DNA from: a virus | Virus record (IMG/VR): IMGVR_UViG_3300046538_000167 | Location: 1-47,039 of that record | Direction: 5' to 3' (one strand) | DNA: 47,039 bases | Notes under the pieces: model-generated | What the model was told of the DNA's origin: nothing | What the model saw: only the letters and a program-made list of their open reading frames with translations | The model's database searches: none | Part shown: piece by piece, positions 1-47,039 of the stretch | How the letters are laid out: each line of letters begins with the position of its first letter | Position numbering within the stretch: position 1 is the stretch's first letter | Program-made: the position numbers and the translations under genes

Positions 1-126
1 ACACAACTCGCCCAAAGCACCCTGCCCGTCGGGTCGCTGAGGGTTAACTTAATAGACACGGCTACGCATGTAGTACCGACAGCGGAGTACTGGCGGACGG
101 GGGTTCAAATCCCCCCGGCTCCACCA
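1..126 (+). ncRNA. ssrA: tmRNA (ssrA), 3' portion
   Basis: This is the 3' part of transfer-messenger RNA, which rescues stalled ribosomes. The gene starts to the left of the window. The visible part holds the pseudoknot-rich domain and the tRNA-like 3' end: the T-arm GTTCAAATC, the acceptor strand CCGGCTCC and the encoded CCA. The peptide-tag reading frame is outside the window. The last 26 bases belong to the prophage attachment repeat, so the present 3' end is supplied by the phage and restores an intact tmRNA. Confidence 0.93.
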
Positions 127-127
127 A
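101..127 (+). repeat. attL: attL: 27-bp core shared with attR
   Basis: The core is the tmRNA T-arm and acceptor end through CCA plus one more A, and it is repeated exactly at 40009-40035. Bases on both sides of the two copies differ (GGACGG before the left copy, GACTGC before the right), which sets the repeat limits. The 3' end of ssrA is a known target for tyrosine integrases. Confidence 0.95.
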
Positions 128-139
128 TTGAGACACCTT

Positions 140-164
140 CGAAGCCCGCCCCGTGCGGGTTTCG
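140..164 (+). terminator. Phage-borne terminator replacing the ssrA terminator
   Basis: A 10-bp stem (140-149 with 155-164, one G-T pair) closes a 5-base loop. It resembles the perfect hairpin beyond attR at 40044-40072 in stem sequence and position, and both are followed by GCATCTGG. By integration logic the copy at attR is the original host terminator and this one came with the phage. The U-tract is short and lies inside the stem. Bases 165-328 hold nothing I recognise. Confidence 0.65.
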
Positions 165-328
165 CTGCATCTGGGCCTTGGAATATTGCTGAGCGTTGCT
201 GTGGATTGATGTCGATTCGCGCCACCTTCAGCAGCTTTTCAGCAACATCCCTCTCAGGCGTTCTGCCTACAAAACCAAATCCCTTCAGCTACACTCCAAG
301 ACCGAACAATAACGAAGTGGCAATCGAC

Positions 329-460
329 ATGAGTGGTTATAAGCCTGACCCAATGTTCAACGACCCACCAACGCAGCCAAAGACAAAATACGATCGACTG
401 TTTACAGTGATATCGATCATTGTGGTTTTGGCGGCTGGTCTGTACCTGTACCTGATCTGA
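329..460 (+). CDS. Small single-helix membrane protein (unrecognised)
   Basis: This 43-residue reading frame is polar at the N-terminus (rich in Pro, Asp and Lys) and ends in one hydrophobic helix (about residues 27-43) that runs to the C-terminus. It lies next to attL on the strand opposite the late operon and overlaps the end of Rz. Its position at the prophage edge and reverse direction fit a lysogenic-conversion (moron) gene, for example superinfection exclusion, but that is inference. The Shine-Dalgarno is weak. A longer upstream extension is possible but looks non-coding. Confidence 0.4.
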   Translation: MSGYKPDPMFNDPPTQPKTKYDRLFTVISIIVVLAAGLYLYLI

Positions 461-962
461 CCCCGTCATATGCCTGCGCACAGATCATTCCTCGGGCATG
501 GCTGTCCTGAGCATATCCTGCCAGATCGCCCGCTCGTTCATCAGCGCGCTTGAACACGTCGGCAAGCACCATGACGGCACGGTTAGCTGCCGCGCTTGTG
601 GCGGAAGTGCAGGAATGGCCGCCGGCCTGACTGGCTGCGAGTCGAGCGGCAAGCTTATCGGCTTCGAGCTGCACCCCGTTACGAGAAGCGCGCTCAGCAG
701 CAGCATCAGCAGTGAGCTGATCGATCGTGCGTTGACCATCTTGGACCGCCTTGTCGATTGAGTGTTGGTAGGACTGCTCGCGCGCCCTGGTGGCCGCCTC
801 ATTTTCGACCTTGGCTTGGGCGTCCCGCGTATCGCGAGCGTTCCATTCGGCCTGCCATGTCGCGTCCGTGACAGTCACGCCGTGGTGGTATGCACCGAAC
901 AGCGCGCCCACGGCAACCAGTGCAGCAGCTATATAAGGAAGGAATCGCAGCCAGATGGTCAT
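417..962 (-). CDS. Rz: Inner-membrane spanin Rz (DUF2514-like)
   Basis: The spanin fuses inner and outer membranes in the last step of lysis. The 181-residue protein has one N-terminal membrane helix (about 5-27) followed by a long charged helical periplasmic region rich in Ala, Glu, Arg and Gln, the usual i-spanin design. It overlaps the endolysin stop by ATGA, and a second lipoprotein frame (Rz1) is embedded inside it, which is diagnostic of a nested Rz/Rz1 pair. It is the last late gene before attL. Confidence 0.85.
   Translation of the reverse strand: MTIWLRFLPYIAAALVAVGALFGAYHHGVTVTDATWQAEWNARDTRDAQAKVENEAATRAREQSYQHSIDKAVQDGQRTIDQLTADAAAERASRNGVQLEADKLAARLAASQAGGHSCTSATSAAANRAVMVLADVFKRADERAGDLAGYAQDSHARGMICAQAYDGVRSGTGTDQPPKPQ
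485..739 (-). CDS. Rz1: Outer-membrane lipoprotein spanin Rz1, nested in Rz
   Basis: The frame is 84 residues, in another frame entirely inside Rz. The chosen start gives a lipoprotein signal: Arg5, a hydrophobic core and lipobox V20-T21-G22-C23. The mature part has many prolines (PLPL, RPAAIPALPP), as in known Rz1 proteins. It would be lipidated, anchored in the outer membrane and pair with Rz across the periplasm. A 21-codon upstream extension exists but would bury the signal peptide. Confidence 0.85.
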   Translation of the reverse strand: MVNARSISSLLMLLLSALLVTGCSSKPISLPLDSQPVRPAAIPALPPQARQLTVPSWCLPTCSSALMNERAIWQDMLRTAMPEE

Positions 963-1510
963 GCCAGCACCTTCTTGGCGCGGTCATAGAACTCCAGGCG
1001 CTCGGCCAGGCCGTTCAGGCCTCCGTTGATGCGCCGCGTGATGCCGTTCATGTCGCCGGCATCGGCCAATGCATTCAGGTTGCGCGAGTTCCAGAACCAC
1101 GCCGCCGACTTGCATGCCCATTCGGCCTGTTCCAGCAGTTCAGGCGTGCGCAGCAAGCGATCATCACCGAACAACGCCTTACTGCACGCGAGGTAGTTAT
1201 CGTGCCCCGTGATCTGGATCAAGCCCCTGCCTCGGTACTTCTGACCATCGCCGTCAGCCTCTGGCGTGTTGCCAAGACGCTTCGCCAGCGTCCCGGTGTC
1301 GTACTTGCTAAGGTACTGGTCACCACCAAGCTCCAAGACGTACCGGAACTGGCAAGACTCATGCCCTACCTGCGCAATGAACGCCGCCATTCGCAGCGGC
1401 GTGTTGATCTGATAGCGATCCATGGCCAAGTTAAGTGCAGACGAAAAAACGCCGGCTTTCTTGCCGGCGCTCGGGAGGATTTTCAGCAGTTGCTGTGCGG
1501 TGATCGGCAT
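959..1510 (-). CDS. Endolysin, glycoside hydrolase family 19
   Basis: This muramidase/chitinase-fold enzyme degrades peptidoglycan at lysis. From the second Met (183 residues) the GH19 hallmarks are visible: catalytic Glu51 in a GHES context with a second acid at Glu60, the signature YRGRGLIQITGHDNY at 92-106, and a C-terminal RRINGGLNGLAER segment. There is no signal peptide or SAR helix, so export should depend on a holin. The holin candidates lie 17 kb away at the head of the late operon. The stop overlaps the Rz start. Confidence 0.9.
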   Translation of the reverse strand: MPITAQQLLKILPSAGKKAGVFSSALNLAMDRYQINTPLRMAAFIAQVGHESCQFRYVLELGGDQYLSKYDTGTLAKRLGNTPEADGDGQKYRGRGLIQITGHDNYLACSKALFGDDRLLRTPELLEQAEWACKSAAWFWNSRNLNALADAGDMNGITRRINGGLNGLAERLEFYDRAKKVLA

Positions 1511-1528
1511 ACAGCACTCCAATGATGG

Positions 1529-1867
1529 CTATGCCTGTGGTTGAACCGGCCAGTCTGGTGTCTCTGGCCAACCGGGGCGTTCTGGTGTCTTGCTCAGGGC
1601 GATCAGGTAACGCTTCCAGGCTTTCCATATAAGCCGGTCAGCATCAGAGATCTCTTCGATGTCAAATGCTGCCTGGAGCGGACTGAGCGCTTCATCGGCA
1701 ATTGAGCGCAATTGAATGGCGACTGCCTGCGCAGCCCGCGCCGCATCATTTTTTATGACAGCCTCAATCAACCATTCCGGCAAATCTTCGACGTAGGCCT
1801 CATTGTCTGCCAGCGCCATATCTTCGGTTACTTGCCTCCAACCAGAAGCTGTGATTGCGTATCCCAT
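1529..1867 (-). CDS. Tail fibre assembly protein (chaperone)
   Basis: The 112 residues end in a WKAWKRY...LSKTPERPGWPETPDWP segment typical of Caudo_TAP/tail fibre assembly proteins, which fold or trimerise the fibre and may stay bound to its tip. It lies directly after the fibre gene with a one-base overlap, the standard arrangement. Confidence 0.8.
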   Translation of the reverse strand: MGYAITASGWRQVTEDMALADNEAYVEDLPEWLIEAVIKNDAARAAQAVAIQLRSIADEALSPLQAAFDIEEISDADRLIWKAWKRYLIALSKTPERPGWPETPDWPVQPQA

Positions 1868-2682
1868 TATCGTTCCATCCCGTAGCCTGCAACGTCAAAG
1901 GTGGCGGCCCCGCCGGCCGAAGCGTTCCAAAAGGAGAACTGTCTCCCACTATCTAGAATAACGACCAGCGCGACTTGCGTAGCGGCAGCCACGCGGTTGA
2001 AAACCGCAGCGGCATCTGCAGGCAAACCCAGAAATATAGCCGTAGACCCGCTCTGAACAGCAATGATTACTGCAGTTTGTGTAGTAGGGGGGACAATGCT
2101 ATTCGTCCCTACAGTGGTGGGCACTGTCTGGTTTGCGCCCGCGACAATCCTGAAAGGCGCTGCGGAAAGTAGTTCACGGTAGCGCATGATCCCTGTCGAA
2201 TCAGCCTGAAAACTGAGCAAGCCGGAGCCAGAGTTTGAACGCAACGCGCAGAGAAACCGGCGAGTCAGATCGCCAGATTTGCCCCGTGCCGTGCCATTGT
2301 ATGGAGCGGTTGGAGCGGTGCTAACAAGCTCGATCGCAGCAGTCCCGGAGTTGTCGTAAATGTAGAGGTAATACCAAGTGTTGGCCGCCAACGATAGTCC
2401 GCTCAGAGTCAGAGCGAACGGCGCAGTTATATTGTTCCCAGTTGACGGGATGCACGCGGTGCCGGGCGACACCGTGATAGAGCTGCTGGAGTTCCAAGTA
2501 GGCAACAACCCATCAATATACCCAGTCCCAAAGGTGTGGTTATTTGTTCTGTCACGCAAATCGGCGATGTATGATGCGTAGGTGCGCAGATAGTCATCGA
2601 TGAGGGACGGCGACTCTGATCCGGCGGGGCTATTGCTACCAGCCGTGGTCGAGAGATCGTTAATCGAAGCAGGGATCGGCAT
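1867..2682 (-). CDS. Tail fibre / receptor-binding protein
   Basis: The 271-residue protein has a short conserved N-terminus (polar, with LIDDYLRTYASYIADLRD) likely to attach to the virion, and a Ser/Thr/Gly/Ala-rich beta-type remainder with few charges, as in fibre shafts and tips. It sits between the ejection protein and the fibre chaperone. A terminator precedes it, so its expression may be tuned separately. Receptor specificity cannot be read from sequence. Confidence 0.7.
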   Translation of the reverse strand: MPIPASINDLSTTAGSNSPAGSESPSLIDDYLRTYASYIADLRDRTNNHTFGTGYIDGLLPTWNSSSSITVSPGTACIPSTGNNITAPFALTLSGLSLAANTWYYLYIYDNSGTAAIELVSTAPTAPYNGTARGKSGDLTRRFLCALRSNSGSGLLSFQADSTGIMRYRELLSAAPFRIVAGANQTVPTTVGTNSIVPPTTQTAVIIAVQSGSTAIFLGLPADAAAVFNRVAAATQVALVVILDSGRQFSFWNASAGGAATFDVAGYGMER

Positions 2683-2695
2683 TTTTGGTCATCCC

Positions 2696-2722
2696 AATAA
2701 AAAGCCCGCACATGGCGGGCTT
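2696..2722 (-). terminator. Intrinsic terminator upstream of the tail fibre gene
   Basis: Read on the minus strand, an 8-bp stem (AAGCCCGC with GCGGGCTT, loop CATGT) is followed by TTTTTATT. It lies between the ejection protein and the fibre gene inside the late operon, so late transcription must be antiterminated or the fibre is made at a reduced level. Confidence 0.8.
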
Positions 2723-2747
2723 GGAGGTGTTGGTGGAGTTTTCTTAC

Positions 2748-2831
2748 ATGGACTTCAAAATTTGGTCGGGCGTCGTCATAGTCCTGGCATTCTGCATTTA
2801 CGGCTTTTGGCTTGGCATCACTGGCCGCTGA
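2748..2831 (+). CDS. Possible 27-residue membrane peptide on the reverse strand
   Basis: The frame MDFKIWSG...GITGR is almost entirely one hydrophobic helix (residues 8-23) with GGTGGAG about 8-10 bases before the ATG. It lies on the plus strand between two minus-strand structural genes and overlaps the end of the ejection-protein gene by 14 bases. It could be a moron or chance. No promoter stands out. Confidence 0.3.
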   Translation: MDFKIWSGVVIVLAFCIYGFWLGITGR

Positions 2832-4983
2832 GCAGTTGCGGGGCCAACAGGGGGAGTACTTTGTTCGCCTTCTCTGCGCCGAACGACAGCAGCCCAGGCG
2901 CCTGACTTGGAGAGCGCATCAGCATTGACTTCAATGCCCCGCTGTTGAGGGCCGAGTTTGCCCCCCTGCCGGCCGCCATGGCGCCGCCAAATAGCAACGG
3001 AGATACGAAGCCTGATCCGGCTCCAGCGGCACCAAGGCCGCCAAGCATGATTCGCTGCATTGCCCCATGCGGACTTTCCCGAGACTTCAGGAACTGCGCG
3101 CTGATGTCGGCCAGATCCTGAAGCTCGGGGTTGCCGATGTTCTTCATATTGGCGAGCCGGGCGATCGAGATATCACCGTCGGCGCCGTTCTGCGCCATTT
3201 TCTTCAGGTCAAGCATGGTTCCGTACTGCTGGCGCACCTTGGCGAACTCGGCCGCGTCCGCCGGGTCTAGCGAACGGTTCAGCGCCCCCATCAGAGACTT
3301 TCGCAGGTCGCTGGCGTAGTAGGCTTCCGGGCTGTTGCGCTGGCCGATACGGTCAAGCGTCTTTTTGATGTTGTAGGCGGCTTGACCGTCAATCTCACCG
3401 TCCTGAGCCTTGCCGAGAATTTCATCAATCTGCTTCTGGATGATGCTGGCCTGCCCGGTTTCCAGCTCGCTGGTGGCGCGCTGGCCCTGCTCTACCAGAT
3501 CTTGCAGGAATTGGTCATCAACCTTGACCTTGTTGCTCTGCAGAACCGTGTCGAATTTCGCCCCCAGATCACCCTGCGCCTTTCGCAGCGCCATAGTGAC
3601 GTTGTCAGAGTCCTGACCGAAAGTTTTGGAGACTGCACGATTGAGCTGGCCCTGCATCTTTTCGAGGGTGGCAGTGCGACCGCTCAGTGGCATGTATTCG
3701 AGGGACGCAGCAAGGGCGTTCAGCGGCTTGCTGTTGACGACACGATCCCCCGGCACCTGAATGCCAAGACCTTCCGCTTTCTGAGCTAGCGCGGCCACTT
3801 CGGGCGACACTTCACCGCCACGAATTGCCCGGCCGATTCCGCGCATCGTGTTCCCGCCGATTGCTGCGGCAGCCGGCACTGCGCCGCCAACCATGGCGCC
3901 CATTCCGGCGTCCTCTGGATTGACCAACCCCGCCGCTGCGCCGCCAGTGATGGCACCGCCTGCGCCGCGAGCCGCCAACCCAGTCAAGCCTTGCAGGCCA
4001 CCGTTGCGGAACCCGCCAGAGCCGATGGATTCGATCAGCGGGGCGATTCTTGCTGCGCCCGGGAGCATTGCTGCGCCCTTGGCGAGAAGTCCGCCAGTAC
4101 CGGCAGTCCCGGCGATCTCCGCGCCGAGCTTGCCGCCCTTGAACGCAATGGAGTCAGGCTGTGCGCCGAGATCCTGAAGCGCCCAGTCCATATCAGCCCG
4201 ACGCTGACGGTTCGATTCCAGCGACAGTCCTTTGCCCGCGCGCAGATCCTGAACGATGTCATACGGCGCGACGATGGTTGCACCGATAGAGCCAGCGCCG
4301 CGCACAGCGCCCCCGAGGACATTACCGGCGTCTTGCATGAGTTCGCGGCCGGCGTTTTGCGGCAGACGATTGAGCAGATTGCCGAAGCGACCAGCTTGCG
4401 GCGATGAAGCTATGCCTGGATTTACCGGCTCAGTAGCGGTTTGAGCTCCGGCTGAGGCTGGTTGCGCTGGTACAGAGACTGCTGCTGTCTGTGGCACTAA
4501 CTGCGGCTGAGCTGGAGCGGAAAACTGCTGGTTTAGCTCAGCAAATGGATCTTCCTTTTGTGGTTGTTGTGCAGGTTGGCTGAATTGTTGGTTAAGCTCG
4601 GCAAAAGGATCGTCCTGCGCGCTCATATTGGCGGTTACCTTCTTGATGTAGTTCCGCGTTTCTTCGGGTGCAGCAGACATACCTTTGCGCTGCACGTTGC
4701 CAATACCCCAGTTATAAGCCGCCAATGCCCCGGGGACGCTACCCGTCTGCTGCATCATGTCTGAAAGCATCTTCGCGGCGCCGGCAGCTGATTGTTGCAG
4801 GTTATTGGGGTCAGTCACGCCATATTGCGCTGCTGTCGCTGGCATAAACTGGAAATGACCCTGAGCACCCTTTGGAGACTGCATGTTTTTGCCACGGTTC
4901 GACTCGGCAGACCACACAGAATCCAACAACCCGGGCGGAAGCTGATTTTGATGCTCAAGCTGAGCGAACATCTCGTTCATCAC
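2818..4983 (-). CDS. Internal virion protein with lytic transglycosylase domain (DNA ejection)
   Basis: The protein is 721 residues. Residues 1-110 form an SLT/goose-lysozyme fold: catalytic Glu27 (SAES), GHFQFMPATA at 42-51 and ALAAYNWGIGNV at 86-97. A linker then carries two copies of DPFAELNQQFS (about 122-155) and a Pro/Gln-rich stretch, followed by a Gly/Ala-rich hydrophobic region (about 290-390) and a helical C-terminus. Family knowledge: such proteins are ejected with the genome and open the peptidoglycan locally during entry, like T7 gp16. It is last in the run of internal-protein genes and overlaps the previous gene by ATGA. Confidence 0.8.
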   Translation of the reverse strand: MMNEMFAQLEHQNQLPPGLLDSVWSAESNRGKNMQSPKGAQGHFQFMPATAAQYGVTDPNNLQQSAAGAAKMLSDMMQQTGSVPGALAAYNWGIGNVQRKGMSAAPEETRNYIKKVTANMSAQDDPFAELNQQFSQPAQQPQKEDPFAELNQQFSAPAQPQLVPQTAAVSVPAQPASAGAQTATEPVNPGIASSPQAGRFGNLLNRLPQNAGRELMQDAGNVLGGAVRGAGSIGATIVAPYDIVQDLRAGKGLSLESNRQRRADMDWALQDLGAQPDSIAFKGGKLGAEIAGTAGTGGLLAKGAAMLPGAARIAPLIESIGSGGFRNGGLQGLTGLAARGAGGAITGGAAAGLVNPEDAGMGAMVGGAVPAAAAIGGNTMRGIGRAIRGGEVSPEVAALAQKAEGLGIQVPGDRVVNSKPLNALAASLEYMPLSGRTATLEKMQGQLNRAVSKTFGQDSDNVTMALRKAQGDLGAKFDTVLQSNKVKVDDQFLQDLVEQGQRATSELETGQASIIQKQIDEILGKAQDGEIDGQAAYNIKKTLDRIGQRNSPEAYYASDLRKSLMGALNRSLDPADAAEFAKVRQQYGTMLDLKKMAQNGADGDISIARLANMKNIGNPELQDLADISAQFLKSRESPHGAMQRIMLGGLGAAGAGSGFVSPLLFGGAMAAGRGANSALNSGALKSMLMRSPSQAPGLLSFGAEKANKVLPLLAPQLLSGQ

Positions 4984-6356
4984 TGATTACCTTTTGGTGC
5001 CCAGCGAGACATTACAGGGTCAGCCCATAGCGATTGCTGTACCTTGCGATATTGTGAGTCAACTTCAGAAAGCGGTATTCCTCGCTGTTGCGCGATTTTT
5101 ACGGCTTTCTCGTAATAGTCGGCTTTACGAATTGCGGCATTATTCTTGGCCTGCGCCATATCGAGGATCAGGTCGTTGGCTTCTGGCGTATTCTTCAGCT
5201 GGGCAAACATTTGTGCTGCGCGCGCAGCATCGCCTTCGGTCTGAGGGCCTTTCTGATCTTGCAGGTACTTCATCAGCCTTTCAGATGCGACGGACTGGTA
5301 CTGCTGGGCATTAGTTGCAAACATCTCGGCATTCTTTGGCGCAATCCCGAGCGCCGTGAGGACTCCAGCGCCAGCAGCTTTTGCATCCGACCCCCAGCCT
5401 GTCTGGATAGGGATACTGCGCATAACGCTTATCGAGCCGTTCATGTCCTGAGCAGCCTTGCCATTATCTAGGGTGGGGCGATATGAGCCAGAGATAAAAT
5501 CACTGTTCAGGCCTTTAGTAGCATCCTGATTCACTGGGTTCAGGCCTGCCGTAAACCCGCCGCCTTGCCCTGGAGTAGAACCTCCACCAGTGCTAGCGAC
5601 ATCCAGTCGCGGGACATAGTATTCGTTGCCATTCGGTCCGACTACCTTCATCGGGTCCAGACTAGCAGCGCCAACCTGCTCTGCGCGCTTCTGGCCTACA
5701 GCCCAGGGGAATTGTGCAGCAGCAACTGATCCAGCCTCTGCGCCCTTGTACCCTGCATTGGCTTGGGAGGCGCCTTGCACAGGCATAGCCTGCCCATCAG
5801 GCCCCATGGTGACGCCTTCAGCAAGCTTTGGCATGTATGTCTGATTGCCAGTGTGCGGATCAACGTAGTAATTACCACCTTTGCGCTCCTGCGGGTTGTT
5901 AGCCTGCTTATACAGATCGAGGATGGTTGAACCGTTTGGCAGATCCAGCATGTTGTAGGCCGCGACATCGTTCAGTCCGAGTGGGAATGCACCTTGCGCC
6001 TGAGGAGATTTTCCTGGCATAGCTGCGGATGCCGAACTATCTGGCAGCATCAAGTTATCTTGCGATGTGTTCGGCATCGACTGGCCGCCGAACATGCGCT
6101 GCGCCATGTCCATTGCCATATTCTGTTTCTTCAGGTTGGCCTGGATCTGCTGGGCCTGCATGCCGCGATATTGATCCGTGGATTGTCGCTGCAAGGCATT
6201 GCTATAGCCGGCTACGCCGGCCAAACCGGCAGCGCCTAGCGTGTTGATCGGTGCTCCACGACGAGCGCCTGCCAGTCCGCCAAATGCCGCAGCGAGCAAG
6301 CCTTGACCTGCCGGTGTCTTGACGAAGTCCAGCAGTCCATTCATGCCATCGACCAT
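4980..6356 (-). CDS. Putative internal virion / DNA injection protein
   Basis: The 458-residue protein has a Gly/Ala-rich hydrophobic N-terminus (residues 15-55) followed by a Gln/Met-rich polar part, resembling podoviral injection proteins in composition and position (T7 gp15 or P22 gp16/20 place). No enzymatic motif is seen. AGAGGG precedes this ATG by about 7 bases and decides the start. The function is inferred from order. Confidence 0.6.
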   Translation of the reverse strand: MVDGMNGLLDFVKTPAGQGLLAAAFGGLAGARRGAPINTLGAAGLAGVAGYSNALQRQSTDQYRGMQAQQIQANLKKQNMAMDMAQRMFGGQSMPNTSQDNLMLPDSSASAAMPGKSPQAQGAFPLGLNDVAAYNMLDLPNGSTILDLYKQANNPQERKGGNYYVDPHTGNQTYMPKLAEGVTMGPDGQAMPVQGASQANAGYKGAEAGSVAAAQFPWAVGQKRAEQVGAASLDPMKVVGPNGNEYYVPRLDVASTGGGSTPGQGGGFTAGLNPVNQDATKGLNSDFISGSYRPTLDNGKAAQDMNGSISVMRSIPIQTGWGSDAKAAGAGVLTALGIAPKNAEMFATNAQQYQSVASERLMKYLQDQKGPQTEGDAARAAQMFAQLKNTPEANDLILDMAQAKNNAAIRKADYYEKAVKIAQQRGIPLSEVDSQYRKVQQSLWADPVMSRWAPKGNQ

Positions 6357-6357
6357 T

Positions 6358-7056
6358 TCAGTACCCTCTCTGAGCGCGGCGCTGCTGCGCGTACTGCTGA
6401 CGTTGGGCGATCAGCGGGTTGGGTTGGCCTTGCGCAATTTGCGCCAGAGTCTGCGGGCCGCTGGTGTTCTGCTGCATTGGGCCCTGCGCCATCGGCTGCT
6501 GCTGGCCCTGATTCAGGAGGCCGTAAACCTTCTGTCCAGTGCTGGCAGCGTCCATGTAGGGCTTTGCCTGCGCGTTGAAGTTGGAAAGACTGGTGCCCAT
6601 GGACCCGAGGAGGCCGGGCGAAGACCCGCCGGCATAAGCCGCGCTACCGGCTTGGCCAGTTACGAGCGGTTGACCAATGCCATACCCTGCCGTTGGGGCA
6701 GAACTCGCGGCGGCTGATCCAGCCGCGCTTGAGCCACCACCAAGCAAACCGCCCGCGGCGCTACCAGCGGCACCACCAGCAAACATGGAAGCGATGGTTT
6801 TGGCGACAGTGTGCATCGCCTTGCCCGGGCCAGTGTTGATACCTGCCTCCTGCGCTTCTTCATACCGCTGCGGGGCCGCCCCGCCCCACTGATCAACCAG
6901 CGGCTTGTCATTGGTGCCGAGAACCTTGTTCCACATGTTCGTTGAGAATGGATCAGCAGAACCGTAGAACAGTCGTGCCGGGTTGTCCTTCACCTGATTG
7001 CCCATGGCGCCGAGGTTGAACATCTCAAAGCTGCCGACATCACCTAAAAAACTCAT
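6358..7056 (-). CDS. Putative internal virion protein, Gly/Ala-rich
   Basis: The 232 residues are mostly low complexity: a folded-looking first third (about 1-80) and then a Gly/Ser/Ala-rich hydrophobic middle (90-130) and Gln-rich tail. It lies between two other candidate ejection proteins with start and stop overlapping or nearly touching. The role (membrane channel or core assembly) is inference. Confidence 0.5.
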   Translation of the reverse strand: MSFLGDVGSFEMFNLGAMGNQVKDNPARLFYGSADPFSTNMWNKVLGTNDKPLVDQWGGAAPQRYEEAQEAGINTGPGKAMHTVAKTIASMFAGGAAGSAAGGLLGGGSSAAGSAAASSAPTAGYGIGQPLVTGQAGSAAYAGGSSPGLLGSMGTSLSNFNAQAKPYMDAASTGQKVYGLLNQGQQQPMAQGPMQQNTSGPQTLAQIAQGQPNPLIAQRQQYAQQRRAQRGY

Positions 7057-7988
7057 TTTCCACCCCCGCCAGATGTCTTGGTTGTTGCGGTATTGCCGAG
7101 TCCAGACCCAAACACGCCAGACATTGCCGCGAGTTTTTTGTATGGGTCGTTTTGCTGATCCATCCAGCTTTGATATTGGGCGTCGAGATTTTGCTGATCG
7201 TTATCCTGGAACTGCTGGCCAGCCTTGCTCAGTTGGTCTGCATCGACATACGCCTGATTTGCGTACCCCGGGCTCATATTGAGGTACTGAGACATCATCT
7301 GGTCGTTGCGGCCGGCGTAGTCCTGTGCGGCCGTGAGATTGCGATTCAGCTGGTTTTCGGCAAGCCCTTGCTGCGCTGTGTAATCCTGCATCCGCATACT
7401 TGCAGCAGTGTTGCCAAGATTTTTGGTGAGGTCATTCAGAGAGTTTTGAGTTGTGGCCTGAGCCCCAGAATTCCCGAAAGACCCTGAATTAACCATTTGC
7501 GTGGTCAGTCCGGGGGCAATCGCATCGTTATAGTTCCTGGTGATATCGCCCATCGCCGCGTCTATGTTTTGTTGCAAGTACTGGTTGGAACCTGCGTATT
7601 TGTTTGACCCGAGAGCCCCTAGCGATGTCGCAGCCTTTCCGGATGCAAGACCGTTTTGCATCGTTGACTTGGCCTGATTAAATAACTGGTCACCACCGAA
7701 CACACGGTTCGCAGTCGCTTGAGCACCGCTATTTTGTAGCCAGTTCAGGCCGGCCACCTGCTGTCCGCCGTAACTCTGATACGGCGTGTTCGCCATATCC
7801 ATGGCTTTATTGCTGTAAGCAGTGGCGAGCGGCTTCAGCTCGGTAGGAATGGATTGCGTGGTCGAACTGCTTGAACCTCCTCCCCCCTTGTGCGGGCGCA
7901 TAGCGTCACCGGGGAAAGCAGGGAGGGCAGAGAGCGACGGGCCGCCAAACTCTGCGCTGAGCTGTTGGTGCAGGTCTTCAATATTCAC
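7053..7988 (-). CDS. Putative internal virion protein, Gln/Asn-rich
   Basis: The 311-residue protein begins with a short charged segment, a poly-Gly/Ser linker (about 36-44), and then long polar helices rich in Gln, Asn and Ala. It overlaps its neighbours by ATGA on both sides, which shows translational coupling with the GNAT-like protein and the other core proteins. No catalytic motif is seen. Confidence 0.5.
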   Translation of the reverse strand: MNIEDLHQQLSAEFGGPSLSALPAFPGDAMRPHKGGGGSSSSTTQSIPTELKPLATAYSNKAMDMANTPYQSYGGQQVAGLNWLQNSGAQATANRVFGGDQLFNQAKSTMQNGLASGKAATSLGALGSNKYAGSNQYLQQNIDAAMGDITRNYNDAIAPGLTTQMVNSGSFGNSGAQATTQNSLNDLTKNLGNTAASMRMQDYTAQQGLAENQLNRNLTAAQDYAGRNDQMMSQYLNMSPGYANQAYVDADQLSKAGQQFQDNDQQNLDAQYQSWMDQQNDPYKKLAAMSGVFGSGLGNTATTKTSGGGGK

Positions 7989-8395
7989 AGTTCAACCTCC
8001 AGAGTTTGGTAGACCGGCGCAAAACCACAGCGCTGTCGGTACAGTCGTGCTTGTGCGGGGGCTGCGGCGCATCTCAGGCGAAGACAGCCAAGGCTCTTGG
8101 CCATTTCGCCAACCTCATGAAAGAACGCCTCAAAATGGCCGTGCGGGGCATACAGCTCGTAGACATAGAGGACGCGGAAGTTGGGAAGCTGCTCTACTCC
8201 GACCACTCCCCAGCCTGCGATCTGGTCATCAGTATCAAGACGCAGCAGGGTTCTTTCGCCCCGGCTGAGCATCATTTTCAACTGATCGCCAGTGATCTCT
8301 CCTCCAGACGTTGCGCATGCGTGAGCCAAATTCGAAGCGCCATCCTTCCAGGCCGAATCGATATGAGTCGTCGGCACCACAATGATTTTGTTCAT
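7985..8395 (-). CDS. GNAT-like virion protein (T7 gp13 position)
   Basis: The 136 residues show an acetyltransferase-like order: a beta strand RVLYVYELYAPHGHFEAFFHEV, then LGCLRLRC and a C-terminal ARLYRQRCGFAPVYQTLEVEL, typical of the end of a GNAT fold. The usual acetyl-CoA loop (Q/R-x-x-G-x-G/A) is absent. T7 gp13 is of similar size, also GNAT-like and needed for virion core assembly, and the neighbours here are ejection proteins, so a structural rather than enzymatic role is likely (inference). Confidence 0.6.
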   Translation of the reverse strand: MNKIIVVPTTHIDSAWKDGASNLAHACATSGGEITGDQLKMMLSRGERTLLRLDTDDQIAGWGVVGVEQLPNFRVLYVYELYAPHGHFEAFFHEVGEMAKSLGCLRLRCAAAPAQARLYRQRCGFAPVYQTLEVEL

Positions 8396-8688
8396 CAGTT
8401 ACCCGTGAGGAAGCGGTTCTGTACCCATGTCCCCGGAGTACCGGAGACAACACAGGTCCAGCCCCAGATGATGTACTTGGATGATGCGGCGCCAAGTTCG
8501 ACTGGCGCCGTGTTCCGCACCGAATCACCCTGCATCCATGTGCCGCTGGTTGGCGCGGCAGTCGGCGCGGTATAGAGGGCAGCAATGCGCCCCTCTGACA
8601 ATAGGTTGATCTGCGTGGCATGCTCGCGCAGTTCGCGCTGCAGCACCGGGTCGTTCGTGCCGACGCGCGGAGTTGTGTTGGCTTTCAT
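8395..8688 (-). CDS. Small structural-region protein, unrecognised
   Basis: The 97 residues start with a charged helical N-terminus (residues 5-35) followed by a Thr/Ser/Gly-rich beta-type second half ending in WVQNRFLTGN. It overlaps the next gene at a single base on each side. The C-terminal half resembles the short head-binding or fibre modules of phage proteins, but no family can be named. Confidence 0.5.
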   Translation of the reverse strand: MKANTTPRVGTNDPVLQRELREHATQINLLSEGRIAALYTAPTAAPTSGTWMQGDSVRNTAPVELGAASSKYIIWGWTCVVSGTPGTWVQNRFLTGN

Positions 8689-10133
8689 CAGCGCTCCCCA
8701 GCCGCTACAGCCTTCGCGTCCATGTGGGTGACACGAACAGGGCCGGTGAATGTAAACGTTGCCCGGTGCCAGCGAGCCGACTGCCTGACGTCAAATTTTC
8801 CATCGAGAACAACGCCAGATGCGGCCGCAGTGAACCCTATTCCAGAGTTCATCTGGGTAAAGGTTTGCACTGACGCGGCCGACGGCGCCATTGCATAGCG
8901 CAACCTGATAGGGCCAAGGCATGACACGGCAGAGTCATCACCTACGTCGCCAGTCGTCATCGAGCTTGATACCGAAGTCCCAGTCATCGCCTGCAGTTGA
9001 TGCGAGGTGTTGAAGATTGACAGCGACTTGCCGCCAGCCAGCCAGAACTGGGAGTCAAAGGAATAAGGCGCAAGACCATCGATCGTCGGCGAGATGGACG
9101 AAAGACCATCAATGGTGGTGCCCGCCGAAACATAGTTGAGCGCTGCCTCTATGCTGCGGTTGGCCACACCCCATTTCTTTGCGGTGATGTGATACACGAT
9201 CGCGGAGTCTGGGGATGTTGCGCTGAGCGATGGATAGAACACCCAAACCAGATTCTTCTGCCGGTCAAACACACAGATCGTTCGATACCGGTACGAAGGG
9301 TTCGAGTTGTCGAAGAAGTACTGCCGCACATACCCGTCCGCAACAGGAACGGGGCGGGTTCCGTCGAAGATCCAGATATTGTCATCGCCTACAAAGAAAT
9401 GCGCGCCGCCGATATCGCAGATTGCCTCCTTGCCAATGCAGCCCGCGTCACCCCCTGGCACTTGCAGCCAGTTCCATACCGTCGGGGCACCGACGTATTG
9501 CCCTAGATAGATCGAGCGCTGTTTGTAGGCAATGGCGTACTCGCCCAGACGCATTCCGGCAGTAAGGCGTCCAGCAGTGGCCACAAGGCGACCGGACGTC
9601 GCCTGAGTGGCGAGGCTTGGCGTCCATGAGGTGTCATCAAACGCCGCGCAGCAATGCCAGCCATCAGGCTTTTCAGCTCCGTCGTTGGTGTTCAGCGCCA
9701 TGACGAACGAGCCAACAGTGAACAGGATCTCAGCCTTGGGAGCTGTGGCCACATCCGCAAAGGCGGCGCCGGTCGAGCGCTGAATCACATCAGCCCGGTT
9801 CGCGCAGAGAGTGGCGTCACCAAACTGAGTAATTGACCAGCGCGTGTCAATGCCGCCGTTGTATGCGGCAGCCCGGCCTATATCAGCCCATGCCCCAGCT
9901 GACAGTTCATAGAGCTTGGTAGTGGTTCCTGCAATGATGCGCCGCGTATCATCAAGCTTTGAGACCACGGCAGCGCCAATGCATGCTGCTGCAAGCACTG
10001 GCGTCGAGGAAGGCGTTGCAGGAGCAGGAGCGCCCTCCATGCCGTTCTGATAGGGAACCAGATTCGAGCAGCTCGTCAATAGACCTGGAGTTGTTACATC
10101 GGCATCAGGCGCAAATCCAACCAAGGGGATCAT
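8688..10133 (-). CDS. Neck/tail hub protein, packaged-DNA stabilisation type
   Basis: From the ATG that overlaps the adaptor stop (ATGA) the product is 481 residues. It is rich in repeated beta segments with Trp/Tyr/Phe pairs (WSITQFGD, WHCCAAFDD, YAIAYKQRSIYLG, IWIFDGTRPV), suggesting a beta-propeller like P22 gp10-type stabilisation proteins, which plug the portal and bind the tail. Position after the adaptor agrees. A 28-codon upstream extension lies inside the adaptor gene and is unlikely. Confidence 0.65.
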   Translation of the reverse strand: MIPLVGFAPDADVTTPGLLTSCSNLVPYQNGMEGAPAPATPSSTPVLAAACIGAAVVSKLDDTRRIIAGTTTKLYELSAGAWADIGRAAAYNGGIDTRWSITQFGDATLCANRADVIQRSTGAAFADVATAPKAEILFTVGSFVMALNTNDGAEKPDGWHCCAAFDDTSWTPSLATQATSGRLVATAGRLTAGMRLGEYAIAYKQRSIYLGQYVGAPTVWNWLQVPGGDAGCIGKEAICDIGGAHFFVGDDNIWIFDGTRPVPVADGYVRQYFFDNSNPSYRYRTICVFDRQKNLVWVFYPSLSATSPDSAIVYHITAKKWGVANRSIEAALNYVSAGTTIDGLSSISPTIDGLAPYSFDSQFWLAGGKSLSIFNTSHQLQAMTGTSVSSSMTTGDVGDDSAVSCLGPIRLRYAMAPSAASVQTFTQMNSGIGFTAAASGVVLDGKFDVRQSARWHRATFTFTGPVRVTHMDAKAVAAGER

Positions 10134-10735
10134 CGTGCGATTACCTTCATGGTCGTGCCGCTGTACCAGTCGATATTGTTTATGCCATCGATCGCATTCT
10201 GATAGAGCGCCTGCCATACAGGGATGCGCGCGTCATTCATGAGGAATGGAGTTGCAGCGAGCAAAGAAGCATAGAGGTAGGCATTCGGCCAGCTGGTCAA
10301 TAGCCAGTTCGTGGCCGTTGGTCCGGACAGGGCGGGGATACGCTGCCGATATGTCAGCTCCATCTGGTAGACAGCATCAGGGGTTGGCGCGAGCTCGGCG
10401 GTCGACCCGATAACAGTGAACACGACAGGCTGCCCTGACGCGCTGTTTTGGAAGTCGGATGCCATCTCGTCAGGAGTTCTGTATGACAGCGGTTGAAATC
10501 CTGAGCCGGCAACTACGAGCCGGCGCATCTCGAGCATATCGCTAGGCACGGAAATAGTGCTGATGCCTACAGCCGTCGGCAGCGTAATTTTCAAATCCAT
10601 CGCCCGCGCCTTCAGATCTGCACTTAACTGGCATTCTGCAAGGGTGATGAAATCCGGGATGCTCGCAGTTAAATCGCTACGATTGAGCCAAGAAGCTATC
10701 GAGGCCTGCAGCTCGGAATAGTTGGTGATGCTCAT
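10130..10735 (-). CDS. Head-tail adaptor protein
   Basis: The 201-residue, mainly helical protein has the opening NYSELQASIASWLNRSDLTASIPDFI and mid-segment ELTYRQRIPALS seen in phage adaptors of the SU10/T7 gp11-like type that form the ring below the portal. It lies between small head proteins and the stabilisation protein, as expected, and overlaps both neighbours by ATGA or a few bases. Confidence 0.7.
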   Translation of the reverse strand: MSITNYSELQASIASWLNRSDLTASIPDFITLAECQLSADLKARAMDLKITLPTAVGISTISVPSDMLEMRRLVVAGSGFQPLSYRTPDEMASDFQNSASGQPVVFTVIGSTAELAPTPDAVYQMELTYRQRIPALSGPTATNWLLTSWPNAYLYASLLAATPFLMNDARIPVWQALYQNAIDGINNIDWYSGTTMKVIAR

Positions 10736-11019
10736 ACCTTGCCCTTCCAGATGCGGAACACGGACAGATCAGGATCATTGAGCATCCGGCGCATATGTTC
10801 CTTGTTGCTGATGCACTCGTGGAACGTGATGTTGTGCTTGTTGCAGTAGTCCTCGATGATCACGAAAGGAATCTTCGCCGCGTGCTTCATTTCCGCGCCG
10901 CCGTGCATTCCAGCATTGTGCAGGGCCTTGGTGTGTTCGGCGATGGGCGTGCAGTCCTGCGTGCGCTCGACTGTCATGTTCCCATCGTGGAAATGAAACT
11001 TCGTGTCGAGGTCGAGCAT
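10732..11019 (-). CDS. Small conserved-type head-region protein, unrecognised
   Basis: The 95 residues are rich in His and Met, with a C-terminal CNKHNITFHECISNKEHMRRM segment. The ATG shares a base with the upstream stop (TGATG); a GTG one codon earlier is possible. It sits between a putative decoration protein and the adaptor. No catalytic motif. The His/Cys content could bind metal, but no clear zinc-finger spacing is present. Confidence 0.55.
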   Translation of the reverse strand: MLDLDTKFHFHDGNMTVERTQDCTPIAEHTKALHNAGMHGGAEMKHAAKIPFVIIEDYCNKHNITFHECISNKEHMRRMLNDPDLSVFRIWKGKV

Positions 11020-11351
11020 CACGCGTTCTCCATCGGTGAAACTTGGACACGGCCGGCGCCGGAGAACACACCGCTACCAGCTGCATCAGCCCAGATCGCG
11101 GCAATCTTGGTGAGCCCGCCAGTAGCGAGGATCACTGAGTCACCTGGGCCAATCAGCAGGTCGGTGTTGACCGCGACAGGCGTGCCAGTGCCAAGGCGAA
11201 TGCACGCGGCGCCAGTGGACGCGACGCGAACGTACTTGGGAACATTGCCCGCAGAATCGAGCGGCAGCGTGGCGCTGGCCGAGGCAACCGAAGTCGTGAA
11301 GGAGATGCCCGTCACCGTCACAGTGATGGGATTTGCGAGGGTATTGCTCAT
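11019..11351 (-). CDS. Putative head decoration / virion surface protein
   Basis: The 110 residues are a beta-rich Thr/Ser/Ala/Gly sequence with almost no Lys and few aromatics, like small capsid decoration domains. It follows another gene of the same composition downstream of the capsid gene, after an intrinsic terminator. The assignment rests on position and composition only. Confidence 0.5.
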   Translation of the reverse strand: MSNTLANPITVTVTGISFTTSVASASATLPLDSAGNVPKYVRVASTGAACIRLGTGTPVAVNTDLLIGPGDSVILATGGLTKIAAIWADAAGSGVFSGAGRVQVSPMENA

Positions 11352-11363
11352 GTGGCGGACTCC

Positions 11364-11387
11364 AAAAAAACGCCCCGAAGGGCGTCT
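11364..11387 (-). terminator. Intrinsic terminator after the 11405-11827 gene
   Basis: On the minus strand, ACGCCC-TTCG-GGGCGT is followed by TTTTTT. The UUCG tetraloop and U-tract make it a strong terminator. It separates the first of the two beta-rich genes from the second. Confidence 0.85.
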
Positions 11388-11404
11388 GGTCGTGCGGCAT
11401 GGGT

Positions 11405-11827
11405 TTAGGCCGGGTTGAGAGTCACGCTGATAGCGCCAACGGCCGATGTGGCAGTGCCGGTCAGGTCAAAGCAGATCGAGTCGCCAGCAGCGAGCAGCAG
11501 GTCACTGGCAGTCGCCGAGAGGGTCAGCGCTTGCTGGGTATTGATGGTGCCGACGAGGTTGAAACTACCGGTGTGCAGCGCAGTGCCGGAAGTGATGGCT
11601 GTGCCGCTTGCCGTCTTGCGGATTACCGCAGTGCAGGCGCCGCCAGTGCCGGCCACATCGACCCGGCCCCGCACAGCTGCGACAACATAAGGGCGGTCAG
11701 CCGTGAACAGCGTGCAGTCGACGATGGAGGCCGTGTAGTTCAGCGTTACCGGCAGAAACCCGCCGTTACCGCCAGCAGAACCCTCTATACCGAGAGAACT
11801 GTCGGCGTTCTGTCTGATCATGGGCAT
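11405..11827 (-). CDS. Putative head decoration / virion protein, beta-rich
   Basis: The 140 residues contain a run of beta-type strands rich in Thr, Ala, Gly and Val (DCTLFTADRPYVVAAVRGRVDV, DSICFDLTGTATSAV). The gene lies immediately downstream of the major capsid gene and has terminators on both sides, so it may be made at a level near the capsid protein. Decoration or fibre-knob roles are both possible. No family can be named with confidence. Confidence 0.5.
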   Translation of the reverse strand: MPMIRQNADSSLGIEGSAGGNGGFLPVTLNYTASIVDCTLFTADRPYVVAAVRGRVDVAGTGGACTAVIRKTASGTAITSGTALHTGSFNLVGTINTQQALTLSATASDLLLAAGDSICFDLTGTATSAVGAISVTLNPA

Positions 11828-11841
11828 GTCAAATTTTCCTC

Positions 11842-11869
11842 AAAGAAAAGGGGAGCCGAAGCTCCCCTT
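11842..11869 (-). terminator. Intrinsic terminator after the capsid gene
   Basis: A perfect 9-bp stem AAGGGGAGC-TTCG-GCTCCCCTT on the minus strand ends in TTCTTTG. It lies 18 bases after the capsid stop. Stabilising the 3' end of the capsid mRNA or setting stoichiometry are plausible roles. Confidence 0.85.
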
Positions 11870-11886
11870 GGGTCATGACCTCAGGA

Positions 11887-12810
11887 TCAGAGGACGTCGT
11901 AGATCGCGCCGTTGGCTTTCGGGGCGCGGGCTTCGACAGTCCACTCCACCTTCAGCAGGCGTTTTTCCGAGTCGCCGGTTTTCGCCAGCTCTTCGGTGCT
12001 GAACGGACGCAGGTAGCTGATTGCCCACTTGTCAGCCTGGAGTACGAACACGTCGTTCGCGTCTTGGAAGCGCGAAGGGATCGCCTTCAGCTCGCCGAAG
12101 TCGGACACGTACACATCCACCGAAGCGAACAACTTGGCGTCTTCGCTCTTGTCGAAGCGGGTGGCGTTACCGGTGAAGGTGGAGAAGGTCTGCTTGGCGC
12201 CCGGCGGCAGCAGGATCGAGTCAGGATCACCGCCAGCAGTGAAGCACTTCTGCAGCACGTCCTTCAGTCGGGCTTCGGTGAACGCGATTGCAGTGCCCTT
12301 GGTGCGCCCGGTATTGCCGGTGTACGAAGCCAGGGTGCCGCCGTTGCGGTTCACGTTGTCCACGACCCAGCCAACCAGGCCGCGCGACTGACGGGGGGCG
12401 GTGGCGCTGACGTCGAGCTGGGTAGCCGAAGTTTCCATGTCGCGGCGCAGTTCCAGCGATGCCAGGCTGAGCTGATAGGCCAGCTCATTCTTGCGGCCGG
12501 CAGGGTTCATCGCCTGCTGGGTGCCGGACACGATCACGGTTTTGGTCGAGATCTGAGTGCGGTTGTTCAGGCGAACGGTCGGGGTCACGGCCTTGGCAAC
12601 AGCATCATCGCCTTCAGCCTGTGCGTTGTTCGCCACGGCTGCGGCCAGATCTTGGGTCTGCCATTCGTGCAGGGTGTTTGAAGCGGTGCCTTTTGCTGCC
12701 AGCGAGATGAACGGCGTGGCAGTCGGGGAAATGCGGTAGATGGTATCGGTCAGGTCTTCACGGTTGCCGATCGCGGCAGTGGTTTGGAACGTGTTGGCAG
12801 GTGCGGCCAT
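11887..12810 (-). CDS. Major capsid protein (SU10-like / DUF5309 type)
   Basis: This is the main shell protein. The 307-residue product has an N-terminus (FQTTAAIGNREDLTDTIYRISPTATPFISLAAKGTASNTLHEWQTQDL) characteristic by memory of the DUF5309/SU10 major head family with HK97 fold. It follows a scaffold gene and precedes a strong terminator, as major capsid genes commonly do. There is no protease gene nearby, and no propeptide cleavage site is evident. Confidence 0.85.
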   Translation of the reverse strand: MAAPANTFQTTAAIGNREDLTDTIYRISPTATPFISLAAKGTASNTLHEWQTQDLAAAVANNAQAEGDDAVAKAVTPTVRLNNRTQISTKTVIVSGTQQAMNPAGRKNELAYQLSLASLELRRDMETSATQLDVSATAPRQSRGLVGWVVDNVNRNGGTLASYTGNTGRTKGTAIAFTEARLKDVLQKCFTAGGDPDSILLPPGAKQTFSTFTGNATRFDKSEDAKLFASVDVYVSDFGELKAIPSRFQDANDVFVLQADKWAISYLRPFSTEELAKTGDSEKRLLKVEWTVEARAPKANGAIYDVL

Positions 12811-12825
12811 GATGAATCTCCGGAA

Positions 12826-13812
12826 TCAAAGGAGTTGAGCGAATACGGCGGCTCCGGTCTCGACAGTTCCGCCTTTCTCGTGCCGCTTGGCAGCAGAAGA
12901 ACGGCCATCAATGTGTCGGGACTCGTTTACGCCGGGCTTGACCACCCGCTGGGGCGCCTCCTGAACCTTCTTGGCTTGCAGCTTGGCATTGGCCATGACT
13001 TGGTCGTAGAGCATCGCCTTGCGCGCGATAATCACGTGGCGGTGGTCGGCAATGGACGAAATGTCCTCATCCCCGAAGCCCTGGTCTTTCAGGAACTTCG
13101 AGATAGCGGTTTTTTCGGCTGCGGCCTTTGCATCGTCTTTCCAGTCCGGAAGCTTGGCGAGGAGGTTTTCCTGCTGCTCGGCTAGGTAACTCTGGTGGGC
13201 TTGTGCCTGTTCGGTCTGGAACTGCTGAGCGAGTTGTTGCTGTTCCTGCATGTTTTTCTGATACAGCGCTTGTCTCTGTTGAAAGAGTTGCTGCTGCTTC
13301 AGGTACTCCACCGGATCGGACTCGATCAGTGCTGCCCAGTCGATTTGACTTTGTTGCTCTAGGACGCCTTCGAGCTGTACGGCCATGCGTTGGAGTTCGC
13401 CCGCATATTGCTGGCGTTCCTGCTGGGCCTTCTGCACTTCGGCGTCTGCGGTCTTGCGTTGCTCGGCTGCCTCCATCGTCTTTTTGGTGTAGTCAGACTG
13501 ACGTTGGTAGCCGTTCAGCAGCTCACTCAGCGGAACCTGAACCTCCTTGCCATCAATCTTGACGGTGAAGGTCTGCAGCTCCTCTTCTTGTTCGCTGGTT
13601 TCTACTTCTGGTTCCAGCTCAGGCTCTACCTCAGGCTCAACCGGTAATTCTGGCTGTTCTGCGCCCGGCTCTTCAGCAGCAGGCGGCTCCAGCAGCGCAG
13701 CAAAGGCCGCAGCGCCGGTATTGATGTCCAGCGCCCCGCCGCCGTCGCCACCATCAGCGCCGGATTCATTCATGAGGAAATGGCCGAGTGCACGGTGAAT
13801 AAACAAGCTCAT
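12826..13812 (-). CDS. Scaffolding protein
   Basis: The 328 residues have the usual scaffold design: an acidic Pro/Glu-rich segment (about 45-80), a small beta element (FTVKIDGKEVQVPLSELL, about 81-98), a long Gln/Glu/Ala coiled coil (about 100-225) and a basic C-terminus that can bind the coat. AGGGG four to five bases before the first ATG supports that start; a later Met14 lacks a Shine-Dalgarno. It lies directly upstream of the capsid gene. Confidence 0.8.
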   Translation of the reverse strand: MSLFIHRALGHFLMNESGADGGDGGGALDINTGAAAFAALLEPPAAEEPGAEQPELPVEPEVEPELEPEVETSEQEEELQTFTVKIDGKEVQVPLSELLNGYQRQSDYTKKTMEAAEQRKTADAEVQKAQQERQQYAGELQRMAVQLEGVLEQQSQIDWAALIESDPVEYLKQQQLFQQRQALYQKNMQEQQQLAQQFQTEQAQAHQSYLAEQQENLLAKLPDWKDDAKAAAEKTAISKFLKDQGFGDEDISSIADHRHVIIARKAMLYDQVMANAKLQAKKVQEAPQRVVKPGVNESRHIDGRSSAAKRHEKGGTVETGAAVFAQLL

Positions 13813-13872
13813 TGATTGTCCCCTATGGGATTCATTTGCGAATGATTACGGAGCGGCCTGTGAGCATGGCGG

Positions 13873-14163
13873 TCAGCGCCGCAAGATCCCTTTGGCGCGG
13901 TCGATTAGAGACTGCTGGTAGATCTTGTCCACTTCCGCCAGCTTGCCCGTCTCCAGGCTCCCCTGAAGTGCTGCCTTCAACTTGGTCAGGAGCTGGAGTG
14001 ACAGGAAGATCTTTTCCCTTGCCTCTACGTCCCTTGCCGGTGAGGTTCGCCATGCGTCGGTCAACTCCTGCTCAATGCTTTCGAATGCCCAGTTGAACTG
14101 CTCGTTTTCGAGGCATTCCCGGGCGCGGTTGCCGTCATAGATCCGTTCTTCAAGCGTCGGCAT
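13873..14163 (-). CDS. Small head-region protein between portal and scaffold, unrecognised
   Basis: The 96 residues are an all-helical charged protein (NRARECLENEQFNWAFESIEQELTDAWRTS, then LKAALQGSLETGKLAEVDKIYQQ). It overlaps the end of the portal gene by 14 bases, indicating coupling. Size and place match the small helical proteins found next to portals in podoviral clusters, but the role is unknown. Confidence 0.6.
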   Translation of the reverse strand: MPTLEERIYDGNRARECLENEQFNWAFESIEQELTDAWRTSPARDVEAREKIFLSLQLLTKLKAALQGSLETGKLAEVDKIYQQSLIDRAKGILRR

Positions 14164-16435
14164 CTGCTGCCCCTTTCTCTTCGAAGGACTCGGCCTGCTT
14201 CATCTGCGCGGCGCTCAGCGTGGTCTGCTGACTGATCTGCGCGACGGCGATGCGTGTCTCGGCGTCCAGTTCCGCCTTCCAGCGGTCGAACTCCAACTGC
14301 ATCGCGAGCTGCTGCGTCTTCTGCTGATCTTTGAGGGCGTCCAACTCGGCCTGCTGCTGGCTCTGCAGAGTTTTCTGGTCGGCCTCCACCTGCTGGCGGT
14401 TGGCGTCGACCTGAGCCTGCATCTGCATCTTGGCCGTTTCGAGCTGGAGCTCGTGATTGCGCTTGGCCTCGTCCAGCTGAGCGTTATGCTGAAGCTCCAT
14501 CTGCTTGATCTGCATGCTGGATTGAATCTTGGCCTGCTCGACCTGCATCTGGGCTTGAGCCTTCTGCTGCTCTGGATCGGGTTTGTCCTGCGGCGGGGAC
14601 TTGGCCGGGTCGGTGAAGAACTTGTCGGCGTTCTTGAATCCGAGCTGCTTGGTCAGCTCCGAGGCGGCGTGGTAGATGTTGTCCGGGGTGGCGATGCCGA
14701 TTTCCAGACCTTGAGCCTGTGCCGCGCCGAGCATCTGCAAGTGCTGGATCTTCTGATCCTTGTTGCCCATGCCGATACCGACGTTGATGCATACGTCGAA
14801 CTGGTTGCTCCACTCGCGCGGGTCGATCGGTACCCATCCACCCGTCAGCTTCACGATCTGCTCTTTCTGCTGGTACTGACAGACAAGCTTGAGGATCAGC
14901 TTGAACAGGTCGACGTAGCCCTCGGAGAAGTTTCGGGCGATCAGGTCGAGGCGCATGTCTGCACGGTTGGTCAGCACGTTGACACCGGTTGCGGTGTCGT
15001 TCAGCGCGCCCTGGTCATTGCCCTGGCTGTAGCGAGTCCAGCCGGTCTTGTTTTCCAAGTCCTGCTGCATGTACTCCATCATCTGGAATGAAGTACCGAT
15101 GTCTGGGGCGCCTTGGTCGAGACGGCCGACAGCGCCAATCTCATCAATGCGAACCACACCGCCCGGGCGAGATGTCAACAGGTCATCAAGGTTGACCTTT
15201 CCTTTTACCGCGAAGTACCGGCCATTCACGGTCAGATACATGTTGTCGAGCTGAGCTCGCAGGATGCTGGTCTTGGTCTTCTGGCTCTCCATGGCCAGAT
15301 CCGCAATGGACAGGCCGAAGAACTCGTGAGGCAGCGGGACGGGAGTAATGGACACGAACGGAATCATGTCGATCGGCTCGTTATCCAGCATCTCGTTGCC
15401 GGCCAGCGTGACCTTGCGCAGCTCGGCAATGCCGTCACCGTCGTAGTCGACGCGCATGTAGGCCTCAAGCACCCAGATCAAGTCCTGGCTCTTGTCGCCA
15501 TCACCGTCATCATCCGCATAGGCGTCTTCATCGTTCCAGCTCAGGCGCTGGATGCGCTCGGAACTCATCGCCTCGCCCTGATCCTGCGAGGTGAGCTGAC
15601 CAACGTTCTTGTAGCCCATGGACTTCAGTTCAGAGCGGGAGCGCTGCACGCGGTGAGCCACAAAGGACGCGGTTTCGATGTCCTTGGCATTGCGTGAGAT
15701 CAGGAACTCTTCTGGCGGAACGTTCTCGATGCACACCTTTCCGTCAGTCTTGGTGCGCTTGCAGACCACGTCGAAGACCATCTTCGGAGGAGTGGCCTGG
15801 ATCTGCTGAACCTGCTGCATGACCTGCGGGGCGGACTGAGGTTGCGCTTGGGCCTGTTGCATCAACTGCATGATGGCCTGCTCGCGCTGCTCCTGATCGT
15901 CCTCGTCGACGCGCGTCTCCTGCTCAACGACTTCAACCTCGTCGTCCTGCATGAGCTGCATCAGCTCGACCTCGGACAGGCCACGGTACTCCTCGCGCGT
16001 CTCTTCGTTGCGCGTATCCCACCAGACCTTGACGATGCCGTTCTTCTGCAGCAGCGCGTCCTTCATCCACGTGTAGGCGATCTTGTGACCGTTGTTCTTC
16101 TTGTAGAACAGGTAGTTGACGTATTCGGTAGCCTGCTGAGCCTTTTCCTCGTCATCAGGCTTGGTCGCTTCGAACTCGGCCACGGTGTCGGAGCCAACAA
16201 AGGTCACCATCAACTGAGGCAGCATCGACTCGATCGTGTCGCGCACGTCGGTGGACACAACCGAAGACCGGCCATCAACCTCCGGCGGCGACAGATCACC
16301 AACCGGCAGGCCGAGGTAGTAGTACATCGACTTCTGCCGCGCCATGCTCAGCTTGGACGAGGAATACCCAAGCGCTTGACGCGACTCGGCCCCGACCAGG
16401 GCTTTCAATTCGTCCTGAGTCAGACCCTTTGTCAT
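14150..16435 (-). CDS. Portal protein
   Basis: This is the dodecameric DNA channel and packaging motor dock. The 761-residue length is like the large portals of P22-type phages. Seen: an N-terminal segment with YYYLGLPVGDLSPPEVDGRSSVVSTDVRDTIESMLPQL, a central wing and crown region, and a Gln-rich coiled-coil C-terminus (about 625-745). It lies between terminase and scaffold with 9 bases separating it from TerL. An internal acidic/Gln-rich insert occurs at about 150-215. Confidence 0.88.
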   Translation of the reverse strand: MTKGLTQDELKALVGAESRQALGYSSSKLSMARQKSMYYYLGLPVGDLSPPEVDGRSSVVSTDVRDTIESMLPQLMVTFVGSDTVAEFEATKPDDEEKAQQATEYVNYLFYKKNNGHKIAYTWMKDALLQKNGIVKVWWDTRNEETREEYRGLSEVELMQLMQDDEVEVVEQETRVDEDDQEQREQAIMQLMQQAQAQPQSAPQVMQQVQQIQATPPKMVFDVVCKRTKTDGKVCIENVPPEEFLISRNAKDIETASFVAHRVQRSRSELKSMGYKNVGQLTSQDQGEAMSSERIQRLSWNDEDAYADDDGDGDKSQDLIWVLEAYMRVDYDGDGIAELRKVTLAGNEMLDNEPIDMIPFVSITPVPLPHEFFGLSIADLAMESQKTKTSILRAQLDNMYLTVNGRYFAVKGKVNLDDLLTSRPGGVVRIDEIGAVGRLDQGAPDIGTSFQMMEYMQQDLENKTGWTRYSQGNDQGALNDTATGVNVLTNRADMRLDLIARNFSEGYVDLFKLILKLVCQYQQKEQIVKLTGGWVPIDPREWSNQFDVCINVGIGMGNKDQKIQHLQMLGAAQAQGLEIGIATPDNIYHAASELTKQLGFKNADKFFTDPAKSPPQDKPDPEQQKAQAQMQVEQAKIQSSMQIKQMELQHNAQLDEAKRNHELQLETAKMQMQAQVDANRQQVEADQKTLQSQQQAELDALKDQQKTQQLAMQLEFDRWKAELDAETRIAVAQISQQTTLSAAQMKQAESFEEKGAADADA

Positions 16436-16444
16436 TTCGTGCCC

Positions 16445-17704
16445 TTATGCGTTGTTGAGCTTGCGATAGTTGAGCTGGCCGCCCCACTCGTCGTTGCTGA
16501 GCTGGTCGGCAACAACTGCGAGGTAGCGCATCACATCGGCGCCGTGGCTGTACTCGTCGTGCAGCGGCGCGCCCGGTTCGTTGGTCTGCTGGTTGATCTG
16601 CCTGCGGTAGCGCTTCAAGCACTCCACAAGGCGAGCCGTGCGGTCACGGTTGAAGTAGGTGCGAGGGAAGACCTCGCGAACCCGGTTAATGCCCTGCTCG
16701 ACGTGCATGTTCGGCACAGGCATCACTGTCCAGCCGAGCTGGCCCATCACCTCAGCGTCTGACTTGCCGCTCTGGTGGCGCTTGGAATAGCCGTCATGGG
16801 GCAGATAGACGTTGCCCCAGTTCATCGGCTGATCATCCAGCTTCAGCTCTTTCAGCTCGGCGCTGTACTCGGCCAGCGTGCGCTGATGGCCTTCGATGTA
16901 GTGGATGATGCGGATCTCGCCGGCCACTTTCTGGGCCAGGATGATCGTCATCGCATCGTTCCAGCCCAGGTCGAAGATGATGTGCGTCTTCAGCAGCCCG
17001 TCGTGCGGCACGTTGGCGATGCGCGACTCGGCCTGACTCATCTGCTCGAAGTAGATGGCGCCTTCAACTGCTGGCATGCACTTGCCTTCCCAGATATGAG
17101 CGTATTGTTCGGGTCTCATGGTCGCCTGAGCGTGCAAGCGCTCTTGCTCGAGCACCGCCGGGAACCATGGGTTGTCGTTGTAGTTCATCAGCACCGACAC
17201 GCAGTCGGGCGGCGGATTGATCACAAAGCGCTGATGCGTCTCGTCGGACTCAAGCTGAGGGTTGTAGCCCGCCCAGATCTCAGACCCAGGCTTACGAATT
17301 GTTGGTAGCAACACATCCCAACTCTTTTTGCCTACCGCGTGGGCTTCTTCAACCCAGACAATGTCGACGCCCTCATAGGACTTAATCGAATCAATCGTGT
17401 GCTGCTGAAGCCCGGCAAAGCTGAACTCAGTGCCGTTCCTGCCCTTGATATAGGTCTGCTGGACACTGTAGAACGATCCCAACCCTAAGGCAGCGATCTG
17501 GTCAGCAAGCAGCTTGTGCACCGAATCCGCGATGCTCTTCTGAATCTCACGAGTGCAGAGGACTCGTTTTTGTGCCTGTGCACCCTGCAACAGCAATGCG
17601 CGGGCAAAGCTCCATGACTTCGCGCTGCCACGCCCGCCATACGCCACCTTGTACCGGTGCGACTCGAACAGGAACGCGAGCTTGTCGGGGAACTCAATTG
17701 CCAT
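16445..17704 (-). CDS. terL: Terminase large subunit (PBSX-like ATPase/nuclease)
   Basis: This is the packaging motor and genome-cutting enzyme. The 419 residues contain Walker A GGRGSAKS at 23-30, Walker B IVWVEE at 115-120 and a coupling GYNPQ near 146-150. The RNase H-like nuclease half has FDLGWND at 244-250 (two Asp) and a late Asp in EYSHGADVMRYL. The start overlaps the small-subunit stop by 11 bases. Confidence 0.92.
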   Translation of the reverse strand: MAIEFPDKLAFLFESHRYKVAYGGRGSAKSWSFARALLLQGAQAQKRVLCTREIQKSIADSVHKLLADQIAALGLGSFYSVQQTYIKGRNGTEFSFAGLQQHTIDSIKSYEGVDIVWVEEAHAVGKKSWDVLLPTIRKPGSEIWAGYNPQLESDETHQRFVINPPPDCVSVLMNYNDNPWFPAVLEQERLHAQATMRPEQYAHIWEGKCMPAVEGAIYFEQMSQAESRIANVPHDGLLKTHIIFDLGWNDAMTIILAQKVAGEIRIIHYIEGHQRTLAEYSAELKELKLDDQPMNWGNVYLPHDGYSKRHQSGKSDAEVMGQLGWTVMPVPNMHVEQGINRVREVFPRTYFNRDRTARLVECLKRYRRQINQQTNEPGAPLHDEYSHGADVMRYLAVVADQLSNDEWGGQLNYRKLNNA

Positions 17705-18317
17705 TGGATGGCTTGACGAACTGAATGGTTAGGCTTGCATCAGCGCCATCGCCACCATCTGCAAGGGTGTCGAGGCTGTAGGCCTGACGCTCGAGCAGGA
17801 TCAGCGTCTTCAGCGTCTCGCTCAGCTCTTTCAGCGTCTTGCTTCTCGATGGAAGCGCCGCAATCTTGCCAGTCAGCGAAAGCATGTCTGCCATCGCATC
17901 ACCATCCTCGTAATCGCCTTCCTTCAGGTGCTGGATCAATTCCTTGATCGTGCCATGCTCATCCGTGAGCGACTCAAGCTCATCCAGCAGCTTGTTGGCG
18001 ATACGGCGGGAGCGACTGATGTCTGTACGGTGACCAAGCCGAACGCTCACAATTGCCTGTGCGTTTACTTCGATGACGCTCCGATCTGTTACGGCACGGT
18101 CGGCTGTAACAGATTCTGTAACAAGCTGCCTTGTAACAAGGTCTTCAGCCTTGGCCTTGATCTTGGCTGCAAGGTCCTGAGTCCATCCCAGCTTCTTGGC
18201 ACGGCGAGCAATCGCCATGTGATTCGAGCCAGGGCAAGCCGCTGCAATCTCCCTGAGCGAAAGCACACCAGCCCGGTAGAGCTGCTCGATGCGCTCCCAG
18301 TCAGGTTGGTCGGTCAT
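17694..18317 (-). CDS. terS: Terminase small subunit
   Basis: This is the DNA-recognition partner of TerL. The 207-residue protein starts with a homeodomain-like HTH (about 5-45: WERIEQLYRAGVLSLREIAAACPGSNHMAIARRAKKLGW), followed by a helical oligomerisation region and a short C-terminal tail (LTIQFVKPSNGN) that would contact TerL. It overlaps terL. Confidence 0.82.
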   Translation of the reverse strand: MTDQPDWERIEQLYRAGVLSLREIAAACPGSNHMAIARRAKKLGWTQDLAAKIKAKAEDLVTRQLVTESVTADRAVTDRSVIEVNAQAIVSVRLGHRTDISRSRRIANKLLDELESLTDEHGTIKELIQHLKEGDYEDGDAMADMLSLTGKIAALPSRSKTLKELSETLKTLILLERQAYSLDTLADGGDGADASLTIQFVKPSNGN

Positions 18318-18332
18318 GCTGTATTCCTTCTG

Positions 18333-18515
18333 TTACTCGACGCCGATCAGCTTTTGCTCATCGGCCACTTCAAACTCGCCCTCTATGAACTGCGGCTTGC
18401 AGAACTCTGGAGGCTCTTCGCCGCACGCACGGTACTGCGCAGCGAGCTGTTCATTGGCACAGGTCTGCATGTGTTCCTGCTGAGACTTGTAAACATCATG
18501 GGATATCGAACCCAT
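18333..18515 (-). CDS. Small Cys-containing protein upstream of terS, unrecognised
   Basis: The 60-residue polar protein has four Cys (in TCANEQL, RACGEE, EFCKPQ) and is otherwise Glu/Gln-rich. Its ATG overlaps the upstream stop (TAATG), which supports a real coupled gene. The spacing of cysteines is not a standard zinc finger. Confidence 0.5.
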   Translation of the reverse strand: MGSISHDVYKSQQEHMQTCANEQLAAQYRACGEEPPEFCKPQFIEGEFEVADEQKLIGVE

Positions 18516-18673
18516 TACTCCACCTCTCTGTAGCGCGTGACTTGCTTGGCCTGAGCCCGGATGACGTCTTTATCGACCTCAAGGCCAGTCATGTAGGCGA
18601 ATGCGTAGACAGCGTGAACGTAGGCGCGGAACCACCATGGGAGGTATGCGCGGACGTTGATCTGGCGAGGCAT
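18515..18673 (-). CDS. 52-residue aromatic-rich protein, unrecognised
   Basis: The frame begins MPRQINVRAYLPWWFRAYVH and ends TRYREVE. The N-terminal half is rich in Trp, Tyr and Phe and may be an amphipathic or membrane-surface helix; the C-terminal half is charged. It is coupled to the next gene through TAATG and lies between the holin candidates and the terminase. Confidence 0.55.
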   Translation of the reverse strand: MPRQINVRAYLPWWFRAYVHAVYAFAYMTGLEVDKDVIRAQAKQVTRYREVE

Positions 18674-18734
18674 GGCATTCACCGACGTGCATTAAGTGCT
18701 GGTATTGCAGGTGTTTAGCGGCGAGACGCGCAGT

Positions 18735-18938
18735 TTATTGCGCAGGCTCTTGCTTGATGATGCGGCCGAGGATGACTGCAGCACCGAGGAAAGCGTTCAC
18801 AGTGGAGAACACGCCGGGCGATACAACGCCTTGCAGCGCTGGCCAGTAAGTGGCGGCAGCGTTCAATGCGACCAGGATCGCGGCGATCTGCACGCTGTAC
18901 AGCTTCCAGAGCTGAGTCCATTGGGGAATGAGGTTCAT
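18735..18938 (-). CDS. Putative holin or antiholin (DUF7940-like)
   Basis: The 67 residues begin MNLIPQWTQLWKLYSVQIAAILVALNAAATYWPAL, followed by a second hydrophobic stretch (STVNAFLGAAVILGRIIKQ) and a polar end. Two short membrane helices, small size and location at the start of the late operon next to another membrane protein fit a holin/antiholin. The similarity to DUF7940 phage holins is from memory of the family. Confidence 0.65.
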   Translation of the reverse strand: MNLIPQWTQLWKLYSVQIAAILVALNAAATYWPALQGVVSPGVFSTVNAFLGAAVILGRIIKQEPAQ

Positions 18939-18950
18939 GTCGCGCTCCGG

Positions 18951-19367
18951 TTACTGAGGATTGATGGTGCTGCGGATGATGTTCTTCTTCAGGTCCGTCA
19001 GTTCCGTGGCAAGCTCTGCCAGATCCTTGTCCTTGCGTCTCTCAGCCCACTTGAACCACGCACGGACCAATACCCATGCAGGGAGGCCGCAGACGAAGAT
19101 GATGCCGCCAATGGCAATCAGGCCAATGTCGTCATGTGCCCATCCGCCAAGATCGAACCAGCGCACTACGAAGGCGCCGCCGCAGATGCTGGAAACGGTG
19201 GTGCTGATCATTGCAACTACGAACTCACGGACGGTTTTGGGCAGCGTCATTGCCATAACGACAATAGCGGCCAGCACAGCGACGAACCCAAAGGCGCCGA
19301 GCTTGTAAAGCGCGATGCCACCCAAAGCGGTAAACGGTCCGGGTTCTGACATGGCTTGCGATCTCAT
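18951..19367 (-). CDS. Putative holin, three membrane helices
   Basis: From the ATG preceded by GAGG the product is 138 residues with three hydrophobic segments (about 15-37, 43-65 and 75-100) and a charged, Lys/Glu-rich cytoplasmic tail: a class I holin topology. With the neighbouring 67-residue protein it would form the pore/timer pair for the distal endolysin. A longer upstream frame (51 more codons) runs through a terminator and is rejected. Confidence 0.6.
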   Translation of the reverse strand: MRSQAMSEPGPFTALGGIALYKLGAFGFVAVLAAIVVMAMTLPKTVREFVVAMISTTVSSICGGAFVVRWFDLGGWAHDDIGLIAIGGIIFVCGLPAWVLVRAWFKWAERRKDKDLAELATELTDLKKNIIRSTINPQ

Positions 19368-19398
19368 AGGCGCCTCGTTGGTCTCGGCGTTGGGGAAT

Positions 19399-19422
19399 AA
19401 AAAAGGCGCCACAGTGGGCGCC
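19399..19422 (-). terminator. Intrinsic terminator before the holin genes
   Basis: Minus-strand GGCGCC-CACTGT-GGCGCC is followed by TTTTTT. The CACTGT loop is the same as in the upstream terminator at 19651-19677, so both may be recognised or have arisen together. It lies between the first small late gene and the holins. Confidence 0.8.
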
Positions 19423-19455
19423 AATACCGCTGGGGAGCGGAGTGCGGGAAATAAA

Positions 19456-19620
19456 TTAGTGAACGGTGTTGGTGTTCTGGATGCTCTGAGCCAGCAGGTC
19501 AGACGCAGCCTTGGCAAATGTATCTGCGAGCTTGGTCATGCCGCTTTCCTTGCACTGCGATGCCGTGGCCGCGAGACATTGAGCAATCTCGATCAGCTTG
19601 GTGTCAACAGTGACGGTCAT
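19456..19620 (-). CDS. Small first gene of the late operon, unrecognised
   Basis: The 54 residues begin MTVTVDTKLIEIAQCLAATA and end QNTNTVH; it is helical with two Cys (15 and 23) and no membrane segment. GAGG lies 5-8 bases upstream. It is flanked by two intrinsic terminators, so it would be the first gene expressed once Q lets polymerase past tR'. Confidence 0.5.
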   Translation of the reverse strand: MTVTVDTKLIEIAQCLAATASQCKESGMTKLADTFAKAASDLLAQSIQNTNTVH

Positions 19621-19650
19621 GGCCTACCTCACTCATAAAAGTCACCTGAA

Positions 19651-19677
19651 TAAAAAAGCCCCGCACAGTGGCGAGGC
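19651..19677 (-). terminator. Terminator tR' downstream of the late promoter
   Basis: Minus-strand GCCTCGC-CACTGT-GCGGGGC (one G-T pair) is followed by TTTTTTA. It lies about 100 bases after the candidate late promoter and before any late gene, exactly where lambda has tR'. Q antitermination should act here. Confidence 0.75.
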
Positions 19678-19754
19678 CTACCGAACGATTTGTGCTTCTG
19701 CGAGAGGCTGTTCGGATTTCAATGTTTCGAAGCGGTAAAACCGCATCTTTGGGC

Positions 19755-19783
19755 AATGTGCCAGAAAATTGTTAACACGTCAA
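19755..19783 (-). promoter_or_regulatory. Candidate late promoter pR'
   Basis: The minus strand has TTGACG (complement of 19778-19783), a 17-base spacer and CACATT as a weak -10. It lies just downstream of Q and upstream of tR'. Position is the main support; the -10 is poor and the exact promoter may be shifted. The remaining bases of 19678-19796 show no open frame. Confidence 0.45.
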
Positions 19784-19796
19784 CATGATTGACCTA

Positions 19797-20153
19797 TCAG
19801 GCTACAGCCGCCATATCCATTCCCGCGTCAACATACGCCTGCCCGGCCAGAATGATCTCGCGCACCTTGAGCCGTGGCATGTCGTCCTGCATCTTGCCGA
19901 TCCTGCTCATGGTCAGCTTGTGCCGGTAGTAGAGCGTGATGATCTCGGCCATCTGAGGACGGCAGCGGCGCATGGTGCCGATGATCCGATCCACGGCCAG
20001 CGCCTCGTCGTCGCAGATGTCGGCCAGCGGCTCTGAGTGCTGAGCCACGTTGTCGCGCATCAGGGCGTACATGGGTGATGTGCAGCGCGGTACACCCACT
20101 GATTGCCATGACCATAACCCCCATTGCGTCAGAAGTTCTTCAGCGTCTCTCAT
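19797..20153 (-). CDS. Q: Antitermination protein Q-like
   Basis: The 118 residues resemble the phage antitermination Q family (Phage_antitermQ): WGLWSWQSVGVPRCTSPMYALM near the N-terminus and EIITLYYRHKLTMSRIGK-type helix-turn-helix around 70-95. In this class Q binds near the late promoter and makes RNA polymerase ignore terminators. The ATG overlaps the metallophosphoesterase stop (ATGA). It is the last gene of the right early operon, directly before pR'. Confidence 0.8.
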   Translation of the reverse strand: MRDAEELLTQWGLWSWQSVGVPRCTSPMYALMRDNVAQHSEPLADICDDEALAVDRIIGTMRRCRPQMAEIITLYYRHKLTMSRIGKMQDDMPRLKVREIILAGQAYVDAGMDMAAVA

Positions 20154-21289
20154 GCTGCCACCTCTTTCAACATGGACGGGTGAACGGTGTGGCGCGCGAC
20201 TTCGCCATGCTCGCGATGCAGGACGATCGCCTTCATGTTCTGGCGAGATCTCCAGCCGCCGGCCGTGGCGTAGCTGTCGTTCGGGGCCAGGGTGTTGAAC
20301 GACTCGACGGTGCAGCCCGGGTATTCCTTCTTGCTCTCGTGGTGGATGTGCCCAGTCCACCAGTAGCGATGCAGGGTTTCGCCCCAATCCTTGGCTCTAT
20401 CGGTGGCCATGACGCCGGGCAGCTTCTCTGCCTTGCTGGTGTGGCCATGGTGCATGCCGATCAGGTTCTTGCCCCAGCGGTAGTAGCTGAAGACGCTCGG
20501 CGAGGTTTCGACGGTGACGCGTGGCTCCTTGGCATAGAGATGGGCGAACAGGCGACTCAGCCAGACGGCGCCGGTTTCGTCGTGGTTACCGATCACATGC
20601 ACGACGTGGACGAACTTGTGCTTGGCCAGCGCTGACTCCACGCACTGCCGCATGGCCATGATCAGGATGTCGACCATCTTGGCGTATCGGCTGTCTGCGT
20701 CGAGGTGGTGGCCACTGCGCGGGGTAATGGCTGCCATTGAGTCGTAATGCGCCGCGTCCCCGAGGTTGACGATGATCGCCGTCTCGGTTGGCGGTGCCGA
20801 CTCAACCAACGAAGCCATGGCCGCGCAGTGCGTGCGCTCGGCAATGCTCAGATCCCAGTCAGCCCCGCACTCCTCGGCCCAGATGTACTCGCCGAAGTGC
20901 GGATCACCAATTGGGTAGGCGGTCATCAGGTCGGGCAGGTACGTGCCAGCGAATGGGCGAGGCACGATCTGCGGCAAGTCCTTCACCGCCGCCTCACAGG
21001 AGGCCTGAATAAGGGCCTCCAGCGCTTCGGTGTCGGTGTTGGTCTTCACCCAAGAAAGCAGCGGCTCAGCCTCGCCGCGGCGCATGAGCTGCGACGTGCC
21101 CTTAATCTTTAGGAACGGTGGAAGCTTGGTTTCGATGTGCATCTCGGGGAGGTGACCCCTCAGTGCCATTTTCTCCATCTGGCGCTGCAGGGTTCGCTCG
21201 TTGAGCCCGAAGTGGGTCGCACATTGGGGCCAGCTCATGGTCTTGCGCGCTTCGATAAGCTGCTCGTCGGTTACTTTGCGCTGGGCCAT
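20150..21289 (-). CDS. Metallophosphoesterase with N-terminal HTH
   Basis: The 379 residues include an N-terminal HTH-like segment (about 10-45, SWPQCATHFGLNERTLQRQMEKM) that may bind DNA. The rest shows all calcineurin-like metal motifs: D129-P-H131, GD177-178, GNHD 234-237, MHHGH 279-283 and GHIHH 313-317. The enzyme should be a dinuclear metal phosphodiesterase or nuclease; the substrate is unknown. In lambda the nin region has a protein phosphatase (NinI), so the position is analogous. It is coupled to both neighbours. Confidence 0.82.
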   Translation of the reverse strand: MAQRKVTDEQLIEARKTMSWPQCATHFGLNERTLQRQMEKMALRGHLPEMHIETKLPPFLKIKGTSQLMRRGEAEPLLSWVKTNTDTEALEALIQASCEAAVKDLPQIVPRPFAGTYLPDLMTAYPIGDPHFGEYIWAEECGADWDLSIAERTHCAAMASLVESAPPTETAIIVNLGDAAHYDSMAAITPRSGHHLDADSRYAKMVDILIMAMRQCVESALAKHKFVHVVHVIGNHDETGAVWLSRLFAHLYAKEPRVTVETSPSVFSYYRWGKNLIGMHHGHTSKAEKLPGVMATDRAKDWGETLHRYWWTGHIHHESKKEYPGCTVESFNTLAPNDSYATAGGWRSRQNMKAIVLHREHGEVARHTVHPSMLKEVAA

Positions 21290-21564
21290 TATTGAGCCCC
21301 CGCCAGTGCTTCAGCTTTCAGGGCCGCATAAGCCACGCAGTCCTCGGCCGAATCGGCGTGGTAGGCCGGGTTCTGCCACTGGCGCACGTCTTTCAGGATC
21401 TGGAGTAGCAGCCACCCTTCAGCCTCAGTCAGCGACTGGCCAGTGATGGTGTTGAACGCGCTCACAGTGGTTGCCATGCTGCGCTCGCCTTCTGGCTTGT
21501 CGTACTGCTTGCCGCGTTCCAGCATGAGAGCCTGGGCCTTGCCGAGAAATTCGTGCGCTTTCAT
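21289..21564 (-). CDS. DUF6378-like phage protein
   Basis: The 91 residues match from memory the DUF6378 pattern: RGKQYDKPEGERSMATTVSAFNTITG, then LTEAEGWLLLQILKDVRQWQNPAYHADSAEDCVAYAALKAEAL. It is a small helical protein common in phage early regions and its biochemical role is unknown. Its stop shares bases with the next ATG (TAATG). Confidence 0.7.
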   Translation of the reverse strand: MKAHEFLGKAQALMLERGKQYDKPEGERSMATTVSAFNTITGQSLTEAEGWLLLQILKDVRQWQNPAYHADSAEDCVAYAALKAEALAGAQ

Positions 21565-21770
21565 GCTGCTACTCCCCGTGTCGATTCAAGATGTGTGACA
21601 CATGCGGCCTTGGCTTGGGCCAGATCGGTGCCGGAACTGAGGATCTTCGAGGCCGGCGCCGGAGTGCGCGCGACGTACACAAACCCTTCCTGCATCGAAT
21701 ACTTGCTGACCAGATAGCCCTCGTCAGACGAGATGCATCGCTTGCTTTTGCCTACTGGTGTCCAGTTCAT
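21561..21770 (-). CDS. Small protein of the nin-type region, unrecognised
   Basis: The 69 residues contain a beta-type first half (RCISSDEGYLVSKYSMQEGFVYVARTP) and a helical second half (DLAQAKAACVTHLES). It resembles small domains that fold like a beta-meander plus helix. ATGA overlaps on both sides support expression. No function can be assigned. Confidence 0.6.
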   Translation of the reverse strand: MNWTPVGKSKRCISSDEGYLVSKYSMQEGFVYVARTPAPASKILSSGTDLAQAKAACVTHLESTRGVAA

Positions 21771-22018
21771 GGCTGGCGCTCCTCGATGCTTGTGGCGTGG
21801 GCGATCAGGTGTGCACGAAGCTCTTCTTTCGTCAGCCCGTGCGGCAACTCGTAGAACGGACCTTTCAGGGCCTCCCTCATGCGATCGAGGTCGAAGCTGA
21901 CGACGCGCTCGCTATTGCCCCGGCGAATCTCCAGACAGTTGATGAAGTTGCCTTCTAGGAAGAACCAGGTAAGGAAGATGAGCGTGCAGATGGTGCAGGT
22001 GATGGCGAGCCAGTTCAT
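21767..22018 (-). CDS. Single-helix membrane protein, unrecognised
   Basis: From the ATG overlapping the upstream stop (ATGA) the product is 83 residues: one N-terminal membrane helix (MNWLAITCTICTLIFLTWFF) and a charged cytoplasmic domain with a PHGLTKEELRAHLIAHA helix. It is adjacent to a lipoprotein gene, which suggests a small envelope-directed module in the early operon. Confidence 0.55.
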   Translation of the reverse strand: MNWLAITCTICTLIFLTWFFLEGNFINCLEIRRGNSERVVSFDLDRMREALKGPFYELPHGLTKEELRAHLIAHATSIEERQP

Positions 22019-22269
22019 GGCCTTACCTCTGGCGACGTGAGCATCCAGTCCGGCAGGCATGACAAGCCTCCGCGCGGGTCATTAGTCATCCAACAAGTCA
22101 CACTGCGGGAATCATCGTGATAAGCGCGGACTCCGTAGATTGGGTTTTCAAGCCGTACCTGAATTGCTTTTTGCGCCTTACAGTCATCCATTGAGCCGTT
22201 AGGGCATGCCTGTTCTTCGCATCCAGCGAGAGCGAGGGCCGAAAAAATCAGCGCCGTGCATATCTTCAT
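22015..22269 (-). CDS. Small lipoprotein, unrecognised
   Basis: The 84 residues begin with a clear lipoprotein signal: MKICTALIFSALALAGC with lipobox L14-A15-G16-C17. The mature part has several Cys (EEQACPNG, DDCKA, VTCW, LSCLP) that could form disulphides in the periplasm. An early-operon lipoprotein is unusual; superinfection exclusion is one possibility (inference). Confidence 0.6.
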   Translation of the reverse strand: MKICTALIFSALALAGCEEQACPNGSMDDCKAQKAIQVRLENPIYGVRAYHDDSRSVTCWMTNDPRGGLSCLPDWMLTSPEVRP

Positions 22270-22556
22270 GACTTCACCTTCAGGCCGGCGGCTTCGATTG
22301 CGGCCCTTATAGGCTCGGCTTCAAAAGACTCACAAAGACCATCCATGTATGACTCTGGCAATTGGATTGAAAGCGACGCTCGCGATCTATCCCAGCCCTT
22401 CCGGTAAGACCACCAGCACGCCTGTGTCAGGCTGTTCCGATAAATCGCAGCTCCGTCATCAAGCACACACGGGCTTAGCGAAAGATCTGGAAGTTGCTGA
22501 CCAGATCCCACGCACTCATCAACCATCTCCTTTTCAAACTCTTCGCGCATATTCAT
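22266..22556 (-). CDS. MREEFE-family phage protein, copy 1
   Basis: The 96 residues start MNMREEFEKEM and include a central W..YRKGWDRSRASLSIQLPES pattern and a C-terminal IRAAIEAAGLKVKS. It is a paralogue of the product of 24362-24634 (same start, central RASL-I-LPE motif and C-terminus). The architecture is seen in many phage early proteins of unknown function. The ATG is inside an ATGA overlap with the upstream small gene. Confidence 0.6.
   Translation of the reverse strand: MNMREEFEKEMVDECVGSGQQLPDLSLSPCVLDDGAAIYRNSLTQACWWSYRKGWDRSRASLSIQLPESYMDGLCESFEAEPIRAAIEAAGLKVKS
22273..22298. repeat. 26-bp direct repeat, copy 1 (3' ends of the paralogues)
   Basis: Identical to 24369-24394. Each copy encodes the C-terminal AAIEAAGLKVK of its gene. 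The two copies are about 2.1 kb apart in the same orientation and could recombine, deleting the ninB/ninG block. Confidence 0.9.
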
Positions 22557-22663
22557 TTCGCACCCCGCGCAATCCGATCCCGGCGAATCAACCGGCGGCA
22601 ACCTTCAAGCAGCCCGCCGGCGAGAACCAACATGCAGATGATGTAGAGGACGACGAGATTCAT
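22553..22663 (-). CDS. 36-residue membrane peptide, unrecognised
   Basis: The frame is MNLVVLYIICMLVLAGGLLEG followed by an Arg-rich tail (CRRLIRRDRIARGAK). One membrane helix with a strongly positive C-terminus puts the tail in the cytoplasm. ATGA overlaps both with ninG upstream and with the MREEFE gene downstream, strong evidence that this very short gene is real. Confidence 0.6.
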   Translation of the reverse strand: MNLVVLYIICMLVLAGGLLEGCRRLIRRDRIARGAK

Positions 22664-23241
22664 GCTGCTCTCCTGAGTTCGCGGGTCTTTGCGCGGTATT
22701 CGGCGGTGATGGCCTTGAGGTCTTCGATCGTGTAGCGCTTGGCCTCATGAGGGCCTTCCAGCCACTCAACCAGCTCGGCGCCGATGCGCTTCACCAGCTC
22801 GATGCGGTACTCAACGATTGCCCCAGACTTCCCCATGTTGCAGTTGCGGTTGCATTGCAAGTGGACGTTCAGCGGCTCAAAGCGCAGCTCTGGACAAGCC
22901 TTGACGGTGCGGTAGTGGCCGGCGGCGTACTGGACGTTTGCGGTCGTGCCACATGAGATGCATGGCTTCCCAGCGTCTCTGGCGCGTATCCAGGCGTTAA
23001 ACGCGATCTGGCAGTCATGCATGTACCGGGCTTTAGGCTTAACGCGCTCCTTGGCCGCTCTCAGCTCCTTGCGGCCAACTTCGGCAAGGGCCTTGCGAGC
23101 CTTCTCCTGATTCACAGCCTTCATCGCCAGACCGCAGCGAGGACTGCATACATTCTGCCCTGTGCGGAAAGGGACAAATGATTCGCAGCACGCCGGGTTC
23201 TGGCACTTCTTGGGTTTGCGGGGTTTCGAGGGGAGGCTCAC
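22660..23241 (-). CDS. ninG: NinG-like recombination protein
   Basis: This is a homologue of lambda NinG/Rap, a junction endonuclease for recombination. The 193 residues contain an N-terminal Cys cluster (CQNPACCESFVPFRTGQNVCSPRC), a charged helical stretch, and the typical core KPCISCGTTANVQYAAGHYRTVKACPELRFEPLNVHLQCNRNCN with metal-binding Cys and His. It is two genes downstream of ninB, as in lambdoid nin regions. Confidence 0.88.
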   Translation of the reverse strand: MSLPSKPRKPKKCQNPACCESFVPFRTGQNVCSPRCGLAMKAVNQEKARKALAEVGRKELRAAKERVKPKARYMHDCQIAFNAWIRARDAGKPCISCGTTANVQYAAGHYRTVKACPELRFEPLNVHLQCNRNCNMGKSGAIVEYRIELVKRIGAELVEWLEGPHEAKRYTIEDLKAITAEYRAKTRELRRAA

Positions 23242-23468
23242 TCAACCACCTCCCGCGACTTCTGCTGCTCGGGCTGGAAATCGCCGCGAAGCGGCATAAG
23301 GTGTTTTTCTTGAGTGCACTCAAGCTTTTCTCCGTCACGCCACGCCCAGAGATCGCCATGAATGTTTGAAAACGAAAACATCAGTTCGACCGTCGTTCCA
23401 ATCAGCTCCGGACGGCGACCGGTTGTTCCGATGATCAGTGCCAGATCGCCCGGCTTGAACTGGCTCAT
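23238..23468 (-). CDS. Small SH3-like protein, unrecognised
   Basis: The 76 residues (MSQFKPGDLALIIG...) look like a short beta-barrel of the KOW/SH3 type: FKPGDLALIIG, ELIGTTVELMF, GDLWAWRDGEKLEC, HLMPL. It lies between ninB and ninG with ATGA overlaps on both sides. The function is unknown. Confidence 0.6.
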   Translation of the reverse strand: MSQFKPGDLALIIGTTGRRPELIGTTVELMFSFSNIHGDLWAWRDGEKLECTQEKHLMPLRGDFQPEQQKSREVVE

Positions 23469-23929
23469 GCTGCCTCCCACTGTTCCGGCATCTGCCCTTT
23501 CGGCTCGCTCCAGACAACGCCTTTGTCGGCGCCGAACGCATACATGCACTCGATCACGTCGCCCAGTTCGGCAACGGTCATGCGCTTGGTGCTTTCGCCC
23601 AACATGACCACGCCGCCGTTGATGCCTTGAGCCATGCGGATCTCTTGGCGCGCCGCAGCAGTCATCAGCGACTTCCAGTCCTCGCTGTCGAGCTTCTGCA
23701 TCACACCGTTGACCGGCCAATCAACTTGGCGGGAAATGTCGCCCAGCATTGCCCAGAGCTTGGCGTTCTGTTCCAGGGTGCGACGGGACTTCACAGGGCG
23801 GACGATGATCTCGACTGCACTGGAGACGGACAGCTCGGCGGCGAACTGGAACGCGAGACGGAACACGTCGCGGATTCGATTGGCGCCGGCCGACCAGAAG
23901 TGACGGGGCTTATGGATGATGTTGGTCAT
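23465..23929 (-). CDS. ninB: NinB-like recombination mediator
   Basis: NinB (Orf) helps recombinases load on SSB-coated single strands. The 154-residue product contains the family pattern VRPVKSRRTLEQNAKLWAMLGDISRQVDWPVNG, then EDWKSLMTAAARQE and STKRMTVAELGDVIECMYAFGADKGVVWSEP. The start was chosen at the ATGA overlap with the upstream gene. Confidence 0.88.
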   Translation of the reverse strand: MTNIIHKPRHFWSAGANRIRDVFRLAFQFAAELSVSSAVEIIVRPVKSRRTLEQNAKLWAMLGDISRQVDWPVNGVMQKLDSEDWKSLMTAAARQEIRMAQGINGGVVMLGESTKRMTVAELGDVIECMYAFGADKGVVWSEPKGQMPEQWEAA

Positions 23930-24150
23930 TTGGCACCACCTTCCGAGCCTTCTATCTCGCACTTTTCAGTCGGATCAGTGGCAGGTTGAGCACCACCATC
24001 CACGAACACGATTGAGTTGTCGGTCATGCGGACAAATATCGCAGTCTCACCAACCAGTTCGGCGAGTGCTGACATGTACTTGGCCACACGCTCGAGCGGC
24101 ATTCCGGAGAAGCCGATCCCACTCAGCTCAAAGCTCAGTTCTGCGCTCAT
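23926..24150 (-). CDS. Small acidic protein upstream of ninB, unrecognised
   Basis: The 74 residues are moderately acidic with a central AIFVRMTDNSIVFVDGG beta pair and a disordered C-terminal tail (PATDPTEKCEIEGSEGGAK). Coupled by ATGA to ninB and by four bases to the TraR-like gene. No family recognised. Confidence 0.55.
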   Translation of the reverse strand: MSAELSFELSGIGFSGMPLERVAKYMSALAELVGETAIFVRMTDNSIVFVDGGAQPATDPTEKCEIEGSEGGAK

Positions 24151-24365
24151 GCTCTTCGCACTCCCTGCTTAACCAGCGCCGCCCGCTCAGCACACCCCAC
24201 GCACAACCGAACCCCCGGAATAGCCAGACGACGGCCTTCAGGGATCTCCTCAGAGCACTCCTCGCACTCTTTGGCGCTGATGCCGGTGTAACGGGGGATA
24301 TGGGCCACGCCGAGTTCTACGGTCTTGTCGATCAGTTCAAGAGCGTCATCTGCTAGATCGCTCAT
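24147..24365 (-). CDS. TraR/DksA-type zinc-finger protein
   Basis: The 72 residues contain the C4 zinc finger C34-x2-C37 ... C55-x2-C58 with IPEGRRLAIPGVRLCVGCA typical of TraR/DksA, after a short helical N-terminus. Family knowledge: phage and plasmid TraR-like proteins bind the RNA polymerase secondary channel and act without ppGpp. It may shift host transcription during the early phase (inference). Confidence 0.82.
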   Translation of the reverse strand: MSDLADDALELIDKTVELGVAHIPRYTGISAKECEECSEEIPEGRRLAIPGVRLCVGCAERAALVKQGVRRA

Positions 24366-24634
24366 GGTTTCACCTTCAGGCCGGCGGCTTCGATGGCGGC
24401 GCGCACATCATCCGGATCTAAAACCCATTCACGATCCGATTCCGGATGCGCATAAACGCCAATTGTTTCCGGCAACTCAATCACCAGTGATGCTCGGGAG
24501 GCTTGCCAGCCCAGCCAGTAGCGCTGGACATGCTGGTTCCGGTAATCCCCTGAGTTGTATTTTTCATGTGGTGGATCGCCTTCAACAACGCTCCGATGCC
24601 ACGCCTCGAACTCTTCACGCATTTTGTCGGTCAT
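24362..24634 (-). CDS. MREEFE-family phage protein, copy 2
   Basis: The 90 residues begin MTDKMREEFEAWHRS, contain RYWLGWQASRASLVIELPE, and end VRAAIEAAGLKVKP. Paralogue of 22266-22556, with a 26-bp identical 3' segment. It overlaps the P-like gene and the TraR-like gene by ATGA. Confidence 0.6.
   Translation of the reverse strand: MTDKMREEFEAWHRSVVEGDPPHEKYNSGDYRNQHVQRYWLGWQASRASLVIELPETIGVYAHPESDREWVLDPDDVRAAIEAAGLKVKP
24369..24394. repeat. 26-bp direct repeat, copy 2
   Basis: Identical to 22273-22298 and in the same frame relative to the gene that carries it. Confidence 0.9.
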
Positions 24635-25347
24635 TGGGAAAGCTCCTGATTCTTGTTCTTGCCGAATTTCGCGAGCAGCAGTGCGCGGGCGGACTTGCCG
24701 TCGGCCGGGATACCTTGCTGAAGGATTCGTGCTTGGGTTTGTTGGTCGGCCAGTTCGTTGGCCAGTTCGAAGGCGGTCTTCTGGCTGTCGTGGCCGATCC
24801 CGGTCAGGATCTTGCCGTCGAGCGGCTGGCCTTCCTGAGCACGGCGGATGACGATCGCGTAAGCCCGGTCAAACCGAGCGCGCATCGATTTGTCGTCCTG
24901 CTTGGCCGATCTGAGGTCGAAGATCCCCGTCTCATTGGCAGCGATGCGCACACCGTCGTGGCTGTAGGTGCCGATCAAGGCTTCCATCCACGCATCAGCC
25001 GCGGTAGGCAGACCGAAGTCCTCCGCGCTTGGCGTGCACATCGCAATGAACTCACCAACACTCGGGGCGAATGGCTTGCTCATCTTCCGGCACTTCTGAA
25101 CGCCGAATTCAATCTGCTCCAAGGTGCGAATGCCGACGTCCGCGAACTCCTTGATCCATTCGGCTTTGGCAGCGTCCAGCGCCTCGGTCGATGGCCAAGC
25201 CTGACGCCATGCCGGAAATATCCCACGCAGGCGGCGGAACAGTTCGTTCACCACTTCTGCCGTCTGTGGCGTCACAGGACGTGGATCAGGGCGCTCTACT
25301 GCCGGAACGTTGCCGACGGTAGCCATCAGTTGATTGACGGTCTTCAT
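24631..25347 (-). CDS. P: Replication protein P-like (helicase loader)
   Basis: The 238 residues have the P-family core: TAEVVNELFRRLRGIFPAWRQAW, then EWIKEFADVGIRTLEQIEFGVQKCRKMSKPFAPSVGEFIAMC, which recruits host DnaB to the phage origin. It directly follows the O-like gene with an ATGA overlap, as in lambda. The upstream nine-codon extension lies inside the O-like gene and is not used. Confidence 0.85.
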   Translation of the reverse strand: MKTVNQLMATVGNVPAVERPDPRPVTPQTAEVVNELFRRLRGIFPAWRQAWPSTEALDAAKAEWIKEFADVGIRTLEQIEFGVQKCRKMSKPFAPSVGEFIAMCTPSAEDFGLPTAADAWMEALIGTYSHDGVRIAANETGIFDLRSAKQDDKSMRARFDRAYAIVIRRAQEGQPLDGKILTGIGHDSQKTAFELANELADQQTQARILQQGIPADGKSARALLLAKFGKNKNQELSQ

Positions 25348-26105
25348 GGCGACACCACAAGGCCTTCGGCCCATCCAATGCTGTCAAAGTCCGGCTCAGC
25401 TCTCAGCGGGCGTACAGGGAGTCGGTGCACGTTGTTGGCACTCGCGGTATCACGCTTGACCCACTTCACCAGCAAGCTCACCCAAGACGCCTGAGTCTCG
25501 ATGCGACCGGATGCCGAGTAGTGGCAAACGAATGCTGCCGTCGCCTCATCGGTAAAGGCGCTGACAGGAAGCGAGGTGCGCAGTGCGTAGGCCTTCAGCA
25601 GCTTCGCATCAGGCTGCCACTCAAGGTTCATTTCGCATGGGGACTTTGGATCGACGGGCTGATCAGGGACTGAAGAATTCCCGCCCGCCGTAGTGTTGTG
25701 TTGATCTTCTCTTCTCTTCTCTTCTTTAGGTAACGCAGAAGTAACGTTCGCAGCGTTACCTTTTGTTTTGTGAGAAGCGACTCGTTTTGCGGTTAAGGCC
25801 CTGTTTTTACCGGTCTTTCCGTTGTGTCGCTCGAAGTGAGGCAGGCTGATCATGCCTTCAGCCTCTGCCATCCACCCAACCGATTTCATGTGTTCGCAGA
25901 AACCGGTAACGCCAACGGAACGATCGAGTAACTTTTTGCTAACGCTCGGAGCGTTACCTTTTTCAGTCTGCTGGTCGAACCATGCCCAGACGCGCATCAG
26001 CTTGCCGACCACTGCATCTTGGTCGATATCAGCAAGATCAGCGATCTGACAAACCTCTGGCTTGTCCATGGTCGCAAGTTCAAATTTGATCCAGTCTCCG
26101 GCCAT
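25344..26105 (-). CDS. O: O-like replication initiator with DnaT ssDNA-binding domain
   Basis: The 253-residue protein has an N-terminal winged-helix-like domain (MAGDWIKFELATMDKPEVCQIADLADIDQDAVVGKLMRVWAWF, to about 100), a basic low-complexity linker (about 105-160) and a C-terminal DnaT-type domain (LEWQPDAKLLKAY ... GRIETQASWVSLLVKWVKRD). It should bind the phage origin and load the P/DnaB complex. The start is supported by AGAGGG 7-8 bases upstream. The linker DNA contains candidate iterons. Confidence 0.83.
   Translation of the reverse strand: MAGDWIKFELATMDKPEVCQIADLADIDQDAVVGKLMRVWAWFDQQTEKGNAPSVSKKLLDRSVGVTGFCEHMKSVGWMAEAEGMISLPHFERHNGKTGKNRALTAKRVASHKTKGNAANVTSALPKEEKRREDQHNTTAGGNSSVPDQPVDPKSPCEMNLEWQPDAKLLKAYALRTSLPVSAFTDEATAAFVCHYSASGRIETQASWVSLLVKWVKRDTASANNVHRLPVRPLRAEPDFDSIGWAEGLVVSP
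25730..25958. repeat. ori: Candidate replication origin: GGTAACGC iterons within O
   Basis: The 8-mer GGTAACGC occurs four times in 229 bases, alternating orientation: 25730-25737, 25754-25761 (reverse), 25905-25912 and 25951-25958 (reverse). Two more degenerate TAACG half-sites make dyads: GTAACG-N7-CGTTAC at 25742-25760 and TAACGCT-N3-AGCGTTA at 25940-25956. A pyrimidine tract of four TCTTC units (25706-25725) adjoins. Lambda has its iterons and purine-rich region inside O, so this is the likely phage ori. Confidence 0.65.
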
Positions 26106-26201
26106 GTTATTGACCCTCTGTAGAGAGAGCAAAAAGCCGCTTGTGCATCTTTATTCCAATCGGCATAATCAGCTCCAGTGCGTAGTGCAATGCGTTAAAC
26201 G

Positions 26202-26231
26202 AAAAAGCCGACCTAGCCCGTCGGTTTTTTT
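26202..26231 (-). terminator. tR1-like terminator between regulatory genes and O
   Basis: CCGAC-N7-GTCGG is flanked by A5 and T7 runs, so it can terminate in both directions; on the minus strand it ends in CTTTTT. It lies after the 26243-26488 gene and before O. The rest of 26106-26242 has no frame; the O Shine-Dalgarno is at its left end. Confidence 0.75.
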
Positions 26232-26242
26232 GTGTCTGCGAT

Positions 26243-26488
26243 TTAGGTGTCTTCACTTTTCAGGCCCTCATCAGGCTTTGCTTTCGCTGGTGAATACGGT
26301 TTGCGAAATGGCTGAATCGTCCCTGGCATCGTCTTGGGTCTTGTTCTTGCGACGATGTGCTTCTCAATCATTTCCTTGGCCAGTTGCTCTGGCGTAATTC
26401 CGAGTGTCTTGGCCTCTTGCCTCAGCAGCTCGATATCCTCTTCATCCGCGATCTGTCGAAGTGACAGGTCGTCGTGGTTCTCAGGCAT
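26243..26488 (-). CDS. Small regulatory-region protein (CII position), unrecognised
   Basis: The 81 residues begin MPENHDDLSLRQIADEEDIELLRQEAKTLGITPEQLAKEMIEKH and end in a basic, disordered tail. GGAGG six bases before this ATG decides the start. It occupies the place of cII between cro and O but lacks a CII-like HTH; a short LGITPEQLAKEM segment could be helical. It may be a small DNA- or protein-binding regulator (inference). Confidence 0.5.
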   Translation of the reverse strand: MPENHDDLSLRQIADEEDIELLRQEAKTLGITPEQLAKEMIEKHIVARTRPKTMPGTIQPFRKPYSPAKAKPDEGLKSEDT

Positions 26489-26507
26489 ACAGCCTCCATA
26501 AGGGCCT

Positions 26508-26696
26508 TCAGGCCACGTCTTGGGTGCGGGTAAGCTCATCCCTCATCTGCTGAATCGCAGCCTTCAGGATTTCCCGCGCCAGTACGGCCTTCTGCGTCCC
26601 GTGGATCTTTGCCAGCGATCGCAGGTACTCGTCGTACTCGTCGCTTAGGCGGACTTTCGTTTCGTTGTGGTTCAGGTGCTTAGGGTCTTCGTACAT
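26508..26696 (-). CDS. Ribbon-helix-helix-like regulator
   Basis: The 62 residues fit an Arc/MetJ fold: ETKVRLSDEYDEYLRSLAKIHGTQKAVLAREILKAAIQQM, where a short strand (TKVRL) is followed by two helices. It is coded second in the pR operon after cro and may control pR, pL or an antirepressor (inference). A Shine-Dalgarno AGGAG lies upstream. Confidence 0.6.
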   Translation of the reverse strand: MYEDPKHLNHNETKVRLSDEYDEYLRSLAKIHGTQKAVLAREILKAAIQQMRDELTRTQDVA

Positions 26697-26725
26697 AGGG
26701 GTAAAACTCCTGGCTATCGAATTGG

Positions 26726-26920
26726 TTAGGCGGCAGGTGTAAGGAAGCGCATGGCATCGTCTGATGCCTTCAGAACGCCGCCGGTAATCGCCTGCAACTG
26801 AAGCTGGCGAAGGGGAGGCACAGATTCAGGCCACTGAGAAACCGCTCCAGGGCTGATGCCCAGAGCCTCAGCAACCTTACTGACGCCTTTGAAGTGGTTG
26901 AGAACCTCAGTCTTTTTCAT
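26726..26920 (-). CDS. cro: Cro-like repressor
   Basis: The 64 residues contain a helix-turn-helix at about 10-32 (HFKGVSKVAEALGISPGAVSQWPESVPPLRQLQLQ), typical of the Cro family that senses one strand-turn near the N-terminus. It is the first gene of the pR transcript, divergent from cI, and competes with CI at the shared operators. A Shine-Dalgarno GTGGAG lies about 6 bases before the ATG. Confidence 0.85.
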   Translation of the reverse strand: MKKTEVLNHFKGVSKVAEALGISPGAVSQWPESVPPLRQLQLQAITGGVLKASDDAMRFLTPAA

Positions 26921-26944
26921 AAGTGCTCCACTTAGTTTGGTTGA

Positions 26945-27017
26945 ATTTAAGCATGCTTAATGCAAGAACGCAATATGGGTCTGCATGCTTAAGCTCGCCG
27001 GAATTAAGCTCGCTTAA
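26945..27017. promoter_or_regulatory. OR operators with pR promoter (cro side)
   Basis: Three copies of the TTAAGC-N2-GCTTAA operator: 26947-26960 (TTAAGCATGCTTAA, perfect palindrome), 26979-26992 (right half perfect) and 27004-27017 (TTAAGCTCGCTTAA). Centres are 32 and 25 bases apart. On the minus strand pR has TTGCGT (26968-26973), a 17-base spacer and TTAAAT (26945-26950), so the first operator covers the -10. A cI-side promoter has no clear -35; TTATCT at 27021-27026 is a possible -10. Confidence 0.85.
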
Positions 27018-27037
27018 CTTTTATCTAGGGCTTGTAA

Positions 27038-27766
27038 ATGAATTTTTTCGGACGAGATATTTCAGAGCCTGCCGGCCGTCATGAGCGGGTGGCGCTGGCG
27101 ATCGAGCACAGCAAGCTGTCGAAATCCGAGATGGCGAAGCGCTGCGGAGTATCGCCGTCCGCCGTAACCCAGTGGACGACGGGCGAAACCGCATCTATAA
27201 AGCCAGAGAACCTTTTCGCTCTGGCTTCTGAGTCAGGAGTGAGCGCGAGGTGGATCGCAACTGGTGAGGGAGTCCCGGAACCATTCACTCCGGGCAAAAA
27301 TGTTATTGCGTGGGAAGCGCCTGAGGATCTTCCAAATGACCAGTTCATTATCGTGCCTCGGATTGAGGTGAGATTTGCAGCAGGGACGGGAGAGATGGTG
27401 ATCGAGGAAGTGCACCAGGATCAGGGAAATGCGTATCGGATGGATTGGATTAGGCGAAAGCGGCTGAACCCCAAGAACCTCTCAGACTTCATCGTTACAG
27501 GCGAATCAATGGAGCCAACGCTCCCGGAGGGATCCAAGGTCACACTGGATTTAAGCAACACGGCTATACAGGACGGAAAGGTATACGGCATCCGGTACGG
27601 GAATGAGTTACGAATCAAGCGGCTATATAAGAGGTTCGATGGTGGGCTGATCATCCGCTCCGACAATGCCACGAAGAACCCAGACGAAAGCCTGAACCCC
27701 GACCAGCTCGAACATGTTTCAGTCATTGGGAGGTACGTGGCCCACAGCTTTGACGGAGACATTTAA
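27038..27766 (+). CDS. cI: CI-like repressor (LexA/S24 type)
   Basis: This is the lysogeny repressor. The 242 residues have an N-terminal HTH (about 27-48, LSKSEMAKRCGVSPSAVTQW) and a C-terminal S24 self-cleavage domain with cleavage site A115-G116, Ser157 in GESMEP and Lys194 in LRIKRLYK. SOS-induced RecA should therefore trigger autocleavage and induction. AGGG lies 7 bases before the ATG. It is divergent from cro and flanked by OR and OL operators. Confidence 0.92.
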   Translation: MNFFGRDISEPAGRHERVALAIEHSKLSKSEMAKRCGVSPSAVTQWTTGETASIKPENLFALASESGVSARWIATGEGVPEPFTPGKNVIAWEAPEDLPNDQFIIVPRIEVRFAAGTGEMVIEEVHQDQGNAYRMDWIRRKRLNPKNLSDFIVTGESMEPTLPEGSKVTLDLSNTAIQDGKVYGIRYGNELRIKRLYKRFDGGLIIRSDNATKNPDESLNPDQLEHVSVIGRYVAHSFDGDI

Positions 27767-27794
27767 GCCGAACGTCTAATAGACATCTAACTTG

Positions 27795-27818
27795 AAGCCC
27801 GCCATGCGCGGGCTTTTT
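27795..27818 (+). terminator. Terminator of cI
   Basis: AAGCCCGC-CATGC-GCGGGCTT is followed by TTTGC; it separates cI from the pL operators so that cI transcription does not enter the pL operon. Confidence 0.88.
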
Positions 27819-27830
27819 GCTGTCTCACGA

Positions 27831-27889
27831 TTAAGCATGCTAAATATTTTTCATCAGCATGCTTGACTCATCCATTTAAGCAAGCTTAA
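27831..27889. promoter_or_regulatory. OL operators, three copies
   Basis: Three 14-bp sites match the OR consensus: 27831-27844 (TTAAGCATGCTAAA), 27853-27866 (ATCAGCATGCTTGA) and 27876-27889 (TTAAGCAAGCTTAA). Centres are 22 and 23 bases apart, about two helical turns, which places dimers on one face for cooperative binding. The second and third overlap the pL -35 and -10. Confidence 0.85.
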
Positions 27890-27891
27890 AT
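27863..27891 (+). promoter_or_regulatory. pL promoter
   Basis: TTGACT (27863-27868), a 17-base spacer and TTAAAT (27886-27891). It is the best sigma-70 match seen in the prophage, and the -10 is the same hexamer as in pR. Repressor at OL2/OL3 would block it directly. Confidence 0.82.
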
Positions 27892-27897
27892 GACCTC

Positions 27898-28135
27898 AAG
27901 CCAAACGAAACACGGCCAGGGCCTGAAAAGGTTCGCTTACACGACTGGTGAAGCCGCCAGATAGCCCGGGATCAGCGAAGTGATCTCCAAGCCTCCTGAC
28001 AGGAGACCGACTTGAACCAAGTTCTTTGACATAGAGATTCAAGACGGTGACCAGCCAGTAGCGGGTCACGGAGAACAGATTTCCTCGATGCGCTTGGAAG
28101 CAGGCGCATTCGGAAAATCGGACAGGAGAAGGAAG
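27898..28135 (+). other. Structured pL leader, no gene
   Basis: No plausible reading frame. Several short hairpins follow one another: GATCA/TGATC near 27972, CTCCTG/CAGGAG near 28000, CTTG/CAAG near 28012, GTGACC/GGTCAC near 28047-28070 and ATGCGC/GCGCAT near 28088-28112. This could hold a nut-type antitermination site or translational control for the first gene. The last bases include the Shine-Dalgarno AGGAGAAGG. Confidence 0.5.
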
Positions 28136-28474
28136 ATGTCAAAACAGAACGATATAGAGCATCTACAAGACCTGATGCAAAAAGGCGAGCTGACCGCAGA
28201 TCAAGCGAACGTGCAGATGGTTCGCAACGAGCGCTTCAGGATGGTGGTGAACAGCCTCCCTGCGAGCCTTCGGAAGGCCCTCAACGCCGCAGTTCGTAAC
28301 GGCGAGCTTGGGCACATGAAGAAAGACGGCCACAAGCCTGAATGCTACTTCCACCCAACCTTCGAATATTTGGCAAAGGCTGAACGCCTGAAGCGAGAGC
28401 GCGAAGTGATCAGCGCGCGCGGCGCGGCAACTGTATGCATGAGCGACATCGTGCGCGCCGGGGACCAACCCTGA
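28136..28474 (+). CDS. First protein of the pL operon, unrecognised (N position)
   Basis: The 112 residues begin MSKQNDIEHLQDLMQKGELTADQANVQMVRNERFRMVVNSLPASLRKALNAAVRNGELGHMKKDG; helical and basic overall, with a likely RNA- or DNA-binding charge pattern (KRLREREVISARG near the C-terminus). It holds the place of lambda N, the antiterminator, and an intrinsic terminator lies 1 kb downstream in the same operon, but there is no clear Arg-rich motif of N. The start is chosen by AGGAGAAGG. Confidence 0.6.
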   Translation: MSKQNDIEHLQDLMQKGELTADQANVQMVRNERFRMVVNSLPASLRKALNAAVRNGELGHMKKDGHKPECYFHPTFEYLAKAERLKREREVISARGAATVCMSDIVRAGDQP

Positions 28475-28499
28475 ACCATCTTCCTGCGCATTCACAGAG

Positions 28500-28702
28500 T
28501 GCGCAGCTGGGTGCGGATGAGTACACGCGGCGTAATGCCGCCCCCTGCATCACCTACTGCTAACGCCACACCCAGTCGCTGCCTCCAGTAGAGAGCGACC
28601 GGATATCAGATGGCATCTGGCTGTTTCCGGATCGCCATCTGGCTTTACAAGTGCTGTCTAAACCCCAGACAGCACTCGAAAGCCACGAACGGAGCAATAC
28701 CC
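28500..28702 (+). other. Structured intergenic segment with perfect hairpin
   Basis: No gene. A bulged stem pairs GCAGCTGGGTG (near 28503) with CACCCAG-TCG-CTGC (near 28575-28588). A second, perfect 10-bp hairpin AGTGCTGTCT/AGACAGCACT with a 7-base loop lies at 28650-28676 and has no U-tract, so it is not a terminator. The 3' end carries the Shine-Dalgarno GGAG of the next gene. Confidence 0.5.
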
Positions 28703-28975
28703 ATGACCGCACTTGAACGCCCAATATGTGATTCGGAGGTTGCTCGCAACAACCTATCTCGCGAAATCGAACGTCTCGGCGACGTCGTGCAAGACCTTGA
28801 AGCGCGACTTCAGCTCGTCATTGTGCCGTCATCTGGAATTGGCGCTGCCGCAAATGGTGGAGAACCAAAATCCCCAATGCGTAGCCCTCTTGCAGAGGAG
28901 CTTCACGCTCGCGCTGATCGCATCACCTCAATCACTGATCGCATCATCAGCCTTCGCCAAAGCCTAGATCTGTAA
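28703..28975 (+). CDS. Small coiled-coil protein, unrecognised
   Basis: The 90 residues have two helical coiled-coil segments (NNLSREIERLGDVVQDLEARLQ and LAEELHARADRITSITDRIISLRQSL) joined by a Gly/Ser/Pro linker. The two-helix hairpin design suggests a dimeric binding protein. Shine-Dalgarno GGAG ahead of ATG. The role is unknown. Confidence 0.55.
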   Translation: MTALERPICDSEVARNNLSREIERLGDVVQDLEARLQLVIVPSSGIGAAANGGEPKSPMRSPLAEELHARADRITSITDRIISLRQSLDL

Positions 28976-29038
28976 CCCACTCCATCGTCCGCCGTACGCA
29001 ACGGCCCGATATCTCTCTGGGGAAACTCGTTTAGAGAG

Positions 29039-29244
29039 TGCGTCTATATCGGGGTCTGATCTGAACCGCCAGCAGAATTGAAGGCGCTGGCAAGTAGCCG
29101 AAAAGCGAGGGTTCGCAACCTCGGGAAGAACGCGAGACCACGACCAGGCAGTGAGAAATCACCGGAGCGTGGCTTGAGGGGGCGCACTCAGAGGCGCAAA
29201 GCGGGGCTTGCCTTCCGCACAGATCAGACCCCGATGTAGATGCG
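29039..29244 (+). ncRNA. Candidate structured RNA: 24-bp closing helix around a multi-hairpin domain
   Basis: Bases 29039-29062 pair with 29221-29244 in a continuous 24-bp helix that includes three G-U pairs (29039/29244, 29042/29241, 29047/29236), which favours RNA pairing over a DNA palindrome. The 158 bases inside hold further local helices: GCCAGC/GCTGGC (near 29068-29091), CGAGG/CCTCG (near 29106-29123), CCACG/CGTGG (near 29137-29171), GCGC/GCGC (near 29180s) and GCGG/CCGC (near 29201-29218). No good reading frame is present on either strand. I do not recognise an Rfam class. Confidence 0.6.
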
Positions 29245-29508
29245 AGCGCAGGCTGATGCGCAAACGAAATGCCCAAGCGGTGGAATGACGCGGGCCTACT
29301 TAATAACAGCGACTCGGTCCACCAACCCGGAGATCAGCGCCGGGCATCTGCATCAGGCGTTCGGTGTCAGTAACCGACGGCGCGGGGTGCGTCGATAACT
29401 CAGCCTCTTTGCCAAACTCAACGCGGAGGATGCAGCCATGTAACAGACAGCCAAGCCCTCCAGCAGGAGGCATATTCACTCTCACGTAGGGAGGTCTGCG
29501 TGAGTGAC
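29245..29508 (+). other. Non-coding extension of the structured region
   Basis: No gene beyond very short frames. More hairpins can be drawn: ATGCCC/GGGCAT enclosing GGTGGA/TCCACC (from about 29270 to 29348), CCCGG/CCGGG and a bulged CGTTCGG/CCGACG. The stretch ends at an intrinsic terminator, so 28976-29536 could be the end of one long untranslated RNA. A 19-codon frame after GGAGG near 29430 is too short to support. Confidence 0.4.
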
Positions 29509-29536
29509 AAAGCCCGGACTTGTGCCGGGCTTTTTA
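29509..29536 (+). terminator. Intrinsic terminator after the structured RNA region
   Basis: AAAGCCCGG-ACTTGTG-CCGGGCTTT is followed by TTATT; 9-bp stem. It lies inside the pL operon, so most downstream genes depend on antitermination or on another promoter. Confidence 0.88.
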
Positions 29537-29559
29537 TTGGGCGATTGGAGGTGAGCGTG

Positions 29560-29871
29560 ATGAGCGATTCATTCCAAAGCAAAAACATCGTTAAGGCACG
29601 AAGCCCCCATCAGTGTGAGTGCTGTGACCGCACCATCAACCCCGGCGAGCGCTACATGAACATTGCCGGCAAGTGGGATGGTGATTTCTACGCAGTCAAG
29701 ACATGCATGGGCTGCGACAGCCTCATGGACTTGATCTGGAAGTTCGACGCAGAGCGTGATGGCTGGCTCGCTGACGATGGGCTGGCGTTTCACGAAGTAA
29801 TCGAAATCGGTGAGGAATTCGGCCTGATTTGCAGAGTTCCACAAGCCCAACCCGCTGGAGTACAGCCATGA
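29560..29871 (+). CDS. Small zinc-finger-like protein, unrecognised
   Basis: The 103 residues contain two CxxC knuckles: QCECCDRTINPGERYMNIAG and VKTCMGCDSL, which could bind one zinc with the intervening beta hairpin. The C-terminus is acidic with a final Pro/Gln tail. GGAGG precedes this ATG; an upstream GTG frame starts inside the terminator and is rejected. Confidence 0.65.
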   Translation: MSDSFQSKNIVKARSPHQCECCDRTINPGERYMNIAGKWDGDFYAVKTCMGCDSLMDLIWKFDAERDGWLADDGLAFHEVIEIGEEFGLICRVPQAQPAGVQP

Positions 29872-29996
29872 AACGCACAACCCCATCCCTCCCCCGCAAG
29901 CCCCGCCCCGACGTCCACGACTGCGCCAAAGGTCGGATGCATGACCCGGTTGCCAAGCGTGTCGTTACAACCATGCCGGGCGGGTATATCGCCTAG
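29868..29996 (+). CDS. 42-residue basic peptide, unrecognised
   Basis: The frame MKRTTPSLPRKPRPDVHDC...KRVVTTMPGGYIA has a Pro/Arg-rich N-terminus and a short conserved-looking C-terminus. It is joined by ATGA to the upstream gene and followed by AGGAG for the next, which supports a real coupled cistron. Confidence 0.45.
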   Translation: MKRTTPSLPRKPRPDVHDCAKGRMHDPVAKRVVTTMPGGYIA

Positions 29997-30005
29997 GAGA
30001 TTGAG

Positions 30006-30218
30006 ATGAGCGAATTTCAGTTACACGTCCGCAAAGGATCTCGCAGGCCGACCGGCGTGAAAAAGGACTCGATCGTTCATGCCAAGGGCGGAGGCGAAGA
30101 GATTGTCCAGCGCGCAGATCGAGTTGACTGGCGCAATGTTTCTTCGTGGGCATACACAGACAAGCCGCTGACGAAGATCGTCGACTACGCATTCTGCGAC
30201 GGCGTTTGCGACGACTAA
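30006..30218 (+). CDS. Small early protein, unrecognised
   Basis: The 70 residues begin MSEFQLHVRKGSRRPTGVKKDS and are basic in the first half and acidic at the end (CDGVCDD). A good TAGGAG lies 8 bases before the ATG. A likely beta-type fold; no motif. Confidence 0.55.
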   Translation: MSEFQLHVRKGSRRPTGVKKDSIVHAKGGGEEIVQRADRVDWRNVSSWAYTDKPLTKIVDYAFCDGVCDD

Positions 30219-30236
30219 CCCGCCACTCTGGAGGCA

Positions 30237-30668
30237 ATGATGAACGCACGATTTGATATCTGTCAGGCCGCGCACGACGCGAAGCTTCCGCCTCCAGTGA
30301 GTGAGACGCCGGAAGAGTTGGCGCGGGCCGAGTGGCTTTACAACGCCGTAGAGCAGCTTGTCTGCTTCGGTCAGGACGTGAAGGTTCGCCGCAAGCGCTT
30401 CAAGCAGAACGCCGTGACCATGTGGCAGTTCGCGCTGGCCGTGGATGAGCATGTGAACAACAGGTTGGCTGACTGCAAAGTCGATGCCCCTTCGCTCGGC
30501 TGGCTTCTGATCACTGTGGTCAGCGGGAAGCCCTGCAAAACATCGTTAGCAGAACTGCTAGGCCCAAGCGACCACTCGCTCGGCATGCTCGGCGAAATCG
30601 CTGAGAAGCTGCTACAGCCGCTCGTAGACGATGCGCTGATTGCTCAGGCAGAGGATCTGGAATTATGA
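30237..30668 (+). CDS. Hypothetical helical protein
   Basis: The 143 residues contain mixed helices with SETPEELARAEWLYNAVEQLVCFGQDVKVRRKRFKQNAV and a C-terminal EIAEKLLQPLVDDALIAQAEDLEL. GGAGGC lies upstream of a double ATG. Coupled by ATGA to the next gene. No family recognised. Confidence 0.55.
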   Translation: MMNARFDICQAAHDAKLPPPVSETPEELARAEWLYNAVEQLVCFGQDVKVRRKRFKQNAVTMWQFALAVDEHVNNRLADCKVDAPSLGWLLITVVSGKPCKTSLAELLGPSDHSLGMLGEIAEKLLQPLVDDALIAQAEDLEL

Positions 30669-30859
30669 ACCCGCATATCGCCATCGACGACGACCTCGAC
30701 GAGCTGGCCCACCCATCCTGCCCGGACAAGTACGAGATCCTGGTACTGCGCAACATCACGGCCTTCTACACCAGTAAGGCCATCACCGAAGAAGAATTCC
30801 ACCATTACTGCAAACGGCTGAATGTCGCCACGGCGAACCGGCCAAGGAGTGCGGCATGA
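30665..30859 (+). CDS. Small acidic helical protein, unrecognised
   Basis: The 64 residues have an acidic N-terminus (DDDLDELAHPSCPDKYE), then VLRNITAFYTSKAITEEEFHHYCKRLN, a short helical pair like those in many phage early proteins. ATGA overlaps on both ends. Confidence 0.5.
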   Translation: MNPHIAIDDDLDELAHPSCPDKYEILVLRNITAFYTSKAITEEEFHHYCKRLNVATANRPRSAA

Positions 30860-30990
30860 CGATCATCGCAGTGGACTACAAAGCAATGAACGAAGCCTTG
30901 ACCCGTCAGGGCTTTTTTCTGGTCGCCGATCTGCCACGGCGCATCTCCATTCAGACCCGGCGCGGCATGCTGGTGGCGAGAATATCGTGA
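30856..30990 (+). CDS. 44-residue peptide, unrecognised
   Basis: The frame MTIIAVDYKAMNEALTRQGFFLVADLPRR ends in LVARIS. It looks like a small alpha/beta unit. ATGA with the upstream gene and GTGA with the next support expression. Confidence 0.45.
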   Translation: MTIIAVDYKAMNEALTRQGFFLVADLPRRISIQTRRGMLVARIS

Positions 30991-31124
30991 AAATCCACGC
31001 CGCCCGCCACTACACATTCAAAGAACTGCTCAACAGGATCGACCTTGAATACTGGCGTGTCGTTGAGCATGACGAGATGAATTACACCTTCATCCCAATC
31101 AAATACTGGGGAGGCAATCCATGA
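30987..31124 (+). CDS. 45-residue protein with GTG start, unrecognised
   Basis: The GTG overlaps the previous stop; product starts (M)KIHAARHYTFKELLNRIDLEYWRVVEHDEMNY and ends IKYWGGNP. It is rich in Tyr, Trp and His. No motif. Coupling is the main evidence. Confidence 0.45.
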   Translation: MKIHAARHYTFKELLNRIDLEYWRVVEHDEMNYTFIPIKYWGGNP

Positions 31125-31237
31125 AAGCACTCGTCTGGCTCATGGCCTTCGGCGCCCTCGTCCTTCTTCTGCAATACGGCCTGTTCAAGGAGAACGGCGA
31201 GCCTCGCAGCATTCCTGTTATGGCGGTGGCGAAATGA
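31121..31237 (+). CDS. 38-residue membrane peptide, unrecognised
   Basis: MKALVWLMAFGALVLLLQYGL is one N-terminal membrane helix or uncleaved signal, followed by a short polar tail. ATGA overlaps on both sides. One of several such peptides in this operon. Confidence 0.5.
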   Translation: MKALVWLMAFGALVLLLQYGLFKENGEPRSIPVMAVAK

Positions 31238-31431
31238 AAATTCAGCATAAGAACGGCGCAGTATCCGGCGTAAGCCTCAAGGTGAAAGGGTTCCGTTTCT
31301 GGTCTGCCCTGAACGAAGGCGGGAGGTATTTTTGCTTCAACCTTCTGCTGCTTGATCAGCGAGGAGCGAACGGAAAGCGCAACCTTTTCCACGTCTATGC
31401 GTTCGGCCGCACTTGGAATTGGTGGTTCTGA
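31234..31431 (+). CDS. Small beta-rich protein, unrecognised
   Basis: The 65 residues (MKIQHKNGAVSGVSLKVKGFRFWSALNEGGRYFCFNLLLLDQRG...AFGRTWNWWF) suggest a compact beta fold with an aromatic C-terminus. Coupled by ATGA to the preceding membrane peptide. Confidence 0.5.
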   Translation: MKIQHKNGAVSGVSLKVKGFRFWSALNEGGRYFCFNLLLLDQRGANGKRNLFHVYAFGRTWNWWF

Positions 31432-31432
31432 T

Positions 31433-31549
31433 ATGACCAGCCACCAACGCGCCCGCCGCCTACTCCTCTGGCGCGGCAGCTTCCCTGTGCTCGCCTTCTT
31501 CACCATCTGGATGCTGGCTAGCGCCTACGTCGGTCAGCTAACTCAATAA
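31433..31549 (+). CDS. 38-residue membrane peptide, unrecognised
   Basis: The frame MTSHQRARRLLLWRGSFPVLAFFTIWMLASAYVGQLTQ has a positively charged N-terminus (five His/Arg) and one helix of about 20 residues. It starts one base after the previous stop codon. Confidence 0.45.
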   Translation: MTSHQRARRLLLWRGSFPVLAFFTIWMLASAYVGQLTQ

Positions 31550-31558
31550 GGAAATCCC

Positions 31559-32068
31559 ATGCCACTCGATCCTCGGGCGAACGCCCCCGAGCGTATTGCT
31601 GCGCCGGCTCCGCTGCCTCACATCAGCCGCCGCGCACTCAAACGCGTGAAGAACCCCATCCCGGCCCCGACCGATTGCCGATACTGCGGTGATGACGTCC
31701 GCCTGGTCTGCAACTCGGAAATCTACAATGGCCGCAGCTATGGCGATTGGCCGTTCGCCTATCTCTGTCAAGGCTGCCGGGCCTACGTGGGTCTTCACCC
31801 GAACACCGATATCCCGCTCGGCACGCTGGCTGACGACAAGCTGCGCGCAGGCCGCAACCGCAGCAAGGCCGCATTCCACGACCACATGAAGAAGGCCGGC
31901 ATGAGCAGGACGGTCGCCTACCAATGGCTGGCCAAGCAGATGAAGATCGACGTAGGAATTTGCCACTTCGGATGGTTCGACCATGAAGAGTGCATAACCG
32001 CAGAGCGCATCGTCCAGAACGCCAAACCAAATACCGCAATAGCCCAAGCATTCGCAAAAGCCCAATAA
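31559..32068 (+). CDS. DUF3268-like zinc-finger protein
   Basis: The 169 residues match from memory DUF3268 (zinc-finger-containing domain): DCRYCGDDVRLVCNSEIYNGRSYGDWPFAYLCQGCRAYVGLHPNTDIPLGTLAD followed by a helical LRAGRNRSKAAFHDHMKKAGMSRTVAYQWLAKQM. Two CxxC pairs should hold a zinc. The function is unknown; it occurs in phage early regions. Confidence 0.72.
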   Translation: MPLDPRANAPERIAAPAPLPHISRRALKRVKNPIPAPTDCRYCGDDVRLVCNSEIYNGRSYGDWPFAYLCQGCRAYVGLHPNTDIPLGTLADDKLRAGRNRSKAAFHDHMKKAGMSRTVAYQWLAKQMKIDVGICHFGWFDHEECITAERIVQNAKPNTAIAQAFAKAQ

Positions 32069-32108
32069 CCAGAACTCACACGCCGCCTGCATGGCGGGGA
32101 GAACAATC

Positions 32109-32630
32109 GTGTCCAACGAATCGAAAACCCACTTCAGAAAGGCGTTCGACTCGCCTTACCTGAGCAGCGCCGATATCGTCGAGCCGACGATCCTCACCAT
32201 CAACCGCGTATCGCTGGAGCCGGACAAGACCAAGAAGACGAAGGACGTCTTCAACACCGCGCACTTCGCCGAGCGTGAGCTGCGCCCGGGCGAGAAGCTG
32301 AAACCAATGATCCTCAATGCGACCAACAGCAAGACGATGCGCTCTCTGACCGGCTCACCGTTCATTGAGGACTGGGCCGGCTTCAAGGTAACCGTCTATG
32401 TCGACAGCAACGTGAAGTTCGGCAAAGAGACGCTGGAAGGCTTGCGGATCAGTCCGAAGGCACCGGTCATTGCGTGGCTGACTCCAGAGAACCAGAAAGG
32501 CTGGAACAACGCCAAAGCAGCCTACAAGCGCGACGGCAACCTCTACGCTGTACTGGCCCGCGTATCCATCTCGGATGACCACCAGCAGCAACTGATGGAG
32601 GAATGCGCCAATGAATCGCGTGTGGCGTGA
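32109..32630 (+). CDS. Unassigned partner of the exonuclease (possible SSB or annealase)
   Basis: The GTG at 32109 has GGGGAG eight bases upstream; the ATG at 32091 has none. The product (173 residues) is beta-rich: ADIVEPTILTINRVSLEPDK, RPGEKLKPMILNATNSKTMRSLTGSPFIEDWAGFKVTVYVDSNVKFGKETLEGLRISPKAPV. It overlaps the exonuclease gene by 20 bases. In phages an exonuclease is paired with an annealase or SSB; the OB-like beta pattern makes an ssDNA-binding role plausible, but this is inference. Confidence 0.6.
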   Translation: MSNESKTHFRKAFDSPYLSSADIVEPTILTINRVSLEPDKTKKTKDVFNTAHFAERELRPGEKLKPMILNATNSKTMRSLTGSPFIEDWAGFKVTVYVDSNVKFGKETLEGLRISPKAPVIAWLTPENQKGWNNAKAAYKRDGNLYAVLARVSISDDHQQQLMEECANESRVA

Positions 32631-33234
32631 CGTTCCCCAAAATTCTGAGGCGTGGTTGCAGTGGAGAATAGGCAAGGCTACCGGCTCAAACGCAGGCTGC
32701 TACATGGCAAACGGTGACGGCGCATTCGGGGAGCCGGCTAAGAAATACGCCCTCCAGATCGCCCTAGAGATTGCTACCGGTCGCAAAGCCGAGTTCAGTT
32801 TTTCCAACGAACACACCGAGCGCGGGCATACGGATGAGCCGATCGCCAGAATGCATTACGAGGACGCCGAATTCGTAGATGTCACGAATGGCGGGTTCTT
32901 CGACTGCGGCGATCATGGCGACTCGCCAGACGGCCTCATAGGCAAACATGGGGTGCTGGAGATCAAGTGTGTGACCGCCGCAGTTCACTACGCCACGCTT
33001 CGCCGTGGCTCATTTGACCCGGCCTATCGCTGGCAGTTGGTGAGCCATCTCGACTGCACAGGCCGCGACTGGGTCGACTTCGTCAGCTACTGCTCCGAGT
33101 TCCCCGAAGCGAGCCAGCTCATCGTCTACCGGCAGACTCGCGACGACTTCAAAGACGAACTCAAGCGCCTCGAAGACCGCCGCGCCAAATTCCTTGAGCT
33201 GGTGCAAACGACACTGGCAAGCATTCCACGGTGA
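32611..33234 (+). CDS. YqaJ / lambda-type exonuclease
   Basis: This degrades one strand of duplex DNA for recombination. The 207 residues have the PD-(D/E)xK core: Glu70 and Glu76 in ERGHTDE, Asp107 in SPDGLIG, and E117-I-K119. The N-terminal RIGKATGSNAG is the family's R-x-x-x-x-T-A-S-like segment. It overlaps the unassigned partner gene. Confidence 0.86.
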   Translation: MNRVWRDVPQNSEAWLQWRIGKATGSNAGCYMANGDGAFGEPAKKYALQIALEIATGRKAEFSFSNEHTERGHTDEPIARMHYEDAEFVDVTNGGFFDCGDHGDSPDGLIGKHGVLEIKCVTAAVHYATLRRGSFDPAYRWQLVSHLDCTGRDWVDFVSYCSEFPEASQLIVYRQTRDDFKDELKRLEDRRAKFLELVQTTLASIPR

Positions 33235-33240
33235 TCAACC

Positions 33241-33759
33241 ATGAACGCCTACATCAGCAGCGATCTGAACATGGTCAGGGAGTTAGACCCGGACAGAAGT
33301 GAAATAGCACTGAAAATGCAGGCCTTCCTTGAAAAAGGAGGGACTATTGAGGTGCTCCCGTTCTGGGTTTCCCACGGAGAACCCGCCAAGCCCAGCACCA
33401 TGACGCCGAACTTCCAGAGCCGGTCCGTCAAAGACGAAACGGATCAGCAGGCAGCGCGCATCAGGACACTGGCCAAAACAATGTGCCAGAACGACATCTG
33501 CGAGGCTGAGGGAATTTCCCGAGGCGTGTTGCGCGGGATTGGCAGGCGTTACGCTATCAAGTTTCCGGTCAAGTCGAAGAACTATATCGCTCCAAACAAA
33601 TACCCTGCCGCACAGGAAGCTTCGCTGGTCCTCAAGATCAAGGAATGCATTGAGAAGGGAGTCAGCCGGAACCAATGCTCAATCGATCTAGGCATCAGCA
33701 GCAAGTTGCTTTACCGCCTGATTGATGACTACCAGATCGCCTATCCGAAGCAGAAATAA
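33241..33759 (+). CDS. Hypothetical protein with two HTH-like segments
   Basis: The 172 residues hold two Cys-containing segments that look like helix-turn-helix: MCQNDICEAEGISRGVLRGIGRRYAIKFP and CIEKGVSRNQCSIDLGISSKLLYRLIDDYQIAYP. The repeat of pattern suggests an internal duplication. It may bind DNA; no family recognised. Confidence 0.55.
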   Translation: MNAYISSDLNMVRELDPDRSEIALKMQAFLEKGGTIEVLPFWVSHGEPAKPSTMTPNFQSRSVKDETDQQAARIRTLAKTMCQNDICEAEGISRGVLRGIGRRYAIKFPVKSKNYIAPNKYPAAQEASLVLKIKECIEKGVSRNQCSIDLGISSKLLYRLIDDYQIAYPKQK

Positions 33760-33799
33760 CCGCCCACGCATTTAAAACATCACCCATCCGGGAGGCCTC

Positions 33800-33964
33800 A
33801 TGTCATCCAAAGGAAAGCTCAAGGCTGGCTATTTGGAGCTCCACTACTGCTGTGTCTACTGCGGGAAACCTCGGAACCAGTGCCGCAGCGACAAATGCTC
33901 AAAGGCCCGGCAGCGGGAATTTGCGAGGAGGAATGAAGATGCCGACCAAACCACTTCCGCCTGA
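33800..33964 (+). CDS. 54-residue zinc-knuckle protein, unrecognised
   Basis: The frame contains HYCCVYCGKPRNQCRSDKCSKARQREF: Cys pairs spaced CxxC and C-x4-C with basic surroundings, like small zinc-ribbon peptides. GGAGG lies 5 bases before the ATG. It overlaps the next gene by 26 bases in another frame. Confidence 0.6.
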   Translation: MSSKGKLKAGYLELHYCCVYCGKPRNQCRSDKCSKARQREFARRNEDADQTTSA

Positions 33965-34244
33965 GTCGGTGGAGAAGCTTTTGAAGTGCTTCGCCGAGGA
34001 TCGAACCAACCAGCAGATCGCCTACAAGGTCGGCTGCGGCTATGCGACCGTCGCCAGATACCTGCGTGCATTTGGGCTTTCGCGAAGTGGCAAAGGGCGC
34101 CACAGAGAGATCACTGACGACTGCCTTGTGCTGGCTGCCGAGATGCGCGCCCAGCACAAGAAGTGGGCTGAAGTCGAGGCTCGCATTGGTTTCTGCCGCC
34201 CGACCATTCAACGTTGGATGAAGGAATCGAGGGCTTCAGCATGA
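33939..34244 (+). CDS. Helix-turn-helix protein, unrecognised
   Basis: From the ATG with AGGAGG eight bases upstream the product is 101 residues with a homeodomain-like HTH: EKLLKCFAEDRTNQQIAYKVGCGYATVARYLRAFGLSR, and a second helical stretch (WAEVEARIGFCRPTIQRWMKE). It resembles phage proteins that use a terS- or transposase-like HTH. It may regulate the operon (inference). Confidence 0.6.
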   Translation: MPTKPLPPESVEKLLKCFAEDRTNQQIAYKVGCGYATVARYLRAFGLSRSGKGRHREITDDCLVLAAEMRAQHKKWAEVEARIGFCRPTIQRWMKESRASA

Positions 34245-34372
34245 TCACCTTACTTTCCTGCTGGCTTGCAACCTCAATCATCCTCGGCGGCTTTCTGGCT
34301 CGCCTTGCACACCTGGCCAAGCTTCGCGATCAGCGGGCAGCGGACGGGGTTAACTGGAGTATGACCGCATGA
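34241..34372 (+). CDS. 43-residue membrane peptide, unrecognised
   Basis: MITLLSCWLATSIILGGFLARLAHLAKLRDQRAADG is one membrane helix then a charged stretch. It is joined by ATGA on both sides to well-supported genes. Confidence 0.5.
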   Translation: MITLLSCWLATSIILGGFLARLAHLAKLRDQRAADGVNWSMTA

Positions 34373-34965
34373 AAATCGCAGCTTTGTTTGTGCAGCCAGA
34401 TGGTTGCTATTCCGGTGACGCATCGATCGATGCTTGGCCAGAGCAAAGAGACGCCCGCCGTTATTCGGGAAGCCTCCCGGTTGTTGCGCACCCTCCTTGC
34501 CAGCTATGGGGACCGATGGCTGCCGTCAACTTCAAGCGTTGGGGTGGCGAACACAACAGGCCCGGTAATGACCATGGCTGTTTTGCCTCTGCACTGGAAA
34601 GCGTGCGCAAGTTCGGCGGCGTTCTTGAGCATCCGAAGGCAACGCGGGCATGGGCGGCGCATGGCCTCACAAAGCCTGTCGGTATTGGCTGGCAACCCTG
34701 CGGTGATGGATGGGTCTGTGAGGTCTGGCAGTCTGCTTATGGGCACCGAGCGAACAAGGCGACCTGGCTCTATTACCACGGCGAGCAGACCCCTTTCGAC
34801 CTCGACTGGTCTCGCCCGCAAGGAACTCACCAGATTGGCTTCCAAGACCAGCGCGGCAAGGCAGCAAACAAGCCGACCCTGTACAAGCGCGAGGCTAACG
34901 CAACGCCTCCTAAATTCAAGCAGGCGCTAATTGATTTGGCGCTGCATTCGAGGTCGTCCCAATGA
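34369..34965 (+). CDS. PPCQ-motif protein, remote from DNA cytosine methyltransferases
   Basis: The 198 residues start KIAALFVQPDGCYSG and contain VVAHPPCQLWGPMAAVNFKRWG, then HGCFASALESVRKFGGVLEHPKATRAWAAHGL. The H-P-P-C-Q motif and following helix recall motif IV of C5 methyltransferases, but the SAM-binding FxGxG segment is not seen, so it may be a reduced or inactive relative. Modifying phage DNA against restriction is one possibility (inference). Confidence 0.6.
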   Translation: MKIAALFVQPDGCYSGDASIDAWPEQRDARRYSGSLPVVAHPPCQLWGPMAAVNFKRWGGEHNRPGNDHGCFASALESVRKFGGVLEHPKATRAWAAHGLTKPVGIGWQPCGDGWVCEVWQSAYGHRANKATWLYYHGEQTPFDLDWSRPQGTHQIGFQDQRGKAANKPTLYKREANATPPKFKQALIDLALHSRSSQ

Positions 34966-35045
34966 TCCCCCCCCAAACCCTCTTCGCAATCCTCGGCCTA
35001 GCCATGACCGGCTGGCCGCAACTTATTCAATGGTGCATGTCATGA
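34962..35045 (+). CDS. 27-residue hydrophobic peptide
   Basis: MIPPQTLFAILGLAMTGWPQLIQWCMS shares ATGA with the genes before and after it. It could be a membrane peptide or merely a coupling leader. Confidence 0.35.
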   Translation: MIPPQTLFAILGLAMTGWPQLIQWCMS

Positions 35046-35536
35046 GTGAAGTGAAGCGGTATGGACATATCAGCTACCTCGTCGAGGCGACTCCAGAAAT
35101 GGTGCAGCTTTATCCTCAGATGACGATATATGTGCTGTCGAATGACTTCGACGCCCAACGCCTGCGCGCCGATACGGCTGAGGCTGAGCGGGATGCGCTG
35201 CGTGAATCCATGGAAAATCAAGTAGCCCGCACGAACGACTATTCCTCGAAACTCACCGGCGCCGAGCAGCGCAATGCCGAACTGCGTGAGTTGTTGCGCC
35301 TGATGACAAACGAATACGCCTGCTGCCTTGAAGCCGGTCATGACCGGATCACTTTTCTAGGCGGCGACTGCGACAGCGTTTCGAAGATGCTGTCAGACAA
35401 TGACCATTACGCCAAGGCCTGCGCCGCCCTCAACCCCAACCCCGAGAGACACTACTCTGACTGCGCCACCAATAATCGTGGCGTACCAGAATTGCTCGGC
35501 CCCTGCGACTGCGGCTATGAGGGCGATCCGAAATGA
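35042..35536 (+). CDS. Coiled-coil early protein, unrecognised
   Basis: The 164 residues begin MSEVKRYGHISYLVEATPEMVQLYPQM and contain a coiled coil at about 40-90 (RADTAEAERDALRESMENQ...EQRNAELRELLRLM), then a Cys-rich end (DCATNNRGVPELLGPCDCGYEG). The layout resembles Ea22-like phage proteins. ATGA with the next gene. Confidence 0.55.
   Translation: MSEVKRYGHISYLVEATPEMVQLYPQMTIYVLSNDFDAQRLRADTAEAERDALRESMENQVARTNDYSSKLTGAEQRNAELRELLRLMTNEYACCLEAGHDRITFLGGDCDSVSKMLSDNDHYAKACAALNPNPERHYSDCATNNRGVPELLGPCDCGYEGDPK
35430..35446. repeat. 17-bp direct repeat, copy 1
   Basis: TCAACCCCAACCCCGAG occurs here and at 35699-35715, encoding a NPNPE motif in both genes; the copies are 269 bases apart. 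Confidence 0.85.
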
Positions 35537-35733
35537 CCAGAATCCCTCCAAGGCTTCTTGGCCTTATCGATGCCTTCGAGCGAGCAACTGTAGTTTGTTG
35601 CCGTACACCCGCACGCAGCCCGGACAAAGTGCGCGTCGAGAATGCCAAGAGCTCTGCTAAAGCTAGACTTTTTGACGCGGTTATCGTTCTGGCAAACATC
35701 AACCCCAACCCCGAGGCAGAAAGTCATGAGTAA
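35533..35733 (+). CDS. Small basic protein, unrecognised
   Basis: The 66 residues (MTRIPPRLLGLIDAFERATVVCCRTPARSPDKVRVENAKSSAKARLFDAVIVLANINPNPE) are basic with one amphipathic helix near the N-terminus. It shares the NPNPE ending with the preceding gene through the direct repeat. ATGA overlap. Confidence 0.5.
   Translation: MTRIPPRLLGLIDAFERATVVCCRTPARSPDKVRVENAKSSAKARLFDAVIVLANINPNPEAESHE
35699..35715. repeat. 17-bp direct repeat, copy 2
   Basis: Second copy of TCAACCCCAACCCCGAG; its position at the gene end suggests mosaic joining or duplication. Confidence 0.85.
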
Positions 35734-35923
35734 ATTAATCTGGATTTTGCGAGCTGCACTGCACATGAGAAAAGTTATGGGGTGGTGGCAGCCAAGGGAT
35801 CTGGCCTTTTGCTGGGAAACTGGAGCCGTGATCTACGACAGCTACGAATACGACGGCCGCGTCAGTGAAATCGGCGAACCGGACGAGGAAGTCAACGAAG
35901 AGCTGAGCCGCTGGGGAGACTGA
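35726..35923 (+). CDS. Small acidic protein, unrecognised
   Basis: The 65 residues have an N-terminal hydrophobic patch (SKLIWILRAALHMRKVMGWW) then an acidic tail (DSYEYDGRVSEIGEPDEEVNEELSRWGD). It overlaps the previous gene by 8 bases. Confidence 0.5.
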   Translation: MSKLIWILRAALHMRKVMGWWQPRDLAFCWETGAVIYDSYEYDGRVSEIGEPDEEVNEELSRWGD

Positions 35924-35925
35924 CC

Positions 35926-36687
35926 ATGAACAATAACCCAAAGATTGACGGCGTGTCGCGGGAGTTGCGCGCACTTCTTGAGCGAGTAGTTGGCAAGCCG
36001 ACCGGAAAACTTAACTGGGACGCCCTTGATGAAAACCGCATCACTGCCGCAGAAGAGCTGCGCGCCCTGCTCGATTCGCCAGTAAACGAACTGCGCGAAC
36101 ACTGCAAGCAATGCGCCGAGGTCGTGAAGACTTGGCCGGAGTGGAAACAGAACTGCCTTGGCGGTGCGCCAGCGGTCGAGCGGCAAGAGCCGGCGATCCA
36201 GCGATTCAACACGGCAGTAAGTCATGGTGGAAGCTATGAGCACGTTGTACTTGAAGAACATCGCAGCGGGCATGTCATGCGCTCGAATGATGTCATTAAA
36301 TATGTAACAGACCTGCAACCCACCATCGCCCAGCTACGCCAGCACAAGAACGATTACATGGAGGCCGCAGAAGAGACGCGAAGAGCATTGACCGACGAGA
36401 TCGCCCAGCTACAGGCGCGCGTGCAGGAGCTGGAGAGTGGGAGGGGTGAGCCGGTGGCGGTAGTCACCAGCGTCGTAAGCCGCAAAAACAAGCGCTTCGA
36501 AATTGAAATCCTCGACAACCAGAAACTTCATATCGGGACTTGGTTGTTCACCGCCCCGCCAGCGCCGGTCTCGTTTGTGCTGCCTGATCGCTGCATTGGC
36601 GCGGGCTTCGGCAGGCTCGACGAATATCGCCAAGGATGGAACGCCTGTCTCGACGCCACCGCTGCGCTGAATGAGGAGCGGAAATGA
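35926..36687 (+). CDS. Hypothetical coiled-coil protein (Ea22-like layout)
   Basis: The 253 residues combine an N-terminal helical part, a coiled coil (about 125-170, TDLQPTIAQLRQHKNDYMEAAEETRRALTDEIAQLQARVQELE), a beta segment with VAVVTSVVSRKNKRFEIEILDN and a C-terminal FGRLDEYRQGWNACLDATAALNEERK common in modular phage early proteins. No function is known. Confidence 0.55.
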   Translation: MNNNPKIDGVSRELRALLERVVGKPTGKLNWDALDENRITAAEELRALLDSPVNELREHCKQCAEVVKTWPEWKQNCLGGAPAVERQEPAIQRFNTAVSHGGSYEHVVLEEHRSGHVMRSNDVIKYVTDLQPTIAQLRQHKNDYMEAAEETRRALTDEIAQLQARVQELESGRGEPVAVVTSVVSRKNKRFEIEILDNQKLHIGTWLFTAPPAPVSFVLPDRCIGAGFGRLDEYRQGWNACLDATAALNEERK

Positions 36688-36725
36688 TCGCCCTCACCTG
36701 GTTCTACCTCGTCTACGTCCGCTGA
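36684..36725 (+). CDS. Possible 13-residue peptide
   Basis: MIALTWFYLVYVR with an ATGA overlap to the upstream gene. It is probably a coupling or chance frame. The following 69 bases (36726-36794) hold only the next Shine-Dalgarno. Confidence 0.2.
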   Translation: MIALTWFYLVYVR

Positions 36726-36794
36726 TTCATCCCTTCAGTTGTAAACCCCTGGTGGACTACTCACTGCTTGCCGCCCAGCGGCCGGAGCATCGTC

Positions 36795-37001
36795 ATGTCT
36801 CATATCGAAGAAAGAGAGGGTCGGCTGTACGCGGCCGAAATGCTTGCGTCTGCCGTCTATATGCCGCGCTGCATGTTCGACGAGCGCGGGCCGGTGGAAA
36901 CGATGGCCTGCAATCTGGAGCTGACGGCTCAGGTCAGGCCTGCGGACTATGCCAAGGGGATCAAGCAGGTTTTGGAGGTAGTGCGTCATGGCAACTGCTG
37001 A
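36795..37001 (+). CDS. Small helical protein, unrecognised
   Basis: The 68 residues begin MSHIEEREGRLYAAEMLASAVYMPRCMFDERGP and end LEVVRHGNC. GGAG lies about 10 bases before the ATG. It overlaps the RMF-like gene by 14 bases. Confidence 0.5.
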   Translation: MSHIEEREGRLYAAEMLASAVYMPRCMFDERGPVETMACNLELTAQVRPADYAKGIKQVLEVVRHGNC

Positions 37002-37173
37002 GCTGCACGGCCAGAAGATCAACCCGTTCGAGCAGGGTTACGCGGCGTTCCTGCGCGGCGTGGATCTGAAGCAGAACCCGTTCGAGGCCGAGAACGACCC
37101 TACCCCATATTCAAAGACGCGCTGGGCCCAAGGCTGGAACAGTGCGCAGCGTGAAGCGAGGAGAAAAGCATGA
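36988..37173 (+). CDS. RMF/CrpP-like small protein
   Basis: The 61 residues fit the pattern of ribosome modulation factor and CrpP-type proteins: GYAAFLRGVDLKQNPFE (G-x3-F-x2-G and NP-F) then YSKTRWAQGWNSAQREARRK (W-x2-GW-x2-A). RMF dimerises 70S ribosomes; CrpP-like proteins have been linked to quinolone tolerance. The phage copy could modulate host ribosomes (inference). ATGA with the next gene. Confidence 0.65.
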   Translation: MATAELHGQKINPFEQGYAAFLRGVDLKQNPFEAENDPTPYSKTRWAQGWNSAQREARRKA

Positions 37174-37589
37174 GTGAGAAAATCGCAATATCTCGGGAGA
37201 CGCTGACAGTTCTCGCTGACGAACATTGCCCATATGGATTGCTGATGGCGGCCAAGGCCATTGTTCGTGACCTGCTTTCTAAGCCGCCGCTGATCAGTGC
37301 GCTGCACGAAAACGGCGATCTGATCGCGCTCCAAGCCACAGTCGCCCAGCAGGCCAAGATGATCGAGCACCTGCGCGGCGGGCCTACTCCGCTCTACACC
37401 GCCGTAGACATGGCCAATGCGGCTAGGGACAGGTTCAGGGATGGGGCGGCGAGCGTTGTGGTGGAGTTGCCGAGCCGTCAATCACTTACGGTAGACCTTG
37501 AGATGATGAACGATCCTGATGGGGACTATTTGGACTATGAGAAGGCTGTAGCCGCAATCATCGCCGCCGGCGGGAGGGTCAAGGAATGA
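37170..37589 (+). CDS. Hypothetical early protein
   Basis: The 139 residues have a helical N-terminus, a mid stretch (LIALQATVAQQAKMIEHLRGG) and a C-terminus VVVELPSRQSLTVDLEMMND...VAAIIAAGGRVKE that resembles the C-terminal motif of the two MREEFE proteins (VIELPE ... AAIEAAGLKVK). A third, diverged member of that family is possible. Confidence 0.55.
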   Translation: MSEKIAISRETLTVLADEHCPYGLLMAAKAIVRDLLSKPPLISALHENGDLIALQATVAQQAKMIEHLRGGPTPLYTAVDMANAARDRFRDGAASVVVELPSRQSLTVDLEMMNDPDGDYLDYEKAVAAIIAAGGRVKE

Positions 37590-37756
37590 TCATGCAAGGA
37601 AAGAACGCAAAATACTGGTGGTTCCGCAGCTGCGGCGGCTACGGCCTGCACTTCCGCTGGGTCAGCAAGAACTATGAACCGCTGTTCAGTGAGCGCAACG
37701 GCTACGAGCGCGTACTGAAGATTGGCCGATTCTGGATAAAGGTACTGAAGCCATGA
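37586..37756 (+). CDS. 56-residue aromatic-rich protein, unrecognised
   Basis: The frame MIMQGKNAKYWWFRSCGGYGLHFRWVSKNYEPLFSERNGYERVLKIGRFWIKVLKP is rich in Trp, Tyr and Phe and basic, suggesting a compact beta fold. ATGA on both sides supports expression. Confidence 0.55.
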   Translation: MIMQGKNAKYWWFRSCGGYGLHFRWVSKNYEPLFSERNGYERVLKIGRFWIKVLKP

Positions 37757-37944
37757 GCGAAATTTACGTTTTGTGCGCCTATCTCATTATCGGCGTATTT
37801 GTGACGGGCTTCTTCGTCGGCGTTGACAGGGCCTTGAAGATTCGACGACACGTTGCGGAATACATGTGCCTCCCCGCGTTTCTGCTCTTTTGGCCAGTCG
37901 CTTTGCTGATCAATTGGAAATATTCGGAAGGAGTGAAGCCATGA
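37753..37944 (+). CDS. Two-helix membrane protein, unrecognised
   Basis: The 63 residues have two membrane helices (YVLCAYLIIGVFVTGFFVG and CLPAFLLFWPVALLINW) joined by a basic loop (RALKIRRH), so both ends lie in the periplasm by positive-inside rule. It is coupled by ATGA to both neighbours. Confidence 0.55.
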   Translation: MSEIYVLCAYLIIGVFVTGFFVGVDRALKIRRHVAEYMCLPAFLLFWPVALLINWKYSEGVKP

Positions 37945-38261
37945 CCGACTACGAAGACCTGCAGAAACGCTGCCAGAGAGGCGCCACGAACCTCAACGAT
38001 GTCAACAACCTGCTGGCTGAGTGCTATGGGGTAATGGGGGAGTTGAGGGCTGAGAACGAGGCGATGCGCCGTGACAAGTCAGAGTCATGCGACGGCTGCT
38101 TCATGGCGGATGCCGAAGCCTTGCGCAAGGATGCCGTGATCGGACGCATCGCCTACCTATTTTTCGATCGTATGGATGACCCCACAGAATCCGATCCGCT
38201 CGAAAAGAGCGTGAAGCTATTCCTCAATGCAGTTCGGGCCGCCATGAGCAAGGAGGGTTGA
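37941..38261 (+). CDS. Small helical protein, unrecognised
   Basis: The 106 residues include a coiled-coil part (NNLLAECYGVMGELRAENEAMRRDK), a CDGC pair and a C-terminal EKSVKLFLNAVRAAMSKEG. ATG chosen at the ATGA overlap. No family recognised. Confidence 0.5.
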   Translation: MTDYEDLQKRCQRGATNLNDVNNLLAECYGVMGELRAENEAMRRDKSESCDGCFMADAEALRKDAVIGRIAYLFFDRMDDPTESDPLEKSVKLFLNAVRAAMSKEG

Positions 38262-38262
38262 G

Positions 38263-38541
38263 ATGGTCAAATACAAGACGATCAGCCAGTTCGCCACCGA
38301 AAGTGGCTACACTGAGGCCGCGATTCGAGCAAAGATCGCTGACGGCACATGGCCCAAGGGGCTGGTATGGAGGCATGCGCCGGACAATAAACCTCTAATA
38401 AGTGTGGATGGGTATGCGGAATGGGTGGAAAGCGCAGCGGCGTTCGAGCGGCGTCCAAGAGTAGCATTGAGATCAGCTTCATGTTCGAGGGTGCCCAATG
38501 CCGCGAGCGCCTCCCAATTGAGCCCACCCCCGCTAACCTGA
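38263..38541 (+). CDS. xis: Excisionase-like DNA-binding protein (Xis)
   Basis: The 92-residue product opens with a winged-helix-like excisionase pattern: KTISQFATESGYTEAAIRAKIADGTWPKGLVWRHAPDNKPLISVDGYAEWV. It lies immediately before integrase and overlaps it by 121 bases in another frame, as xis often does. It should bend attR and drive excision. The C-terminal overlap segment is low-complexity. Confidence 0.78.
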   Translation: MVKYKTISQFATESGYTEAAIRAKIADGTWPKGLVWRHAPDNKPLISVDGYAEWVESAAAFERRPRVALRSASCSRVPNAASASQLSPPPLT

Positions 38542-39593
38542 AGCGCGCCGAGCAGCACAAGGCGGCTATCGAACTGGCGATCTACAACGGCACGTTTGAC
38601 TATCTGGCTACCTTCCCCAAGTCCAAGCGAGCCAATCGGCTTGGATATCAGACCGGGCAAGTCCCGCTGTCGAAATACCTCGCAAGCTGGCTGGAGAAAA
38701 AGGAGAAGGGTCTGAAGGCCAGCACCATCGACGGCTACCGGAAGATCATCGACGGGGTTCTGGTGCCGAAGCTTGGCGATCATCCCTTGGTGCTGCTCAG
38801 TCGCAAGATGATCAAGGAGGCTATGGCGAGCATGGACGCATCGAACAAGCGCCTGTCGAACGTTCAGAGCTGCCTGCGGTCGGCGCTGAACGATGCGGTG
38901 CATGACGAACTGATCGAGGTCAACCCTATGGCGGGCTGGACGTACTCGGTCAGGGAGAAGCCGAAGACCGAAGACGAGATCGACCCGTTTTCGCCTGAGG
39001 AGCAGCGGCTGATTCTGGCCGGCACCGATGGCCAATACCGGAACCTGTTGCAGTTCGCCATATGGACCGGGCTGCGGACCAGCGAACTCATCGCGGTAGA
39101 ATGGGGGGATGTGGATTGGCTACGGGGAGAGATACGGATATCGCGGGGACTGACCAGAGCGGCCAAGGAAGCGGAGTTGCCGAAGACGGCAGCGGGTATT
39201 CGTAGCGTGAAGCTTTTGCCAATGGCGCTGGAGGCGCTGACGGCTCAGAAGGTGCACACCTATATAGAAGGTGGCGTGATTTTCCATGACTCGCGATACG
39301 GCAAGCCGTTCGACGGCGATCAGGCCATTCGCAAAAGCTTCTGGATACCAACGCTCAGGAAGGCGAAAATTCGGTATCGGAACCCATACCAGACCCGGCA
39401 CACGTATGCATCGATGATGCTCAGCGCCGGGGAGCACCCGATGTGGGTAGCAAAACAGATGGGCCACGCATCATGGCTGATGATCGCCAAGGTGTATGGC
39501 CGATGGATTCCAACCGAGAACGACACCTCAGGCAATAAAGCCGTCAAGATGTTCGGGACGCCGGTTCAACTCCCTAAGGAGGAGTCAGCATGA
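38421..39593 (+). CDS. int: Tyrosine integrase with DUF3596-type arm domain
   Basis: This recombines attP with ssrA. The 390 residues have a DUF3596-like arm-binding N-terminus (MGGKRSGVRAASKSSIEISF...), a SAM-like core-binding region (about 85-165) and the catalytic domain: R219 (TGLRTSEL), K255, R326-H327 after Y323-Q-T (Tyr in place of the usual HxxR His), H349 (MGHASW) and nucleophile Y359. The weak Shine-Dalgarno suggests coupling to the xis frame. Confidence 0.92.
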   Translation: MGGKRSGVRAASKSSIEISFMFEGAQCRERLPIEPTPANLKRAEQHKAAIELAIYNGTFDYLATFPKSKRANRLGYQTGQVPLSKYLASWLEKKEKGLKASTIDGYRKIIDGVLVPKLGDHPLVLLSRKMIKEAMASMDASNKRLSNVQSCLRSALNDAVHDELIEVNPMAGWTYSVREKPKTEDEIDPFSPEEQRLILAGTDGQYRNLLQFAIWTGLRTSELIAVEWGDVDWLRGEIRISRGLTRAAKEAELPKTAAGIRSVKLLPMALEALTAQKVHTYIEGGVIFHDSRYGKPFDGDQAIRKSFWIPTLRKAKIRYRNPYQTRHTYASMMLSAGEHPMWVAKQMGHASWLMIAKVYGRWIPTENDTSGNKAVKMFGTPVQLPKEESA

Positions 39594-39949
39594 GTGGCAG
39601 CATCGAATTAGGGGTGTACACGTTCGCTACTAAATGGGGCGACGGAGATCCCGGAGATCCTTGGGGCTTCGGCTTTTATGACGGCGAACGCCACGATAGA
39701 CATTTCATTGTAGGAAATGACGGGAAACAGATTCGCGCAGGCGGCTACCGAAGGGCGGCGGAGGCAGATGGAAAAATTGGGGCGCTACTTCTGGAAAACG
39801 CCGCAATGCTTGAGGCGACACCACCAGGCGCAATAAACCTGTGGGAAATTATCGACAAGCTCAAATCTATCGATCAGGCGTCTCTAATTTCTGCCGTCGC
39901 CGAGTCAATCTCCGAATATGATAGGCGTCAAGATGATGAAGAGACCTGA
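39590..39949 (+). CDS. Hypothetical protein between integrase and attR
   Basis: The 119 residues are acidic with a beta-rich first half (GVYTFATKWGDGDPGDPWGFGFYDGERHDRHFIVG) and a helical second half (IIDKLKSIDQASLISAVAESISEYDRR). ATGA overlap with int means it is read from pL. It is the last phage gene before attR; cargo or int regulator is not determinable. Confidence 0.55.
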   Translation: MSGSIELGVYTFATKWGDGDPGDPWGFGFYDGERHDRHFIVGNDGKQIRAGGYRRAAEADGKIGALLLENAAMLEATPPGAINLWEIIDKLKSIDQASLISAVAESISEYDRRQDDEET

Positions 39950-40008
39950 GTTCAGCAGCATTTCAGCAGCATTTGCCGTTTCGACCAACAAATACAGGCA
40001 TCGACTGC

Positions 40009-40035
40009 GGGTTCAAATCCCCCCGGCTCCACCAA
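40009..40035 (+). repeat. attR: attR: 27-bp core shared with attL
   Basis: Exact copy of 101-127. Preceded by phage DNA and followed by the host's own ssrA downstream sequence. It is the orphan 3' end of ssrA left after integration. Confidence 0.95.
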
Positions 40036-40043
40036 CTCTCAAC

Positions 40044-40072
40044 GACAAAGCCCGCCAAGTGCGGGCTTTGTC
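40044..40072 (+). terminator. Original host ssrA terminator
   Basis: A perfect 12-bp stem GACAAAGCCCGC/GCGGGCTTTGTC with loop CAAGT. Its place relative to the ssrA 3' end at attR, and its similarity to the hairpin at 140-164, show that it served ssrA before integration. Confidence 0.8.
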
Positions 40073-40125
40073 GCATCTGGCCGTCCCATCCAGCCCCTTT
40101 CGAAAACCAACCCCGCCCACACACT

Positions 40126-41166
40126 TCAATGCTCATGCCGATGATGCACATCCGGAAAATGCGCATGCCGGTGACGCATCGGCGTATGCACATGCGGATG
40201 ACTGTGCGGCTCCGTTCCATCCCAGTCAAACCCGTGCGGATGCTGGTGATGCTCGTCATGTGTGTGGCGATGATCATGCTCGAGCCGTTCGTGCTGATGC
40301 TCATGAGCATGGTTCTCCATCAGATGAATCCATACCCCCACGGCCATCAACGCTGCAGCGAGCAGGAACATCAGCGATACCGACTCGCCCAGCAGCAGAA
40401 TCGAGATACCTGCGCCCAGAAACGGCGCGGTGGAAAAGTACGCGCCGGTGCGCGCACTGCCCAGCCCGCGCAGGGCCAGGACGAACATCACCAGGCTGAC
40501 GCCATAACCGAGAAATCCGACCAGCAGAATGGGCACCAGCGAGGCGGCTGCGGGCAGCTGTTTGCCGATGAACAAGGCGAGGCCGCAGTTGACCAATCCC
40601 GCCACAAGCCCCTTGCTGCCCGCGATAAACAGTGCATCCGAGGCAGACACCTTACGCGTCAGGTTGTTATCAATGGCCCAGCAAAAACAGGCAAAGGCGA
40701 CGGCCAGCGGCCCTGTCCAGTCCTGCGCCGAGACGGCCTCTTGCGGCCATGACAACACGACACCACCCGCCACGATGGCGAGCATGCCGATCACGATTCG
40801 CCGATCGGCATTTTCCTTGAACACTACCCACGCCAGCAGTGCCGTGAGCACTGATTCCAGATTGAGCATCAGTGACGCGCTCGCGCCGGACGTTCTGGTC
40901 AAACCGAACATCAACGCCACCGGCGCCAGCACACCGCCGAAGCCGATGGCGCCGACCAGCCACGGCCATTCGCCGGGTCCGAGTCCGGAACGCTGCCAGC
41001 CGCGATCGCGGGCAAAACGCAGGACGGTCAAACCCAGCCCGCTGCCCAGATAGAGCAACCCGGCCAATAGAATCGGTGAAATCTGTACCCCCAACAGCTT
41101 GGCGAGTGGCGTACTGGCGCCAAACAATGCTGCCGCAACCAACGCGTAGAGCACGCTCGCATTCAT
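40126..41166 (-). CDS. EamA-type transporter with histidine-rich tail
   Basis: This host inner-membrane DMT-family permease is 346 residues from the Met that starts MNASVLYALVAAALFGASTPLAKLLG, with about ten membrane helices and internal repeat. The last 64 residues contain 23 His (HEHQHERLEHDHRHTHDEHHQ...), which should bind divalent metals such as Ni, Zn or Co. The substrate is unknown; the tail suggests metal sensing or export. An upstream extension of 31 codons is not supported. Confidence 0.8.
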   Translation of the reverse strand: MNASVLYALVAAALFGASTPLAKLLGVQISPILLAGLLYLGSGLGLTVLRFARDRGWQRSGLGPGEWPWLVGAIGFGGVLAPVALMFGLTRTSGASASLMLNLESVLTALLAWVVFKENADRRIVIGMLAIVAGGVVLSWPQEAVSAQDWTGPLAVAFACFCWAIDNNLTRKVSASDALFIAGSKGLVAGLVNCGLALFIGKQLPAAASLVPILLVGFLGYGVSLVMFVLALRGLGSARTGAYFSTAPFLGAGISILLLGESVSLMFLLAAALMAVGVWIHLMENHAHEHQHERLEHDHRHTHDEHHQHPHGFDWDGTEPHSHPHVHTPMRHRHAHFPDVHHRHEH

Positions 41167-41482
41167 GAAGGGATCACTCGCTCGGGCCGATGAAATACCG
41201 GCAACAATCATGGCAGAACTCAGGTGAGAATTATGTGAACGGTTTCGCCCGCTGACCACATGCCTTGAGATGACTTTCCGTGATCACCACGACTGCTGTC
41301 TGGTTTTATCGCCACGCCCTCCTTCCCACACAGAACGTCCTAGGAAAATTCCCGCAACACGCGTCGACTTTGATGAACTGGTGGACAGTTCCTCGTGGCG
41401 TTACCCTCCACGACCACTGCCATCCCAATGGACGACTTGGCAGACGCAATTGCAGTGAATGTTCACTCCACGGAGCTACGTC
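41167..41482. other. Intergenic region, host
   Basis: About 316 bases between divergent genes. I see no convincing gene or named element; promoters for both flanking genes should lie here. The Shine-Dalgarno GGAG of the right gene is at the end. Confidence 0.5.
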
Positions 41483-41857
41483 ATGAAGAAAATCACCCGC
41501 CTTTCCCTGGTTGGCCCGGCACCTTCCGACGCGCCAGCGTCCAGCACTCAAACCCAATCGAATACCACCGCACGCAACGAGGCGCAGAACCGGCGGCGTA
41601 GAGTTCCTCTCAATCAGCTCATCAGGGTACGCGACGATGTTGACACCCTGACCCTGCTCACCCACGCCAGCGAGATTCTCGACTCTCTGACGGCCATCAG
41701 CGCCAACTTTGCCGATGAGTTCGACGGTTCGAAACGCCATGTGGCGGTGGCAATGAAGCAATTGAGCGCACTGGCCGAGATCCTGGTCTGCAGGGCACGG
41801 GACAATCTTGATCCGCAGGGCGCGCCGCCCTCATCCAGGCCTGAAACCTGCCATTGA
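41483..41857 (+). CDS. DUF6124-like protein
   Basis: The 124 residues begin MKKITRLSLVGPAPSD and contain RVRDDVDTLTLLTHASEILDSLTAISANFADEFDGSKRHVAVAMKQLSALAEILV, matching from memory the Pseudomonas-specific DUF6124 family. GGAG precedes the ATG by about 8 bases. Its function is unknown. Confidence 0.75.
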   Translation: MKKITRLSLVGPAPSDAPASSTQTQSNTTARNEAQNRRRRVPLNQLIRVRDDVDTLTLLTHASEILDSLTAISANFADEFDGSKRHVAVAMKQLSALAEILVCRARDNLDPQGAPPSSRPETCH

Positions 41858-41990
41858 CGGGCAAAATCTGTGCACGTTTGTTGACGCATCAGACACGGTT
41901 GGAGCCGCCCATCGAGATGAATTTTTCTTCACTGCAGCTGCGCGGCCAACCCTTGTACAGTCCGCTCGCTCATTCAAGAAACTACGGTTC

Positions 41991-42016
41991 GCCCGCGCTC
42001 CTGCGGGCTTTTTTTT
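41991..42016 (+). terminator. Terminator after the DUF6124-like gene
   Basis: GCCCGC-GCTCCT-GCGGGC is followed by eight T. Strong rho-independent terminator on the plus strand. Confidence 0.9.
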
Positions 42017-42107
42017 GCCTGAAACAAAGCCCCTTCTTCGCCACGACTTGCCGTGACCCCGCTTATTGCGCGACTCTGCTGGAAGAACCCACACTTCGGA
42101 GCGCCCG

Positions 42108-42695
42108 ATGCCGCTGTTGACCCTGCCCTGCCAACGCCTGACGCTCGCGATACTGGCTCCGGACCAGGCCGAACTTGAAAGCGAGTTCTATCAACGCAAC
42201 CAGCGTCACCTCGCGCCATGGTCGCCTATCCGCACCACCGAATATTTCTCCACCGAGCAGATTCGCCGACGTCTTGAAATACAGGCCAGCGCCTTCGAGG
42301 CCGGGCTGGCCCTGCATTTCGCACTACTGACGCCGGACGGCCAGCAGATGATCGGCGCGTGCAACTTCAGCGGCATCATTCGCGGGGCCTTTCAGGCGTG
42401 TTATCTGGGTTATCACATTGATGAAGCCCAACAGGGACAGGGCTTGATGCACGAAGCGCTGAAGGCTGGCATCGACTACATGTTCGAGACCCAGAATCTG
42501 CACCGGATCATGGCCAATTACATTCCGGGCAATGAGCGCAGTGCGCGCTTGCTTGAGCGCCTGGGCTTCGAACGTGAGGGTTACGCCAAGGCGTATCTGA
42601 ACATTGCCGGACGCTGGCAGGACCACGTGATGACGGCGCTGGTCAACTCGAGGTTCGAAACGCCGGAAAAACGCTGGTCGCGACAACTGGCGTGA
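42108..42695 (+). CDS. rimJ: RimJ-like ribosomal-protein-alanine N-acetyltransferase
   Basis: The 195 residues are a GNAT enzyme: LGYHIDEAQQGQGLMHEALKAGIDYMFETQNLHRIMANYIPGNERSARLLERLGFEREGYAKAYLNIAGRWQDH matches RimJ in detail, including the acetyl-CoA loop QQGQGL. It acetylates the N-terminal alanine of ribosomal protein S5. Shine-Dalgarno GGAG upstream. Confidence 0.85.
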   Translation: MPLLTLPCQRLTLAILAPDQAELESEFYQRNQRHLAPWSPIRTTEYFSTEQIRRRLEIQASAFEAGLALHFALLTPDGQQMIGACNFSGIIRGAFQACYLGYHIDEAQQGQGLMHEALKAGIDYMFETQNLHRIMANYIPGNERSARLLERLGFEREGYAKAYLNIAGRWQDHVMTALVNSRFETPEKRWSRQLA

Positions 42696-42725
42696 GTTTC
42701 ACAATTCGTTAAGGATTGCCGTCGT

Positions 42726-44204
42726 ATGCTCAGGCCTCCCGCCCCTTCCGGTTGCCTGATCCTTATGTCGCGTGCCGTCACTTCGCTGTTTCTGCTTGCT
42801 GCCCTGCTGTTTTTCTTCGCGCTGGGTAACCACCAATTGCAAGGCTCCACCGAGGCTCGCGTGGCCGGCATCGCCATGGAGATGCATCTGGACGATGACT
42901 GGGTCACGCCTCGTCTGTTCGGCGAACCGTTTCTGGAAAAACCACCGCTGAGCCTGTGGCTGGATGCTGGTGCCATGCGCGTGTTCGGCGTGTCACCGTG
43001 GGCCGTACGACTGGCGTCGGCGGTGGCTGGGCTGCTCAGTGTGATGCTGCTGTACGGCATGTTGCGCCGCTTTGAACGGCCGAAGATGATTGCCTGGACG
43101 GCGGGCATTCTGCTCGCGACCATGGCCAGTTACTGGAGCAATGTGCGCGGCGTCGGTGAAGATGCATTGCTCGCCCTCGGCGTGACCACGGCACTGCTGG
43201 CCTTTTTCCAGGCGCAACGAGCATCGACTCTCGGCAACTCGCTGTTGTTTGTCGTCGGGATCGCCATCGCTACACTGAGCAAGGGTGTGCTGGGGCTGGC
43301 CATGCCGGGGGTGGTGATTTTTGCCTATCTGCTGGCTGACAACCTGATGGACAAGCGCCTGAAAATCACCGATTGGCTGCGGCCGGGCTTATTGACCCTG
43401 GTCGGTTTGATTCCGCTGCTGATCTGGCTCGTCATCCTCTTCCAGCACGGCGGCGCACAGGCCGTCAGAGAAGTGCTGCTGACCAACAGCGTCGGGCGCT
43501 TCAGTGGATCGTTCGTCGAGGCCGGGCACTACGAACCGTTCTACTACTATCTCGCCAAACTGCCGGAAGCCTTCCTGCCGTGGAACATTCTGGTGTACCT
43601 GGGGCTCTGGCATTTCCGCAAACAATTGAAGGCCAACCGCTACTTGCTGTTTTTCAGCCTGTGGATCGTTGCGCAGTTCGTGATGCTGACGTTGGCATCG
43701 AGCAAGCGCACGGTATACCTGATGTCGATGACGCCAGCTGCAGCGGTGATCGCGGCAGAATATGCAGGCGTGTTGTTCGAACGATTGAAGCAGTACGAAT
43801 CCGCCAATCGATTCGTAGGCCGAATCGCCCGTCATCGTCAGACACTGGCAGTGGGTGTGCTCACGCTGGTAATCGGCAGTTACCTCGCGGCCGCGCAGTG
43901 GGCCCTGCCCCACACCGACAAAAAGCTTTCGTTCCTGCCGTTGAGTGCAGAGATTCAGACGCTGCAAACCGCTGGGCATCAAGTCGCGCTGTTTCAGGCC
44001 AACGAGCGGGTCGGTGGCGCCACGGTCTTCTACACCCAGCAAGTGCTCAAAGGCCTGGATACCGAAGCGCAGTTGCGAGACTTCCTCACGGCCTCGCCCT
44101 CGCATGTCGTGGTGATGGCTGGTGACAGTGAGCCCGCGCCGCCACTGAAAGTGCTCAAAACCATGATGGTCGGGCGCCAGGCGTATTACTTCGTCGGCTA
44201 TTGA
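42726..44204 (+). CDS. ArnT-like membrane glycosyltransferase (GT39/83)
   Basis: The 492 residues contain an N-terminal EARVAGIAMEMHLDDDWVTPRLFGEPFLEKPPLSLWL, the first periplasmic loop of ArnT/PMT-type polyprenyl-sugar transferases, and about ten membrane helices. It probably adds a sugar to lipid A or a surface polymer from undecaprenyl phosphate. AAGGA ten bases before the first ATG supports that start. It is next to a PAP2 phosphatase, fitting envelope lipid metabolism. Confidence 0.75.
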   Translation: MLRPPAPSGCLILMSRAVTSLFLLAALLFFFALGNHQLQGSTEARVAGIAMEMHLDDDWVTPRLFGEPFLEKPPLSLWLDAGAMRVFGVSPWAVRLASAVAGLLSVMLLYGMLRRFERPKMIAWTAGILLATMASYWSNVRGVGEDALLALGVTTALLAFFQAQRASTLGNSLLFVVGIAIATLSKGVLGLAMPGVVIFAYLLADNLMDKRLKITDWLRPGLLTLVGLIPLLIWLVILFQHGGAQAVREVLLTNSVGRFSGSFVEAGHYEPFYYYLAKLPEAFLPWNILVYLGLWHFRKQLKANRYLLFFSLWIVAQFVMLTLASSKRTVYLMSMTPAAAVIAAEYAGVLFERLKQYESANRFVGRIARHRQTLAVGVLTLVIGSYLAAAQWALPHTDKKLSFLPLSAEIQTLQTAGHQVALFQANERVGGATVFYTQQVLKGLDTEAQLRDFLTASPSHVVVMAGDSEPAPPLKVLKTMMVGRQAYYFVGY

Positions 44205-44221
44205 GGCCTGCGCAGCCGCAT

Positions 44222-44252
44222 AAAAAAACCCGCCGGTGGTTGGCGGGTTTTT
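44222..44252. terminator. Bidirectional terminator
   Basis: AAAACCCGCC-GGTGGTT-GGCGGGTTTT with A-run before and T-run after; it serves both the plus-strand glycosyltransferase and the minus-strand PAP2 gene. Confidence 0.9.
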
Positions 44253-44270
44253 CATTTCATCCGAACGGGT

Positions 44271-45092
44271 TCAGAGAGAAACCTCTGGCTGAGCACTGAA
44301 AGCTTTCTGCGTGCGCTTGCTCAGCACCGGCACATCCAGCCGCGCGCGTCCGTAGAAGGCCAGCGCCGTCAGCAAACACGCCAGCCAGACGAAGATTCCG
44401 GCCCAGAAGGTGTGGGACATGTAGTGCCAGCCTTGCAGGACGCGAGTAGTGCCATAAACGAACCCCAGCAACAGTGAGCCCCACAAGATGGCACTGGAAA
44501 AACGCCATTGATAACGTCTCGCCACGAAATACAGCGCCAGCATGGTGAAGCCGCCCGACGCATGGCCACCCGGCCAGCACCGGCCACTACCCGCTTCATG
44601 GAACAGTTGAAAATTGCTGTACCACTCGATGTGGGCCATTTTTCCGCCGTACAGCGTGGTCTCGATCGGGCAGTAAACGCTGGTGTGGGATTTGAGGAAG
44701 TGAATCACCCCGGTGCAAACGGCAAATGCGACCACCACAAACAGAAAATCCCTACGGTGATCAGCGGCAAATCGCAGCACTGGCGCGACTTTGCTACGTT
44801 CCAGCATTGCGCCGAGGCGCGGACGTTTCTGCGGATTGACCAATGGCCAGACCACCGACAGCAGCGCGCCGATCAGGGCGATTTCCGCCGTCCAGTTGGG
44901 AATGATCCGCGCCCATTTGTGGGTGAGCTTTTCAAAAAAGTGGATTTTGTCGAGCGGGAAGGTCTGGGTCTGCGGATCGAACAGCAGGTTGCTGAAGGCG
45001 ATGTCGATTTTGGTCATGTCGAACATCAGGAACACCAGCGCCGCACAGGCGAGCGGAATACCAAAATTGTAAGCGTAGAAACGGGATTTCAT
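44271..45092 (-). CDS. PAP2-family phosphatase
   Basis: The 273 residues form a polytopic membrane protein with PAP2 motifs: KSHTSVYCPIETTLYGG (first motif region), CWPGGHASGG (PSGH-like) and TTRVLQGWHYMSHTFWAGI (third motif with conserved His). It dephosphorylates lipid phosphates such as undecaprenyl pyrophosphate or lipid A-linked phosphate. It overlaps the histidine-phosphatase gene by four bases. Confidence 0.85.
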   Translation of the reverse strand: MKSRFYAYNFGIPLACAALVFLMFDMTKIDIAFSNLLFDPQTQTFPLDKIHFFEKLTHKWARIIPNWTAEIALIGALLSVVWPLVNPQKRPRLGAMLERSKVAPVLRFAADHRRDFLFVVVAFAVCTGVIHFLKSHTSVYCPIETTLYGGKMAHIEWYSNFQLFHEAGSGRCWPGGHASGGFTMLALYFVARRYQWRFSSAILWGSLLLGFVYGTTRVLQGWHYMSHTFWAGIFVWLACLLTALAFYGRARLDVPVLSKRTQKAFSAQPEVSL

Positions 45093-45760
45093 CGGGTGGT
45101 CACCGTGCGCCAGTCGGAGGCTTCAATAAAGCCGAGCATCTTGGGAGCCGCCGGGCTGGCAGCGGAAACAAACAATGACGAGCCGTAACCCATGTCCGAG
45201 GCCGAAACTTTGAGGTCTTTCTCGATTTGCGCCATGCATTCGCTGTGGGTCACCAGTACCAGGTTGCGACCGGGAACCTTGTGGGCCAACGCGTCCTGCA
45301 ACATGCGGCCCCGGCAGTTGATCAGCCAGTCGTCACCGCTGGCGGCATGGTTGAACATGTAACCGGCGGTCTGCACCGTGCGCATCGACGGGCTGTTATA
45401 GATGTCGGCGTTGTTCAGACCCAGTTGTTCGAACCTTGCACCGACCGCCACCGCGACACTGCGTGAGCGATCGGTGATGCCGTCGTTGCCACTCAGGCAG
45501 GCAGCTTTGGAGTGATCGCAGCGCTCGACGTGACGCACCAGCACGATCATCTCGCCCTTGGCCCAACTTGCTGCAAGCGCTTGCGCACCCGCCACATTGC
45601 CGTGGGCCAGGTCCGGCACCGCCGCCGGCGCCAGCAACCACAGGGTCAGCGGGATCACCAATACCGATGCCGCCAACACCACCCAAGTGTTGCGAAAACG
45701 CGCCAAAAAGCTCAGATCGATCGAGCGTTTGACGCCGAACAGACTCAGTCTCAATTCCAC
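45089..45760 (-). CDS. Histidine phosphatase family protein, membrane-anchored
   Basis: The product (about 223 residues) has an N-terminal membrane helix (NTWVVLAASVLVIPLTLWLLA) and a periplasmic phosphoglycerate-mutase-like domain with VLVRHVERCDHS (RHxE) and a second His in LVLVTHSECMAQ. This resembles Ais/PmrG, the LPS-core phosphatase. A GTG with GAGG eight bases upstream was taken as start; an ATG eight codons earlier (45784) is the alternative. Operon with PAP2. Confidence 0.78.
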   Translation of the reverse strand: MELRLSLFGVKRSIDLSFLARFRNTWVVLAASVLVIPLTLWLLAPAAVPDLAHGNVAGAQALAASWAKGEMIVLVRHVERCDHSKAACLSGNDGITDRSRSVAVAVGARFEQLGLNNADIYNSPSMRTVQTAGYMFNHAASGDDWLINCRGRMLQDALAHKVPGRNLVLVTHSECMAQIEKDLKVSASDMGYGSSLFVSAASPAAPKMLGFIEASDWRTVTTR

Positions 45761-45896
45761 AAAAACCGCCTCGCCACTCTGCATCACGGGTTCATTCGAT
45801 GCGGCGAAGGTACAGAGGCGCGCGTGGGCAGCCAGTGAAACCCATGTGAAAAAAGTCTTGGGATCCGATGTTACAAATTCCGTAGGACAAAATCCT

Positions 45897-45923
45897 TTCA
45901 GCTCTGGGAAATGCGGCCGATAC
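45897..45923 (+). promoter_or_regulatory. Possible sigma-28 (FliA) promoter of the chemoreceptor gene
   Basis: TTCA, a 15-base spacer and GCCGATAC (45916-45923). The GCCGATA element is the FliA -10. The -35 is weak. It lies about 90 bases before the chemoreceptor ATG, a class often under FliA. Confidence 0.5.
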
Positions 45924-46013
45924 AAACCTGCTAACACCCTTGCTGGCTCAAAAAAACAACAATCTTCCAGCCTAACTGACGACAAGAAACCCAACGTTTC
46001 TGGAGGATTTTTG

Positions 46014-47039
46014 ATGAATAGCTGGTTCGGCAACATCAGCGTGAACATGAAATTGGGCCTGGGCTTCGGCCTCGTGCTGGCCCTGACCTGCGTGCTGGCC
46101 CTGACAGGCTGGACCAGCCTCGGTGGCCTGATCGACCGCAGCAACTGGATGAGCGACATCACCCAGCTCAACGCCGGCCTGACCAAACTGCGCGTAGTGC
46201 GCCTGCAGTACATGCTGACCAATGGCGATGAAACCGCCGCGCAGAATGTGCAGACCACCCTCGAAAGCTTCGCCGCGCAGCAACAGAAGCTGATCAACAG
46301 CTTCAAGAGCCCGGAAAACGTCAAACTGCTCAAGGAGCAGGCAGCGACCATCGCTGAATACCAGACGTCGCTGAACAAAATGCGTAACGCCTATCGCACC
46401 GGCAACAGCGCCCGCGACAGCATGAGCGTGAGTGCCGAGACCGCATACAACCAGATCGAATCGATCAGCAAACGCGTGCAGCAGATGGACATGAGTGAGC
46501 AGCGTTTCGAGCAGTTCCAAGCGATCACCGCCGCCAAGGAAGCGTTCATCCTCGCGCGCTACGAAGTGCGCGGCTACACCGCTACCACTAATGCCGAAAC
46601 CGAGCAGAAAGCCATCGGCCAGATTGACGCCGCCATTGCCAGCCTCAAGCAACTGAACGTGCATTTCGCTGACTCTCAGCAAGACGCCCTGCGTCAGCTG
46701 GAAACCGCACTGGTCAACTATCGCAGCGCGTTGATGGCGTATAAAAACGCCAACACCGACGCGGTGCAGGCCCGTAAGGAAATGACCGATCAGGGCGCCG
46801 CCATCGTTACCACGAGCGAGCAGCTGTATCAGATCCAGCTCGACCGTCGTGATATCGAAAGTGCCCAAGCGCGCACCTTCCAGTTGATCAGCACCCTGCT
46901 CGCCCTGCTGGTTGGCGTGATTGCAGCGGTGATCATCACCCGTCAAATCACCCGTCCGCTGCAAGAAACCCTGGCCGTGGTCGAGCGCATCGCCAGCGGC
47001 GACCTGACCCAGAACGTCACCGTCACCCGCCGCGACGAA
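46014..47039 (+). CDS. Methyl-accepting chemotaxis protein, HBM sensor type (5' part)
   Basis: The gene runs off the window; 342 codons are visible. There is an N-terminal membrane helix (MKLGLGFGLVLALTCVLAL), a long all-helical periplasmic domain (about residues 35-285; NWMSDITQLNAGLTKLRVVRLQYMLTNGD...) typical of the HBM ligand-binding domain of McpS/McpQ-like receptors, a second membrane helix (LISTLLALLVGVIAAVIITRQI) and the start of a HAMP domain. A strong TGGAGG Shine-Dalgarno precedes the ATG. The organic-acid ligand is a family expectation. Confidence 0.88.
   Translation, partial: MNSWFGNISVNMKLGLGFGLVLALTCVLALTGWTSLGGLIDRSNWMSDITQLNAGLTKLRVVRLQYMLTNGDETAAQNVQTTLESFAAQQQKLINSFKSPENVKLLKEQAATIAEYQTSLNKMRNAYRTGNSARDSMSVSAETAYNQIESISKRVQQMDMSEQRFEQFQAITAAKEAFILARYEVRGYTATTNAETEQKAIGQIDAAIASLKQLNVHFADSQQDALRQLETALVNYRSALMAYKNANTDAVQARKEMTDQGAAIVTTSEQLYQIQLDRRDIESAQARTFQLISTLLALLVGVIAAVIITRQITRPLQETLAVVERIASGDLTQNVTVTRRDE

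What the first reader, a model, noticed from the sequence alone, without database searches (positions are those of the whole stretch)
29039..29244. Candidate new phage structured RNA with a 24-bp closing helix
Two arms 158 bases apart form a continuous 24-bp helix with three G-U pairs, which is what RNA structure, not a DNA inverted repeat, would leave. At least five local hairpins fill the interior, so the fold is a large multi-branch domain. No reading frame is credible. It lies in the early pL operon of a prophage. The size and shape recall ornate phage RNAs, but I recognise no class.
Basis: partly seen in the sequence, partly recalled or inferred. Interest (0 to 1): 0.85.

Follow-up and report, generated by a model that had tools for sequence, protein, structure and literature searches.

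The report
Phage RNA scaffold with swappable inserts
The helix is real and is half of a widespread, unannotated phage RNA in which a conserved frame with two touching loops holds ever-changing inserts, some shaped like pieces of tRNA; it also sits unnoticed in textbook phage P1, where its job could be tested at once.

Summary
Confirmed and extended. The 24-25-bp helix (29039-29063 / 29220-29244) is the longest in the window (next 17 bp; longest in 12 shuffled windows 19 bp). It is one module of a larger RNA, about 29005-29357. The conserved part lies at and beyond the finding's 3' end (29234-29353): a terminal helix, hairpin H1, an insert, hairpin H2, with H1 and H2 loops complementary. I found 177 confident distinct copies in 175 contigs of gammaproteobacterial phages, including phage P1 (three tandem copies beside its tRNA genes). 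A covariance model trained without the window finds it at 59.8 bits, E 9e-15. Terminal helix, stems and the loop-loop contact covary (loop-loop Fisher p 8e-15). The interiors are not one conserved fold: they are hypervariable inserts (128 families among 176) that reassort; 12% of upstream inserts carry a tRNA T-arm motif (control 1.8%). When a sampled locus has a tRNA gene, it usually lies within 1.5 kb on the same strand (26 of 31). No Rfam model hits the window; STnc100 (RF02076), a prophage sRNA, is a probable distant sibling. Function is unproven; I favour a scaffold presenting an effector insert, perhaps a tRNA-mimic decoy.

The parts
29005..29012 (+). CCCGATAT, can pair with 29046-29053 (ATATCGGG), i.e. 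competes with the long helix
   Evidence: read from sequence; CCGAT/ATCGG kept in L107, L109, L110
29013..29038 (+). 5' flanking hairpin
   Evidence: 9-bp hairpin in MFE fold; same hairpin with changed loop in L107-L110
29039..29063 (+). 5' arm (B) of the module I closing helix
29064..29219 (+). module I insert (156 nt), not shared with any phage record searched
   Evidence: no match; inserts of relatives are unrelated and 26-224 nt long
29220..29244 (+). 3' arm (C) of the module I closing helix; its 3' half is also the 5' strand of module II
29234..29353 (+). module II, the conserved domain
   Evidence: covariance model R1 (window not in training): 59.8 bits, E 9.4e-15
29234..29242 (+). 5' strand of module II terminal helix (ATGTAGATG), pairs with 29345-29353
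29246..29261 (+). hairpin H1, stem GCGCA/TGCGC, loop GGCTGA (29251-29256)
29262..29325 (+). module II insert (hypervariable)
   Evidence: 128 insert families among 176
29326..29344 (+). hairpin H2, stem CCCGG/CCGGG, loop AGATCAGCG; TCAGC pairs with GCTGA of H1
   Evidence: loop-loop covariation
29345..29353 (+). 3' strand (D) of the terminal helix (CATCTGCAT)

Best explanation
A phage-encoded, trans-acting structured RNA made of an exchangeable insert held by a conserved scaffold. Shown by comparison: module I is a long closing helix round one insert; module II is a terminal helix plus two hairpins (H1, H2) whose loops pair with each other, round a second insert; the scaffold is kept by compensating changes while the inserts are replaced wholesale and reassort. 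Inferred: the RNA is transcribed with the early operon (here), with phage tRNAs (P1, KP591P1) or between Q and lysis genes (ES2); the kissing-loop scaffold makes a stable frame that presents the insert, and the insert is the effector. Most likely, and least certain: the insert acts as a mimic or decoy for host tRNA-directed machinery (for example anticodon nucleases and toxins used against phages), which would explain its tRNA-like pieces, its place in tRNA islands and its fast turnover.
For: Structure: 97.3% of 816 cells paired, 13 of 24 pairs changed on both sides, covariation score 0.376 vs 0.133 shuffled (0/500), slid controls at most 46% paired; loop-loop G/A vs C/T table 124,12,5,23, p 8e-15, or 29,8,5,13, p 8e-4 counting each distinct helix once; G-U 22 vs A-C 6 in a set chosen without using the helix, p 0.004. 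Window hit by an independent model, E 9e-15. Module I helix at least 9 bp in 130 of 164 contexts, 29 of them 17 bp or more, none of the shuffles above 12. Insert turnover: 128 families of 176; one insert family of 12 sits behind 11 unrelated module I inserts. tRNA link: T-arm motif 16/130 vs 1.8%; Rfam tRNA hits inside module I of L248 (34.9 bits) and L239 (31.5 bits); tRNA-Pro inside module II of L355; same-strand tRNA within 1.5 kb in 26 of the 31 loci that have any tRNA, chance 11.9; CAU anticodon-arm-like motif in inserts with at least five different outer stems. Phage P1: copies downstream of trnA and trnT.
Against: No transcript, protein partner or phenotype was seen here. Most inserts, the window's included, are not recognisable as tRNA. 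Some of the tRNA linkage may only mean that both lie in tolerated non-coding islands. The relatives STnc100 and PasD are reported as Hfq-linked base-pairing sRNAs, which favours a seed rather than a decoy.
Confidence: 0.45

Rival explanations
1. A base-pairing small RNA of the STnc100/PasD kind: the scaffold binds a chaperone and the variable insert is the seed that pairs with host or phage mRNAs.
For: STnc100 (RF02076) has a like frame (GGUG-AAU-H1 ... H2-CACC); the third P1 module is hit by both RF02076 (33.4 bits) and R1 (25.3 bits); the ES2 module overlaps an RF02076 hit (23.8 bits, E 4e-5). PasD is reported as abundant, Hfq-bound and northern-validated, with variable targets (PMC13192938). 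Terminator-like hairpins follow 39/169 copies vs 5-12/177 at random sites.
Against: Inserts are long and highly structured, often without an evident single-stranded seed; some are tRNA-like; RF02076 does not hit the window or the Pseudomonas phage contigs tested; R1 does not hit a STnc100 proper (L473).
Confidence: 0.25
2. A cis-acting switch in phage operons: the 3' arm of module I and the 5' strand of module II are the same sequence, so the helices exclude each other (1-2/2-3/3-4 as in an attenuator) and set read-through or translation downstream.
For: In the window 29234-29243 pairs with either 29040-29049 or 29344-29353; 49 of 166 copies have such competition vs 10 shuffled; early-operon position.
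Against: Found in unrelated contexts with no common downstream gene; 70% of copies fail the strict competition test; the inserts would have no role.
Confidence: 0.12
3. A DNA-level mobile cassette or MITE-like element whose 'helix' is its terminal inverted repeats, exchanged by recombination.
For: Near-symmetrical ends, cassette-like swapping, near-direct repeats flanking module II.
Against: Terminal helix sequence is arbitrary but complementary; loop-loop compensation; G-U exceeds A-C on one strand. Homologous recombination at conserved ends explains the swapping.
Confidence: 0.05

Closest known systems
STnc100 (Rfam RF02076) and PasD, prophage sRNAs of enterobacteria
   Same: Terminal helix ending GUG/CAC, AAU then a 5-bp hairpin with a 6-nt loop, H2-like GC hairpin abutting CAC; one bridging copy (P1 third module) is hit by both models; found between Q and lysis genes in phage Evi
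   Different: Other loop sequences, a mostly fixed interior in RF02076, own terminator in the model; no RF02076 match in the window or the Pseudomonas phage contigs tested
GOLLD and ROOL ornate phage RNAs
   Same: Phage/prophage RNAs often near tRNA islands, kissing loops, a variable linker that can hold tRNAs (PMC12286853)
   Different: No Rfam match here; about 120-360 nt instead of several hundred; different helices; oligomerisation untested
T4 stable RNAs C and D (species 1 and 2)
   Same: Non-tRNA RNAs annotated in a phage tRNA cluster; RNA C carries a T-arm-like hairpin
   Different: No R1 match; no H1/H2 frame seen
Bacterial Y RNAs (YrlA)
   Same: RNA with a tRNA-like domain; its tRNA-like domain has been proposed as an inhibitor of an anticodon nuclease (PMC7790460)
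   Different: No Y RNA model matched in any cmscan here; no Ro/Rsr gene context seen

Membership tests
STnc100 RF02076 | score at or above the gathering cut-off of 47 bits | tested here: not met
   No match in the window
STnc100 RF02076 | terminal helix abutting an H2-like GC hairpin, hairpin H1 after GUG-AAU | tested here: met
   Same geometry by alignment of consensus; window has UG-CGA instead of UG-AAU
STnc100 RF02076 | STnc100 loop sequences (GUGCGG / AGGCA) | tested here: not met
   Window loops are GGCUGA / AGAUCAGCG
STnc100 RF02076 | intrinsic terminator at the 3' end | tested here: inconclusive
   A GC hairpin with a T-run lies near 29510-29537 by eye; the scan tool listed none
STnc100/PasD | Hfq association, expression | not testable with these tools
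   needs RNA-seq or RIL-seq
GOLLD / ROOL | match to the Rfam model | tested here: not met
   No match in the window or the relatives scanned
GOLLD / ROOL | homo-oligomer held by kissing loops | not testable with these tools
   loop complementarity shown, inter- or intramolecular not known
tRNA | ARAGORN or Rfam tRNA call | tested here: not met
   none in the window; some relatives' inserts do
class A scaffold defined here (model R1) | significant score without training on the window | tested here: met
   59.8 bits, E 9.4e-15
class A scaffold defined here (model R1) | H1:H2 loop complementarity | tested here: met
   GCUGA (29252-29256) / UCAGC (29334-29338), read

The most novel reading that the evidence does not exclude
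A new class of phage RNA in which a kissing-loop scaffold works like a variable-domain frame: phages swap effector RNA inserts, many of them tRNA-derived, to keep pace with host tRNA-targeting defences, with STnc100/PasD as one domesticated branch.
Probability: 0.3. Interest if true: 0.95.

Novelty: new variant of a known kind. Interest (0 to 1): 0.8.

Why it matters
An unannotated RNA frame sits in hundreds of phage contigs, in phage P1 and in about a fifth of complete E. coli genomes (one insert family alone: 1143 of 5426), and links prophage sRNAs (STnc100, PasD), phage tRNA islands and ornate phage RNAs. Because P1 carries three copies in a laboratory phage, its role can be tested directly. 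If inserts are tRNA decoys, this would be an RNA-based counter-defence with built-in variability.

Tried and rejected
Arm pattern CGGGGTCTGATCTG in viral contigs: chance hits only. Upstream small protein as bait: no relatives. DNA similarity of 28900-29560 to phage records: none. Free-loop descriptor scan: too many chance hits; it gave the first GACTGA/AGATCAGTA variant. Coding explanation: rejected. Integron attC, group I/II intron, retron and lambda nut/put sites: considered, no defining feature seen in the sequence (not tested by model beyond Rfam). Literature for an existing description of this class: none found in ten searches of the open library; most subscription papers were not covered, so prior description cannot be excluded.

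Full report
OBSERVATION. It is the longest uninterrupted helix of the window by far (25 vs 17 bp; 12 dinucleotide shuffles gave at most 19). The + strand folds with z = -6.0, the - strand with z = -5.6, so energy alone does not tell the strand. Rfam finds only a tmRNA fragment at window 1-126, and nothing relevant at E up to 10 around the element. No frame is open through it, and relatives do not share a frame.

RELATIVES. A scan with the arm sequence found only chance matches. The neighbouring zinc-finger-type gene product (29560-29868) brought in 13 phage contigs. Four of them (L107, L108, L109, L110) carry the same element with a changed helix: in L110 CTGTATCGGAGTGTGATCTG / CAGATCACACTCCGATGCAG, in L107 CGCATCGGATATAGCTCGG / TCGAGCTATATCCGATGCG. 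Interiors differ completely in sequence and length. What is shared lies at the 3' edge and beyond: GATGNNGATGNNNGCGCAGGCTGATGCGC and, 60-170 nt later, CCGGAGATCAGCGCCGGGCATCTGCATC. In named phages it is unannotated: Pseudomonas PS-1, Jeremy, Aurca01; Klebsiella KP591P1 and Magnus; Cronobacter ES2; P1-like RCS47 and JL22. The H1 pattern occurs in 19 of 299 Pseudomonas genomes (4 with the reversed-pattern control) and 7 of 398 across the phylum (control 0), and sequence like the RCS47 copy is in 1143 of 5426 E. coli genomes, with no annotated feature under any listed match. In E. coli JJ1886 it lies, as in the window, behind a CI-type repressor gene at the head of an early operon (window repressor by PHROGs).

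ANATOMY. Module II: terminal helix (N6-GUG with CAC-N6'), hairpin H1 (5-bp stem, 6-nt loop GGCUGA), insert, hairpin H2 (5-bp stem, loop AGAUCAGCA), H2 abutting the terminal helix. GCUGA of H1 is complementary to UCAGC of H2. In the window: 29234-29242, 29246-29261, 29262-29325, 29326-29344, 29345-29353. Module I: the reported long helix round another insert, just upstream; its 3' arm overlaps the 5' strand of module II, so in the window the same bases can pair with either side.

TESTS. On 34 diverse sequences, 97.3% of 816 cells pair, 13 of 24 pairs change on both sides, covariation 0.376 against 0.133 in shuffles (0 of 500 reach it), and slid structures pair only 25-46%. Because those sequences were partly chosen for helix pairing, I repeated it on 82 helices picked by H1 and H2 only: at positions -7 to -1, 92% are Watson-Crick, and G-U (22) exceeds A-C (6), p = 0.004 against equal odds (shuffled partners also give more G-U than A-C, 45.8 vs 31.5, so this is modest support), which points to RNA read from this strand. 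Loop-loop: H1 GGCUGA goes with H2 CAGC, H1 GACUGA with CAGU (124, 12, 5, 23; p = 8e-15; counting each distinct terminal helix once 29, 8, 5, 13; p = 8e-4). H1 conservation itself is partly by construction, since H1 was the bait; phylogenetic dependence remains. A covariance model of module II built without the window finds the window copy at 59.8 bits, E = 9.4e-15, next window hit 9.0 bits, and copies in most other loci tested. Module I: 130 of 164 upstream contexts have a helix of at least 9 bp, 29 of them 17 bp or more; shuffled sequence never exceeds 12.

INSERTS. Module II inserts are 12-225 nt; 176 of them fall into 128 unrelated families, and one family of 12 is found behind 11 unrelated module I inserts: insert and scaffold reassort. 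Module I inserts carry a T-arm motif in 16 of 130 cases against 1.8% in random windows; those in L248 and L239 pass Rfam's tRNA cut-off; L355 has a tRNA-Pro inside module II. A hairpin with GGG-NNCAUAN-CCC, like an initiator anticodon arm, recurs in inserts with at least five different outer stems, among them P1, JJ1886, L277 and L421. Of 175 loci, 31 have a tRNA gene, and in 26 of these one lies on the same strand within 1.5 kb (chance 11.9), often 12-20 nt away. The window's own insert is not recognisably tRNA-like beyond one hairpin (GCGAGGGTTCGCAACCTCGGG).

PHAGE P1. P1 (NC_005856) has three modules in a row right after trnA and trnT, at about 69.50-69.64, 69.73-69.92 and 70.01-70.20 kb; the second scores 70.8 bits, the third 25.3, and the first is a truncated variant recognised by its module I helix and H2-like hairpin, not by the model. 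The annotated minus-strand ORFs plp and upl overlap them, and plp even overlaps trnT, so they may not be genes. Lambda, the D3 stretch searched (1-50000 of 56426) and the T4 tRNA region have no match.

KNOWN RELATIVES. The third P1 module is also hit by Rfam STnc100 (33.4 bits, below its cut-off of 47), Magnus has a full STnc100 (52.9 bits) besides class A copies, and the ES2 class A copy overlaps a weak STnc100 hit. The STnc100 consensus has the same frame with other loops. R1 does not hit a STnc100 proper. I read this as probable distant kinship, not membership. STnc100 and PasD are prophage sRNAs; PasD is reported as Hfq-bound, northern-validated and structurally related to STnc100 (PMC13192938), so at least that branch is expressed. 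In design the family resembles GOLLD and ROOL: phage RNAs near tRNA islands, kissing loops, variable linker that may hold tRNAs (PMC12286853).

MECHANISM. Shown: scaffold, loop contact, insert turnover, tRNA neighbourhood. Inferred: transcription, stability, effector role of the insert. I favour a scaffold presenting a mimic/decoy insert aimed at host tRNA-directed machinery (0.45); a base-pairing sRNA (0.25) is close behind; a cis switch (0.12) and a DNA element (0.05) are less likely.

VERDICT. The extent, the shape and the reason for interest change: a new branch of a widely spread modular RNA, not one ornate 206-nt domain.

Noticed in passing
window 28480-28556: A smaller related structure (GGTGCGGATGAG ... 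CCCCCTGCATCACC behind a strong hairpin); similar pieces in L108 985-1070 and upstream of modules in L128, L140, L155.
   Followed up: partly
window 29425-29443; L178, L186, L189, L207, L375 downstream of module II: Shine-Dalgarno followed by ATG-TAA, a start-stop minigene conserved downstream of several Pseudomonas copies.
   Followed up: partly
L107-L112, upstream of the zinc-finger gene: Another conserved non-coding element, CGTCAGCACTC...CCCGCGCCCATCGGCAACCAGCGGGAGG...GAGTGTTGACGAATACAG, with complementary ends.
   Followed up: no
L463 29473-30042 (P1 plp, upl): Annotated minus-strand ORFs lie over the RNA modules and overlap trnT; probably not genes.
   Followed up: partly
L242, L277, L313, L329, L421, L462 and others: Recurrent insert hairpin with an anticodon-arm-like CAU loop and covarying outer stem.
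   Followed up: partly
L247 1772-1851: Rfam Proteo-phage-1 RNA lies about 50 nt upstream of the element in phage PS-1.
   Followed up: no
L464 1409-1672: T4 stable RNAs C and D sit in the tRNA cluster; RNA C carries a T-arm-like hairpin.
   Followed up: partly
window 28036-28138: A non-coding stretch that occurs twice in L107 (2739-2808, 3362-3443): a further repeated intergenic element of these phages.
   Followed up: no
window 1-126: 3' part of a tmRNA gene at the record's end, suggesting a prophage integrated in ssrA.
   Followed up: no
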